A stretch of 44,744 bases of DNA from Prevotella sp. (GTDB lineage: Bacteria > Bacteroidota > Bacteroidia > Bacteroidales > Bacteroidaceae): positions 1 through 44,744 of the forward strand of contig JAFSKJ010000043.1 in the NCBI GenBank assembly GCA_017449025.1. The letters are read 5' to 3'. This document shows positions 1-44,744 of this stretch, piece by piece. The position numbers were made by a program, and so were the translations under genes. Under the pieces are notes generated by a model. It saw only the letters and a program-made list of their open reading frames with translations, was not told the DNA's origin and did no database searches. The stretch's first letter is position 1. Every line of letters starts with the position of its first letter.

Positions 1-145
1 ATTACAGGCGGTAATCCTTACAGACATCTTGATGGCGTTACAAGTTGTAAGCATATGGCTGCGTTTCTGTTTAATTTTGACTCTTAGATATGCCATAATG
101 TCAATTAACATTTATTGGTACTCTTATCACCACACAGAAAATGAT

Positions 146-1264
146 ATGAAGAAGACGAAACTCTGGATGCTTGCCGCCATCCTCATAATCTGCGGCGCTA
201 TGAACATGACCTCATGCGACAATGAGGAGGACAATCCCGTGACACCCGATGACGGAACTGTGGTGCTGAACTGCGTGAAGCCCGACTATCTTGTGGCGGG
301 CGACAGGGTGGCACTGATCTCACCCTCTTACTTCACGCCGATGGAGAATGTAGAGAAGACTGCCGAAGTGTTGCGGTCGTGGGGACTGGAGCCCGTAGTT
401 GGCCCGAATGTGGGCAAGGTGGTGGATGGACGCTATGCAGGCACCGTGGATGAGCGAGTGAGCGACATACGCTGGGCCCTCAGCGACCCCTCGTTCAAGG
501 CTGTCATCTGTAACCGTGGCGGTTACGGCACCATCCAACTCATCGACCAGTTGACCATGGCCGAACTGAAGGCTTCACCTAAGTGGCTCTGCGGCTTCAG
601 CGACATATCAACGCTGCATGGACTGCTGACTCGCGCCGGTGTGATGAGCATCCACGGCACGATGAGTTCGTTTCTGGCTAAGGGTGGCACCGACGAGACA
701 AGCACCCTGGTGCGCGATCTGCTCATGGGACGTGTTCCCCGCTATGAGTTACCGGCCCATCCGCAGAACATCACGGGGCAGGCCAGTGGCGTGCTCGTAG
801 GCGGCAACCTCTGCACCTTTACGCCCAATCTCGGCTCGCAGGCCGATGCCACCAAGGGGCAGAACCTGATACTCTTTGTTGAGGAAGTAGAAGAGTCGAT
901 GCACAACATCGACCGCCAGATGCGCATCCTCCAGATAAACGGCGTGCTCGACCGCTGCCGTGGCGTCATCCTCGGCGAGTTCACCGACTGCGGCACCGAG
1001 TTCACCTACGAGAGCGTGGAGGCCATGCTGCACGAGATGCTGAAAGAGTATCATATCCCCGTGCTCTGCGGATTCCCCGGCGGTCATGGAGACGTGAACC
1101 TGCCGCTGGTGATGGGTTCCCCCGTGACCATCGACGTGCGCGAGGACGGTGCCACCCTGCTGTTCGACATCGACGGCGACCAGCAGACAGTAAAGACAGC
1201 CAACATCACCGTCACCCCAACACCAGCCTCTGCTCGCATGCGCCTGGCCGGAAAGACAGAGTAA
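146..1264 (+). CDS. S66 LD-carboxypeptidase (LdcA/MccF family) lipoprotein
   Basis: Predicted serine peptidase of family S66, which trims the terminal D-amino acid from L,D-linked muropeptides during peptidoglycan recycling; some relatives (MccF) hydrolyse microcin. The 372-aa product begins with a lipoprotein signal whose lipobox ends MTSC, Cys24 being the lipidation site, so it should be membrane-anchored rather than cytoplasmic like E. coli LdcA. The family triad is visible: Ser152 in GFSDIS, Glu246 in LFVEEVEE and His314 in GFPGGHG. The frame stays open back to position 29, but I chose the ATG at 146 because it starts a canonical signal peptide. The next gene starts 17 nt after the stop. 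Its leader strongly resembles that of the lipoprotein at 32067. Family call is firm; natural substrate is inferred. Confidence 0.9.
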   Translation: MKKTKLWMLAAILIICGAMNMTSCDNEEDNPVTPDDGTVVLNCVKPDYLVAGDRVALISPSYFTPMENVEKTAEVLRSWGLEPVVGPNVGKVVDGRYAGTVDERVSDIRWALSDPSFKAVICNRGGYGTIQLIDQLTMAELKASPKWLCGFSDISTLHGLLTRAGVMSIHGTMSSFLAKGGTDETSTLVRDLLMGRVPRYELPAHPQNITGQASGVLVGGNLCTFTPNLGSQADATKGQNLILFVEEVEESMHNIDRQMRILQINGVLDRCRGVILGEFTDCGTEFTYESVEAMLHEMLKEYHIPVLCGFPGGHGDVNLPLVMGSPVTIDVREDGATLLFDIDGDQQTVKTANITVTPTPASARMRLAGKTE

Positions 1265-1281
1265 ACCATCCTTGATAGGAT

Positions 1282-1566
1282 ATGAAACAGACAAGGCAAT
1301 TGATGTTATCTGCCGTCTTTACGTTTGGCATGCTAATGGCAGCGATTGTTTCCTGCTCCGAAACGGAACAGGAAACAATACCGATGCGAAAGGACGATGC
1401 AGCAGAAATCTTAAGCCAACAACGTGATAAATTCTACAGTAAAATCCGCTTCAAGGTTATCCACAACGTTCCCCTTGACTTTGACGAAGAATTCTATGGA
1501 TATATCGTCAGTCAGCAGTTGGAACGTGAGTGTAAGTCTGAGGGCAGTCCTCGCATGGCAGATTAA
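1282..1566 (+). CDS. Small hypothetical lipoprotein, possibly truncated
   Basis: Not a family I recognise. The 94-aa product has a lipoprotein signal with Cys at about residue 25 (SCSET) and a short, mostly charged mature part of about 70 residues. It begins 17 nt after the S66 peptidase gene and could be co-transcribed with it. After the stop at 1564-1566 the same reading frame meets one more stop (1573-1575). It then runs open to 1659, encoding a protein-like tail ending ANWCKGY. This suggests the gene may once have been longer and has decayed at its 3' end. Alternatively the product is simply a short lipoprotein. Confidence 0.55.
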   Translation: MKQTRQLMLSAVFTFGMLMAAIVSCSETEQETIPMRKDDAAEILSQQRDKFYSKIRFKVIHNVPLDFDEEFYGYIVSQQLERECKSEGSPRMAD

Positions 1567-1735
1567 AAGAGGTGAATCACTATTGCCCACAAGGAAACTA
1601 TGCTGATAAGTGCCGGTAATCTGACCATCGACAAAGCAAATTGGTGTAAAGGTTACTAATAGAGATGTTCAGTTGATGCACGATGGTCTTCAATGATGGT
1701 CTTCAAAGAACAGGGTACAATAAAAGAGAAAAGTA

Positions 1736-1767
1736 TTTGTGTAATTCAAAAGAAATGATTACCTTTG
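1736..1767 (+). promoter_or_regulatory. Orphan Bacteroidetes-type promoter
   Basis: TTTG at 1736-1739, a 20-nt spacer and TACCTTTG at 1760-1767 fit the Bacteroidetes consensus exactly. No convincing reading frame follows for several hundred bases. It may drive a small RNA, or be left over from a lost gene. Confidence 0.55.
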
Positions 1768-1930
1768 CACTCGTTATTTGACATGTTGAGACAAAGCAGA
1801 ATGATGAATTCAGGTGGTTTCTAAACCATTACCTATTCTGAATGGGACTCTTTCTAAAGTTCTGATAATTAAAGCAATAGTTATTTGACACATAATTTTG
1901 AATGTACTTCTCATTTTCTTATTCCTTTTA
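1768..1930 (+). other. Possible structured transcript downstream of the orphan promoter
   Basis: No gene seen. Bases 1808-1843 can fold into a hairpin: outer stem ATTCAG/CTGAAT, then AGGT/ACCT, then GGTTT/AAACC. The string GTTATTTGACA occurs twice (around 1772 and 1880). Together with the promoter at 1736-1767 this makes a small RNA possible but unproven. Confidence 0.25.
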
Positions 1931-2155
1931 ATGATTATCCGCTATCGTACCACAAAAGCCCCAAAGGGGCAACAGACCGCAGGCAGGGGTGCAACCCCTG
2001 CAAACGGTAGCGTATACATTAGCCCTGAAAGGGCGGCAGGATTCTTCTGTCACCCCTTTGGGGTTGCCTTCACGCCGCTGACTTGCAGGGGTTGCACCCC
2101 TGCCTGTGGTCTTATCAGCCCTTCGGGCTTTTGTGGTATCTTTGCGGATAATCAT
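1931..2155. repeat. Repeat A: nested palindromic interspersed element, complete copy
   Basis: A 225-bp element with imperfect terminal inverted repeats: it begins ATGATTATCCGC and ends GCGGATAATCAT. Further in, CCACAAAAGCCC pairs with GGGCTTTTGTGG. An inner pair at 1982-2003 and 2083-2104 is a perfect 22-base reverse complement, and each of those arms is itself palindromic (GCAGGGGT/ACCCCTGC). The centre holds more small GC-rich palindromes. A second copy starts at 44699 and runs off the window end, so the element is dispersed. It encodes no transposase. Its right end carries TATCTTTG (2137-2144), a match to the promoter -7 box. It looks like a REP/MITE-type element; the family name is unknown to me. 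Confidence 0.8.
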
Positions 2156-2483
2156 TTCCTTTTTAATTTTGGGCTGCAAAACTACTGTCTTTTGGGTTAT
2201 CCATTGCTATGCAAAATGTAGCAGTTTGTGGAATAAGAAACAGGCGGTGAAAGGTGCTACGTTCTGCCCCGATTTGCTTAGTCAATTAAGGAGTTTTAAA
2301 CCCATTCATGAGACCATTTAGGGTTCTTCGACAAGCGAAGCGGCACAGCCGAGTCCGAATAAGAAATCTAACTCCTTCATCAATCCTCCCAATTTTGCGT
2401 AATCCCGATTTTTGAACTTCCTCGATTTTCCCCTGATTGCCTTTATTTTAGGTCGAATTGCGTTAATCTTCCAAAATCCCTCG
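2156..2483. other. Intergenic stretch with a possible gene remnant
   Basis: No confident gene. On the minus strand, 2318 to about 2480 reads as a protein-like basic segment containing KLGGLMKELDFLFGLGCAA and ending in a stop, but it lacks a credible start. I see no family signature. It may be a decayed gene end or a dispersed sequence. Confidence 0.3.
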
Positions 2484-2511
2484 TTTGTTACAAGCTTTTT
2501 TTGTAACTTTG
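2484..2511 (+). promoter_or_regulatory. Putative engB promoter
   Basis: TAACTTTG at 2504-2511 fits the Bacteroidetes -7 box, 39 nt before the chosen engB start. The nearest TTTG (2484-2487) leaves a spacer of only 16 nt, shorter than usual, so the -33 assignment is weak. Confidence 0.45.
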
Positions 2512-2550
2512 TACGCTGAAAGTGAAACAATAGAATTAAAGACACTGTTT

Positions 2551-3156
2551 ATGGACATAAAAAGCGCAACCTTCACCCTCAGTTCCCCTATGGTGGACAT
2601 GTGCCCCAAGGACACTAAGCCGGAATATGCCTTCATTGGGAGATCGAATGTAGGGAAGTCGAGTCTAATCAATATGCTAACGGGTAACAGAAAGCTTGCG
2701 AAGACATCGTCGACGCCGGGAAAGACCGTGCTCATCAACCACTTCCTGATAAACAACGAGTGGTATCTTGTAGACCTTCCCGGCTACGGATATGCCAAGC
2801 GTTCGAAGAAAGAGGTGGTCAAGCTGGAGCAGATGATAAACGGCTACATACTTCAGCGCCAGCAAATGGTGTGCGTGTTCGTGCTTGTAGACATACGCCT
2901 GGAAGCCCAGAAGATAGACCTGGAGTTTATCAACTGGCTGGGCATGTCGTCGGTGCCATTCTGCATACTGTTTACAAAGGCAGACAAGCTGACGCGAAAC
3001 AAGGCGGCGCAGCAGGTTCAGGCTTACAAGCAGGTGCTGTCGGAGACGTGGGAGGAGTTGCCTCCAATGTTCGTCACCTCGTCGGAAAGCAAGCAGGGTA
3101 GGGAAGAGGTGCTAAACTATATTGGACAGATAAACAGCGACCTGAAGAATGGCTAA
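2551..3156 (+). CDS. engB: Ribosome-biogenesis GTPase EngB (YihA/YsxC)
   Basis: TRAFAC-class GTPase needed for late assembly of the large ribosomal subunit. The 201-aa product shows the G motifs in order: G1 GRSNVGKS (30-37), G2 Thr within STPGKT, G3 DLPG (75-78), G4 TKAD and a G5-like TSS. Length matches the family. The frame is open upstream to 2485, but [12 protein letters not shown] at 2551 is the usual family N-terminus and lies downstream of the -7 box at 2504-2511. The stop overlaps the start of the ABC-F gene by 8 nt, so the two are translationally coupled. Confidence 0.95.
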
Positions 3157-4945
3157 GGACACACCATACTTGGACGTACAGAGGCTGACGAAATCGTTCG
3201 GCGCACTAAAGCTGATGGAGAACCTGTCGTTCTCGATTGCTGAGGGACAGCGCGTGGGGCTGATAGCCAAAAACGGTACAGGTAAGTCGACACTGCTGTC
3301 AATACTCACGGGCAAGGAGGGCTACGACAGCGGCAGCATCATCTACAGGCGCGGCATCAGGATAGGGATGCTTGAACAAACTCCCGTGTTCAATGCCGAA
3401 GACAGTGTGCTCACAGCATGCATGATGCTGGGCGCAACAGAGGAAAGAGTACTTAAAGCCAAGCAGATTCTGACCAAGCTTAAGATACGCGACATGGACC
3501 AGCCTATGGGGCAGCTCTCAGGCGGACAGCAGAAAAGGGTGGCACTGGCAAAGGTCCTCATCACTGAGCCAGACTTCCTAATCCTCGATGAGCCTACAAA
3601 CCATCTCGACCTTGAAATGATTGAGTGGTTAGAGGGATTCCTTTCGCGGGGCAACAAGACACTGCTCATGGTGACCCACGACCGTTTCTTCCTCGACCGC
3701 GTATGCTCGCTGATTCTCGAACTCGACGACCTCACCATATATACTTATCGCGGCAACTACAGCTACTATTTGGAGAAGCGCCAGGAGCGTATCGACAACA
3801 GGAGGGCGGAAATAGCAAGGGCCAACAACCTGTACCGCACGGAATTGGAATGGATGCGGCGAATGCCACAGGCAAGAGGCCACAAGGCAAAATATCGGGA
3901 AGACGCATTCTACGAGTTGGAGAGAATAGCCAAGCAGCGCATAGAGGAACGGGCCATAAGGCTGAAGTCGAGAAACGTTTACATTGGCTCGAAAATATTT
4001 GAATGCCAGTATGTGTCCAAGGCATTCACGTCGTCAAGCTCACAGCCAGTCACCATACTCAAAGACTTCTACTACAATTTCTCCCGATTTGAGAAAATGG
4101 GAATTGTAGGCAACAACGGCACAGGCAAGTCAACGTTTATAAAAATGCTGTTGGGAATGGTACCGCCAGACTCGGGACGCTTTGACATTGGCGACACCGT
4201 CAGGTTCGGTTATTTCTCGCAAGAGGGCTTGATGTTTGACGAGCAGACAAAAGTGATTGATGTGGTGAAGGATATTGCCGAATATATAGACATGGGCGGA
4301 GGAAAGCACCTCTCGGCAAGCCAGTTCCTACAGTACTTCCTCTTCACTCCGGAACAGCAGCACGGATATGTCTACAAACTGTCTGGAGGTGAGCGCCGCA
4401 AACTCTATCTATGTACGGTGCTGATGAAGAATCCCAACTTTCTCGTGCTCGACGAACCCACCAACGACCTTGACATAGTGACCCTTCAGATTCTCGAGGA
4501 GTACCTGCAAGACTTTCCCGGGTGCGTGATAGTGGTATCTCACGACCGATACTTCATGGACAAGGTTGTTGATCACTTGCTCGTGTTCGAAGGCGAAGGC
4601 AGGATAAAGGACTTTCCTGGAAACTACACGCAGTACCGCCGCTGGCTGTTACTACAGCCAAAACAAACCGCCGCTGGCTCCACAAAAGCCGCCACTACGA
4701 AGAAAGACTATCACAACGACACACGTCGGAGACTGTCGTATAAGGAGCGCCTGGAGATGCAACAGTTGGAGAAAGACATAGCTGCATTGGAAGCTGAGCA
4801 GAAAAAACTGGAAGAAGAGCTGTGCAGCGGCACCCTGTCTGTAGAGGCTCTTACTGAGAAGAGCAAACGCTTGCCCCAGCTGAAGGAAGAACTCGACGAA
4901 AAGTCGATGAAATGGCTGGAATTGTCGGAAATAGAATCAAAATAA
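3149..4945 (+). CDS. ABC-F family ATPase (Uup-like)
   Basis: Soluble duplicated ATP-binding-cassette protein of the ABC-F class, which acts on ribosomes and has no membrane domain. The 598-aa product has two cassettes. The first has Walker A KNGTGKST (41-48), signature LSGGQQKR and Walker [11 protein letters not shown]. The second has [17 protein letters not shown] and [10 protein letters not shown]. The linker between them is charged and helical. The last 80 or so residues are a lysine/glutamate-rich coiled coil, as in Uup. Translation-factor versus antibiotic-protection roles cannot be separated by eye, but position directly behind engB favours a housekeeping ribosome role. Confidence 0.9.
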
Positions 4946-4961
4946 ATAACTGTAACAGACT

Positions 4962-6614
4962 ATGAAAAAAACATTGATGCTAATGATTACATCAGCATTA
5001 TTGCTGATGAACTCAGAGAATGTTGATGCATGCACAAACTTTATTGTGGGAAAGAAGGCCTCGGCAGACGGGTCGGTGATTTGTTCCTACAATGCCGACT
5101 CCTATGGAGCGTTCATGAGCCTTTACCACTTTCCTGCGGCCCACCACGAAAAGGGGGCAATGAGGAAGGTGTTCGAGTGGGATACCAACAAGTACCTCGG
5201 TGAGATAGCCGAGGCTGAGGAAACCTACAACGTGGTGGGAAACATTAACGAGTGGCAGGTGACAATAGGCGAGACAACTTTCGGCGGACGTGAGGAAATG
5301 GCCGATTCCACCGGAATAATTGACTATGGCTCGCTCATCTACATTGCCCTTCAACGCTCGAAAACGGCACGTGAGGCCATCAAGGTGATGACAACTCTTG
5401 TTGAGCAGTACGGATACTACTCTGAAGGAGAGTCTTTCACCATCTGCGACCCCGATGAGGCATGGATAATGGAGATGATGGGCTGTGGCCCTGACCGCAA
5501 ACTGTCGAAGGAACGCACAGTGTGGGTGGCACAGAGAATACCAGACGATGCCATCAGCGGACATGCCAACCAGAGTCGCATCACCACCTTCGACATGAAG
5601 GACAAGGAGAATGTGATGTTCTCGAAAAACGTGGTCAAATACGCCCGCAAGATGGGGTGGTTTACTGGTAAAGACGCCGACTTCAGCTACAACGCAGCTT
5701 ACGCCAAGCCAGACTTCTCCGGACGCCGCATCTGCGATGCCCGTGTGTGGCAGTTCTTCAACCATTTTTCCGATGAAATGGCTCAATTTGTGCCATGGGC
5801 AGAAGGAAAAGACCCCGATGCAAAGCCTATGCCGCTGTGGATAAAACCCAACCGCAAGGTAAGTGTACAAGACGTTCAGGCAGCCATGCGCGACCACTTT
5901 GAAGGCACACCCTTCGCTCTTGACTCTGACATTGGCGGAGGTATCTGGCAGATGCCATACCGGGTTACTCCTCTTTATTATGAGGTGGACGGAAAGAAGT
6001 ACTTCAATGAGCGTACAACATCCACCCAGCAGACGGCATGGACATTCGTGTCGCAAATGCGCTCTTGGATTCCAAGAGAGATTGGCGGATGCCTGTGGTT
6101 TGGCAACGACGATTGTAACATGGTGGCATACACACCAGTATACTGCTGTGCCACAAAACAGCCACTTTGTTACAATACTCCTGGAGCCGATGACGTGACC
6201 TTCTCGATGGACAACGCCTTTTGGGTGTGCAACTGGGTGTCTAACATGGTTTATCCAAGATATTCTACGCTATTCACAGACCTTGAGCAGGTGCGCGATT
6301 CGCTGGAGAAGTCGTATTTTGCTGCGCAGCCCGAAATAGAGAAACAGGCAGGGAAACTCGATGGGGTAGGGCGCATTAAGTTCCTAACCGATTATACTTG
6401 CAGGAAAGGCGATGAGATGATTAAACGCTGGCGACAATTGGCCTTCTATCTTATAGTCAAGCACAACGACATGACTGTCCGCCCAGAAGAGAATGGCCAC
6501 TTCAAACGAGGGAAGTACGGCCTTGGAGCCACCGTTAAGCGTCCTGGTTATCCTGAGTCGTATCGTCGTGCAATTATTGAACAGACAGGAAACAAATTCC
6601 TAAAAACAGAATAA
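4962..6614 (+). CDS. C69 family dipeptidase (PepD-like), exported
   Basis: Predicted N-terminal-nucleophile hydrolase of peptidase family C69, which cleaves dipeptides. The 550-aa product has a signal peptide of about 23 residues ending VDA, followed at once by CTNFIVG. Cleavage exposes Cys24 as the catalytic N-terminal residue. The downstream DGSV.....N..S pattern and the NEWQVTIGETT segment are typical of the family. It starts 16 nt after the ABC-F gene, so it is probably in the same operon. Presumed periplasmic peptide scavenging. Confidence 0.9.
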   Translation: MKKTLMLMITSALLLMNSENVDACTNFIVGKKASADGSVICSYNADSYGAFMSLYHFPAAHHEKGAMRKVFEWDTNKYLGEIAEAEETYNVVGNINEWQVTIGETTFGGREEMADSTGIIDYGSLIYIALQRSKTAREAIKVMTTLVEQYGYYSEGESFTICDPDEAWIMEMMGCGPDRKLSKERTVWVAQRIPDDAISGHANQSRITTFDMKDKENVMFSKNVVKYARKMGWFTGKDADFSYNAAYAKPDFSGRRICDARVWQFFNHFSDEMAQFVPWAEGKDPDAKPMPLWIKPNRKVSVQDVQAAMRDHFEGTPFALDSDIGGGIWQMPYRVTPLYYEVDGKKYFNERTTSTQQTAWTFVSQMRSWIPREIGGCLWFGNDDCNMVAYTPVYCCATKQPLCYNTPGADDVTFSMDNAFWVCNWVSNMVYPRYSTLFTDLEQVRDSLEKSYFAAQPEIEKQAGKLDGVGRIKFLTDYTCRKGDEMIKRWRQLAFYLIVKHNDMTVRPEENGHFKRGKYGLGATVKRPGYPESYRRAIIEQTGNKFLKTE

Positions 6615-6627
6615 CATTAATACAATC

Positions 6628-7257
6628 ATGAAAAGACTTGTCTTATTTATCATAATGTCATGCTGCACGTCTGTTGCATGTATGGCTCAGCGTATCACGC
6701 CTTCATTAACCGTGTATCACGAATTCAAGCCAGCCGTAATCAACCTTACCGACGGTCGTAAGCTGAAGCAGCCCTTGGCCAACATTTTCCTGAAAAACAG
6801 CTCGCTACTATATATGAAAGGTACGCAGGCAATGGAGGCTCGGATGGACAATATTCTCAGCGTGGAGTTCGACAATCGCACTTACGTGAAAATCGACACG
6901 CTTCTGGCGTATCAGGTTGACACCGTTGGAAATAATGCGTTGTACTGCGCAGAACAGATTGATTTCGTAGCTTACAGGCAGACGGTGCTGAACAATCACG
7001 TAATAACAAATCTGAGCGTTTCAGACCAAGTTAGTTCAACGACAATAGACCTGGAAGATGAGAACGACATACATTTCCCAATAATAAACTTATATTTCTT
7101 CCGTCTTAACGGAGAGTTCATTTACGTTCACGAAAGAAATCTTTCCAGACATCTGTCGAAGGAAAAGCGCAGAATGATGAAGACAATCATGTCACTTGAC
7201 AATTTCAGCTGGAATAACAAAGACATGCTCTTGAAGCTGCTTAAAGCCATAGAATAA
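6628..7257 (+). CDS. Hypothetical exported protein
   Basis: Not recognised. The 209-aa product has a signal peptide (about residues 1-20, ending CMAQ) and no internal membrane segment. The mature N-terminal half resembles a small beta-rich domain (VINLTDGRKLKQPLANIFLKN), and the C-terminal end is basic and helical. It lies 13 nt after the C69 peptidase gene and probably shares its transcript. The only hint of role is export alongside a peptidase. Confidence 0.7.
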   Translation: MKRLVLFIIMSCCTSVACMAQRITPSLTVYHEFKPAVINLTDGRKLKQPLANIFLKNSSLLYMKGTQAMEARMDNILSVEFDNRTYVKIDTLLAYQVDTVGNNALYCAEQIDFVAYRQTVLNNHVITNLSVSDQVSSTTIDLEDENDIHFPIINLYFFRLNGEFIYVHERNLSRHLSKEKRRMMKTIMSLDNFSWNNKDMLLKLLKAIE

Positions 7258-7457
7258 GTAAGTGACCCTTTATGGTTGGTTTCGGCATTATGATAAATAG
7301 GGTAACTGATTCTTTTCTTTCTACAAGATATTCCTCACGCTCGCGTACGAGATTTTGCCCTTTCGGCGTGGGTTATTCACTGCCTTACCCCCAGGGCGAT
7401 GCCCTGGGGGATGGAGACTAATTGCTACCTTTGCAGGTTGGTTGTGCGACTTGATGT
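7258..7457. repeat. Convergent intergenic region with GC-rich palindrome (repeat C, copy 1)
   Basis: The space between converging genes holds a perfect 10-bp stem with GAT loop at 7388-7410 (CCCCCAGGGC/GCCCTGGGGG). It is followed after about 20 nt by TACCTTTGCAGG. The same arrangement recurs at 16730-16793, so this looks like a dispersed element that may also act as a terminator between the converging genes. There is no T-run after the stem on either side. Confidence 0.5.
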
Positions 7458-8630
7458 TCAGAATGTGACAATAACTTTTTTCTTGGCTATACTTCTGGTC
7501 TTCGGAGATCCTACAATGGTGAGCCGCTCTGATGGCTGTTCGCTGTCGGTGCCGTTGTCGCATGCCCAGCTCTTGTCAACTTCAGCAGTAAAAGAGCCGC
7601 CGCTGACGATGATGGCTGTAAGGCTCTTCACGGCCTTGGGCTTGCCAAGCTCGTTGTCACCTGAGGTTTTAGCCACAAACGTACCGCCACTTATCTCTAC
7701 GTTCTCAGAGCAGTTTACGCCTTTGCCTCCGTCGCCTGTGCTTGTGATTGTCAGTTCACCGGCAGTCATGGAAAAGAGACTGTCACACTTTATGCCTGCA
7801 CACGACGTGGTGTCGTTGACGCCTTCAACGGTCTCGACCTTGCAGTCGCCGGAAGTAGTGATGGCCGTTGTTCCGCCGCTGACAGTTGTGTATGACTCGC
7901 ATCTAATACCTCGTGCACCGTCGGCCTTTACGTCAATCGTCAGTACGCCACCTTCAATGAAAACGCCGTCGTTGGCCTTCACACCGTTACTACCAGTCTT
8001 TGACACATTTACGTCAATAGTAGGTCCGTCAGCAAGGAACGTAATATAGTCGTCCGTAGCTATACCATTCTTGTAGTTGCCATTTACGGTTAGCTGTCCT
8101 TTACCCCGGAAGTACACTTCGCCTTCACTGAATAGTGTTCCCTTCTGGTCATACTCTTGAGCAGTGTATTCTGTACCGTCGGCAATAGTGTTGGTTGTTC
8201 CCTCTGCACAAGTGATGTATAAAGCCTTGTGACACTGGTTGTTGATGGCAGGTCCTGAAGGGTTGGTTATGCTTACTCCGTTGAGTATTATCTCATAGTT
8301 CAGCGCACGATAAACCAGCAGTGAGCCATTGGTGGTAGAGCCGCTGAGCATGAGTATGAGGTTGTCGGTGCTCATTCCGTCGTTGACAACAACATGTGCG
8401 CCGTTGACACTGGCCACGCTGCTACGGTCGCCGCTGACTGTTGCACTGCTTCCAGCAAATGCCACGTAGACTGTATCGCTCAATGTCGACGGTGTTGGAG
8501 TTACTGTGGTGGTGTCTTCGCTTTCGGTATTATTGATGTATGCGCTGAAGTCGGTATCGTCTTTCTCGCATGACATTACAGCCACTGCCATTATGGCTGA
8601 AGCCATTGTTCTGAACATTGTTTTATTCAT
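7458..8630 (-). CDS. Cthe_2159-like carbohydrate-binding domain lipoprotein
   Basis: Last gene of the VTC operon. The 390-aa product has a lipoprotein signal (lipobox ending at Cys21, MSCEKDD) and a Ser/Thr-rich linker. A repetitive beta-solenoid region follows, with strands such as INGVSI, GVKANDGVFIEGG, ISGGTFVAKT and VSGGSFTAEV. This pattern matches the Cthe_2159/DUF4353 carbohydrate-binding domain, whose founding member binds acidic polysaccharides with calcium. Predicted to sit on the cell surface or periplasmic face by its lipid anchor. It starts 34 nt after the DUF2490 gene. The family call rests on the repeat style and operon partners. Confidence 0.8.
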   Translation of the reverse strand: MNKTMFRTMASAIMAVAVMSCEKDDTDFSAYINNTESEDTTTVTPTPSTLSDTVYVAFAGSSATVSGDRSSVASVNGAHVVVNDGMSTDNLILMLSGSTTNGSLLVYRALNYEIILNGVSITNPSGPAINNQCHKALYITCAEGTTNTIADGTEYTAQEYDQKGTLFSEGEVYFRGKGQLTVNGNYKNGIATDDYITFLADGPTIDVNVSKTGSNGVKANDGVFIEGGVLTIDVKADGARGIRCESYTTVSGGTTAITTSGDCKVETVEGVNDTTSCAGIKCDSLFSMTAGELTITSTGDGGKGVNCSENVEISGGTFVAKTSGDNELGKPKAVKSLTAIIVSGGSFTAEVDKSWACDNGTDSEQPSERLTIVGSPKTRSIAKKKVIVTF

Positions 8631-8664
8631 ATATATATCTTACAGTTTTATAATAGTTTATTAA

Positions 8665-9435
8665 TTAAAACTTAAACTTATAGTCTAACCCCAAATAGTG
8701 CATGTTAGGCTCATAGTCGTCGGGGTCGGTATTCTTAGCCTGCTGGTATCTGTAGAATGCTCCGAAGGAGTGCTGTTTTGTTAGCTTGAAGTCTGCGCCA
8801 ACAGTGTACCTTATTTTCTCTATCGCCATTTTGTTGTAGAATTCAATGTTGGCGTAAGGCTTAATCTTCAGACCCTTCTTGTCGAACTCCACTTGAAGTC
8901 GCGAGCGCAGCATGTTCTTGCCCCGACCGCTGCGCATCTTGGTCTCCCATTTGGAGTTGTCGAAGTCCCAACGTTCAGTTTCCTTCTCCGGTCGGTATGT
9001 GTACTGCCAACGCTCGCGCAGGGAGAGGCGTATGTCGCCCCACACCTTATGGTCGAAGGTGAGCGATGCCTTTAGCCTATGTCGCAGCCCCCAATAGCTT
9101 GGTCTCCAGTTGTTATACCCTGTTGCAGAGCCGTCGGCGGCATAATTATATGTAATCTTCTCACGGTTGTTGTCGTATAGAAGGTTGTATGCAGCGTCTG
9201 CCTTAAGCCATTTTGTCAGCTTGTAGTCAATGCCCACTCCCCCACTCCAGCGGTCAAGAGTCTTGAAATCGTTGCGGGTACGGAATGTGGCCTCGATATC
9301 CACGCTCATCTTCTTGTCGATCTTTTTCTCTGCTCCGGCACTGAGCAGCAGTCCGCCTTCGCTTTGGGAATAAGCGGCAAATGGCGCCAGGCAAGTCAAA
9401 GCCAGCGCCACAAGTGTTTTCTTAGATGTGTTCAT
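8665..9435 (-). CDS. DUF2490 outer-membrane protein
   Basis: The 256-aa product has a cleavable signal peptide (about residues 1-23, ending AAYSQ). Amphipathic beta strands with alternating aromatic residues follow (RLSLRERWQYTYR, HYLGLDYKFKF). The C-terminal Phe is typical of outer-membrane barrels. This is the DUF2490 pattern common in Bacteroidetes. The start overlaps the end of the DUF4956 gene by 14 nt, which implies coupled translation. Likely an outer-membrane beta-barrel; what passes through or is anchored there is unknown. Confidence 0.8.
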   Translation of the reverse strand: MNTSKKTLVALALTCLAPFAAYSQSEGGLLLSAGAEKKIDKKMSVDIEATFRTRNDFKTLDRWSGGVGIDYKLTKWLKADAAYNLLYDNNREKITYNYAADGSATGYNNWRPSYWGLRHRLKASLTFDHKVWGDIRLSLRERWQYTYRPEKETERWDFDNSKWETKMRSGRGKNMLRSRLQVEFDKKGLKIKPYANIEFYNKMAIEKIRYTVGADFKLTKQHSFGAFYRYQQAKNTDPDDYEPNMHYLGLDYKFKF

Positions 9436-10087
9436 AGTCAGTCGTTTTTAGTTTTATTCTGTGGTCAATATCTTTTTTCCCATCGTTGGTTCCATCATAG
9501 TAGATGCGTATCATTGCCATATCGCGGAGGAAATCTATGGCACCCACCTCAACTTTGGTTACCGCAACTCCCAGGCGGCTCTGCAAATCTGCTATAAGCT
9601 CGCTGCGCCGCACCGGCTTTATCAGCTCAATGCGGTCGTACTGTATGAGCTTGGTTGGCTGGGTCTTCAGTTTCAGTTCGCAGAGCCACACGGCTATGAT
9701 GACCACTATGTTGGTGATGAGCAGTTCTCCGTATGACATTGATACTGCAAGCGCATTGACAACCGACAAGCATATTGTGATAAAGAGGTAAGTCATTTCG
9801 CGCACAGGCATAGCGTCAGTGCGATAGCGCATGATCGAGAATATTCCGAAGAGTCCGATGCCGATACCCATTGAGGTTTTTCCCTTCATGTCTTCAAGTA
9901 CGAATATCATGAAGTAGACAATGAAGAAAATGGCCACAGAGATAAGCATAAATGTGAAGAAGAAGTCGCGGCGACGACTCTTGGCATAATAGAGGCGGTC
10001 AATGATAATCCAGTTGACGATTACACAGATAAGGAATCTCACCAGCATGGTGATGAAGTCCGGAGAAATGGCAAATAATGTATTCAT
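9422..10087 (-). CDS. DUF4956 inner-membrane protein
   Basis: The 221-aa product has four likely membrane segments (about residues 13-32, 43-64, 98-117 and 120-137). Between the second and third lies a glycine-rich GIGLFGIFSIMRYRT motif that I associate with DUF4956. A soluble C-terminal domain of about 80 residues follows. In other genomes DUF4956 proteins are commonly found beside VTC-domain polyphosphate polymerases, as here. It starts 28 nt after the VTC gene. It may be the membrane partner or export channel for the polymer, but that is inference. Confidence 0.85.
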   Translation of the reverse strand: MNTLFAISPDFITMLVRFLICVIVNWIIIDRLYYAKSRRRDFFFTFMLISVAIFFIVYFMIFVLEDMKGKTSMGIGIGLFGIFSIMRYRTDAMPVREMTYLFITICLSVVNALAVSMSYGELLITNIVVIIAVWLCELKLKTQPTKLIQYDRIELIKPVRRSELIADLQSRLGVAVTKVEVGAIDFLRDMAMIRIYYDGTNDGKKDIDHRIKLKTTDYEHI

Positions 10088-10115
10088 GTTAAGTTTTTGA
10101 GTTAATGAGTTTCTG

Positions 10116-10868
10116 TTATATATTGGTTTTAAGTATTTTATCCACTTCTATGAGTTTCCGCTTGAAGCGGTTCACCGGCAGCTGGTCGTTTGAGAGTGCC
10201 GACCCCATGCAATACTTGCTGAACCCGTGGGGATGTATGCGCAGCTGCCTCAGCATGGCCAGCACCGGCGAAGGGCAGAGGCCGTCGCGCTTGAGTTCGA
10301 TAATCACCAGTGGATACATCTCGCGGCGCATGCCAGTCACCAGGTTTTTGAACACCAAGTTCGTGTCGATGGTGAGCCGCTCCGTCTTGTCATGATTAAC
10401 AAGGGTGATGCGGTCAAAGTGGTTGTTAAGTGCGGGGATGAGCTGCGATGTGTCGTAGTGCAGGTGGCTGTGGAGGAACTCGAGTTTCGTGGGGTCTTCG
10501 AGATTCATGTCCGTCACGGCTATTCGCTGCTTCTTTGTCCGGCCATGATTGTTCTTGGTCTTCACCTCCATAAACTGGAGGTTGCTGCTCACGTATGTCC
10601 GAAAACGTATCTTCTGGCGATTGGTATGCCCGTGCTGGTGAACATTGTACATATCGAACGAGCGCGTGTCGAAGTACGTTGTGTCATAAGCCATATTGCG
10701 CTGGCCGTCAATCTCCTGAATGCTGTAGGCATCGCAGGCCATGTCCAGCAGTTCATCCAGCTTTGGCACTGTGGTAACAAACTTCGTGTCGATTCGGTTC
10801 ATCAGCTTCACGGCTTTCATTTCCTCAAGCGAAATGGGCTGATACTTTGTAATTATATCTTGTGTCAT
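10116..10868 (-). CDS. VTC-domain polyphosphate polymerase-like protein
   Basis: The 250-aa product matches the VTC domain, the triphosphate-tunnel fold that in yeast Vtc4 makes polyphosphate from ATP. Tunnel motifs are visible in order: RIDTKF, TTYFDT, KIRFRTY, FMEVKTKN, ERLTIDTN, IIELKRDG and FSKYCMG. These supply the alternating Arg/Lys and Glu residues expected to bind triphosphate and metal. It lacks the SPX and membrane domains of yeast VTC; the DUF4956 protein next door may supply the membrane part. First gene of a four-gene operon behind a clear promoter (10894-10925). Polymer identity is inferred from the family only. Confidence 0.87.
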   Translation of the reverse strand: MTQDIITKYQPISLEEMKAVKLMNRIDTKFVTTVPKLDELLDMACDAYSIQEIDGQRNMAYDTTYFDTRSFDMYNVHQHGHTNRQKIRFRTYVSSNLQFMEVKTKNNHGRTKKQRIAVTDMNLEDPTKLEFLHSHLHYDTSQLIPALNNHFDRITLVNHDKTERLTIDTNLVFKNLVTGMRREMYPLVIIELKRDGLCPSPVLAMLRQLRIHPHGFSKYCMGSALSNDQLPVNRFKRKLIEVDKILKTNI

Positions 10869-10893
10869 ATATAGTTCTGTCTGGTTTACGGTG

Positions 10894-10925
10894 CAAATTT
10901 AGATATTGTTTCCCGATGTAACAAA
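10894..10925 (-). promoter_or_regulatory. Promoter of the VTC-DUF4956 operon
   Basis: On the minus strand, TTTG (10925-10922), a 20-nt spacer and TAAATTTG (10901-10894) match the Bacteroidetes consensus exactly, 25 nt before the VTC start codon. Confidence 0.75.
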
Positions 10926-10951
10926 TTTCTTCAGCCAACGGCCATGTTTGT

Positions 10952-11713
10952 TCAACGAACTGTCATGTGGAAGCATCCCTGCTTCACTTCGTACTTGATA
11001 TAGCAACGCTTTTTCGAACGCATGTCTCTCAGCACCTCAGACAACACGTATTTCAGGGTGTCGTTGCGTACTTGGCGGCGGTGCTCTCCGTCAGGGTCTT
11101 CCACCGTCTGATACCGGTTATAGCATATATCGAAGGTGGTGCCATACAAGTGGCACGAGTTCTCTGTGGCGTTTCCGTTGAAATTGCGTAGCCTCGCCAC
11201 ATCGTCCTTGGTACGTAGCACACTTGTCACTATGAAACGATGCAGGGGAATACCCTTGACGTAAAGACTGTCGAAGAATGCTTGCCCAATGTCTTGCAGT
11301 AGCACGGCGGCCCGTGGAACAAGGTATGGTATGCTTTGTCGCAGCGGATCCACATGGTAGTAAGGCGACGAGCCTATATAGACGAGTTCTCTCATTCTGC
11401 CTTCTGCGTCGGCACGGTTCTTGACAGGTGACACTCCCCAACGTCTTGCGGCTACCATCTGTATGGCATTAGTGTCCGGGAATGTTTCCCTATAGCTTGG
11501 TACAGACAAAATTGGGTGTGGAGAGCTTTTCTCATTCTTGGTGACAGGCTTGTCTGCGCCCATGTCAGCATCTGCATACTTAGGCACTATAGGCACCTCA
11601 GTAGCTGAAACACTATTCGGCTCTGCTACTTGAGGAAACAACAATCGCACCAACCATAGCAGCAATGTCACTATGGCAAAGCCCAACAAGTATCTCTTCT
11701 TTGTAAGCCTCAT
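10952..11713 (-). CDS. DUF5715 family protein, LAS/M15-like peptidase fold
   Basis: The 253-aa product has one N-terminal membrane anchor (about residues 8-26), a variable linker and a C-terminal domain. That domain carries SCHLYGTTFD (His188, Asp195) and YEVKQGCFHM (Glu242, His249). These echo the zinc and catalytic motifs of LAS-type peptidoglycan peptidases (SxHxxGxAxD and ExxH), and VTSVLRTKDD resembles the conserved Arg strand. I place it in DUF5715, a Bacteroidetes family. A periplasmic peptidoglycan carboxypeptidase role is plausible but not established. It diverges from phoH. Confidence 0.8.
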   Translation of the reverse strand: MRLTKKRYLLGFAIVTLLLWLVRLLFPQVAEPNSVSATEVPIVPKYADADMGADKPVTKNEKSSPHPILSVPSYRETFPDTNAIQMVAARRWGVSPVKNRADAEGRMRELVYIGSSPYYHVDPLRQSIPYLVPRAAVLLQDIGQAFFDSLYVKGIPLHRFIVTSVLRTKDDVARLRNFNGNATENSCHLYGTTFDICYNRYQTVEDPDGEHRRQVRNDTLKYVLSEVLRDMRSKKRCYIKYEVKQGCFHMTVR

Positions 11714-11739
11714 TTTGACAAAAATGTAATTTGCGCTTG

Positions 11740-11769
11740 CAAAGATATATATTTTTTTCTAAAAACAAA
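11740..11769 (-). promoter_or_regulatory. Promoter of the DUF5715 gene
   Basis: Minus-strand TTTG (11769-11766), an 18-nt spacer and TATCTTTG (11747-11740), 27 nt before the start codon. It lies back to back with the phoH -7 box at 11791. Confidence 0.6.
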
Positions 11770-11790
11770 CAGCTTTTCAGAATTTTGTTG

Positions 11791-11798
11791 TATCTTTG
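11791..11798 (+). promoter_or_regulatory. phoH -7 promoter box
   Basis: TATCTTTG, 29 nt upstream of the chosen GTG start. No good TTTG is seen at the usual distance. The element shows that the open frame upstream of 11798 is not translated. Confidence 0.5.
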
Positions 11799-11826
11799 CA
11801 GGCAAATTGCAATTCTTAATACAAAG

Positions 11827-12774
11827 GTGATAGAGAAGCATATAGTACTTGAAGATATTGACCCCGTGGTGTTCTACGGGGTTGGCAATAGCCACCTTCA
11901 GATAATAAGGTCGCTGTTTCCCAAGTTGCGTATAGTGGCGCGCGACAATGTGGTGAGAGTGCTTGGCGACGAGGAGCAGATGGCTGCACTGGAAGAGAAC
12001 ATCGAGGCCATGCGCCGACAGATACTGCGATTCAACACTCTTAAGGAAGAAGATATAATTGACATTGTAAAAGGCGGACGGACTAAGGAGATGCCTGAAG
12101 GCGTTGTGGTCTACACCATGTCGGGACGCCCGGTGAAGCCACGCTCAGAGAACCAGCAGAAGCTCATTGATGCCTATCACCAGAACGATATGGTGTTTGC
12201 CGTTGGTCCGGCAGGTACAGGCAAGACATATCTTTCAATAGCCCTTGCCGTCAAGGCACTTAAAGACAAGGCTGCCAAGCGAATCATACTCAGTCGCCCG
12301 GCTGTCGAGGCTGGGGAGAAGCTCGGATTCCTGCCTGGCGACATGAAGGACAAGATAGACCCCTATCTGCAACCCCTTTACGACGCCCTGGAGGATATGC
12401 TTCCACAGGTCAAGTTGCAGGACATGATGGAGAAGCACCAGATACAGATAGCCCCTTTGGCCTTCATGCGAGGCCGCACACTCAGCGATGCGGTTGTAAT
12501 ACTTGATGAAGCCCAGAACACCACCCCGGCTCAGATACGGATGTTCCTGACCAGGATGGGTTGGAACACCAAGATGATTGTCACTGGCGACATGACGCAG
12601 ATAGACCTGCCACGGTCGCAGAAGAGCGGACTCATCGAGGCACTGCATATATTAAATAATGTGGAGGGCATCGGTGTGGTCAACCTGACCCAAAAAGACA
12701 TTGTCCGCCACAAGTTGGTGACACGAATAGTCAATGCCTACGAACAATACGATAAAGAATACAACAAAGAATAA
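11827..12774 (+). CDS. phoH: PhoH family ATPase
   Basis: PhoH-type P-loop ATPase, a cytoplasmic protein linked to RNA metabolism (often near ybeY in other bacteria). The 315-aa product carries an N-terminal KH-like region and Walker A GPAGTGKT. The family motif [17 protein letters not shown] and Walker [10 protein letters not shown] follow, then [10 protein letters not shown]. The frame is open back to 11731, but the promoter -7 box at 11791-11798 lies inside that extension. GTG at 11827 ([11 protein letters not shown]) is therefore the best start. purC follows after 4 nt. Confidence 0.92.
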
Positions 12775-12778
12775 AACG

Positions 12779-13726
12779 ATGAAAGCTTTAACAAGAACTG
12801 ATTTCCATTTTGAGGGACAGAAGAGCGTGTACCATGGTAAGGTGCGCGATGTGTATGACATTAACGACGACCTGCTGGTCATGGTTGCCACCGACCGCAT
12901 CTCAGCCTTTGATGTGGTGCTGCCTAAGGGCATACCCTTCAAGGGACAGGTGCTGAACCAGATAGCTGCAAAGTTTCTGGATGCCACGGCTGACATTTGC
13001 CCCAACTGGAAGCTGGCCACCCCCGACCCCATGGTCACCGTTGGCTTGAAGTGCGAGGGCTTCCGAGTAGAGATGATCATCCGCTCCATACTGACAGGGT
13101 CGGCCTGGCGTGAGTACAAGAATGGCTGCAGGGAGCTGTGCGGTGTCAAGCTGCCCGACGGGATGAAAGAAAACGAGCGATTCCCTGAACCTATCATCAC
13201 TCCTACCACCAAGGCCGACGAGGGTCACGACATGAACATCTCCAAGGAAGAAATCATAAGCCAGGGACTTGTTTCTGCCGACGACTATGCCGTGATGGAG
13301 GACTACACCCGCCGCATATTCGCCCGTGGACAGGAGATAGCCGCCAAACGCGGCCTGATTCTTGTAGACACAAAGTATGAGTTTGGCAAGCGCGACGGCA
13401 AAGTCATACTTATCGACGAGATACACACCCCCGACTCCAGCCGCTATTTTTATGCTGCCGGCTATGAGGACAAATTGGAGAAGGGCGAGCCGCAGCGTCA
13501 GCTCTCTAAAGAGTTTGTCCGCCAGTGGCTCATAGAGCACAATTTCATGAATGAGCCGGGACAAGTGATGCCCGAGATAACCGACGAGTATGCCGAGAGC
13601 GTCAGCGAGCGATATATTGAACTGTACGAACACATCGTTGGTGAGCGCTTTGAGAAGGCAGACGCCTCAGAGGACATAGCAGCCCGCATAGAGAAGAGTG
13701 TCGGCCAGTGGCTAAAAACCCATTAG
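12779..13726 (+). CDS. purC: SAICAR synthase
   Basis: Phosphoribosylaminoimidazole-succinocarboxamide synthase, an ATP-dependent step of de novo purine synthesis joining CAIR and aspartate. The 315-aa product starts [13 protein letters not shown] and has the family motifs [35 protein letters not shown] and [14 protein letters not shown]. The length fits the longer, eukaryote-like form found in Bacteroidetes. An upstream in-frame ATG (12734) lies within phoH and is less likely. menG starts 35 nt later. purM sits further along the same strand at 17448. Confidence 0.96.
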
Positions 13727-13761
13727 TCCTTTCCTTAGCTCACATAATTTCCAGTAGCCCC

Positions 13762-14499
13762 ATGCCATACCGCCAAGAAACCATCACCCCCTACGATGCC
13801 GGTAGCGAGAAAGCCGCACAGGTGGAGCAGATGTTCGACAACATCGCACCTACCTACGACATTCTCAACCACCGTCTGTCGTGGAATATCGACCGCGGAT
13901 GGCGTCGCAAGGCTATACAGGCCATAGCAGAACACAACCCCCAGACTATTCTCGACATAGCCACCGGTACGGGTGACTTTGCCATTCTTGCAGCACAGAT
14001 GATACACCCAAGAAAGATTGTCGGTGCGGACATAAGTGAACGCATGATGGAAATAGGACGTGGGAAAGTGGCGCAGGCAGGTCTGGCGGATGTGATTTCC
14101 TTTGCAAAGGAAGACTGTCTTAACCTCAGCTATGGCGACAACACCTTCGATGCCGTGACGGCAGCCTTTGGCATACGGAACTTCTCAAGTCTCGACCGCG
14201 GTCTCAGCGAGATGTGCCGCGTAATGAAGCCCGGTGGTCACCTGAGCATTGTTGAGCTTACCACACCACCGCGATTCCCCATGCGGCAGCTATTTGCGGT
14301 TTATTCCCATGCAGTGCTTCCGCTCTATGGCAAACTTGTCAGCAAGGACAGTAGCGCCTATACTTACCTCAGACGAACCATCGAGGCCTTTCCGCAAGGA
14401 GAGCAGATGATGGGCATTCTCAAGGATGCAGGTTTCTGCCATGCATCGTTCCGCCGATTAACCTTCGGTATTTGCACGCTATATACAGCAACTAAATAA
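13762..14499 (+). CDS. menG: Demethylmenaquinone methyltransferase
   Basis: Class I SAM-dependent methyltransferase (UbiE/MenG) that performs the last step of menaquinone synthesis. The 245-aa product has the family signature [23 protein letters not shown]-binding motif I is [12 protein letters not shown], and [12 protein letters not shown] and LSIVELTTP are also present. Start chosen at MPYRQETIT (13762); an upstream in-frame ATG at 13708 lies inside purC. Since Bacteroidales make menaquinone but not ubiquinone, menG is the better name. Confidence 0.95.
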
Positions 14500-14510
14500 A
14501 CTCATAGATT

Positions 14511-15260
14511 ATGGACAAATACGGACTTATAGGTTACCCACTGGGCCACTCCTTCTCCATCAGTTACTTCAATCAGAAGTTTACCGACGAAGGAATCAAT
14601 GCCAAATATGTTAACTTCGAGATTGCAAGCATCGACGAGTTGCCGGAAGTGTTAGGGTCGAACCCCGAGTTGAGAGGGCTGAATGTCACCATTCCTTACA
14701 AGGAGAAGGTCATTCCGTTCCTCGACAGCGTTACCCCCGAAGCCCGTTCCATTGGTGCTGTAAACGTGATTCGTGTCAGCCACGACGGAAGCAAAATCAA
14801 GCTGAAGGGTTATAACAGCGATGTCATAGGCTTCACAAAGAGCATAGAGCCTATGCTGGAGAAGAAATGGCACAAAAAGGCCCTCATACTGGGCACTGGC
14901 GGAGCCTCGAAGGCCATAAACTACGGCCTGAAGTCGCTGGGACTGGAAACCGTCTTCGTAAGCCGCTATGAGAAGCCTGACACCATACAGTACGAGAGCA
15001 TCACTCCCGACGTGGTGCGTGAATACAACGTTATAGTCAACTGCACGCCGTTGGGCATGTACCCTCATACAGAGGAGTGCCCCACCCTACCCTATGAGGC
15101 CATGGATTCCCACACCATACTCTATGACCTTATCTACAACCCCGACGAGACGCTGTTCATGCGTCGAGGGGCTGAGCGTGGTGCACAGACCAAGAACGGA
15201 CTTGAGATGCTGTTGCTTCAGGCTTTCGCCTCATGGGAGATGTGGCACGAGAAGTTATAA
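14511..15260 (+). CDS. aroE: Shikimate dehydrogenase
   Basis: NADPH-dependent reduction of 3-dehydroshikimate to shikimate in aromatic amino-acid synthesis. The 249-aa product shows the substrate-binding GHSFSISYFN, the catalytic-Lys motif NVTIPYKE, the cofactor motif LGTGGASKAI, and VNCTPLGMYP. It is 11 nt downstream of menG, in the same run of biosynthetic genes. Confidence 0.95.
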   Translation: MDKYGLIGYPLGHSFSISYFNQKFTDEGINAKYVNFEIASIDELPEVLGSNPELRGLNVTIPYKEKVIPFLDSVTPEARSIGAVNVIRVSHDGSKIKLKGYNSDVIGFTKSIEPMLEKKWHKKALILGTGGASKAINYGLKSLGLETVFVSRYEKPDTIQYESITPDVVREYNVIVNCTPLGMYPHTEECPTLPYEAMDSHTILYDLIYNPDETLFMRRGAERGAQTKNGLEMLLLQAFASWEMWHEKL

Positions 15261-15291
15261 TGATAACCCCCTACAACAGTAGTTTCTTTGC

Positions 15292-16647
15292 ATGACATAC
15301 ACAAAAAATCAAAACGCAGGCGAAGCAAAGCATACCCTTGGCTCCAACACGAAACTGCTGTACGTGGCGCTGATGGGAGTTCTTGGCGTAGTACCTGCCG
15401 CCATGGTGAGTAGCGCTACCCTTACCCCCATGGTCGAAGGCTTCCTGTATTTCATAGTTTACGCAGCTGCCGTGTATGCAGGAATGACTGCTGTCAGTCG
15501 CCGCTATGAGCCTTCATCCCAGAAGGCACTCATGAATACCGTACACCAGGAAGTCACGAACATCGTCGCTAACAGCAATCAACAGGTTAGAGACTTGATA
15601 GCTGAATTCAACAGCTATTCTAAAGGTATGTCCCAGCATCAGAAGAAGAGTCTAAGGAAGAGGTACAGCGAGGCATACGATGGGGTAAAACAAAGCTTTA
15701 ATCATAATAAAGCCAAATATTTATCTGACACGCAGTCGGTTATTGACAAGAACCGCCCCATGCGTTCTCTGTGGGGATGGGCGTTCGCATTCACCTTCTG
15801 CGCCTCGCTGGTCACTTGCATCGGCACCACACCTCAGCCGGAACAGTCGCCAGCTTCTGCGCTGAGCCAACAGCAGGAGGCAGTCTACTGGAATGCAGAG
15901 AACATACCCATACCTTATCTGGAAGACGCAACCCAGTTTGTTTCCAATCCAGACCACGTGCTCTCCGATGCTGCCGTCAACCATGTCAACATTATGATGA
16001 AAAAGTTGGAGGACTCGCTCGACATCCAGTCGGTGGTAGTAGTGGTCAACCACATTGAGAACGATGACCCCTTCCGCATGGCACAGGACATTGGAAACCG
16101 CTACGGTGTGGGACGTAACGACCGCGGACTTATGATTGTTGTCGGCTACGAAGACCACTCTATCAACATTTCGCCCGGGCGTGCCTTAGAGGCCGACCTT
16201 ACCGATGCTGAGTGCCGCCGCCTGCAGCAAGACTACGTAATCCCCGGCATGAGGGCAGAGATGCCCGACTCGGCAATGATGTATCTCTCCGATGCCATCT
16301 ATGCCACACTCAAGGGTAAGGAGATGCCAAAGATGTCAACACTCACCAGCCCCACTAACGACAGCGACGACGACTTTGAGAAAGCCCTTGCCCTCTACAG
16401 CTGTTTCCTCATGCTGTGGTTCATAATACTAATTTATAAGAATAAGAAATACGAGTGGTTTGGCGGTGCAGCCGCCATGTCCATCATGGCCAACCCCTTC
16501 GTGGAGGTACCCCACAGTAGCGGATTCTCAACTGGCGGTGGCTCCTTCGGTGGAGGCCGAGGCTTCGGCGGAGGTGGCGGAGGATTCTCCGGCGGCTCAT
16601 TTGGCGGAGGCTCTTTCGGTGGTGGCGGTGCCACGTCGAGATGGTAA
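15292..16647 (+). CDS. TPM-domain (YgcG-like) membrane protein with Gly-rich tail
   Basis: The 451-aa product contains a TPM domain at about residues 195-320 (VSNPDHVLSDAAVNHVN, VVVVVNHIENDDPF, GRNDRGLMIVVG, SINISPGRALE). This is a fold found in exported phosphatase-like and photosystem-II repair proteins. It is unusual in having about 190 residues before the domain: two N-terminal membrane segments (about 22-66), a helical charged region, and another membrane segment (about 157-175). A further membrane segment (about 366-381) and a glycine/serine/phenylalanine-rich C-terminus (from about 415) follow the domain. Gly-rich tails are usual in YgcG proteins. The lemA gene is next; the pair recurs in many bacteria. 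Confidence 0.85.
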   Translation: MTYTKNQNAGEAKHTLGSNTKLLYVALMGVLGVVPAAMVSSATLTPMVEGFLYFIVYAAAVYAGMTAVSRRYEPSSQKALMNTVHQEVTNIVANSNQQVRDLIAEFNSYSKGMSQHQKKSLRKRYSEAYDGVKQSFNHNKAKYLSDTQSVIDKNRPMRSLWGWAFAFTFCASLVTCIGTTPQPEQSPASALSQQQEAVYWNAENIPIPYLEDATQFVSNPDHVLSDAAVNHVNIMMKKLEDSLDIQSVVVVVNHIENDDPFRMAQDIGNRYGVGRNDRGLMIVVGYEDHSINISPGRALEADLTDAECRRLQQDYVIPGMRAEMPDSAMMYLSDAIYATLKGKEMPKMSTLTSPTNDSDDDFEKALALYSCFLMLWFIILIYKNKKYEWFGGAAAMSIMANPFVEVPHSSGFSTGGGSFGGGRGFGGGGGGFSGGSFGGGSFGGGGATSRW

Positions 16648-16850
16648 AGATGTTTTGTATTTGAGCAGACCTAATGTATTAAGACGATATGATGAAATCA
16701 TTTCATACAATACGGATTTTCGCCAATTTCCCAGGGCGTTGCCCAGGGCTGGGAGCTTTCTGGCCTTACAGGCCATCTTTGCGGTACTTGCGAGAGTTGT
16801 AAATCTTAAAAGAGATTAATACAAACAATCAATTTAAATACATAAGAATT
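16648..16850. repeat. Intergenic region with palindromes and repeat C, copy 2
   Basis: This holds a small perfect palindrome (ATGAAATCATTTCAT, 16692-16706). At 16730-16793 a GC-rich element has CCCAGGGCGTTGCCC, then TGGCCTTACAGGCCA and CTTTGCGG. Its order matches the element at 7388-7430 (GGGCGnTGCCC, then CTTTGC.GG). It is probably a dispersed palindromic repeat lying between the TPM gene and lemA. Confidence 0.45.
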
Positions 16851-17438
16851 ATGAAAATCAGTAAAAGTCTTATCGGAATTATCGCAGCCGTAGTCATTAT
16901 CGGCGGATGGGCTGCCAGTGCTTACAACGGAATGGTGCAGGAGGAGGAGAAGGCCACCACCGGCTTCGCCAACCTGCAGTCGGCCTATCAGCGCCGCGCC
17001 GACCTCATTCCCAACCTCGTGGAGACGGTGAAAGGATATGCCGCCCATGAGAAGGGGACACTTGAAGACGTGGTCAACGCCCGCACCAAGGCTACAAGCA
17101 TCAACATCGACCCGGAGAACCTGACACCAGAGAAGCTTAAGGAATTCCAGCAGGCACAGGGCGAGCTGTCAAGTGCATTGGGCCGCCTCATTGCCATCCA
17201 GGAGAACTATCCCGACTTGAAGGCCAACGAGAACTTCCGCGACCTGCAGGTACAGCTCGAAGGCACAGAGAACCGCATAAACGAGGCCAGAAACAAGTAC
17301 AATGCCGTGGTGCAGGAGTACAATGTTCTCATCCGCTCGTTCCCAAAGAACATCCTCGCCGGATTCTTCGGCTTTGACAAGAAAGATAAGTTCGAGGCAG
17401 AGGCCGGTGCTCAGAAGGCTCCGGAGGTTAAGTTTTAG
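16851..17438 (+). CDS. lemA: LemA family protein
   Basis: The 195-aa product has one N-terminal membrane segment (about residues 6-26) and then the LemA helical domain: FANLQSAYQRRADLIPNLVETVKGYAAHE in outline, ARTKATSI, and ENFRDLQVQLEGTENRI near the middle. C-terminal NAVVQEYN and RSFPKNILAGFFGF are also typical. Length matches the family. Function is poorly known, probably membrane-associated. Lies between the TPM protein and purM. Confidence 0.93.
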   Translation: MKISKSLIGIIAAVVIIGGWAASAYNGMVQEEEKATTGFANLQSAYQRRADLIPNLVETVKGYAAHEKGTLEDVVNARTKATSINIDPENLTPEKLKEFQQAQGELSSALGRLIAIQENYPDLKANENFRDLQVQLEGTENRINEARNKYNAVVQEYNVLIRSFPKNILAGFFGFDKKDKFEAEAGAQKAPEVKF

Positions 17439-17447
17439 TCGATAGCC

Positions 17448-18608
17448 ATGAACAGGTATATGCAGCGTGGCGTAAGTGCAGCCAAGGAAGACGTGCACAG
17501 CGCCATAAAGAACATTGACAAGGGCTTGTTTCCACAAGCTTTCTGTAAGATCATCCCCGACATCCTTGGCGGCGACCCCGACTACTGCAACATAATGCAT
17601 GCCGACGGCGCCGGCACCAAGTCGAGCCTCGCCTACATGTACTGGCGTGAGACCGGCGACCTCTCAGTATGGAAGGGTATTGCACAGGATGCCATCGTGA
17701 TGAACACCGACGACCTGCTCTGCGTGGGTGCCACCGACCGCATCTTGGTGTCGTCGACCATAGGGCGCAACAAGAATCTCATTCCCGGCGAGGTAATCTC
17801 TGCCATCATCAACGGCACCGACGAGTTGCTTGCCGAGTTACGCGACATGGGTGTCGACATCTGGCCCACCGGCGGCGAGACTGCCGATGTTGGCGACCTT
17901 GTACGCACCATCATTGTCGACTCTACTGTTACATGCCGCATGCGCCGCAAGGATGTCATCGACAATGCCAACATCCGTCCTGGCGACGTTATCGTAGGTC
18001 TCAGCTCAACCGGCCAGGCCACCTATGAGCACCGTTACAACGGCGGCATGGGTTCGAACGGTCTCACCTCAGCACGCCACGATGTCTTCGCCAAGTATCT
18101 TGCTGAGCGCTATCCCGAAAGCTACGACCACGCAGTTCCTTCCGACCTCGTATATTCTGGTAAGCACGAACTAACAAGCGTAGTCGACGGTTTACCCGTC
18201 GACATGGGCCAGCTTGTTCTCTCTCCTACCCGCACCTATGCCCCCGTGGTCAAGCGCCTTCTCGACGAGCTGCGCCCCGAAATCCACGGCATGGTCCACT
18301 GCACTGGCGGTGCCCAGACCAAGGTGCTCCACTTCGTGGGTGACAACTGCCGCGTGGTCAAGGACAACATGTTCCCCGTCCCGCCGCTGTTCCAGGCCAT
18401 CCACGACTGTTCCGGCACCGACTGGCGCGAGATGTACCAGGTGTTCAACATGGGGCACCGCATGGAGATTTACGTCACTCCTGCTACTGCCGACAAGGTG
18501 ATAGACATCAGCCGCAGTTTCAACATCGATGCACAGGTGGTAGGATATATCGAAGAGGGTAAACGCTCGCTGACCATTAAGAGCGAATACGGCGAGTTCA
18601 ACTACTAA
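17448..18608 (+). CDS. purM: AIR synthase (PurM) family protein
   Basis: Phosphoribosylformylglycinamidine cyclo-ligase, forming the imidazole ring of purines. The 386-aa product has the family landmarks HADGAGTKSSLAYM, DAIVMNTDDLLCVGA, WPTGGETADVGD and GLSSTGQATYEHRYNGG. A C-terminal glycine-rich MVHCTGGAQTKVLH segment follows. It is longer than the E. coli enzyme (about 345 aa), as is usual in Bacteroidetes. A second ATG five codons in (17460) is an equally good start. With purC upstream it supplies two purine steps from one stretch of DNA. Confidence 0.88.
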   Translation: MNRYMQRGVSAAKEDVHSAIKNIDKGLFPQAFCKIIPDILGGDPDYCNIMHADGAGTKSSLAYMYWRETGDLSVWKGIAQDAIVMNTDDLLCVGATDRILVSSTIGRNKNLIPGEVISAIINGTDELLAELRDMGVDIWPTGGETADVGDLVRTIIVDSTVTCRMRRKDVIDNANIRPGDVIVGLSSTGQATYEHRYNGGMGSNGLTSARHDVFAKYLAERYPESYDHAVPSDLVYSGKHELTSVVDGLPVDMGQLVLSPTRTYAPVVKRLLDELRPEIHGMVHCTGGAQTKVLHFVGDNCRVVKDNMFPVPPLFQAIHDCSGTDWREMYQVFNMGHRMEIYVTPATADKVIDISRSFNIDAQVVGYIEEGKRSLTIKSEYGEFNY

Positions 18609-18627
18609 TCCCCCCTTGTCTATCTAC

Positions 18628-20043
18628 ATGAAAACAGACAAATCTCCCGCATTGACCCTGCTCAGCCTGACTGTGCTCAGCCATCAGGCTGCCACGGCTC
18701 AGGACATCACGAGCCTACCCACTCCGGAACGCCCCAACATATTGTTTATCCTTGCCGATGACATGGGCTACGGCGACTTGGCTTGCTACGGCAACGAATT
18801 CATCAAGACTCCCAACATCGACCGCTTAGCGGCTACGGGCACCAGCTTCACACAGGCTTACGCTGGCAGCGGCATCAGCTCTCCCTCACGCTGTTCGCTC
18901 ATGACAGGCAAGAACAGTGGCAACTCGCGTATACGCGATAACCAGTGCTATGAGGGAGGACTGACGGGACTGAAGATTTCACCACGCGGCGACACCACCA
19001 TCGTGCGCCGTGCACACCTGCTGCCCGAAGACACTACCATTGCAACTGTGGTCCGCACGGCAGGCTATCGCACATGTCTTGTCAACAAGTGGCACCTCGA
19101 CGGCTACAATCCCGACGCCACTCCACTGAACAGGGGCTTCGACGAGTTCTACGGCTGGCTTATCTCCACCGTCTACAGCAACGACCCCTATTACTACCCC
19201 TACTGGCGCTTCCACGGTTACGAGCTGACACACATCGAGGAGAACGCCCATGATGCCCATGTGCGCCACAACACCGACATCTCTACCGACGATGCCATCG
19301 GTTTCATCCGCCGGCAGAAGGACTCACCCTTCTTTCTCTACTTAGCCTACGATGCCCCTCATGAACCCTACAATATTGATGACACGTCGTGGTACGACGA
19401 CCGTGGAGACTGGACATCGAACACCAAACGCTATGCATCGCTCGTCACACACATGGACAAGGCTATAGGGCGCTTGCTTGACGAGCTTGAAAGACTCGGA
19501 CTGAGAGAGAAGACACTCGTGATCTTCGCCTCCGACAACGGGGCCGCCGTGCAGGCACCCCTGAAAGAGCTGAACTGCGGAGCCGGACTGAAGGGGCGTA
19601 AGGGACAACTCTACGAGGGAGGAATCAAGGTGCCACTCATTGTAAACCAGCCCGGAAGGGTGCCCGTAAGGAAGATAGACAACATTGTCTACTTCCCTGA
19701 CTTCATGCCCACGCTTGCACGTCTTACGGGAAGTGAGCCGTCGCTGCCGCAGAACATCGACGGCATCGACATCTCGCCCCTTTTCTTCGGAGGCAGCGTC
19801 GATACCGACAGCCGCTATCTCTACTGGGAATTCCCGGGAAAGCAGCGAGCACTGCGCCACGGAGAATGGAAATGCGTTACCGTGAAGAAAGACGCACCTT
19901 TAGAGCTTTACCGCATCAGTGAAGACAAGAACGAACAGCACAACCTTGCTGACGAGTATCCCGACATGGTGCGGCAGATGGACGAGCAGATGAAGCGCAT
20001 GCACCACTATTCGGAAAACTATCCCCTGCCCGGCGAGAAATAG
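18628..20043 (+). CDS. Serine-type sulfatase, exported
   Basis: Family S1 sulfatase removing sulfate esters, probably from host or dietary glycans. The 471-aa product has a signal peptide ending about ATAQ and metal-binding ADDMGYGD. The active-site signature is SSPSR followed by CSLMTGK, with Ser84 (counting from ATG 18628) in the position converted to formylglycine. A Ser at this position requires an anaerobic sulfatase-maturating enzyme, which is the next gene. SDNGA and LYEGGIKVPL near the C-terminal half are also typical. A TTG four codons upstream could extend the product. The substrate cannot be told from sequence. Confidence 0.92.
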   Translation: MKTDKSPALTLLSLTVLSHQAATAQDITSLPTPERPNILFILADDMGYGDLACYGNEFIKTPNIDRLAATGTSFTQAYAGSGISSPSRCSLMTGKNSGNSRIRDNQCYEGGLTGLKISPRGDTTIVRRAHLLPEDTTIATVVRTAGYRTCLVNKWHLDGYNPDATPLNRGFDEFYGWLISTVYSNDPYYYPYWRFHGYELTHIEENAHDAHVRHNTDISTDDAIGFIRRQKDSPFFLYLAYDAPHEPYNIDDTSWYDDRGDWTSNTKRYASLVTHMDKAIGRLLDELERLGLREKTLVIFASDNGAAVQAPLKELNCGAGLKGRKGQLYEGGIKVPLIVNQPGRVPVRKIDNIVYFPDFMPTLARLTGSEPSLPQNIDGIDISPLFFGGSVDTDSRYLYWEFPGKQRALRHGEWKCVTVKKDAPLELYRISEDKNEQHNLADEYPDMVRQMDEQMKRMHHYSENYPLPGEK

Positions 20044-21201
20044 ATGCTGCATCCCTTTGCCCGCCCACTCTATGTGATGCTCAAGCCGGCAGGTGCCAGC
20101 TGCAACCTCAGGTGCCAGTATTGCTACTACTTGGAGAAGGCTTCACTCTACCCGCAGTCGCCGATGGTCATGAGCGACGAGCTGCTCCAGACGTTCATTC
20201 GCCAGTACATAGAGGCTCAGACCATGCCCCAAGTGCTCTTTACCTGGCATGGTGGTGAGCCTCTGTTGCGACCTCTCAGTTTCTATCGCCGCGCTCTGCA
20301 GCTTCAGAAGCTCTATTCCCGTGGACGCCAGATAGACAACTGCCTACAGACCAACGGCCTGCTTCTCACCGACGAGTGGTGTGAGTTTCTTGCCGAGAAC
20401 CAATTTCTGGTTGGCATTTCCATCGACGGTCCGGAGAACATACACGACCACTATCGTCGTGATGTCGCCGGACAAGGCACTTTCGCGCGTGTCATGAAAG
20501 CCATTCGTCTGTTGCAGAAACACGGCGTGGAATGGAATGCCATGGCTGTTGTCACCAACAATAGCATGTACCATCCGCAGGAGTTCTACCGGTTCTTCAA
20601 GGACATTGGTTGCCAGTACCTGCAGTTCACCCCCATAGTGGAACGCGAGCGCCATCGTCCGTGGCAGTTGACTGATGCCTCCGTTACGACTGAGGGCTGG
20701 GGACACTTCCTCTGTGGTGTCTACGACGAGTGGGTGCGCCACGACGTAGGCCGTATCTTCGTGCAGCTCTTCGACGCAGTGCTCTCAAACTGGGTAGGCC
20801 AGCAGCCTGGCATCTGCTCGCTGTCGGCAATGTGCGGTCACGTTGCAGCCATGGAGTGGAACGGCGATGTTTACTCATGTGACCACTTTGTGTTCCCCGA
20901 ATACAAGTTAGGCAACATCAACACCCACTCACTCACCGAGATGATGTACGGCCAGCAGCAGCGCCACTTCTCGAGCATGAAGACCACCCTTCCCCGCCAG
21001 TGCCATGAGTGCCGCTACCTTACAACGTGCTACGGCGAGTGTCCCAAAAACCGTTTCATCACCGACCGCTACGACAACCCCGGCCTTAACTACCTCTGCA
21101 ACGGCTACCGCCAGTTCTTCAACCACGTGGCTTCCGACATGGACTTCATGGCAGCTGAGCTGAGGGCTGGCCGTGCGCCTTCCAACATCTTGCTTCGCTG
21201 A
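20044..21201 (+). CDS. Anaerobic sulfatase-maturating enzyme (radical SAM/SPASM)
   Basis: Radical SAM enzyme that oxidises the active-site Ser or Cys of sulfatases to formylglycine in the cytoplasm before export. The 385-aa product has the radical SAM cluster motif CNLRCQYC (Cys20, 24, 27), the WHGGEP motif and a C-terminal SPASM region. The cysteines there (CSLSAMCG, YSCDHF, CHECRYLTTCYGEC) should bind two more Fe-S clusters. The start codon follows the sulfatase stop with no gap, which ties enzyme and activator together. Confidence 0.95.
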   Translation: MLHPFARPLYVMLKPAGASCNLRCQYCYYLEKASLYPQSPMVMSDELLQTFIRQYIEAQTMPQVLFTWHGGEPLLRPLSFYRRALQLQKLYSRGRQIDNCLQTNGLLLTDEWCEFLAENQFLVGISIDGPENIHDHYRRDVAGQGTFARVMKAIRLLQKHGVEWNAMAVVTNNSMYHPQEFYRFFKDIGCQYLQFTPIVERERHRPWQLTDASVTTEGWGHFLCGVYDEWVRHDVGRIFVQLFDAVLSNWVGQQPGICSLSAMCGHVAAMEWNGDVYSCDHFVFPEYKLGNINTHSLTEMMYGQQQRHFSSMKTTLPRQCHECRYLTTCYGECPKNRFITDRYDNPGLNYLCNGYRQFFNHVASDMDFMAAELRAGRAPSNILLR

Positions 21202-21269
21202 CATGCTGTCCGTAAACAGTCAAAAAGGCACCATTTTGTCTGGATTTAAGATTTTTTGGCGTACTACCG

Positions 21270-21300
21270 CTTGTATTTCCAAGATTTTTTCCTAAATTTG
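21270..21300 (+). promoter_or_regulatory. Putative promoter of the aldehyde dehydrogenase gene
   Basis: TAAATTTG at 21293-21300 fits the -7 box, and CTTG at 21270-21273 is a one-mismatch -33 element with a 19-nt spacer. The start codon follows 45 nt later. Confidence 0.55.
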
Positions 21301-21345
21301 CATCCACTTATAACCATTTTATCTAACTAAAACAGATTTACACGT

Positions 21346-22788
21346 ATGAAAGACCTTAAGATGTACATTGACGGCCAGTTCTGCGAAAGCTCGAACGGCA
21401 AGTGGATTGACGTATTGAACCCCTCAACGGAAGAAGTGATTAGCCGGCAGCCGGAAGGCACCGTAGAAGATGTGAACCGAGCACTCGACGCAGCGCGCGC
21501 CGCACAGAAATCATGGGCCAAGACTCCAGCCATAGAGCGTGCTGGATACCTGCTCAAGATTGCCGAGGGCATAAAAAAGCGTGAGAAGGAATTCACTGAG
21601 ATTATCATGCGCGAACAGGGCAAGACCCGCAACTGGGCATCGATAGAAGTAGGCGCAACCATAGCTTACTTCGAGTACATGGCCACCTTTGCACGCCACA
21701 TTGAGGGAGAAATCATACCCTCCGACCGCCCCAACGAGACCATCCTGCTAACCAAGAAACCCATAGGAGTTGTTGCAGGCATCCTGCCGTGGAACTTCCC
21801 CTTCTTCCTCATAGCCCGCAAGGCTGGTGCTGCACTTATTGCCGGCTGCACCATCGTCATCAAGCCCTCACAGCTCACGCCCGAGAACTGTACAGAGTTT
21901 GCCAAGGTGGTGGACGAAACAGGACTGCCCGCTGGTGTCATCAACATCGTCACGGGTAAGGGAAGCGTGATAGGCAACGAGATGGCAGGCTCGCCCAAGA
22001 TCGACATCGTCTCCGTCACAGGCTCTGTCGGGGCAGGAGAAAGCATCATGGCCGCTGCTTCGAAGAACATCACCAAGGTGAGCCTCGAACTGGGCGGCAA
22101 GGCACCCGCCATCGTCATGAACGACGCCGACCTGGAGCGTGCAGCCCAGTGGATAGTAGACAGCCGCATAGGCAACAACGGCCAAATCTGCAACAATGCA
22201 GAGCGCGTATATGTTCAGAAGGGCGTGAAGAAAGAGTTCACCGACATACTGGTTAAGAAAATGGCAGCCGTGAAGGTTGGCGACCCCTGCGCCGACGATT
22301 CCGTTGACATGGGACCGTTAGTGGAGAAGCGCGCCTTGGAGAGTGTCACCGAGAAGGTGGAGCGCGCCATCAACCAGGGAGCCAAGCTGCTCTGCGGCGG
22401 ACAGCGCGTGGGCAGCAAGGGCTACTTCTATGCAGCCACCGTGCTCGACAACTGCCGTCAGGACATGGACATCATTCATGAGGAGACCTTCGGACCCGTC
22501 ATCCCGCTGGTTGAGTTCGAGACCCTCGACGAGGTTATAGGCTATGCCAACGACTGCGAGTACGGACTGGCAAGCAGCATCTTCACCAAAGACCTGAACG
22601 TGGCCGTCAAGGCATGCCGTGAGCTGGAGTTCGGCGAGACCTACATCAACCGCGAGCACTTTGAGGCCATCCAGGGCTTCCATGCCGGTGTAAAGAAGAG
22701 CGGCATTGGCGGTGCCGACGGCAAGCACGGCGTTGACGAGTATCTCGTAACCCATGTTACATATCTCGACACCTACGACGACATGTAA
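21346..22788 (+). CDS. aldA: Lactaldehyde dehydrogenase-like aldehyde dehydrogenase
   Basis: NAD-dependent aldehyde dehydrogenase of 480 aa. It has the catalytic Cys in NNGQICNNAERVYV, the general-base Glu in LELGGKAPA, and PWNFP and EETFGPV. The C-terminal stretch INREHFEAIQGFHAG followed by KSGIGGADGKHG closely matches E. coli AldA, which oxidises L-lactaldehyde from fucose/rhamnose breakdown and also glycolaldehyde. It sits alone behind its own promoter and ends in a strong terminator. No fucose or rhamnose genes are in view, so the physiological substrate is inferred from resemblance. Confidence 0.85.
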   Translation: MKDLKMYIDGQFCESSNGKWIDVLNPSTEEVISRQPEGTVEDVNRALDAARAAQKSWAKTPAIERAGYLLKIAEGIKKREKEFTEIIMREQGKTRNWASIEVGATIAYFEYMATFARHIEGEIIPSDRPNETILLTKKPIGVVAGILPWNFPFFLIARKAGAALIAGCTIVIKPSQLTPENCTEFAKVVDETGLPAGVINIVTGKGSVIGNEMAGSPKIDIVSVTGSVGAGESIMAAASKNITKVSLELGGKAPAIVMNDADLERAAQWIVDSRIGNNGQICNNAERVYVQKGVKKEFTDILVKKMAAVKVGDPCADDSVDMGPLVEKRALESVTEKVERAINQGAKLLCGGQRVGSKGYFYAATVLDNCRQDMDIIHEETFGPVIPLVEFETLDEVIGYANDCEYGLASSIFTKDLNVAVKACRELEFGETYINREHFEAIQGFHAGVKKSGIGGADGKHGVDEYLVTHVTYLDTYDDM

Positions 22789-22813
22789 GCCTTATGACAA
22801 ATTGACAAGAGAA

Positions 22814-22845
22814 AAGTGACATTTGCTGTACAGCAAATGTCACTT
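22814..22845 (+). terminator. Strong intrinsic terminator after aldA
   Basis: A perfect 15-bp stem (AAGTGACATTTGCTG and its complement) with a TA centre, followed by GTTTTATT. It begins 25 nt after the aldA stop and insulates htpG from upstream transcription. Confidence 0.85.
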
Positions 22846-22903
22846 GTTTTATTGGGGGCCTCCATGATTCGCATATTGCCCTGCATACAATCACTCCGCA
22901 GCT

Positions 22904-22920
22904 TTGGCACAATTTTTGCT
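22904..22920 (+). promoter_or_regulatory. Sigma-54-type -24/-12 promoter before htpG
   Basis: TTGGCAC, five nt (AATTT), then TTGCT: this fits the sigma-54 consensus with the invariant GG and GC exactly 10 nt apart. Transcription would start near 22931, between the ATG at 22921 and the chosen htpG start at 22966. No TAnnTTTG box is evident nearby. Functional use is inferred. Confidence 0.6.
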
Positions 22921-22965
22921 ATGTCAAAGGACAGCAACAAAGAAACAACAAAAACAATAAGAGTT

Positions 22966-25020
22966 ATGCAGAAAGGTAACATCGGGGTTACTACAGAGAA
23001 CATATTCCCCGTAATCAAAAAGTTTCTCTACTCAGACCATGAGATTTTCCTGCGCGAGATGGTGTCCAACGCCGTAGACGCTGTTCAGAAGATGAAGACA
23101 CTCAAGGAGCGAGGCGACTACAAGGGAGAGTTGGGCGACCTAACAGTACGCGTGAGCATGGATGCCGACAAGGGCACCATCACTATTAGCGACCACGGCA
23201 TAGGAATGACCGAGGAAGAGATTGACAAATACATAAACCAGATTGCCTTCTCCGGCGTTGCCGACTTCTTGGATAAGTACAAGGACAATGCCAACAACAT
23301 CATTGGACACTTCGGACTGGGCTTCTACTCCAGTTTCATGGTGTCGAAGAAGGTGGAAATCATCACCAAGAGCTGGCAGGAAGGCGCCAAGGCCGTGAAG
23401 TGGAGCTGCGACGGCAGCCCGGCATACCAGATTGACGATGCCGAGCGCGCCGACTACGGCTCAGACATCATACTCTACATCGACGACGACTGCAAGGAGT
23501 TTCTCGACAAGTACAAGCTCGAAACTTTGCTCAACAAGTACTGCAAGTTCATGGCCGTGCCCGTTGCCTACGGCAAGAAGACCGAATGGAAAGACGGTAA
23601 GCAGGTAGACACCGACGAGGACAATATTATAAATAATGTGGAGCCTCTGTGGACCAAGACACCGTCGACACTTAAGGACGACGATTACAAGCAGTTCTAC
23701 CGCACACTATATCCCATGAGCGACGAGCCGCTGTTCTGGATTCACCTCAACGTAGACTATCCCTTCAACCTAACAGGAATTCTCTACTTCCCCAAAATCA
23801 AGTCGAACATCGAGCTGCAGCGCAACAAAATTCAGCTCTACTGCAACCAGGTGTTCGTCACCGACCAGGTGGAGGGCATAGTGCCGGAGTTCCTCACGCT
23901 GCTCCACGGTGTCATCGACTCACCCGACATTCCACTTAACGTCAGCCGCTCCTATCTGCAGAGCGACCGCGAGGTGAAGAAAATCTCCACATACATCACC
24001 AAGAAGGTTGCCGACCGCCTGAGTGCCATCTTCAAGGACAACCGCAAGGAGTACGAGGAGAAGTGGGACGACCTGAAGCTCTTCATCAACTACGGCATAC
24101 TCTCTGAGGAAGGATTCTACGACCGCGCCAAGAACTTCGCACTGATGAAGGACGTCAACGGCAAGTTCTTCACCTTCGATGAGTACAAGACACTGATCGA
24201 AGCCTCACAGAAGGACAAGGACGACACACTCATCTACCTCTATGCCACCGACCGCGAAGAGCAGTACTCTTACATCAAGGCTGCTGAAGACAAAGGCTAC
24301 TCAGTTCTGCTGCTTGACGGGCAGCTCGACGTACCCACCATTCAGACGCTGGAGCAGAAGTTTGAGAAGAGCCGCTTCACACGAGTAGATGCCGACATCA
24401 TCGACCGCCTCATCGTCAAGGCCGACGCACCCACCATGACTCTCACCGACGACGAGCGTGACAATCTGTCAGCCGTTTTCAAAACACAGCTGCCAAAGAT
24501 TGACAAGACAGAGTTTATGGTACAGGTCGACGCGCTCGGAGCCGAGGCACGACCAGTAATCATCACGCAGAATGAATGGATGCGCCGCATGAAGGACATG
24601 AGCAGGTTCCAGCAGGGCATGGGCTTCTACGGACAGATGCCTGACTCAATGAACATTGTGCTCAACGCCGACCATCCGCTTGTGAAGAGAGTGCTCGACG
24701 ACTGCAACGAACACACGGCAGAAGCCCTGAAACCCATCTTGTCGGAACTGAAGGGACAGGAGGCAAGGCTCGCAGCCATACGTCAGCAGCAGGACAAGAA
24801 GAAGTATGACGAACTGACACAGGAAGACCGCGACTTGAAGTCTGAGGCTGAAAAAGCTGTGCAGGCAGAGAAGGACAAGAAGCAGGCCGTAATTGCCGAC
24901 TATGCCAAGACCAACGATGTGGTACACCAGCTCATCGACCTGGCACTGCTCCAGAACGGTATGCTCAAGGGCGAGGCCCTCGACCGTTTCCTGAAGCGTT
25001 CAGTAGACCTTATCAAGTAA
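22966..25020 (+). CDS. htpG: Molecular chaperone HtpG (Hsp90)
   Basis: Bacterial Hsp90, an ATP-dependent chaperone homodimer. The 684-aa product starts MQKGNIGVTTENIFP, the usual Bacteroidales N-terminus. It has the GHKL ATP-binding motifs SNAVDAVQK, DHGIGMTEEE and GHFGLGFYSSFM, then the middle-domain NVSRSYLQSD, and a C-terminal dimerisation region. A Lys/Glu/Asp-rich segment before the C-terminus (around KKKYDELTQEDRDL) is typical of Bacteroidetes versions. In-frame ATGs at 22816 and 22921 are less likely because they lie in the terminator and ahead of the predicted sigma-54 transcript start. Confidence 0.96.
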   Translation: MQKGNIGVTTENIFPVIKKFLYSDHEIFLREMVSNAVDAVQKMKTLKERGDYKGELGDLTVRVSMDADKGTITISDHGIGMTEEEIDKYINQIAFSGVADFLDKYKDNANNIIGHFGLGFYSSFMVSKKVEIITKSWQEGAKAVKWSCDGSPAYQIDDAERADYGSDIILYIDDDCKEFLDKYKLETLLNKYCKFMAVPVAYGKKTEWKDGKQVDTDEDNIINNVEPLWTKTPSTLKDDDYKQFYRTLYPMSDEPLFWIHLNVDYPFNLTGILYFPKIKSNIELQRNKIQLYCNQVFVTDQVEGIVPEFLTLLHGVIDSPDIPLNVSRSYLQSDREVKKISTYITKKVADRLSAIFKDNRKEYEEKWDDLKLFINYGILSEEGFYDRAKNFALMKDVNGKFFTFDEYKTLIEASQKDKDDTLIYLYATDREEQYSYIKAAEDKGYSVLLLDGQLDVPTIQTLEQKFEKSRFTRVDADIIDRLIVKADAPTMTLTDDERDNLSAVFKTQLPKIDKTEFMVQVDALGAEARPVIITQNEWMRRMKDMSRFQQGMGFYGQMPDSMNIVLNADHPLVKRVLDDCNEHTAEALKPILSELKGQEARLAAIRQQQDKKKYDELTQEDRDLKSEAEKAVQAEKDKKQAVIADYAKTNDVVHQLIDLALLQNGMLKGEALDRFLKRSVDLIK

Positions 25021-25091
25021 GTCCACCCAACGCCTCACCACGGGCATTGTCTCGCAATCGATGACCTTGCCCAGCAATGTGGTAATACAGT

Positions 25092-25119
25092 GGAACGCGG
25101 GCTGCCAAGCCCGCGTTCC
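25092..25119 (+). terminator. Intrinsic terminator after htpG
   Basis: A perfect 12-bp GC-rich stem (GGAACGCGGGCT and its complement) with a GCCA loop, followed by TGTTTTTT. It lies 71 nt past the htpG stop. Confidence 0.85.
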
Positions 25120-25405
25120 TGTTTTTTACATCGAGAAGATCTTCTTCCCCTCGAAATATGGTCAATGCCGTCAAGGCCTGCTCGCGGGTTAGCAGCTCCT
25201 CCGTCCACCAGGGTGTTGCATTAAACAAGCGCAGACTACACACTTTTCGACCGTGAAATATTGGGGGGCATCCGTAGAGTGGCACTTTACGACGCTAAAG
25301 TGGCACTTTTTTGAAATTAAGTGCCACTTTACGGTCGTAAAGTGCCACTCCTCATCAGGCATGTGTTTTCACGTACATAATTGAATGGTGTTGCCGACGA
25401 GAGAT
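25120..25405. other. Intergenic stretch between htpG and the AAA-ATPase gene
   Basis: No confident gene. The minus strand from about 25240 down to 25100 translates to a protein-like run (TPWWTEELLTREQALTALT) without a credible start; it may be a remnant. The rest is repeat B (25240-25364). Confidence 0.3.
25240..25364. repeat. Repeat B: long inverted-repeat element, copy 1
   Basis: A 125-bp element shared with 44463-44586. Its core is two 32-base arms (25277-25308 and 25319-25350) that are reverse complements at 30 of 32 positions, separated by TTTTGAAATT. Each arm holds the unit GTGGCACTTTA and a near copy in tandem or reverse, so alternative hairpins are possible. The outer part (ACACTTTTCG, CGTGAAAT, and CAGGCATGT at the far end) is also conserved between copies. 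Confidence 0.8.
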
Positions 25406-26989
25406 TTATCCGGCTATTTGCCAACTGTCGATGGTACGTGTCTCTGCGTCAAACTTCACGCCAACCTTCACCACGCGGCGGCCGTCGGTCTGATAGGGTA
25501 TGGCATAGCCCTTGGAGTCAATCTGCTCCAAGGCCTTCTGGGCGGTGCCGTCCTTCTTCATCTCGAACACATAGATGGCGTCGGGCATCCAGACCACCAT
25601 GTCTACCCTACCCCCGGCGCACTTCACCTGAGTCTTGACATAGAAGTTAAGCATCGAGAAAATCAGGTACATAGTATATTCATAGAATCCCTCAGCGGTG
25701 GCAGCCTCTGCCAGCTTCTGCTTGAAGCTCTCAACATACGGAATCCCTGCCAGGTAGGCCTGCATCTCACGCATCGCCAGGTCAGTATCGCCCTGTTTCA
25801 GGGCGCGCCAAAACTTCAGGGCAAAGCCAGCCTTTACATCCCTGGACTCGATACCGGTATATACAGGCAGCAGTCCTTCGACATATCCGATACGGACTTC
25901 CTGATTGGGTATGGCCAGCCTGTACATCTCCGATTCCGGGTCGTAGCCTTTTATCGTCAGGTAACCGCTCTGATAAAGCAGCGGAAGGGCATTCTTCATG
26001 TTCTCTGTAGGCTGGTCGAAATCAGAGGAGAACACATCAAGACAATCCATTGCTGTGATGTCTGTACGGAAGTACTGTAGCTGGCGGATAAGGAAGGATG
26101 GGGTGCCGCTCTCGAACCAGTAGTTTGCAAGTTTGCTTTGTAGAAAGGCTTTCAGAAGACTAAAAGGATTATATACTTCCTCTGAGTCTTCCGTGAAATG
26201 ATAGCCATCGTACCTAAGTTTCAGCTTCTGATGCATCTCCTCAGGCGAGATGCCGTATGATCCTGCTAAGCGCTCAATATCTTTTTCAAGGACGGTGGTA
26301 AGCTCAGTCTCAGTGATGCCGCAGATAGCCGCAAATTTCCGGTCCAACGTGATGTTCGTCAGATTGTTTATGGTAGAAAATATGCTGAGCTGCGAGAACT
26401 TGGTGATGCCTGTTATGAAGCAGAACTTGATCATCGCCTCTTTGGCCTTCAGCGGCTGGTAGAATTCTTGCATCACCTCGCGCTTGGCATTCAGCGTCTC
26501 TGCTTCGTGAAGCACTTCCAAGAGCGGAGCGTCGTACTCATCGATAATGACAACCGCCTGCCGCCCTGTCTGTTCGTTGGCTCGCTGTATGATTCCCGTC
26601 AGGCACTGGCCGGGAGTCTTCTCTTGTTCACTACTGCCATATATTTTCAAATAGTCACGGAGAAGGAACATCAGCGACTGCTGCAAGTCGTCGGCGGTCT
26701 TTCTCCCCTTGGCACTGCTCAAGTCCAAGCGGATGACGGGATACTCAGTCCACTCCTTTTCCAGCTCCGTAATCTTCAGGCCCTCAAAGAGATCTCTGTC
26801 GCCCCTGAAGTACGATTCTAAGGTTGATGTCAGCAGTGACTTGCCGAACCTACGCGGCCGGCTCAAGAATACAAACTTGGCATAGTGTGCAAGCTGCCAA
26901 ATCAAATCAGTCTTGTCTACATAAACATACTTCTCCCGAATCATCTCCGAGAACGTCTGGATGCCTATCGGATAACGCCTTTCTTCCAT
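25406..26989 (-). CDS. AAA-ATPase-like protein with C-terminal PD-(D/E)XK nuclease domain
   Basis: The 527-aa product begins MEERRYPIGIQTFSE, typical of the AAA-ATPase-like family that is abundant in Bacteroidetes. Walker A is RPRRFGKS (44-51) and Walker B is VVIIDEYDAP; KFCFITGITKFS acts as a sensor region. The C-terminal part carries the nuclease signature GRVDMVVWMPDAIYVFEMKKDG, in which Asp and the Glu-x-Lys pair form the PD-(D/E)XK core. The frame stays open far upstream into the permease gene, but the ATG at 26989 fits the family start. The role is unknown; proteins of this kind are often present in many paralogous copies. It follows the SLC13 gene by 20 nt. Confidence 0.85.
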   Translation of the reverse strand: MEERRYPIGIQTFSEMIREKYVYVDKTDLIWQLAHYAKFVFLSRPRRFGKSLLTSTLESYFRGDRDLFEGLKITELEKEWTEYPVIRLDLSSAKGRKTADDLQQSLMFLLRDYLKIYGSSEQEKTPGQCLTGIIQRANEQTGRQAVVIIDEYDAPLLEVLHEAETLNAKREVMQEFYQPLKAKEAMIKFCFITGITKFSQLSIFSTINNLTNITLDRKFAAICGITETELTTVLEKDIERLAGSYGISPEEMHQKLKLRYDGYHFTEDSEEVYNPFSLLKAFLQSKLANYWFESGTPSFLIRQLQYFRTDITAMDCLDVFSSDFDQPTENMKNALPLLYQSGYLTIKGYDPESEMYRLAIPNQEVRIGYVEGLLPVYTGIESRDVKAGFALKFWRALKQGDTDLAMREMQAYLAGIPYVESFKQKLAEAATAEGFYEYTMYLIFSMLNFYVKTQVKCAGGRVDMVVWMPDAIYVFEMKKDGTAQKALEQIDSKGYAIPYQTDGRRVVKVGVKFDAETRTIDSWQIAG

Positions 26990-27009
26990 AGTGAAACTTT
27001 CTTTGATTT

Positions 27010-28524
27010 TTACTGCAACGGTGTTAATGGATAAACGATATTGACAATGAAGATGTTGGCGGCAAGGATGATGAGGTTCATCAGCAGACCGATACGCATA
27101 AAATCGCTGAAACGGTAGCCGCCTGGCCCATATACAAGCATGTGGGTGGGTGAGCCGATGGGCGTGGCAAAGCTGCTGCTGACGCTGACCATCAAGGCTA
27201 TGAGGAACGGATAAGGCTCGTAGCCCAGTTTCTCGGCTGCCTCGTACATAATGGGGAAGAACATTGCTCCTGCAGCCGTATTCGAGATGAACTCGGTGAT
27301 AAACGTACCTACGAAACATATGGCTGTCATCACAACAATGGGGTTTGTGCCGCAGACATCGAGTATGCCGAAAGCCAACCGCTCGGCGATGCCTGTCTTC
27401 TGGATGGCCAGACCCAACACCACGCTTCCGGCAAACACCATGAGAATTTCCCAGTTGATGGCCTTCATGGCATGGTTGGGACTACAGCAACGGAACAGCA
27501 GCATGGCAGCAGCAGCCAGGAAAGCGCACTGCAACAGCGGCATCACATTGAGTGCCGAAAGCACCACCATGGCAATCATGATAGTGGTGGAGACCAACGT
27601 CTTAGTGCCGACATTGATAACCTCGTCGCCCTTAACCAGCCCGTGAGTATCCTGCAGTTCCAATATATCCTTGATACTCCCGGCAAACACCATGTGGTCG
27701 CCGCCCATGATGAACTCGTTCTCGTTGATGGGCACCGCGACGTTGTCGAAGTGGTGCCACTTGATCAGCCTGCCGCCCTTCACTTCGTGCAGTCCGGCGT
27801 AGCCCAGTGTCTCGCCAATAAACTTGTTGTTCGAAGGCACCAGCATGTCTACGGTATATTCAGCCGTGTCCTCTGGATTTAATTCGGGGGCTTTGCGGTC
27901 GGGAAGCAACCGGCGCATGGCGATGACAGAGAGCACACCAATGATGAGGCAGAACAGGCCGGGAATAGTCGTCGCCAGGACGTTCATCGGCGTGCCTGTA
28001 TGGTCGGTATAAAGGCCTGAGATAATCAGGTTTGGCGGCGTACCTATCAGCGTACACACGCCACCCATGCCTGAGGCGTAGCTCAACGGTATGAGCAACT
28101 TAGAGGGCGATATTTTCAGCTTATTCGACCACATCTTGACAATGCTGACGAAAAGTGTCACCACCGTCGTGTTGCTCAGAAAAGAGCTGAGCGCCGCTAC
28201 GGGCAGCATCAGCCTCACTACTGCCTTTGAATAACTCGTGGGCTGTCCTAAGAGGTTTTTCACAATCCACTGCAGTACGCCAGTGTGAGTCAATCCTGCC
28301 ACCACGACAAACAATACGCCGATGACAACCACTGAAGTGGAGCTGAACCCAGAGAAGGCGTCCTTGGCATCAAGCACTCCTGTTACATACAGTATGCCTA
28401 TGGCGCCCATAAACACCAGGTCGGCCCGCAACTTCGTGAACAGTAGGACGGTGAACATCGAGAGCACCGTCGCAACTGTAATCCATGCATAGAGGTTAAA
28501 CCCCAAGAAAACCATTGATTCCAT
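27010..28524 (-). CDS. SLC13/DASS-family permease with TrkA-C domain
   Basis: Inner-membrane anion transporter of the divalent-anion:sodium symporter group (substrates in the family include dicarboxylates and sulfate). The 504-aa product has about 11-12 membrane segments. Paired re-entrant motifs are LSSFLSNTTVVTLF/IGTPPN in the first half and EFISNTAAGAM/GSPTHMLVYGPGGY in the second. A soluble TrkA-C (RCK_C) domain sits in the middle (about residues 215-300). Many relatives have two such domains and are near 600 aa; this one appears to have one. Substrate not predictable. It is co-directional with the AAA-ATPase gene. Confidence 0.88.
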   Translation of the reverse strand: MESMVFLGFNLYAWITVATVLSMFTVLLFTKLRADLVFMGAIGILYVTGVLDAKDAFSGFSSTSVVVIGVLFVVVAGLTHTGVLQWIVKNLLGQPTSYSKAVVRLMLPVAALSSFLSNTTVVTLFVSIVKMWSNKLKISPSKLLIPLSYASGMGGVCTLIGTPPNLIISGLYTDHTGTPMNVLATTIPGLFCLIIGVLSVIAMRRLLPDRKAPELNPEDTAEYTVDMLVPSNNKFIGETLGYAGLHEVKGGRLIKWHHFDNVAVPINENEFIMGGDHMVFAGSIKDILELQDTHGLVKGDEVINVGTKTLVSTTIMIAMVVLSALNVMPLLQCAFLAAAAMLLFRCCSPNHAMKAINWEILMVFAGSVVLGLAIQKTGIAERLAFGILDVCGTNPIVVMTAICFVGTFITEFISNTAAGAMFFPIMYEAAEKLGYEPYPFLIALMVSVSSSFATPIGSPTHMLVYGPGGYRFSDFMRIGLLMNLIILAANIFIVNIVYPLTPLQ

Positions 28525-28706
28525 TAAGTTATATTATTAATAATATTTCCTGCAAATGATAAATGCCATGCAAAATTACAAATAAATAATCATTAGAGAA
28601 AGAATCATTGCAGTTTTTTTATTTCCTGTAGATATTGTGCAGGATTATCAACCGTCACACCCCAATGCCTTTGTTGGCTGAAATAAGCAGATTTATGTCC
28701 GTTTTT

Positions 28707-28738
28707 TTTGGTTTGTTCGCATAAAAGTGTTATCTTTG
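28707..28738 (+). promoter_or_regulatory. Promoter of the broken hydrolase gene
   Basis: TTTG (28707-28710), a 20-nt spacer and TATCTTTG (28731-28738) match the Bacteroidetes consensus. The start codon is 76 nt downstream. Confidence 0.65.
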
Positions 28739-28814
28739 TACTCAATTTATAAGACATACCGCCTGCAAACGTTGAAATAAATGAAGCAGAACATATAAAC
28801 ATCAATAAACAATA

Positions 28815-29999
28815 ATGAATAAGATTACGAAATGGGTGCTTTCCGCCACCCTTATCTGCGGCACAAGTGTTTTCACATCGTGCTCGTCGAACGACGACAC
28901 CCCCATACCCCCCAGCCAACAGGAGTTGGAAGAGAAGGTCGTCGGACTGTGGTACGAAGAGTTCGAATATGAGGACGCTACTGAGGACGGCAAACCCTTC
29001 AACCGTGCCTTGGTTGCAGTGGAGGCCAAAGCCGATCACACGGGCTACGTGGCGCTGGCTGTGTTTGACGACGAATTCAACGAGCCGCTTGAGATTTACG
29101 GCGGTCCGAAGGATGCGCCGTTTACATGGCACGTGACAAATGATGGGTGTATCACCCTGACAGCCCCGAAAGCAAGTACTACCATCAGCCCTGCCACTAC
29201 TCGTGATGAAAGGAATCACAACAACTTTGTGGATATTGGCCAGATAGAGATGAACTGTGTGCAGGGGGGTATCGCCTTTAGCAATACATCATATAAAGGT
29301 TCGCTTACCAAGGCTGAAAGCAATACGAACAGTATGATTCAGGACTGGATGGCGAAGTCTACCCTCCCTCGAGCCTGCATCACCGACAGCATTCCCGTGG
29401 AGATTTTCCCCGACCTTATGAACTACGTGTTCAACTATCCTTCGGTAGACCCCTTCGGCAAGCCCTGCACATTAAGCGGTACCATATCGGTTGACAAGTC
29501 GCTGCTCAAGAAGGATAAGCCCTATAACGGCATCCTGCTCTACAACCACTTCACCATATACGCCACAACGCAGGCTCCTTAGCGTAGAGCCGTTGAGTTC
29601 CCGACAGGTGCAGCCTTCACAAACTTCATCGTTGTGGCCCCCGACTACTACGGTTTCGGCATAACGGAGAAAGAGCCGCAGGCCTACTGCATCTCAAAGG
29701 CCAACGGACGCGCCTCGCTCGATGCCTACCTCGCTGCCAAGCGATTGATAGAAGACTTGGATGTGAAGAAAGGCGATGACTTCGTCATAGCAGGATATTC
29801 GGAGGGTGGGCAGACCACTATGGGAGTGTTGCGCGAAATCACTGAACGACATCCTGAGATAAAGGTGAAACGAGCCTTCGCCGGCGACGGCCCCTACGAC
29901 ATCAACTCCATGTATGATGCCCTTGCCAAAGGCGAAATCGAGATGCCCAGCACCGTCTGCAAGAGTGCGATTCCAGCGCTATCAACAAAGAAAAAATAA
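28815..29999 (+). pseudogene. Alpha/beta-hydrolase lipoprotein gene, broken
   Basis: The first 255 codons encode a lipoprotein signal (Cys23 in FTSCSS), a lipocalin-like domain (VVGLWYEEFEYED) and the start of a hydrolase domain. An in-frame TAG at 29580-29582 interrupts it. The same frame then continues without shift from 29583 (RRAVEFPTGAAF, VVAPDYYGFG) through the nucleophile elbow GYSEGGQ to a stop at 29997-29999. The hydrolase domain ends soon after the elbow, so the region expected to hold the catalytic Asp and His is missing. The sequence shows one nonsense codon plus a 3' truncation. Promoter still intact. Without suppression, the first 255 residues could still be made as a lipoprotein. 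Confidence 0.8.
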
Positions 30000-30022
30000 A
30001 GATAAACAACAATTATACAACG

Positions 30023-32038
30023 ATGAAAAGATTTTTTATTGCTGTCACCATGGCCTTGGTAAGCATGGTCGGCACAGCCCAGAACTTTAGAGCGAATATG
30101 GACGAGAGTGTAAAACCTGGCGACGACTTCTGGCAGTATGCCGTTGGCGGATGGCTGAAGACTCACCCGTTGGACAAGGAGCACCCCACGAACGGGGCAT
30201 TCATTGATCTGATGGAACAGAACAATCAGCGCATCAACGACCTGATTATGAAGTATGCCGGGAAGAAAGACCTGCCACAAGGCAGCGACGGGCAGAAGAT
30301 AGGGGCACTCTACCGTCTCTACATGGACAGCGTGGGCTGCAACCGTATGGGCTATGAGCCTATCCTGCCCTACTTGAAGCAGGTACGAGCCATCAAGACT
30401 CGCGAAGAGGCCCTGAAACTGATGGCTGAGTTCGACGCCAAGGGCTTTAACACGGCCCCATACGGCATCAGTCTGAGCACGAACCCCTTCAACTCTTCAG
30501 AGTACCTGATAAGCGCAGGGGCTGGCGGTACATCGCTGCCTCAGGAATATTACGACAATCCCAATGAGTCGCAGCAGGTTGTCGTTGCCGTCATCAAGAA
30601 TCTGAACAAGGACTATTTGAAGCTGGTGGGCAACAGCGATGAGGCCGCAGAGCGCATGATGGAGGCTGTATGGGCCATTGAACACAGGATTGGCATCAAG
30701 AAACTGAACCAGGTGGAGCAGCGCGACCCGCAGAAAACCAACCACCTGATGACGTGGGAGCAGCTGTTGCAGGACTTCAAGGGCATCGACTGGATAGGCT
30801 ATCGTGACGCCCTTCGCTATCCTAAGGATATAGATAAGGTTAACGTCAGTCAGCTGGAACCGCTGCACGAGGTGGAAAAGGTTCTGGCCGAGACAAGTGT
30901 AGAGGACTTGAAGGCCTATATGGAACTTCATGTCGCCAAGGCCTACAGCAATTACCTCAGCGATGCCTTTACCGACTGCCAGTTTAACGCCATCAAGTCC
31001 ATCGCCGGCATACAGGAACAGAAACCCCGCTGGAAGCGTGCCGTCGCCGTCCTTAATGATAATCTGGGCGAGACCATCGGCAAGCTCTACGTGGCAGAGT
31101 ATTTCCCTGAATCGAGCAAGCAGCGTGTCTTTCGTATGGTGAAAGACCTGCAGCAGGCCTTCGAGGACAGGCTGAAGGAAAACACTTGGATGAGCGACTC
31201 CACCAAGGCCAAGGCGATAGAGAAACTGCACGCCATGCACATCAATGTGGGCTATCCTGACAAGTGGCAGGATATGGAGATGTTCATTGACATCCGTGAG
31301 AATGACAATCTCGTGGAGAACTTTATCCGCATCACGCAGGAGATGCGTCAGGCCAGAATCAGAAAACGCTGGCACCAACCCGTCGACAAGACCATCATGC
31401 CTTGCTCACCTCAGGAGGTTAACGCCTTCTATTCCCCCTTGCGCAACAGCATCAACTTCCCCGCTGCCATTCTCCAGCCCCCGTTCTTCAATCCGGAGGC
31501 CGACTATGTCAGTAACTATGGTGCCGTTGGAACCGTCATCGGCCATGAGATGAGCCACGGCTTCGACGACGAAGGATGCCAGTACGACAAGGACGGCAAT
31601 CTGGTGAACTGGTGGACGGCTGACGACAAGGCCAAATACGACGAGCGTACCAAGGTGCTCGCCGACTGGTTCTCAAAGCAGGAGGCAGTGCCGGGACTCT
31701 ATGTCAACGGAGAGAAAACCCTGGGCGAGAACATCGGCGACAATGGTGGTCTGCAGATGGCCTACCGCGCCTTCGAGAACCGCATGAAGCAGCAGCCCCT
31801 GAACACTGTAGACGGTCTCACCCCTGCCCAGCGCTTCTATTTGGCATACGCCCGCATCTGGGCCAGCAACGCCACATCTGAGTATGTCGCTTTGGGAGTT
31901 AATAGTGATGTACACTCTCCCAACATCTTCCGTGTGAATGCCGCCCTGCCGATGATTGACAGCTGGTATGACGCCTTTGGCATCAAGCCCACCGACAAGA
32001 TGTTCATCCCCAAGGAAAAGAGGGCATTGGTGTGGTAA
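30023..32038 (+). CDS. M13 (neprilysin-like) zinc metallopeptidase, exported
   Basis: The 671-aa product has a signal peptide (about residues 1-19, ending TAQ) and the M13 family hallmarks: FYSPLRNSINFPAAILQPPFF, the zinc site HEMSH within VIGHEMSHGFDDEG, and GENIGDNGGLQ supplying the third zinc ligand region. The C-terminal LPMIDSWYDAFG region is also typical, although the usual VxRVW-type ending appears as KRALVW. PepO-like endopeptidases cleave short peptides outside the cytoplasm. It starts 23 nt after the broken hydrolase gene and may depend on that gene's promoter. Confidence 0.95.
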   Translation: MKRFFIAVTMALVSMVGTAQNFRANMDESVKPGDDFWQYAVGGWLKTHPLDKEHPTNGAFIDLMEQNNQRINDLIMKYAGKKDLPQGSDGQKIGALYRLYMDSVGCNRMGYEPILPYLKQVRAIKTREEALKLMAEFDAKGFNTAPYGISLSTNPFNSSEYLISAGAGGTSLPQEYYDNPNESQQVVVAVIKNLNKDYLKLVGNSDEAAERMMEAVWAIEHRIGIKKLNQVEQRDPQKTNHLMTWEQLLQDFKGIDWIGYRDALRYPKDIDKVNVSQLEPLHEVEKVLAETSVEDLKAYMELHVAKAYSNYLSDAFTDCQFNAIKSIAGIQEQKPRWKRAVAVLNDNLGETIGKLYVAEYFPESSKQRVFRMVKDLQQAFEDRLKENTWMSDSTKAKAIEKLHAMHINVGYPDKWQDMEMFIDIRENDNLVENFIRITQEMRQARIRKRWHQPVDKTIMPCSPQEVNAFYSPLRNSINFPAAILQPPFFNPEADYVSNYGAVGTVIGHEMSHGFDDEGCQYDKDGNLVNWWTADDKAKYDERTKVLADWFSKQEAVPGLYVNGEKTLGENIGDNGGLQMAYRAFENRMKQQPLNTVDGLTPAQRFYLAYARIWASNATSEYVALGVNSDVHSPNIFRVNAALPMIDSWYDAFGIKPTDKMFIPKEKRALVW

Positions 32039-32066
32039 GGCACGTTGAAAAGAAAAGCTGAAAGCA

Positions 32067-32903
32067 ATGAAAAAACAGGCTAAACTATGGATGCTTGCCG
32101 CCATCCTTGCCATCACCTGCGGTGCTTGCATAACTACATGCTGCACCAGCAGTGACGACAATCCTGTTGTGGAGACACAACAGCCCACCCTACAGCGGAT
32201 TATAAAACGCTCTAAGTTGGTGGTTGGAACCACAGGCGACTATCGGCCACTGTCCTACAAAGAGGGCAACGGCAACTATTGGGGCTTCGGCATTGAGATG
32301 GCTGGAAAGATAGCCGAGCGTATTGGGGTAAGCATTGAATATGTACAGACTTCGTGGCCCACGCTGACATCTGATGTCTTGGCCGAGCCTCAGACCTTCG
32401 ACCTGGCCATTGGAGGCATCACCATTACCGATGCCCGCAAGGAAACGATGCTTATGAGCGACGGTTATCTGGCCAATGGCAAGACCATTCTCTGTCGAGC
32501 TGCGGATGCCGACCGTTACCAGTCGTTGGCCGACATCGACAAGCCAGAAGTCCGTGTGATGGTGAACCCTGGTGGACTGAACGAGAAATTCGCTAATGAG
32601 AACCTCACCCACGCCACCATCTTAGTCTATCAGAAGAACGAGGAAATCCCTAATCAGGTGGCCGAGGGTCATGCCGACGTGATGATAACTGAAATAACAG
32701 AGGCTCCGTGGTACGTGCAGAACGACCCACGTCTCGCAGCCCCACTCCTGAACAAGCCCTTTACCCATGGTGAAATTGGCGTGCTGATGCGTAAGGGCCA
32801 GGACGATCTTCTCGCCCTCGTCAATGCCGTCATCGCCCAGATGAAGGCTGATGGGACTTTACGTCAACTCCATGAGAAGTACGGGCTGGTGTATAGTTAT
32901 TAA
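32067..32903 (+). CDS. Periplasmic-binding-fold lipoprotein resembling cyclohexadienyl dehydratase (PheC)
   Basis: The 278-aa product has a lipoprotein leader (Cys24 to Cys26 region, TTCCTSSDDNPV) almost the same in its core as that of the S66 peptidase at 146. A type-II solute-binding fold follows. Segments VVGTTGDYRPLSY, TSWPTL, FDLAIGGITIT and MVNPGGLNEKFA match the pattern of Pseudomonas PheC, a binding-protein-derived prephenate/arogenate dehydratase. MITEITEAPW aligns with the region of its catalytic Glu. No permease or ATPase is adjacent, which favours an enzyme over an ABC-transporter receptor. A simple amino-acid-binding lipoprotein remains possible. Confidence 0.75.
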   Translation: MKKQAKLWMLAAILAITCGACITTCCTSSDDNPVVETQQPTLQRIIKRSKLVVGTTGDYRPLSYKEGNGNYWGFGIEMAGKIAERIGVSIEYVQTSWPTLTSDVLAEPQTFDLAIGGITITDARKETMLMSDGYLANGKTILCRAADADRYQSLADIDKPEVRVMVNPGGLNEKFANENLTHATILVYQKNEEIPNQVAEGHADVMITEITEAPWYVQNDPRLAAPLLNKPFTHGEIGVLMRKGQDDLLALVNAVIAQMKADGTLRQLHEKYGLVYSY

Positions 32904-32995
32904 CAGAATCGTTCCGACATTGCTTTGCTAAGAACATATCCAAGAAAAAGAACAAGGTTTTGGGTAATCCAAAAGAAATGGTATGCAATAGAAAG

Positions 32996-33034
32996 GCGTC
33001 GTATAAGCGGCATTAAAGCCGGCTTATACGACGC
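32996..33034. terminator. Bidirectional hairpin between converging genes
   Basis: A perfect 13-bp stem (GCGTCGTATAAGC and its complement), extended by GGC/GCC inside. It lies between the PheC-like gene (+) and xylA (-). There is no long T-run, so termination in either direction is inferred from position. Confidence 0.65.
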
Positions 33035-33061
33035 TCAGTTGCTGTTGTTGGCAGTTTATGA

Positions 33062-34381
33062 CTACTTAGCGTAGAGGGCTACTATAGTCTCATACTTCTC
33101 CTGCTTGCCAGAGGTCTGCTTTGGCTCCTCAACCTTCTTACCATACTCATAGGCCTGCTCAAGTGTGAGCTTGCCGTCCTCGAAGTCCTTGCCGATGCCG
33201 CTGTCAAAGCTGGCGTAACGCTCCTTCTTCATGGCAGGCAGCTCGCTCTCCTCCAGTATTGCTGCTGCATTGAGCAGTGCACGTGCCATGGCGTCCATAC
33301 CGCTGATGTGGGCGATGAACAGATCCTCGAGGTCGGTAGAGTTACGACGGATCTTGGCGTCGAAGTTGGTACCGCCGTTGCCCAGACCACCGTTGCGGAT
33401 GATTTCGAGCATGGCCTGAGTCAGCTCGTAGTTGTCGATGGGGAACTGGTCGGTGTCCCAGCCGTTCTGAACGTCGCCGCGGTTGGCATCGATGCTGCCG
33501 AGCATGCCGTTGTCGACGGCGCAAGCCAGCTCATGCTCAAAGGTGTGGCCGGCGAGGGTAGCGTGGTTCACCTCAATGTTCACCTTGAAATCCTTGTCAA
33601 GACCATGGGCGCGGAGGAAACCGCATACGGTCTCTGTGTCTACGTCGTACTGGTGCTTTGAAGGCTCCATGGGCTTAGGCTCGATGAGGAATGTGCCCTT
33701 GAAACCGTTCTTGCGGGCGTAGTCGCGAGCCATGGTCAGCATGGTTGCCATGTGCTCCTTCTCGCGCTTCTGGTCGGTGTTGAGCAGGCTCATGTATCCC
33801 TCACGTCCGCCCCAGAACACATAGTTCTGACCGCCGAGCTTGATGGTTGCGTCAATGGCATTCTTTATCTGTACAATGGCACGTGCAACAACGTCGAAGT
33901 CGGGGTTGGTGCTGGCACCGTTCATATAGCGCTTGTTGCTGAATACATTGGCTGTACCCCAGAGGTTCTTGATGTTGGGATACTCTTTCATCTTCTCCAA
34001 TGCATAGTCGGTGATGGCCTTCATGCGAGCCTCGTACTCCTCAACAGTTGCTCCCTCCTCAACGAGGTCTACATCGTGGAAGCAGAAGTACTCGATGCCC
34101 AGCTTGTCCATAATCTCGAATCCGGCATCCATCTTGTCCTTTGCGCGCTGCACAGCATCGTCAGCCTTGTCCCACTCGTAGCTGCGGGTCTGACCTCCAA
34201 ACGGGTCGGCACTGGCCTGTCCCAGTGTGTGCCACCATGCCATGGCGAACTTCAGCCAGTCCTTCATCTTCTTTCCCATCACGACCTTCTCTGGTTCGTA
34301 ATAGTGGAAAGCCATTACATTCTTACTATCCTTTCCCTCGAAAGGAATCTTACCAACAAACGGAAAATACTCTTTTGCCAT
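33062..34381 (-). CDS. xylA: Xylose isomerase
   Basis: Converts D-xylose to D-xylulose in the cytoplasm. The 439-aa product is a full-length class II xylose isomerase. It has EYFCFHDVDL (catalytic His), VFWGGREGY, LIEPKPMEPSKHQYD (metal-binding Glu and following Lys) and SIDANRGD. The N-terminus MAKEYFPFVGKIPFEG is typical of Bacteroidetes enzymes. It follows xylB by 42 nt on the same strand, so the pair forms a xylose-use operon. No xylose transporter or regulator lies beside it in the window. Confidence 0.97.
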   Translation of the reverse strand: MAKEYFPFVGKIPFEGKDSKNVMAFHYYEPEKVVMGKKMKDWLKFAMAWWHTLGQASADPFGGQTRSYEWDKADDAVQRAKDKMDAGFEIMDKLGIEYFCFHDVDLVEEGATVEEYEARMKAITDYALEKMKEYPNIKNLWGTANVFSNKRYMNGASTNPDFDVVARAIVQIKNAIDATIKLGGQNYVFWGGREGYMSLLNTDQKREKEHMATMLTMARDYARKNGFKGTFLIEPKPMEPSKHQYDVDTETVCGFLRAHGLDKDFKVNIEVNHATLAGHTFEHELACAVDNGMLGSIDANRGDVQNGWDTDQFPIDNYELTQAMLEIIRNGGLGNGGTNFDAKIRRNSTDLEDLFIAHISGMDAMARALLNAAAILEESELPAMKKERYASFDSGIGKDFEDGKLTLEQAYEYGKKVEEPKQTSGKQEKYETIVALYAK

Positions 34382-34423
34382 AATTCTTTTGTTTTAAATA
34401 AGTTAATAAATATCTTAAAATAA

Positions 34424-35914
34424 TTAAATCAATGCATTCAATGTGTCTTTCCAATGTGCGTATGCTGCTTGGTACTCATCCTTGCAGGCCAGGTTAGGTT
34501 CGATAACCTGAAGCTTCTCAAGCGTTGCGAAAGCCTCATCATGGTCTTTGTAGATACCGGCACCTATGCCTGCTCCTTTGGCGGCACCAACGGAGCCGTC
34601 GGTCTCGTAAAGCTCGATGGTGGCTCCTGAAACACCTGCCAGTGTGCTGCGGAACAGTGGCGAGAGGAACATGTTTGCCTTTCCTGCATGAATCTTCTTG
34701 ATGTCCATTCCCATCTGTTGCATAATCTCCATGCCGTAGCAGAAGGAGAAGACTATACCTTCCTGTGCGGCTCTCACAATGTGCGGGCGACTGTGCTTGT
34801 TGAAGTTCAAGCCGTGGATGGAGCAGCCCAGCTCCTTGTTCTCAAGCACTCGTTCAGCACCGTTGCCGAAGGGCATAATGCACACGCCGTCGCTGCCAAT
34901 AGGTGCTTGAGCGGCCAAGTCGTTCATCTCTGCATAGCCCATATCGAACGTTACATTACGGTGAGTCCAGGCATTGAGGATGCCGGTGCCGTTGATGCAG
35001 AGCAGCACGCCGAGGCGTGTATTGTCGGCATTGTGATTCACGTGGGCAAATGTGTTGACGCGGCTTTTCTTGTCGTAGTTTATGTCGCCAAGTACTCCGT
35101 AGACCACACCACTGGTGCCGGCGGTGGCTGCAATCTCACCCGGCTCGAAAACGTTAAGCGAGAGGGCATTGTTAGGCTGGTCGCCGCCGCGGTAGGTTAT
35201 CGGTGTTCCTGCCTTGAGTCCCAGTTCCTCGGCTGCCTTCTGGCACACCACGCTTTGCTCAGAGAATGTGGGCACGATTTCCGGGATGAGCGACTCTGGC
35301 ACTCCGTAGTAGTCAAGCAGGAACTTTGCGACCTGATTCTCCTTGAAGTCCCAGAACATGCCTTCGCTCAATCCGCTTACCGTTGTGTTGGCGACACCGC
35401 TGAGGCGCATAGCCATGTAGTCGCCTGGCAGCATCACCTTATATATTTTATTATAGGTCTCTGGTTCGTTCTCCTTCACCCAGGCCAGTTTTGCGGCAGT
35501 GAAGTTTCCGGGAGAGTTCAACAGGTGTGTGAGGCACTGTTCAGAACCCAGCTCACGGAATGCACGTTCGCCGTAGGGCACTGCACGCGAGTCGCACCAG
35601 ATGATTGCTGGACGGAGAGGCTTCAAGTCCTTGTCGACGCATACCAGGCCATGCATCTGATAGGAGATGCCGATGGCAGCAATCTCCTCGCCACTGACAT
35701 TGGCCTCGGCCATGATTTTTTGTAGAGACTGCTTGGCATACTGCCACCATGAGTCAGGCTCTTGCTCTGCCCATCCCGCCTTGACGGCCATGATGGGAGC
35801 TTCCTTTTCGGGGAAGAACGCTGATGATACACACTTGCCACTATCGGCATTTACTAAAGAGGCCTTGACCGAAGAGCTGCCAACGTCGAAACCTAAAAGA
35901 TATCTGCTTGCCAT
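34424..35914 (-). CDS. xylB: Xylulokinase (FGGY family)
   Basis: ATP-dependent phosphorylation of D-xylulose, feeding the pentose-phosphate pathway. The 496-aa product has the actin-like phosphate-1 motif GFDVGSSSVKASL and the MHGLVCVD segment. It also has TAGTSGVVYG and a C-terminal adenosine motif region (VGAAKGAGIGAG). Glycine-rich GGDQPNNAL carries the likely catalytic Asp. Gene order xylB then xylA, the reverse of the E. coli order. Confidence 0.94.
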   Translation of the reverse strand: MASRYLLGFDVGSSSVKASLVNADSGKCVSSAFFPEKEAPIMAVKAGWAEQEPDSWWQYAKQSLQKIMAEANVSGEEIAAIGISYQMHGLVCVDKDLKPLRPAIIWCDSRAVPYGERAFRELGSEQCLTHLLNSPGNFTAAKLAWVKENEPETYNKIYKVMLPGDYMAMRLSGVANTTVSGLSEGMFWDFKENQVAKFLLDYYGVPESLIPEIVPTFSEQSVVCQKAAEELGLKAGTPITYRGGDQPNNALSLNVFEPGEIAATAGTSGVVYGVLGDINYDKKSRVNTFAHVNHNADNTRLGVLLCINGTGILNAWTHRNVTFDMGYAEMNDLAAQAPIGSDGVCIMPFGNGAERVLENKELGCSIHGLNFNKHSRPHIVRAAQEGIVFSFCYGMEIMQQMGMDIKKIHAGKANMFLSPLFRSTLAGVSGATIELYETDGSVGAAKGAGIGAGIYKDHDEAFATLEKLQVIEPNLACKDEYQAAYAHWKDTLNALI

Positions 35915-35976
35915 AATTATATGAGTAATTCATGTTAATAATCATCCATCCGTATATAAATAATACGTTTATAGTG

Positions 35977-36008
35977 CAAATTTCCCTATTTTTTTTCTAA
36001 TAAACAAT
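35977..36008 (-). promoter_or_regulatory. Possible xylBA promoter
   Basis: On the minus strand, ATTG (36008-36005), a 20-nt spacer and GAAATTTG (35984-35977): each box has one mismatch to the consensus. It lies 62 nt before the xylB start. Confidence 0.4.
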
Positions 36009-36042
36009 TTTTTTACTGTTTTTACGGTTTTTTTTACCATAA

Positions 36043-36076
36043 TTTGAGCACAATTAAAATATTTTATTTACCTTTG
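36043..36076 (+). promoter_or_regulatory. Putative promoter of the exopolysaccharide operon
   Basis: TTTG (36043-36046), a 22-nt spacer and TACCTTTG (36069-36076), 41 nt before the receiver-protein start. The spacer is slightly long. Confidence 0.55.
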
Positions 36077-36117
36077 CAACACAATTGCAACGTGAACAAG
36101 GAAAAAACGTTTCATAT

Positions 36118-36486
36118 ATGAAAAAGAAGATTCTAATACTTGATGACAAAGAGACCATAGCAAAGGTTCTCTCCATTTATCTGATGAGCGACTATGACGT
36201 GCAGTGGTTGCCCGATGGCTTGCAGGGTGTGAAATGGCTTCAGGCCGGTAATACGCCGGACTTGATTATCTCAGACATCCGCATGCCGGGAATGCGTGGT
36301 GATGACTTCTTAGAGTGGATTAAGCAGAACGAACTGTTCCGCCACATCCCCGTTATTATGCTCTCGAGCGAAGACTCAACAAGTGAACGTATCCGACTGT
36401 TGGAAATTGGTGCGGAAGATTACATCGTTAAGCCTTTCAACCCAATGGAACTCAAAATCAGGGTCAAGAAGATTCTTCCGAGCTAA
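36118..36486 (+). CDS. Stand-alone response-regulator receiver
   Basis: The 122-aa product is a receiver domain with no output domain. It has the acidic pocket Asp9/Asp10, the phospho-acceptor Asp53 in IISDIRMPG, Ser83/Ser84 in MLSSED and Lys105 in VKPF. A longer in-frame start (36085) would add 11 residues; MKKKILILDD at 36118 is the normal N-terminus. No histidine kinase is adjacent. The next gene, 23 nt downstream, begins with a receiver-like domain lacking the Asp, so the two may interact to tune polysaccharide initiation. Confidence 0.93.
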   Translation: MKKKILILDDKETIAKVLSIYLMSDYDVQWLPDGLQGVKWLQAGNTPDLIISDIRMPGMRGDDFLEWIKQNELFRHIPVIMLSSEDSTSERIRLLEIGAEDYIVKPFNPMELKIRVKKILPS

Positions 36487-36509
36487 ACAGTTACACCTTA
36501 TTTATTATT

Positions 36510-37715
36510 ATGATAGGTATAGTATATTTAGGAACCAATCCGCAGACGGAGGAGCGTTTAAAGTATATACCTGGAAGGCTTGTTACGCTGACTCAGAACT
36601 ACAAGGATGCCGCTGCTGCATGCTCATCGCATGTACGCAACGAGCATTTTATTTTGTTCTTCGAGAAGAATGTGCGTAATGAAGATGTTACGGCTATTAC
36701 CTATCTCCGTAAGAAATGTAAGAATATTTATATCATTCTTCTTACACCTCAGTTGTCGGCTGAAGAGCGCGATGTGTACCAGAAGTGTGGTATCAATGAC
36801 ACTTTAGACCTTGCAGCCTCTGTAACAGAGCTGAATCGTAAGATACAGTTCATCAGCGACAGAGAGGGCATCATGTTTGACGAGCAGGTATCAAAGAGGC
36901 CTATACTTAAGTTGAAGATTCCTCTTTGGAAGCGCATCTTTGACATTTTGTTCTCTTCTGTGGCGCTTATCTTGCTTTCGCCTGTGTTCCTGATAACATG
37001 GATAGCAATCAAGATTGAAAGCCCGGGACCAGCCCTGTATAAGTCGAAGCGGGTTGGTACAAACTATGAGATATTCGACTTCCTGAAATTCCGTTCAATG
37101 TATACCGATGCCGAAAAGCGCTTGAAAGAAGTAAGCAAGGAGCTGGGAAACCAGTATGCAGAGAAAGTCCAGGAAGAGCCAAAGGGAGCAATAACCGCTC
37201 CTCTCGGCGAGGAAGCTGAGTCTATGATGATGGATATGGGCATGGAATCAGCAATGATGATTAGCGACGACGAGGTGATGCTTGTCGGCGATGACTTTGT
37301 TGTGGCAGAGAGTGACTTTAATAAGGAAAAGGAAGAAGAGATTAACAATGCCTTTGTCAAAATCGAGAACGACCCACGTGTGACAAAAGTAGGACGATTC
37401 ATAAGAAACACAAGCATTGACGAGCTGCCTCAGCTCATCAACATCCTGAAAGGAGACATGTCGGTAGTAGGTAACAGGCCGTTGCCGCTTTATGAAGCAG
37501 AGAAGCTGACTGCTGATGCCAGCATCGACCGCTTCATGGCTCCCGCCGGACTGACAGGACTGTGGCAGGTGGAAGAGCGTGGAAAGGGCGGTAATATGAG
37601 CGCTGAGGAAAGGAAGCAGCTTGACATTACCTATGGCCAGACATACGGATTCATGCTTGATATGAAGATAATATTCCGGACTATTAAGTCCATGTTCCAG
37701 AAAAGCAACGTTTAA
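36510..37715 (+). CDS. Initiating sugar-phosphate transferase with N-terminal receiver-like domain
   Basis: Polyprenyl-phosphate sugar-1-phosphate transferase that starts polysaccharide repeat units on undecaprenyl phosphate. In the 401-aa product, residues 1-118 look like a CheY fold (IGIVYLG, EHFILFFE, IYIILLTP, QKCGIND) without the phospho-Asp. A membrane helix follows (143-168), then the PglC/WcaJ-type catalytic domain. The catalytic domain has KFRSM (193-197), the Asp-Glu dyad in SIDELPQ (302-308), GNRPLP and GLTGLWQV (347-354). Between KFRSM and SIDELPQ sits an unusual acidic, methionine-rich insert of about 80 residues (about 205-283). Confidence 0.92.
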   Translation: MIGIVYLGTNPQTEERLKYIPGRLVTLTQNYKDAAAACSSHVRNEHFILFFEKNVRNEDVTAITYLRKKCKNIYIILLTPQLSAEERDVYQKCGINDTLDLAASVTELNRKIQFISDREGIMFDEQVSKRPILKLKIPLWKRIFDILFSSVALILLSPVFLITWIAIKIESPGPALYKSKRVGTNYEIFDFLKFRSMYTDAEKRLKEVSKELGNQYAEKVQEEPKGAITAPLGEEAESMMMDMGMESAMMISDDEVMLVGDDFVVAESDFNKEKEEEINNAFVKIENDPRVTKVGRFIRNTSIDELPQLINILKGDMSVVGNRPLPLYEAEKLTADASIDRFMAPAGLTGLWQVEERGKGGNMSAEERKQLDITYGQTYGFMLDMKIIFRTIKSMFQKSNV

Positions 37716-37766
37716 CAAAAACCATAAATCAACCTAATAACGCAACATAGCAGAGAATTAATAAAA

Positions 37767-38738
37767 ATGGGAAAGTTCAGAAAAGTAGCAGTATTATTCG
37801 TTCTTGCTGTAATGGGAACAAATTCCTATGCGCAGTTTAACGAAAGTGGTATCAGTGCCGGATTTTTCGACTCAAGTGGTGAAAAGTCTGTTAACTTCTC
37901 AGAGTTTCATCTTCCACCATTGGCAGTTTTGTTTGAAAACGCCAAGGAAAGCCCTCAGATACTTTCTTTAGCAAAGGCGCAGGAAATAGCAGAGGCAGAG
38001 GTGGTTAAACAGAAGAAGCACATATTCTCATATATTTATGGTCACGCAAGCTACAGCTATGGTAAGACAGACCTTTGGGGCAATAACTCATCAACGTACA
38101 ACACGATGATTTACCAGTTCCAGGGCAGTGAACAGTCATATTGGAATGTTGGCGTAAACCTTAGCGTGCCTTTGGAGGATGTGCTTGACTTGGGTCATTC
38201 TGTCAAGCGCAAGAGACTGCTTGTGGAAGATGCCCAGATAAAGAAGGACATTGCATACGAGCAGCTGAAACTTCAGATAGCCACCCTATATACGCGTATA
38301 ACCAATGGATTGGTATCATTGAAGACTGCCAGTGAGAATGCAGCCATATATCAGGGTGCAGGTGCACTGAATCTTGAAGACTTCCATAACGGCAACATGA
38401 ACATAGAGGATTTCGCATGGACAAAGCGTCATGAGGAGGCCGCCGTTCGCCAATTCCAGGATCTACAGACGCAGCTGATAACAGACATATTGACTTTGGA
38501 AATCATAACCCACACGCCTATCCTTACCAATTCTACTACAGAGATAACACTTGACAGCACCATTCACAAGTCAGCCAAGGAGCAGGCTAAGGAGAACAAG
38601 GCTGTAGAGAAGAGGATAAAGAAAGCTGTTGAAGCTGAAGAGAAGAGACTTGAAAATCAGGAGAAAGCTGAAAAGAAAGCTATAGAGGAAGAAGCAAAGA
38701 AAAAAGCAAAGGCAGAAAAAGATAAAAGTAAGAAATAA
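37767..38738 (+). CDS. TolC-like outer-membrane protein, short form, with charged tail
   Basis: The 323-aa product has a signal peptide ending SYAQ. A TolC-type half follows: a helix beginning LSLAKAQEIAEAEVVKQKK, beta strands (YWNVGVNLSVPLED) and a second long helix. It ends in about 55 residues rich in Lys, Glu and Ala. Classic TolC proteins have two such repeats and more than 400 residues, so this is about half-size. Located between the initiating transferase and the Wzz-type gene, it may be an export or scaffold component of the polysaccharide system. The family assignment is by pattern only. Confidence 0.65.
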   Translation: MGKFRKVAVLFVLAVMGTNSYAQFNESGISAGFFDSSGEKSVNFSEFHLPPLAVLFENAKESPQILSLAKAQEIAEAEVVKQKKHIFSYIYGHASYSYGKTDLWGNNSSTYNTMIYQFQGSEQSYWNVGVNLSVPLEDVLDLGHSVKRKRLLVEDAQIKKDIAYEQLKLQIATLYTRITNGLVSLKTASENAAIYQGAGALNLEDFHNGNMNIEDFAWTKRHEEAAVRQFQDLQTQLITDILTLEIITHTPILTNSTTEITLDSTIHKSAKEQAKENKAVEKRIKKAVEAEEKRLENQEKAEKKAIEEEAKKKAKAEKDKSKK

Positions 38739-38760
38739 TAAACAGAAAGGAGAATAGAAT

Positions 38761-40935
38761 ATGGATTTGTTTAGGTATATTGTCAGATTTTTATATAAGA
38801 TACGCTGGTATCTGGTGATTCTTCCACTTATAGCTCTTGTCGTGGCTTGGTTCTTGACAAGAAACATGGAACGTGTCTATGATGCAAACACTACAATCTA
38901 CACCGGTATGATTACTGGTTATAACCTTGAGGGCGGATCGGGAGTCGCCGGAGGTAATGCACAGACTAACATCCAAAATCTTATACTCATCATCCAGACC
39001 GACAACACCATTCATGAGGTGGCCTTGCGTCTGTTTGGCCGTTGCATGATGTACGGTAATGAGAGCAAGGACAACAACTATATCTCTGCAGAGCATTTCC
39101 GTGAACTGAACAGAACTGTGCCGGCAGAAGTGAAGACTCTGATCAATCACAACAGTGAGTCGGCCACGTACGCTAATCTTAAGGCATACGAGAAACCGTC
39201 GCAGGACAACTACCTGTTCGGCATACTTAATTACCATAAATATTTTGGAATTAACAATATCACAGCAAAACTGAAGGTGATGCAGTTGACGAATAGTGAT
39301 ATTATTGATATTGCCTATTCCGGCAATGATGCAGGAATTGTGTATAACACACTCGACATTCTTAATGAGGTGTTTGCACGTCAATACCAGCAGATACGCT
39401 TTGGTGAGACAACAAACGTGATTAAGTTCTTTGAACGCGAGTGCAATCGTCTATATCGCGTGCTTTCCGGTGCTGAGAACGACCTCATCCAGTATAATAT
39501 CGACAGGCGCATCATTAACTATGCAGAACAGACAAAACAGCTGACGATACTTGATGCAGCACAGCAGACATCTGACAACGACCAGCTGATGAGTTCAACA
39601 ACCACAAAGGCCCTGATGTCTTATCTTGAGCAGCAGTTAGGTTCACGAAACAGGATAATAGCTGCTAACAAGGAGTTCACGAATCAGGTCACTGACATTT
39701 CGAGAATACAGTCGCGTATAGCTAATCTTAAGCTTATGAACAGTGAAGGCGGTGCCAATTCTGAAGCTCAGAACGAGCTTGGAGCTGCTGAACGCATGCT
39801 CGCCGCCGCATCAAGCAGAGTTGGTGACCTGACAAGGGAAATTGAAGCAGGCACATATTCTACGGAAACAGGTGTGAAGGCCAACGAACTTATAGGCAAA
39901 TGGTTGGAACAGGTCCTTGAGAACGTGAAGAACAAAGCTGAGATGTCTGCACAGGACATCATGCGCGACAAACTTGACAGGCAGGTCCTCTACTATGCAC
40001 CTATCGGTGCTACAATCGACCGTAAGGAGCGTCATATATCGTTTATCGAGGGTAACTATATTGAGATGCTGAAGGCACTGAATGCCGCACGACTTCGCCA
40101 GCGCAATCTTCAGATGACTACTGCCTCTCTCCGTGTGCTCAACCCACCGATGTTCCCGATGAATGCGCAGCCTACTAACCGTCTGATGATTCTTTTGGGC
40201 GCATTCTTGCTGACATTCCTACTTACGGCCATGTACTTCTTCATCATTGAACTGCTTGACCGCACACTTCGCGACCGCATGCGTTCGGAGCGTATCACTA
40301 AGATACCCGTCATGGGCTGTTATCCCAAGGAGAGCAACCTGCGCTACCGCCGTTACAACAAAACCATTAGCGACATGGCACTTCGACAGTTGAGCAAATC
40401 CCTGTTGCCACACTTCAAGGAAGGACAACAGAATGTGCTGAACTTGCTGTCTACAGACGCTGCCAACGGTAAGAGCTATCTGGCTCAGGAGCTTGAAAAC
40501 TATTGGGTAAGCATCGGACTCCAGGTGCGTCGCCTCACCTATGATGAGGACTTCCTTGCCGAAGACAGCCGCTATATCATGGCAAAGGACATTAAGGATC
40601 TTTGTCCGGACATCATGCCAAACGAAATAGCCATTGTGGAGTATCCAAATCTTGACGACAACTCTATATCACCGTCATTGCTTAACATGGGTACCGTCAA
40701 CCTGATGGTGACACGTGCCAACCGAACTTGGAAGGATGTAGACCAGAAAGCCTTGAAAGAACTTGAGGAGCAGTTAGAAAACAAGAACTCGCTATATATG
40801 TATCTTACAGAGGCTCAGCGTTATGCTGTTGAGGAGTTTGTCGGTCAGTTGCCGCCTTACACCCGCTTCAACAATTTTGTCTACCGCATGTCTCAGATGG
40901 GCTTGACCGCAGTTGAGAATACTCACGCTAAATAA
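38761..40935 (+). CDS. Wzz-type chain-length protein with degenerate BY-kinase domain
   Basis: The 724-aa product has a Wzz layout: a membrane helix near residues 16-33, a long periplasmic coiled-coil region, and a second membrane helix near 474-500 just after a proline-rich LNPPMFPMNAQP. A cytoplasmic domain follows in the position of a bacterial tyrosine kinase. Its P-loop is altered (TDAANGKS near 565-572), and the Walker B position reads AIVEYP near 623, with Glu for Asp. No C-terminal tyrosine cluster is seen. It is probably a catalytically inactive or altered relative controlling chain length and export. It starts 22 nt after the TolC-like gene and ends 6 nt before the next. Confidence 0.85.
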   Translation: MDLFRYIVRFLYKIRWYLVILPLIALVVAWFLTRNMERVYDANTTIYTGMITGYNLEGGSGVAGGNAQTNIQNLILIIQTDNTIHEVALRLFGRCMMYGNESKDNNYISAEHFRELNRTVPAEVKTLINHNSESATYANLKAYEKPSQDNYLFGILNYHKYFGINNITAKLKVMQLTNSDIIDIAYSGNDAGIVYNTLDILNEVFARQYQQIRFGETTNVIKFFERECNRLYRVLSGAENDLIQYNIDRRIINYAEQTKQLTILDAAQQTSDNDQLMSSTTTKALMSYLEQQLGSRNRIIAANKEFTNQVTDISRIQSRIANLKLMNSEGGANSEAQNELGAAERMLAAASSRVGDLTREIEAGTYSTETGVKANELIGKWLEQVLENVKNKAEMSAQDIMRDKLDRQVLYYAPIGATIDRKERHISFIEGNYIEMLKALNAARLRQRNLQMTTASLRVLNPPMFPMNAQPTNRLMILLGAFLLTFLLTAMYFFIIELLDRTLRDRMRSERITKIPVMGCYPKESNLRYRRYNKTISDMALRQLSKSLLPHFKEGQQNVLNLLSTDAANGKSYLAQELENYWVSIGLQVRRLTYDEDFLAEDSRYIMAKDIKDLCPDIMPNEIAIVEYPNLDDNSISPSLLNMGTVNLMVTRANRTWKDVDQKALKELEEQLENKNSLYMYLTEAQRYAVEEFVGQLPPYTRFNNFVYRMSQMGLTAVENTHAK

Positions 40936-40941
40936 GCAAAG

Positions 40942-42510
40942 ATGAACAAAACTGTTGTTTCAGGTTATTCTGGAGCCATCAAAGGCAACGGAGGAAGAAT
41001 AGTACTATTCTTTCTCCTGTTTTTGCTGGCTATCTACGAATTTGTGACTGCCGGTTTTGCACCTTTCGCCATCGTCTGCTTAATACCTGTCATGGTGTTG
41101 GCCGTGATTTTGGCATTTCGCTACAAGATGGCATGCTTTTGGGCATTATTCATTATCAACTATATCCTTCACTTTGCAGGGCGCCACCACCTTATGCCCA
41201 GTGGCATTCCAATGTCTCTTTACAATGAAGGGCTTGAAATTCTCCTGCTTGCCTTGGCTCTTATTGTTTCTCCAAGTGAGTCAAAATTCAGCCGTTCACT
41301 CAACTTGATGCTCTTGGCCATTTTGTTGTGGTGCGGTCTTGGCGTGGCAGAAGTGTTAAATGACACTTGCGGATTAGGCTACAATATTGGAGCGTGGTTC
41401 GCTGGTTTTCGATTGCTTTGCTTCCAATTGGTATGGACGCATCTTATTTTCACTATCTACATTGACAATCCAGAGAGGCTTAACAAACTGTTGAAAGTGT
41501 GGGCTTGTCTTTCACTTTTTTCTGTATACTGGACGTTTAACCAGAAATACTTCGGCTTTACTCCGTCAGAAAACCTTTGGTTACAAACGGCAGGCCGCAC
41601 TCACATCATCCAAGGTGGTACTCTTGTCAGATTCTTCTCTACATTTTCTGATGCAGCCAATTACGGATGTAATGCTGCTGCAACAGCAGTTACTTTCATG
41701 GTAATAGGAATCACTTCACGCATCAGGACAGACAAAATATTCTATTTGCTCACAAGTCTCGCTGTTGTTTGGGGCATGTTTCAGTCAGGTACGCGTACGG
41801 CAATTTTCTGTTTTGCCTTTGGCATAATGGTTTTCTTGGTACTTTCAAAGTCTGTGAAAATTATTGTACCATCTGCTATTGTCTTTGGAACGTTAGGCTT
41901 CTTATTGGTTTTCACCAATGTTGGCAATGGCAATCAGCAGATACGCCGTATGAGGTCGGCCTTCAATAAAGATGATGCTTCAACAGCGGCACGAGACATC
42001 AATCAGGATGTAATGAAGAAATACCTGGCCGACGCGCCATGGGGAATAGGCATTGGAACAGGCATGGAAAACGTACCGTCAAACAATAAATTCCGTAAGC
42101 TTTCCACACTCCCCCCAGACTCAGAGTATGTGTTTATATGGATACGTACAGGAGTCATCGGCATTACTGTCTTTCTGATAGCCATGGCCATGATGTTTTT
42201 AGGTGCTTGTTGGATTGTTTTCTTCAAATTAAAAAGTCGGTCACTAATGGGTATAGGAGCTGGAATTTGTGGAGCCTTTGCTGCCATACAGTTAGGCGGC
42301 TATGGCAACCAGGTTCTTCTCCAATATCCTAACGGCCTTATTTTTTTCGGAACCCTTGCACTTGTCTACACTTTCCCCATAATAGAACAAGAGTGGGTTG
42401 AGTATGAAGAAAAGCGTATTGCAGTGATAGAAGAAAAACGTTTGTTGAAATTAGAAAAGAAAAAGGAAAAAGAAAAGCTGATAAAATATAGAATGGATGG
42501 TATTAAATAA
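40942..42510 (+). CDS. Wzy/O-antigen-ligase-like polytopic membrane protein
   Basis: The 522-aa product has 10 or more predicted membrane helices and a large extracytoplasmic loop. The region QSGTRTAIFCFAFGIMVFL resembles the ligase/polymerase signature of the WaaL/Wzy superfamily (Arg in a short loop before a helix). The last 40 or so residues are a highly charged cytoplasmic tail (EEKRIAVIEEKRLLKLEKK). Likely polymerises lipid-linked repeat units made by this cluster. The next start codon follows after 6 nt. Wzy proteins are poorly conserved, so polymerase and ligase roles cannot be told apart. Confidence 0.8.
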   Translation: MNKTVVSGYSGAIKGNGGRIVLFFLLFLLAIYEFVTAGFAPFAIVCLIPVMVLAVILAFRYKMACFWALFIINYILHFAGRHHLMPSGIPMSLYNEGLEILLLALALIVSPSESKFSRSLNLMLLAILLWCGLGVAEVLNDTCGLGYNIGAWFAGFRLLCFQLVWTHLIFTIYIDNPERLNKLLKVWACLSLFSVYWTFNQKYFGFTPSENLWLQTAGRTHIIQGGTLVRFFSTFSDAANYGCNAAATAVTFMVIGITSRIRTDKIFYLLTSLAVVWGMFQSGTRTAIFCFAFGIMVFLVLSKSVKIIVPSAIVFGTLGFLLVFTNVGNGNQQIRRMRSAFNKDDASTAARDINQDVMKKYLADAPWGIGIGTGMENVPSNNKFRKLSTLPPDSEYVFIWIRTGVIGITVFLIAMAMMFLGACWIVFFKLKSRSLMGIGAGICGAFAAIQLGGYGNQVLLQYPNGLIFFGTLALVYTFPIIEQEWVEYEEKRIAVIEEKRLLKLEKKKEKEKLIKYRMDGIK

Positions 42511-42516
42511 TCCTTG

Positions 42517-43578
42517 ATGAACATGCAAAGTAATTTCGAGCAGCGTCTTTCCTGTGCTATTACGTGGCTGCGTTTTCCACTCATCTTTTTCATCATCCTT
42601 CTGCACTGCTATTCTGTTGTAAATCTTGAGGGACATTCATCTGTCAACTATTTTAGGGCAGTCTATCCTTTAGCACTATGGTTAGGAGAGAGTGGCGTGC
42701 CAGGTTTCTTCTTCATATCCGGCATGCTGTTCTATCTCAGCAAGAAGAGCTATTCACAGAAACTACATTCCCGTCTACGGACTCTGCTTGTTCCCTATTT
42801 GATATGGAACACACTTCTTTTGTTATTATACATTGTGGCCTATGCCACAGGTCACTCTTTAGACATCAACGGGAAGAGTATAGGCGATTTTCACGCAACG
42901 GACTTTATAAGGCTTTATTGGGATCGCGGCTCATTCGACAAAGGAAACTTCACCCCTCTGCTTTGCCCTCTTTGGTATATAAGGAATCTGTTGATTATGT
43001 CTGTCCTTTCCCCAATATTCTATTATCTTGTAAAATATGGACGAGGCCTTTTCCTGTTGGTAGTCATCGGCTGGTGGCTTACGACCTACGACAATGCTTT
43101 TGTTCCCCAAACCATTCTATTCTTTTGTTTAGGAGCCTATTTCCCTCTATGCAATAAAAACGCACTCCACATATTCTGTCAACACAAGACGATATTCATT
43201 TCCCTGACAGTCATCTTTGCCGTCATGGATATTGTTTCCCACGTCATTTATCCAACACCTGTCAATTTACAAATACACAGAATGGCCCTTCTTTTCAACA
43301 TTCCGTCACTGTTACTTCTTGGAGACTATTGTTCAAGCCACGGACTAACCAATTCCATGCTATCCAAGGCAGCCTTCATTGTGTTTTGTACGCACTACCC
43401 CATAGTCGTTGCCATTAGAAAGGCCTGCGTAGTGGTCTTCTCCAATAGTTCTGCGGCTGTTCATGTCCTGCTTTACATCTTCTGCGTAGCTGTCACCACC
43501 GTGTTGTGCATATCTTTCTACCAGATACTTGACCGCTTTTTCCCAAAAGTTAAAAACGTATTGTCCGGAAACAGATGA
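42517..43578 (+). CDS. Acyltransferase-3 family membrane protein
   Basis: The 353-aa product has about 10 membrane helices. It shows the acyltransferase-3 pattern: TWLRFPLIFFIILLHCYSV (conserved catalytic-region His in the first helix), PGFFFISGMLFY and PLWYIRNLL. Such proteins pass acetyl or other acyl groups across the inner membrane to sugars. Start taken at ATG 42517; a TTG directly before and an ATG at 42523 are alternatives. The stop overlaps the start of the SGNH gene by 4 nt. Base composition is more AT-rich than the housekeeping genes in this window. Confidence 0.9.
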   Translation: MNMQSNFEQRLSCAITWLRFPLIFFIILLHCYSVVNLEGHSSVNYFRAVYPLALWLGESGVPGFFFISGMLFYLSKKSYSQKLHSRLRTLLVPYLIWNTLLLLLYIVAYATGHSLDINGKSIGDFHATDFIRLYWDRGSFDKGNFTPLLCPLWYIRNLLIMSVLSPIFYYLVKYGRGLFLLVVIGWWLTTYDNAFVPQTILFFCLGAYFPLCNKNALHIFCQHKTIFISLTVIFAVMDIVSHVIYPTPVNLQIHRMALLFNIPSLLLLGDYCSSHGLTNSMLSKAAFIVFCTHYPIVVAIRKACVVVFSNSSAAVHVLLYIFCVAVTTVLCISFYQILDRFFPKVKNVLSGNR

Positions 43579-44351
43579 AATACCGCATCTTTCTTCTTCT
43601 GGTTCTGATTTCGTGTCTCGTCTTGGGGTTTCAAATAATACATAGTTACTATGCACCATGCAAGACAAAAACGCTCGTTCAGCTTCCTATCGTTGAAAAA
43701 GACACATTACAGATAGCTTTTATCGGCGACAGTTGGGCTTTTCTACACAAGCCTCATGACGGGGAAGCGTCTGTAATACTTTCCAAGATGCTTCAACAGC
43801 CGGTCCGATTCCGGTCCTTCGGCATTTGCGGATTAACAAGCCGTGAAATATGCGAGCAACTATACACCAATGCCTCTCTTCAACGTTTCCTTTGTGAAGG
43901 TTGTGACTATTGTGTTATATCGGCAGGCATTAATGACACCTACAAGAAAATGAGTAGTGATTACTATGCAAAAAGCATAGAGACAATCATACAGTTTTTC
44001 CTATTTAACAGGATAACGCCCATAATCATTGAAATACCTGACTACGATATAATGAAATGCTATAAGCAACAAACCATCAGCAGGAAAGTCATCCGGCAAT
44101 TATCAATGATTATAACCAACACTCCCATCGACTGTAAGCATATCTTCCGCGAAGCCTTAGACTGTATAATTGGAGATTATAAGGAAAAAGTCGATGTCCT
44201 GCGCTATAGAGAATGGAATGGCAATTATGCAGATGACCTACGACAGCTCTATCTTGAAGACGGCCTTCATCTTAACGCCTCAGGTTACTCAGTATTAGAC
44301 AAGCATATAGGCCTTCATTTGTTGAAGTTTTCTCACGCGCGCCCGAACTAA
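43575..44351 (+). CDS. SGNH/GDSL-hydrolase-like membrane-anchored protein
   Basis: The 258-aa product has an N-terminal membrane anchor or uncleaved signal (about residues 4-20) and the SGNH residue set. These are Ser53 in IGDSW, Gly in the FGICGLTS block, Asn120 in AGIND, and Asp229 and His232 in LEDGLHLN. It is predicted to act outside the inner membrane as an esterase or acyl transferase on polysaccharide. It overlaps the acyltransferase gene by ATGA, and in other systems these two domains are fused in one protein, so the two products probably work as a unit. Last gene of the operon. Confidence 0.88.
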   Translation: MKYRIFLLLVLISCLVLGFQIIHSYYAPCKTKTLVQLPIVEKDTLQIAFIGDSWAFLHKPHDGEASVILSKMLQQPVRFRSFGICGLTSREICEQLYTNASLQRFLCEGCDYCVISAGINDTYKKMSSDYYAKSIETIIQFFLFNRITPIIIEIPDYDIMKCYKQQTISRKVIRQLSMIITNTPIDCKHIFREALDCIIGDYKEKVDVLRYREWNGNYADDLRQLYLEDGLHLNASGYSVLDKHIGLHLLKFSHARPN

Positions 44352-44462
44352 TATAGCTAACAGTCTCCATCCAACCTACGATGAGGGTGGTGATAGCGGA
44401 ATTATGATTTCTTAATGTACTGGAAATGAGCCCATTGTCATCACCCTTTAGTGGGAGTCGGA

Positions 44463-44586
44463 ACACTTTTCGTTCGTGAAATCGAGGCCTCATCCATAGA
44501 GTGGTACTCTACGGAGCTAAAGTGGCACTTTTTTGAAATTAAGTGCCACTTTACGATCGTAAAGTGCCACTCGTCGTCAGGCATGT
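44463..44586. repeat. Repeat B, copy 2
   Basis: This is 124 bp matching 25240-25364 in the same orientation: ACACTTTTCG, CGTGAAAT, CATCC, the two inverted arms around TTTTGAAATT, and CAGGCATGT at the end. The left arm has diverged more (GAGTGGTACTCTACGG) than the right arm, which differs from copy 1 at one position. Confidence 0.8.
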
Positions 44587-44698
44587 TTCTTTATGAAAAA
44601 TTTCGTGCTGTGCGGTTGAAAGACGCTGAAAGCGTCTACGCTCGGTAACCGCAGCGTCCGAATGCATAAAAGAAATGGATACTTTATAAAAAAATAAA

Positions 44699-44744
44699 AT
44701 GATTATCCGCTATCGTACCACCAAAGCCCCAAAGGGGCAACAGA
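44699..44744. repeat. Repeat A, partial copy at window end
   Basis: Starts ATGATTATCCGCTATCGTAC and continues as in 1931-1976 with one difference (CCACC for CCACA) until the window ends. Same orientation as the complete copy. Confidence 0.85.

Follow-up and report, generated by a model that had tools for sequence, protein, structure and literature searches.

A VTC-domain operon of Prevotella, read as a diderm version of the CotH-polymerase-DUF4956 set of Gram-positive Pel loci

What might an operon do for its host when it joins a VTC domain to two Pfam families of unknown function, DUF4956 and DUF2490, and to a Cthe_2159-type lipoprotein? The question is raised by 44,744 nucleotides of a rumen Prevotella sp. 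(contig JAFSKJ010000043.1), hereafter the window, for which the original prediction was a trans-envelope machine making an anionic polymer in the cytoplasm and passing it to the cell surface. The features concerned are the following:

10952-11713, minus strand: DUF5715 gene, upstream of the operon (Pfam)
10894..10925, minus strand: promoter, Bacteroidota-type TTTG-N20-TAAATTTG (pattern search of the window)
10116..10868, minus strand: 250-aa protein with a VTC domain (PF09359), a predicted tunnel enzyme of polyphosphate-polymerase type in the cytoplasm (Pfam E 1.1e-30; Vtc4 residue map)
9422..10087, minus strand: DUF4956 (PF16316), 221 aa (Pfam E 1.6e-50; AlphaFold2 model)
8665..9435, minus strand: DUF2490 (PF10677), 256 aa, predicted outer-membrane beta-barrel (Pfam E 1.1e-25; OMP_b-brl 3.3e-8)
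7458..8630, minus strand: Cthe_2159-type beta-helix lipoprotein (PF14262), 390 aa (Pfam E 3.7e-39; 4peu E 1.1e-14; lipobox)
7388..7410, no strand assigned: G+C-rich hairpin with a perfect 10-bp stem, in the space that separates the operon from a convergent gene

The operon and its tunnel enzyme

The open reading frames of the window place the VTC, DUF4956, DUF2490 and Cthe_2159 genes in one direction on the minus strand, and their coordinates confirm the predicted gaps of 28, -14 and 34 nt. The single consensus promoter expected ahead of them is present and of Bacteroidota type, the pattern TTTG-N17-23-TANNTTTG occurring at six sites in the window versus 0.85 expected. All four Pfam matches exceed the cut-off. 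The hairpin is possibly a transcription stop or a repeat element. The DUF5715 gene, separated from the VTC gene by 83 nt with the promoter in between, was dropped as an operon-linked member, its profile matching one open reading frame among the loci, that of the window itself.

The PF09359 match of the VTC protein spans profile positions 1-233 of 235, and the motifs quoted beforehand (KIRFRTY, FMEVKTKN, IIELKRDG and FSKYCMG) are all found in its reading frame. A 45-row VTC profile matches Vtc4 among solved structures (E 1.5e-20); a search of solved structures with the window protein alone recovered no VTC chain, Vtc4 included. Substitution of the tunnel Arg/Lys residues would have counted against the original prediction, but they are kept: aligned to Vtc4, the protein is identical at 13 of 15 mapped positions, catalytic Lys458 included, the others being residues that we take to represent the tunnel. 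Residues R25, K29, R88, R90, E101, K103, K113, R153, R164, E191, K193 and K218 correspond, respectively, to Vtc4 R196, K200, R264, R266, E279, K281, K294, R361, R373, E426, K428 and catalytic K458, and these 12 are kept in 42-45 of the 45 diverse rows. The two non-identical positions are T166 (S375 in Vtc4) and G215 (K455). In the literature searched, no measured activity, polymer or transport was found for any bacterial VTC domain.

A conserved neighbourhood with envelope partners

The neighbourhood is conserved in related genomes, its order recurring far beyond chance. DUF4956, expected to adjoin VTC often, directly follows it in 78 of 80 close loci, the remaining two being contig ends; it lies within 500 nt of VTC in 24/24 relatives and within 3 kb of all 51 phylum VTC genes (counted from 52 loci, G081:C91 being omitted and G081:C160 being a fragment only). 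Among 17 matched plasmid records of other phyla, the nine inspected all hold DUF4956 beside VTC, one of them with a broken VTC. In nearly every locus examined, the gene for DUF4956, a small membrane protein, has as its neighbour one for a VTC domain whose tunnel residues are of polymerase type. The 778-aa VTC reading frame of locus L135, considered as a fusion, was rejected: the contig is G+C-rich, and one of its open frames appears to continue into the VTC gene.

DUF2490 lies within two genes of VTC in 75 of the 80 close loci and beside it in eleven families on the VTC tree. Cthe_2159 is adjacent in 39/80 and occurs in several copies per genome, also away from VTC; it is only a part-time member of the predicted four-gene unit. 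The window's Cthe_2159 protein is nonetheless a predicted lipoprotein with a surface-export-like signal, its lipobox (VMS, cut before the Cys) running into CEKDDT; a lipobox cysteine followed by an X-K-(D/E)2-type stretch is what we take to be a surface-export signal. A lipobox with at least two acidic residues is found in 27 of 43 Cthe_2159 proteins encoded after DUF2490, and DUF2490 itself ends in F, an aromatic C-terminus such as marks outer-membrane barrels, in the window and in 91 of 118 members. Both counts include duplicates, because the relatives and the 80-contig set overlap in at least six contigs (L050/L196, L053/L165, L055/L186, L054/L187, L048/L194 and L044/L158).

Besides its own family, DUF2490 scores against OMP_b-brl in Pfam. 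At five of its positions (R52, R120, R140, R177 and R209), 13-14 of 14 distant members have a basic residue, while acidic residues occupy nine close-set columns. The basic residues were rejected as a mark of VTC linkage, being kept in most of nine members unlinked to VTC.

One clade of VTC has adaptor-like proteins of HlyD type where DUF2490 would otherwise be. Within 3 kb of VTC, an HlyD-type gene is found in 31/51 phylum loci, DUF2490 in 14/51 and both in 0/51, so that one or other envelope partner is present in 45/51; the p value of 3e-8 for this exclusivity is not independent evidence, because the VTC tree needs one change only. The one member scanned from a nine-member HlyD-type cluster matches HlyD_3 above the cut-off (E 1e-7), while four scanned members of the larger kind (22/31) gave three without an HlyD match and one below the cut-off (E 0.034). 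Iterated profiles from both kinds retrieve the same 36 reading frames, and it is only through the iterated profile that the larger kind joins the Pfam-supported one. Pseudoalteromonas offers another envelope protein, DUF4956 being directly followed in one record by a gene for a phosphate-selective porin O/P (PF07396, E 2.4e-47).

CotH kinases and the purpose of the operon

The main partner of the VTC module is the extracytoplasmic CotH kinases. CotH genes are present in 47/48 VTC-bearing versus 60/248 VTC-lacking phylum genomes (Fisher 2e-23). Within families, assigned by hand and with six genomes unlisted in one source listing, 38 of 39 VTC-bearing genomes carry CotH versus 27.6 expected, with 0 of 200,000 permutations as high. 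CotH lies within 8 kb of VTC in 19/51 loci versus 0.89 expected for 53 genes, the expectation being drawn from Pfam CotH counts and the observation from our own CotH profile. To account for this adjacency, which is present in both clades, the VTC tree needs no fewer than 15 changes, and CotH is contiguous with VTC-DUF4956 in L196, L208 and L232. In the window CotH was not found within 8 kb of VTC, and seven CotH reading frames lie elsewhere in its genome. The control genomes of Corynebacterium glutamicum and Methanosarcina acetivorans hold VTC, DUF4956 and CotH. CotH is absent despite VTC in G297, in the relatives G041 and G049 and in the control Bacteroides ihuae, and was not found on the same record in 7/8 records searched from other phyla.

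At the level of gene content, predicted envelope partners (DUF2490 or HlyD-type) and extracytoplasmic CotH genes accompany VTC-DUF4956. The HlyD-type stand-ins, the porin and the surface-type lipoprotein signal favour the envelope role given to the operon at the outset, which had missed its main partner, CotH. Because VTC is hardly ever found without CotH in the sampled phylum genomes, the operon is read as serving cell-surface phosphate chemistry. PPK1 has no link to VTC (45/48 VTC-bearing versus 225/248 VTC-lacking phylum genomes), and VTC is therefore not merely a storage-polyphosphate enzyme; its presence in 45/48 also led us to reject VTC as a general PPK1 replacement.

The reading that we favour, tentatively, takes the operon as the diderm form of a module, VTC-DUF4956, that is widespread and works for the cell exterior, synthesis and export included. 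VTC would turn cytoplasmic ATP into polyphosphate or a polyanion like it; DUF4956 would set a positively charged RYRT at the membrane's inner face, with an ACT-like domain in the cytoplasm, and would take or gate the polymer chain; the Arg-bearing DUF2490 barrel would pass the chain across the outer membrane; and Cthe_2159 and CotH kinases would bind or use it, so that surface proteins and glycans would be phosphorylated or cross-linked. Several observations speak against it: the acidic position 27 of VTC and the S. intermedius deletions, both described below, the genomes and records with VTC but no CotH, the weak HlyD matches of most HlyD-type proteins, the basic residues of unlinked DUF2490 members, the part-time presence of Cthe_2159 and the lack of a solved-structure match for DUF4956.

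The alternative that survives best, although somewhat unlikely, is an intracellular phosphate- or nucleotide-sensing unit, in which an MgtC-like, ACT-type DUF4956 would read the VTC product and regulate surface polymers without export. The AlphaFold2 model of DUF4956 (pLDDT 83.8, pTM 0.72) begins with five long helices, which we interpret as membrane-embedded, and has a beta-alpha-beta-beta C-terminal domain. It has no significant match among solved structures, its weak Foldseek matches including the ACT proteins TyrA and AcuB (best E 0.02, not significant). According to the available part of PMC12345266, Streptococcus intermedius SIR_1592, which we identify as the DUF4956-position gene, is of MgtC type and has an ACT domain inside the cell; Pel increases when it is deleted. 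On the contrary, DUF2490 or HlyD-type genes in 45/51 phylum loci, a porin elsewhere and secreted CotH would be odd company for a purely cytoplasmic switch.

It is unlikely that VTC catalyses another tunnel-enzyme reaction, transferring (pyro)phosphate to an exported glycan, lipid or protein precursor with no free polyphosphate. Position 27 is acidic (D27 in the window, D/E in 45/45 VTC rows), unlike yeast Vtc4, which has Thr198; tunnel enzymes catalyse many reactions, according to the part of PMC4641920 available; and the gene set is located in Gram-positive Pel polysaccharide loci (PMC7112168, in part). The Vtc4 Lys/Arg set is, however, retained, the K428 and K458 equivalents included, and the Vtc4 basic residues that guide the chain away are Glu in a plant hydrolase (PMC4641920, same part). 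At the columns that would match the acidic patch of that hydrolase, the window has basic R25, K113 and K193, and acidic D27.

A more novel reading, and a distinctly unlikely one, makes VTC-DUF4956 the supply line of extracytoplasmic phosphorylation, exported polyphosphate being the phosphate donor of CotH or being itself transferred to surface proteins or glycans. Polyphosphate would leave through DUF4956 and then a DUF2490 or HlyD-type conduit, and secreted, Fam20C-like CotH kinases would act where ATP is absent. This would explain why VTC is rarely found without CotH in the sampled Bacteroidota and why PPK1 is irrelevant to it. It would also say how secreted bacterial CotH kinases obtain an extracellular phosphate donor, and the nested distribution (nearly all VTC-bearing genomes carry CotH, not the reverse) opens such a donor-supply model to direct tests in laboratory strains.

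Finally, it is improbable that one transcript joins two modules for convenience only, VTC-DUF4956 making intracellular polyphosphate and DUF2490 with Cthe_2159 being an unrelated surface or adhesin pair: both families do occur apart from VTC (nine unlinked DUF2490 reading frames, at least one perhaps from a contig split), but DUF2490 keeps within two genes of VTC in 75/80 close loci and beside it in eleven families, and two of its nine unlinked loci, L062 and L067, have CotH next door. The polyphosphate enzymes of the window's genus bear on this too. Neither the genome of the window (81% complete) nor any of its 14 VTC-bearing genus mates yielded PPK1 (0/15, versus 4/21 VTC-lacking genomes), and PPK2 was found in 0/36 genomes of the genus; therefore, VTC could be a plain polyphosphate enzyme there, and PPK1 replacement may still apply in that genus.

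Comparison with known systems

A new pathway had been suggested as possible; the CotH-polyphosphate polymerase-DUF4956 set is already published for Gram-positive Pel loci. According to the available parts of PMC7112168 and PMC12345266, the accessory genes of Gram-positive Pel clusters are CotH, poly-phosphate polymerase and DUF4956 (- DUF4832). In the available part of PMC12345266, deletion in S. intermedius of SIR_1592 gives more Pel and that of SIR_1594 (CotH) less, both altering Pel and aggregation, and no change is told for SIR_1593 (polymerase). The present operon is read as a diderm version of this CotH-"PPP"-DUF4956 set. In both, the polymerase adjoins DUF4956 and a CotH-like gene is associated. 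The Bacteroidota hosts differ in being diderm, in adding a DUF2490 barrel or an HlyD-type protein and in usually carrying CotH elsewhere in the genome; Prevotella further adds the Cthe_2159 lipoprotein, and none of six other window genes scanned with Pfam is a Pel gene. Whereas the analyses in that part of PMC12345266 failed to find the arrangement beyond the Pel locus, Deinococcus has the order CotH-VTC-DUF4956 amid non-Pel genes, as judged from the locus alone.

BT3498-BT3499 of Bacteroides thetaiotaomicron likewise set DUF4956 and DUF2490 side by side; they figure in a table of iron-dependent genes (-7.6 and 0.175) in PMC10434189, as a table entry only, the term "VTC" being absent from its text. 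The phosphate-selective porin O/P of Pseudoalteromonas holds a DUF2490-type place after DUF4956, and DUF2490 has conserved basic residues, but it is a separate Pfam family and the lining of a pore by those residues is hypothetical. PPK1 and PPK2 would make the same polymer as proposed for VTC. They are families unrelated to it, and PPK1 coexists with VTC in most VTC-bearing phylum genomes.

The eukaryotic VTC complex has membrane helices of its own, whereas the Prevotella operon encodes its membrane part as a protein apart, DUF4956, which belongs to another family. Its Vtc4 (PDB 3g3q, 8i6v) shares the homologous tunnel domain and the same catalytic residues; the Prevotella VTC differs in its acidic position 27 and in having no SPX domain in the Pfam scan of the operon proteins. 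In the yeast model, as given in the available part of PMC9911596, cytoplasmic synthesis is coupled to membrane translocation. Were polymer export alone true, bacteria would still have in this operon an equivalent of the yeast VTC complex, one in which synthesis, the membrane and the outer membrane are each served by a part of their own, and roles would be given to DUF4956 and DUF2490.

The operon and its neighbourhood in Bacteroidota

The four minus-strand ORFs, the promoter and the intergenic distances of 28, -14 and 34 nt all match the original prediction, and Pfam assigns VTC, DUF4956, DUF2490 and Cthe_2159 far above cut-off, within a genome of 3.5 Mb that is 81% complete.

Window 7458-10925, minus strand: operon of VTC, DUF4956, DUF2490 and Cthe_2159 lipoprotein genes
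Window 10894-10925: promoter
Window 7388-7410: perfect hairpin rich in G+C, downstream of the operon (CCCCCAGGGC-GAT-GCCCTGGGGG)
Window 16730-16748: near copy of the hairpin (0.01 matches expected)

The hairpin and its near copy possibly represent a repeat family or a transcription stop. The best 80 named VTC relatives share 67-74% identity, under titles mostly naming Prevotella, Prevotellaceae or Bacteroidales; many of these titles (L153-L232) also name ruminant hosts or rumen isolates.

As had been anticipated for related genomes, the neighbourhood is conserved in the 80 loci around these relatives (close loci): VTC is followed by DUF4956 in 78, the other two (L177, L226) being contig ends, DUF2490 lies no more than two genes from VTC in 75, and Cthe_2159 adjoins, either 3' of DUF2490 or 5' of VTC, in 39. 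Across the window's own genome and its relatives (n=60), VTC was found in 25, DUF4956 in 28, DUF2490 in 28 and Cthe_2159 in 27, and the control genome Bacteroides ihuae holds all four. One relative (G013:C158:2645-3241) carries an apparently broken VTC gene, with one in-frame TGA. In the wider phylum each of 51 VTC genes has DUF4956 no more than 3 kb away, 48 of them within 500 nt; over the same 3 kb DUF2490 accompanies 14 and an HlyD-type gene 31, both occurring together at none and neither at six.

The HlyD-type genes are of two kinds. In nine phylum loci they form one cluster, of which the member scanned hit HlyD_3 (E 1e-7); of four members scanned from the second kind, present in 22 loci, three lack an HlyD match and one reaches E 0.034. 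Iterated profiles from both kinds recover the identical 36 ORFs; the HlyD label is firm only for the nine-locus kind. Since every HlyD-type-linked phylum gene falls within one clade of the VTC tree (96/86), the exchange with DUF2490 is a single ancestral swap rather than many. The close locus L164 has an HlyD-like gene nearby in addition to DUF2490. In the DUF4956 alignment two sequence types are seemingly distinguishable by eye, one found with HlyD-type genes (GNNLARAFGLVGAMSIIRFRT) and the other being the window type.

Other neighbours were also recorded. A common gene cluster lies near VTC in phylum loci L109, L118, L140 and L146, its L140 member being an arylsulfotransferase (PF05935), a type of extracytoplasmic group-transfer enzyme, and a histidine kinase (PF06580) paired with a LytTR response regulator occurs near or in the VTC gene run of L101, L185, L195, L202, L222, L230 and others.

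The VTC enzyme and its envelope partners

Retention of the tunnel motifs, claimed from the sequence, holds against yeast Vtc4: in a profile comparison 13 of 15 printed positions are identical, the exceptions being S375 (T166 in the window) and K455 (G215), and we take the positions compared other than K458 to be tunnel residues. Window R25, K29, R88, R90, E101, K103, K113, R153, R164, E191, K193 and K218 map to identical Vtc4 residues, K218 aligning with K458, the catalytic residue (PMC4641920, as excerpted). Position 27 is D/E in all 45 Bacteroidota rows of the VTC alignment and Thr198 in yeast Vtc4; this acidic residue could bind a second metal. The loci show a conserved gene set with a polymerase-type VTC.

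In the DUF4956 model (mean pLDDT 83.8, pTM 0.72) five long helices precede a C-terminal beta-alpha-beta-beta domain. Compared with solved structures the model gave no significant match, its best Z of 7.1 lying in the range that the tool calls common among helix bundles, and the weak matches include ACT-domain proteins. All 45 aligned rows, from three phyla, have R89 and nearly all have R87; considering the positive-inside rule, both would face the cytoplasm.

Phe is the C-terminal residue of 91/118 DUF2490 proteins. In the close set, basic residues make up 90% or more of 23 alignment columns and acidic residues 90% or more of nine. Among the basic columns six pairs are spaced i,i+2, against 2.2 expected (p 0.01), a pattern that would be expected of residues sharing one strand face. 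A basic residue is retained at five positions by 13-14 of the 14 distant members, but likewise by 7-9 of 9 members unlinked to VTC. As to Cthe_2159, a lipobox followed by acidic residues exports lipoproteins to the cell surface; the window protein has a lipobox and then CEKDDT, and in 27/43 homologues located 3' of DUF2490 two or more acidic residues come after a lipobox.

The link to CotH

The main genome-level partner of VTC, the CotH kinase family (PF08757), was missed by the original prediction. CotH is present in 47/48 phylum-sample genomes with VTC versus 60/248 without it (36/37 versus 43/103 by genus), and in 23/25 versus 17/35 of the own and relative genomes (n=60), G041 and G049 being the exceptions with VTC. 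This strong link persists under within-family permutation (38/39 observed, 27.6 expected). At 19/51 phylum loci a CotH gene is no more than 8 kb from VTC (0.89 expected for 53 genes), and this linkage, present in both clades, requires at least 15 changes on the VTC tree. At L196 and L208, CotH proteins of 1519 and 1448 aa are encoded 3' of Cthe_2159 in the same gene run; the copy at L050, which is the L196 contig under a second handle, scans as CotH plus a lamin-tail domain. At L062 and L067, DUF2490 adjoins CotH away from VTC, an arrangement that suggests a direct tie between the two.

The kinases look exported, because the majority of the 29 CotH ORFs at these loci start, by eye, with a signal-peptide- or lipobox-like stretch and two of five scanned proteins bear the secretion tail PF18962. 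The ordinary cytoplasmic polyphosphate kinase PPK1, taken as control, showed no link to VTC in the phylum sample (45/48 versus 225/248 genomes), and VTC therefore probably does something that this enzyme does not. The idea of a cytoplasmic polymerase feeding an anionic polymer through the inner membrane to an outer-membrane barrel is supported in part and extended: the conserved gene set with a polymerase-type VTC and the genome-level link to CotH stand, and we infer that the polymer would be polyphosphate or a similar polyanion, be exported, pass through the barrel and be used by CotH.

Other phyla and known systems

Nine of 17 matched plasmid-collection records were examined, from Deinococcus (2), Pseudoalteromonas, Shinella, Aminobacter (2), Nitratireductor, Streptomyces and Nonomuraea, and VTC adjoins DUF4956 in all nine. 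In Pseudoalteromonas the VTC is a mere 108-codon open piece that looks broken (L233:6652-6975), the adjoining DUF4956 being intact, and a phosphate-type barrel occupies the place that DUF2490 has in the window.

L233:7566-8657: phosphate-selective porin O/P, directly 3' of DUF4956 (PF07396, E 2.4e-47; annotated 'porin')

A phytase-like gene adjoins VTC or lies one gene beyond in the Alphaproteobacteria records (by Pfam for one, L245:6789-7724), and an SdiA-regulated/phytase-like protein is encoded 3' of DUF4956 in the Bacteroidota locus L128 (6448-7242). One Deinococcus record has the order CotH-VTC-DUF4956. CotH was found on one of eight plasmid records searched, a count covering these replicons of the hosts alone; C. 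glutamicum and M. acetivorans, included as control genomes, possess VTC, DUF4956 and CotH. CotH is the commonest partner seen, not an obligatory one, and CotH, O/P porin and phytase-like partners across phyla make phosphate the common theme of these neighbours.

A search of the open-access literature found no paper joining the phrase 'VTC domain' with DUF4956, though subscription papers may exist. In the text available, Gram-positive Pel genes are flanked by CotH, poly-phosphate polymerase, DUF4956 and DUF4832 (PMC7112168), and BT3498-99 are listed in a table of PMC10434189, one of two papers in the open-access literature that contain 'DUF2490'. For S. intermedius, the accessible sections of PMC12345266 report that deletion of SIR_1592, a protein of four membrane segments plus ACT, and of SIR_1594 (CotH) each cut aggregation by more than half in one medium and shift Pel in opposite directions; for SIR_1593, the predicted polymerase, those sections tell of no change. 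We identify SIR_1592 as occupying the DUF4956 position. The authors of PMC12345266, in the same sections, did not find the CotH-polymerase-DUF4956 arrangement outside the Pel locus; leaving aside the pel content of the genomes concerned, the Deinococcus order CotH-VTC-DUF4956 and the phylum-wide link extend it.
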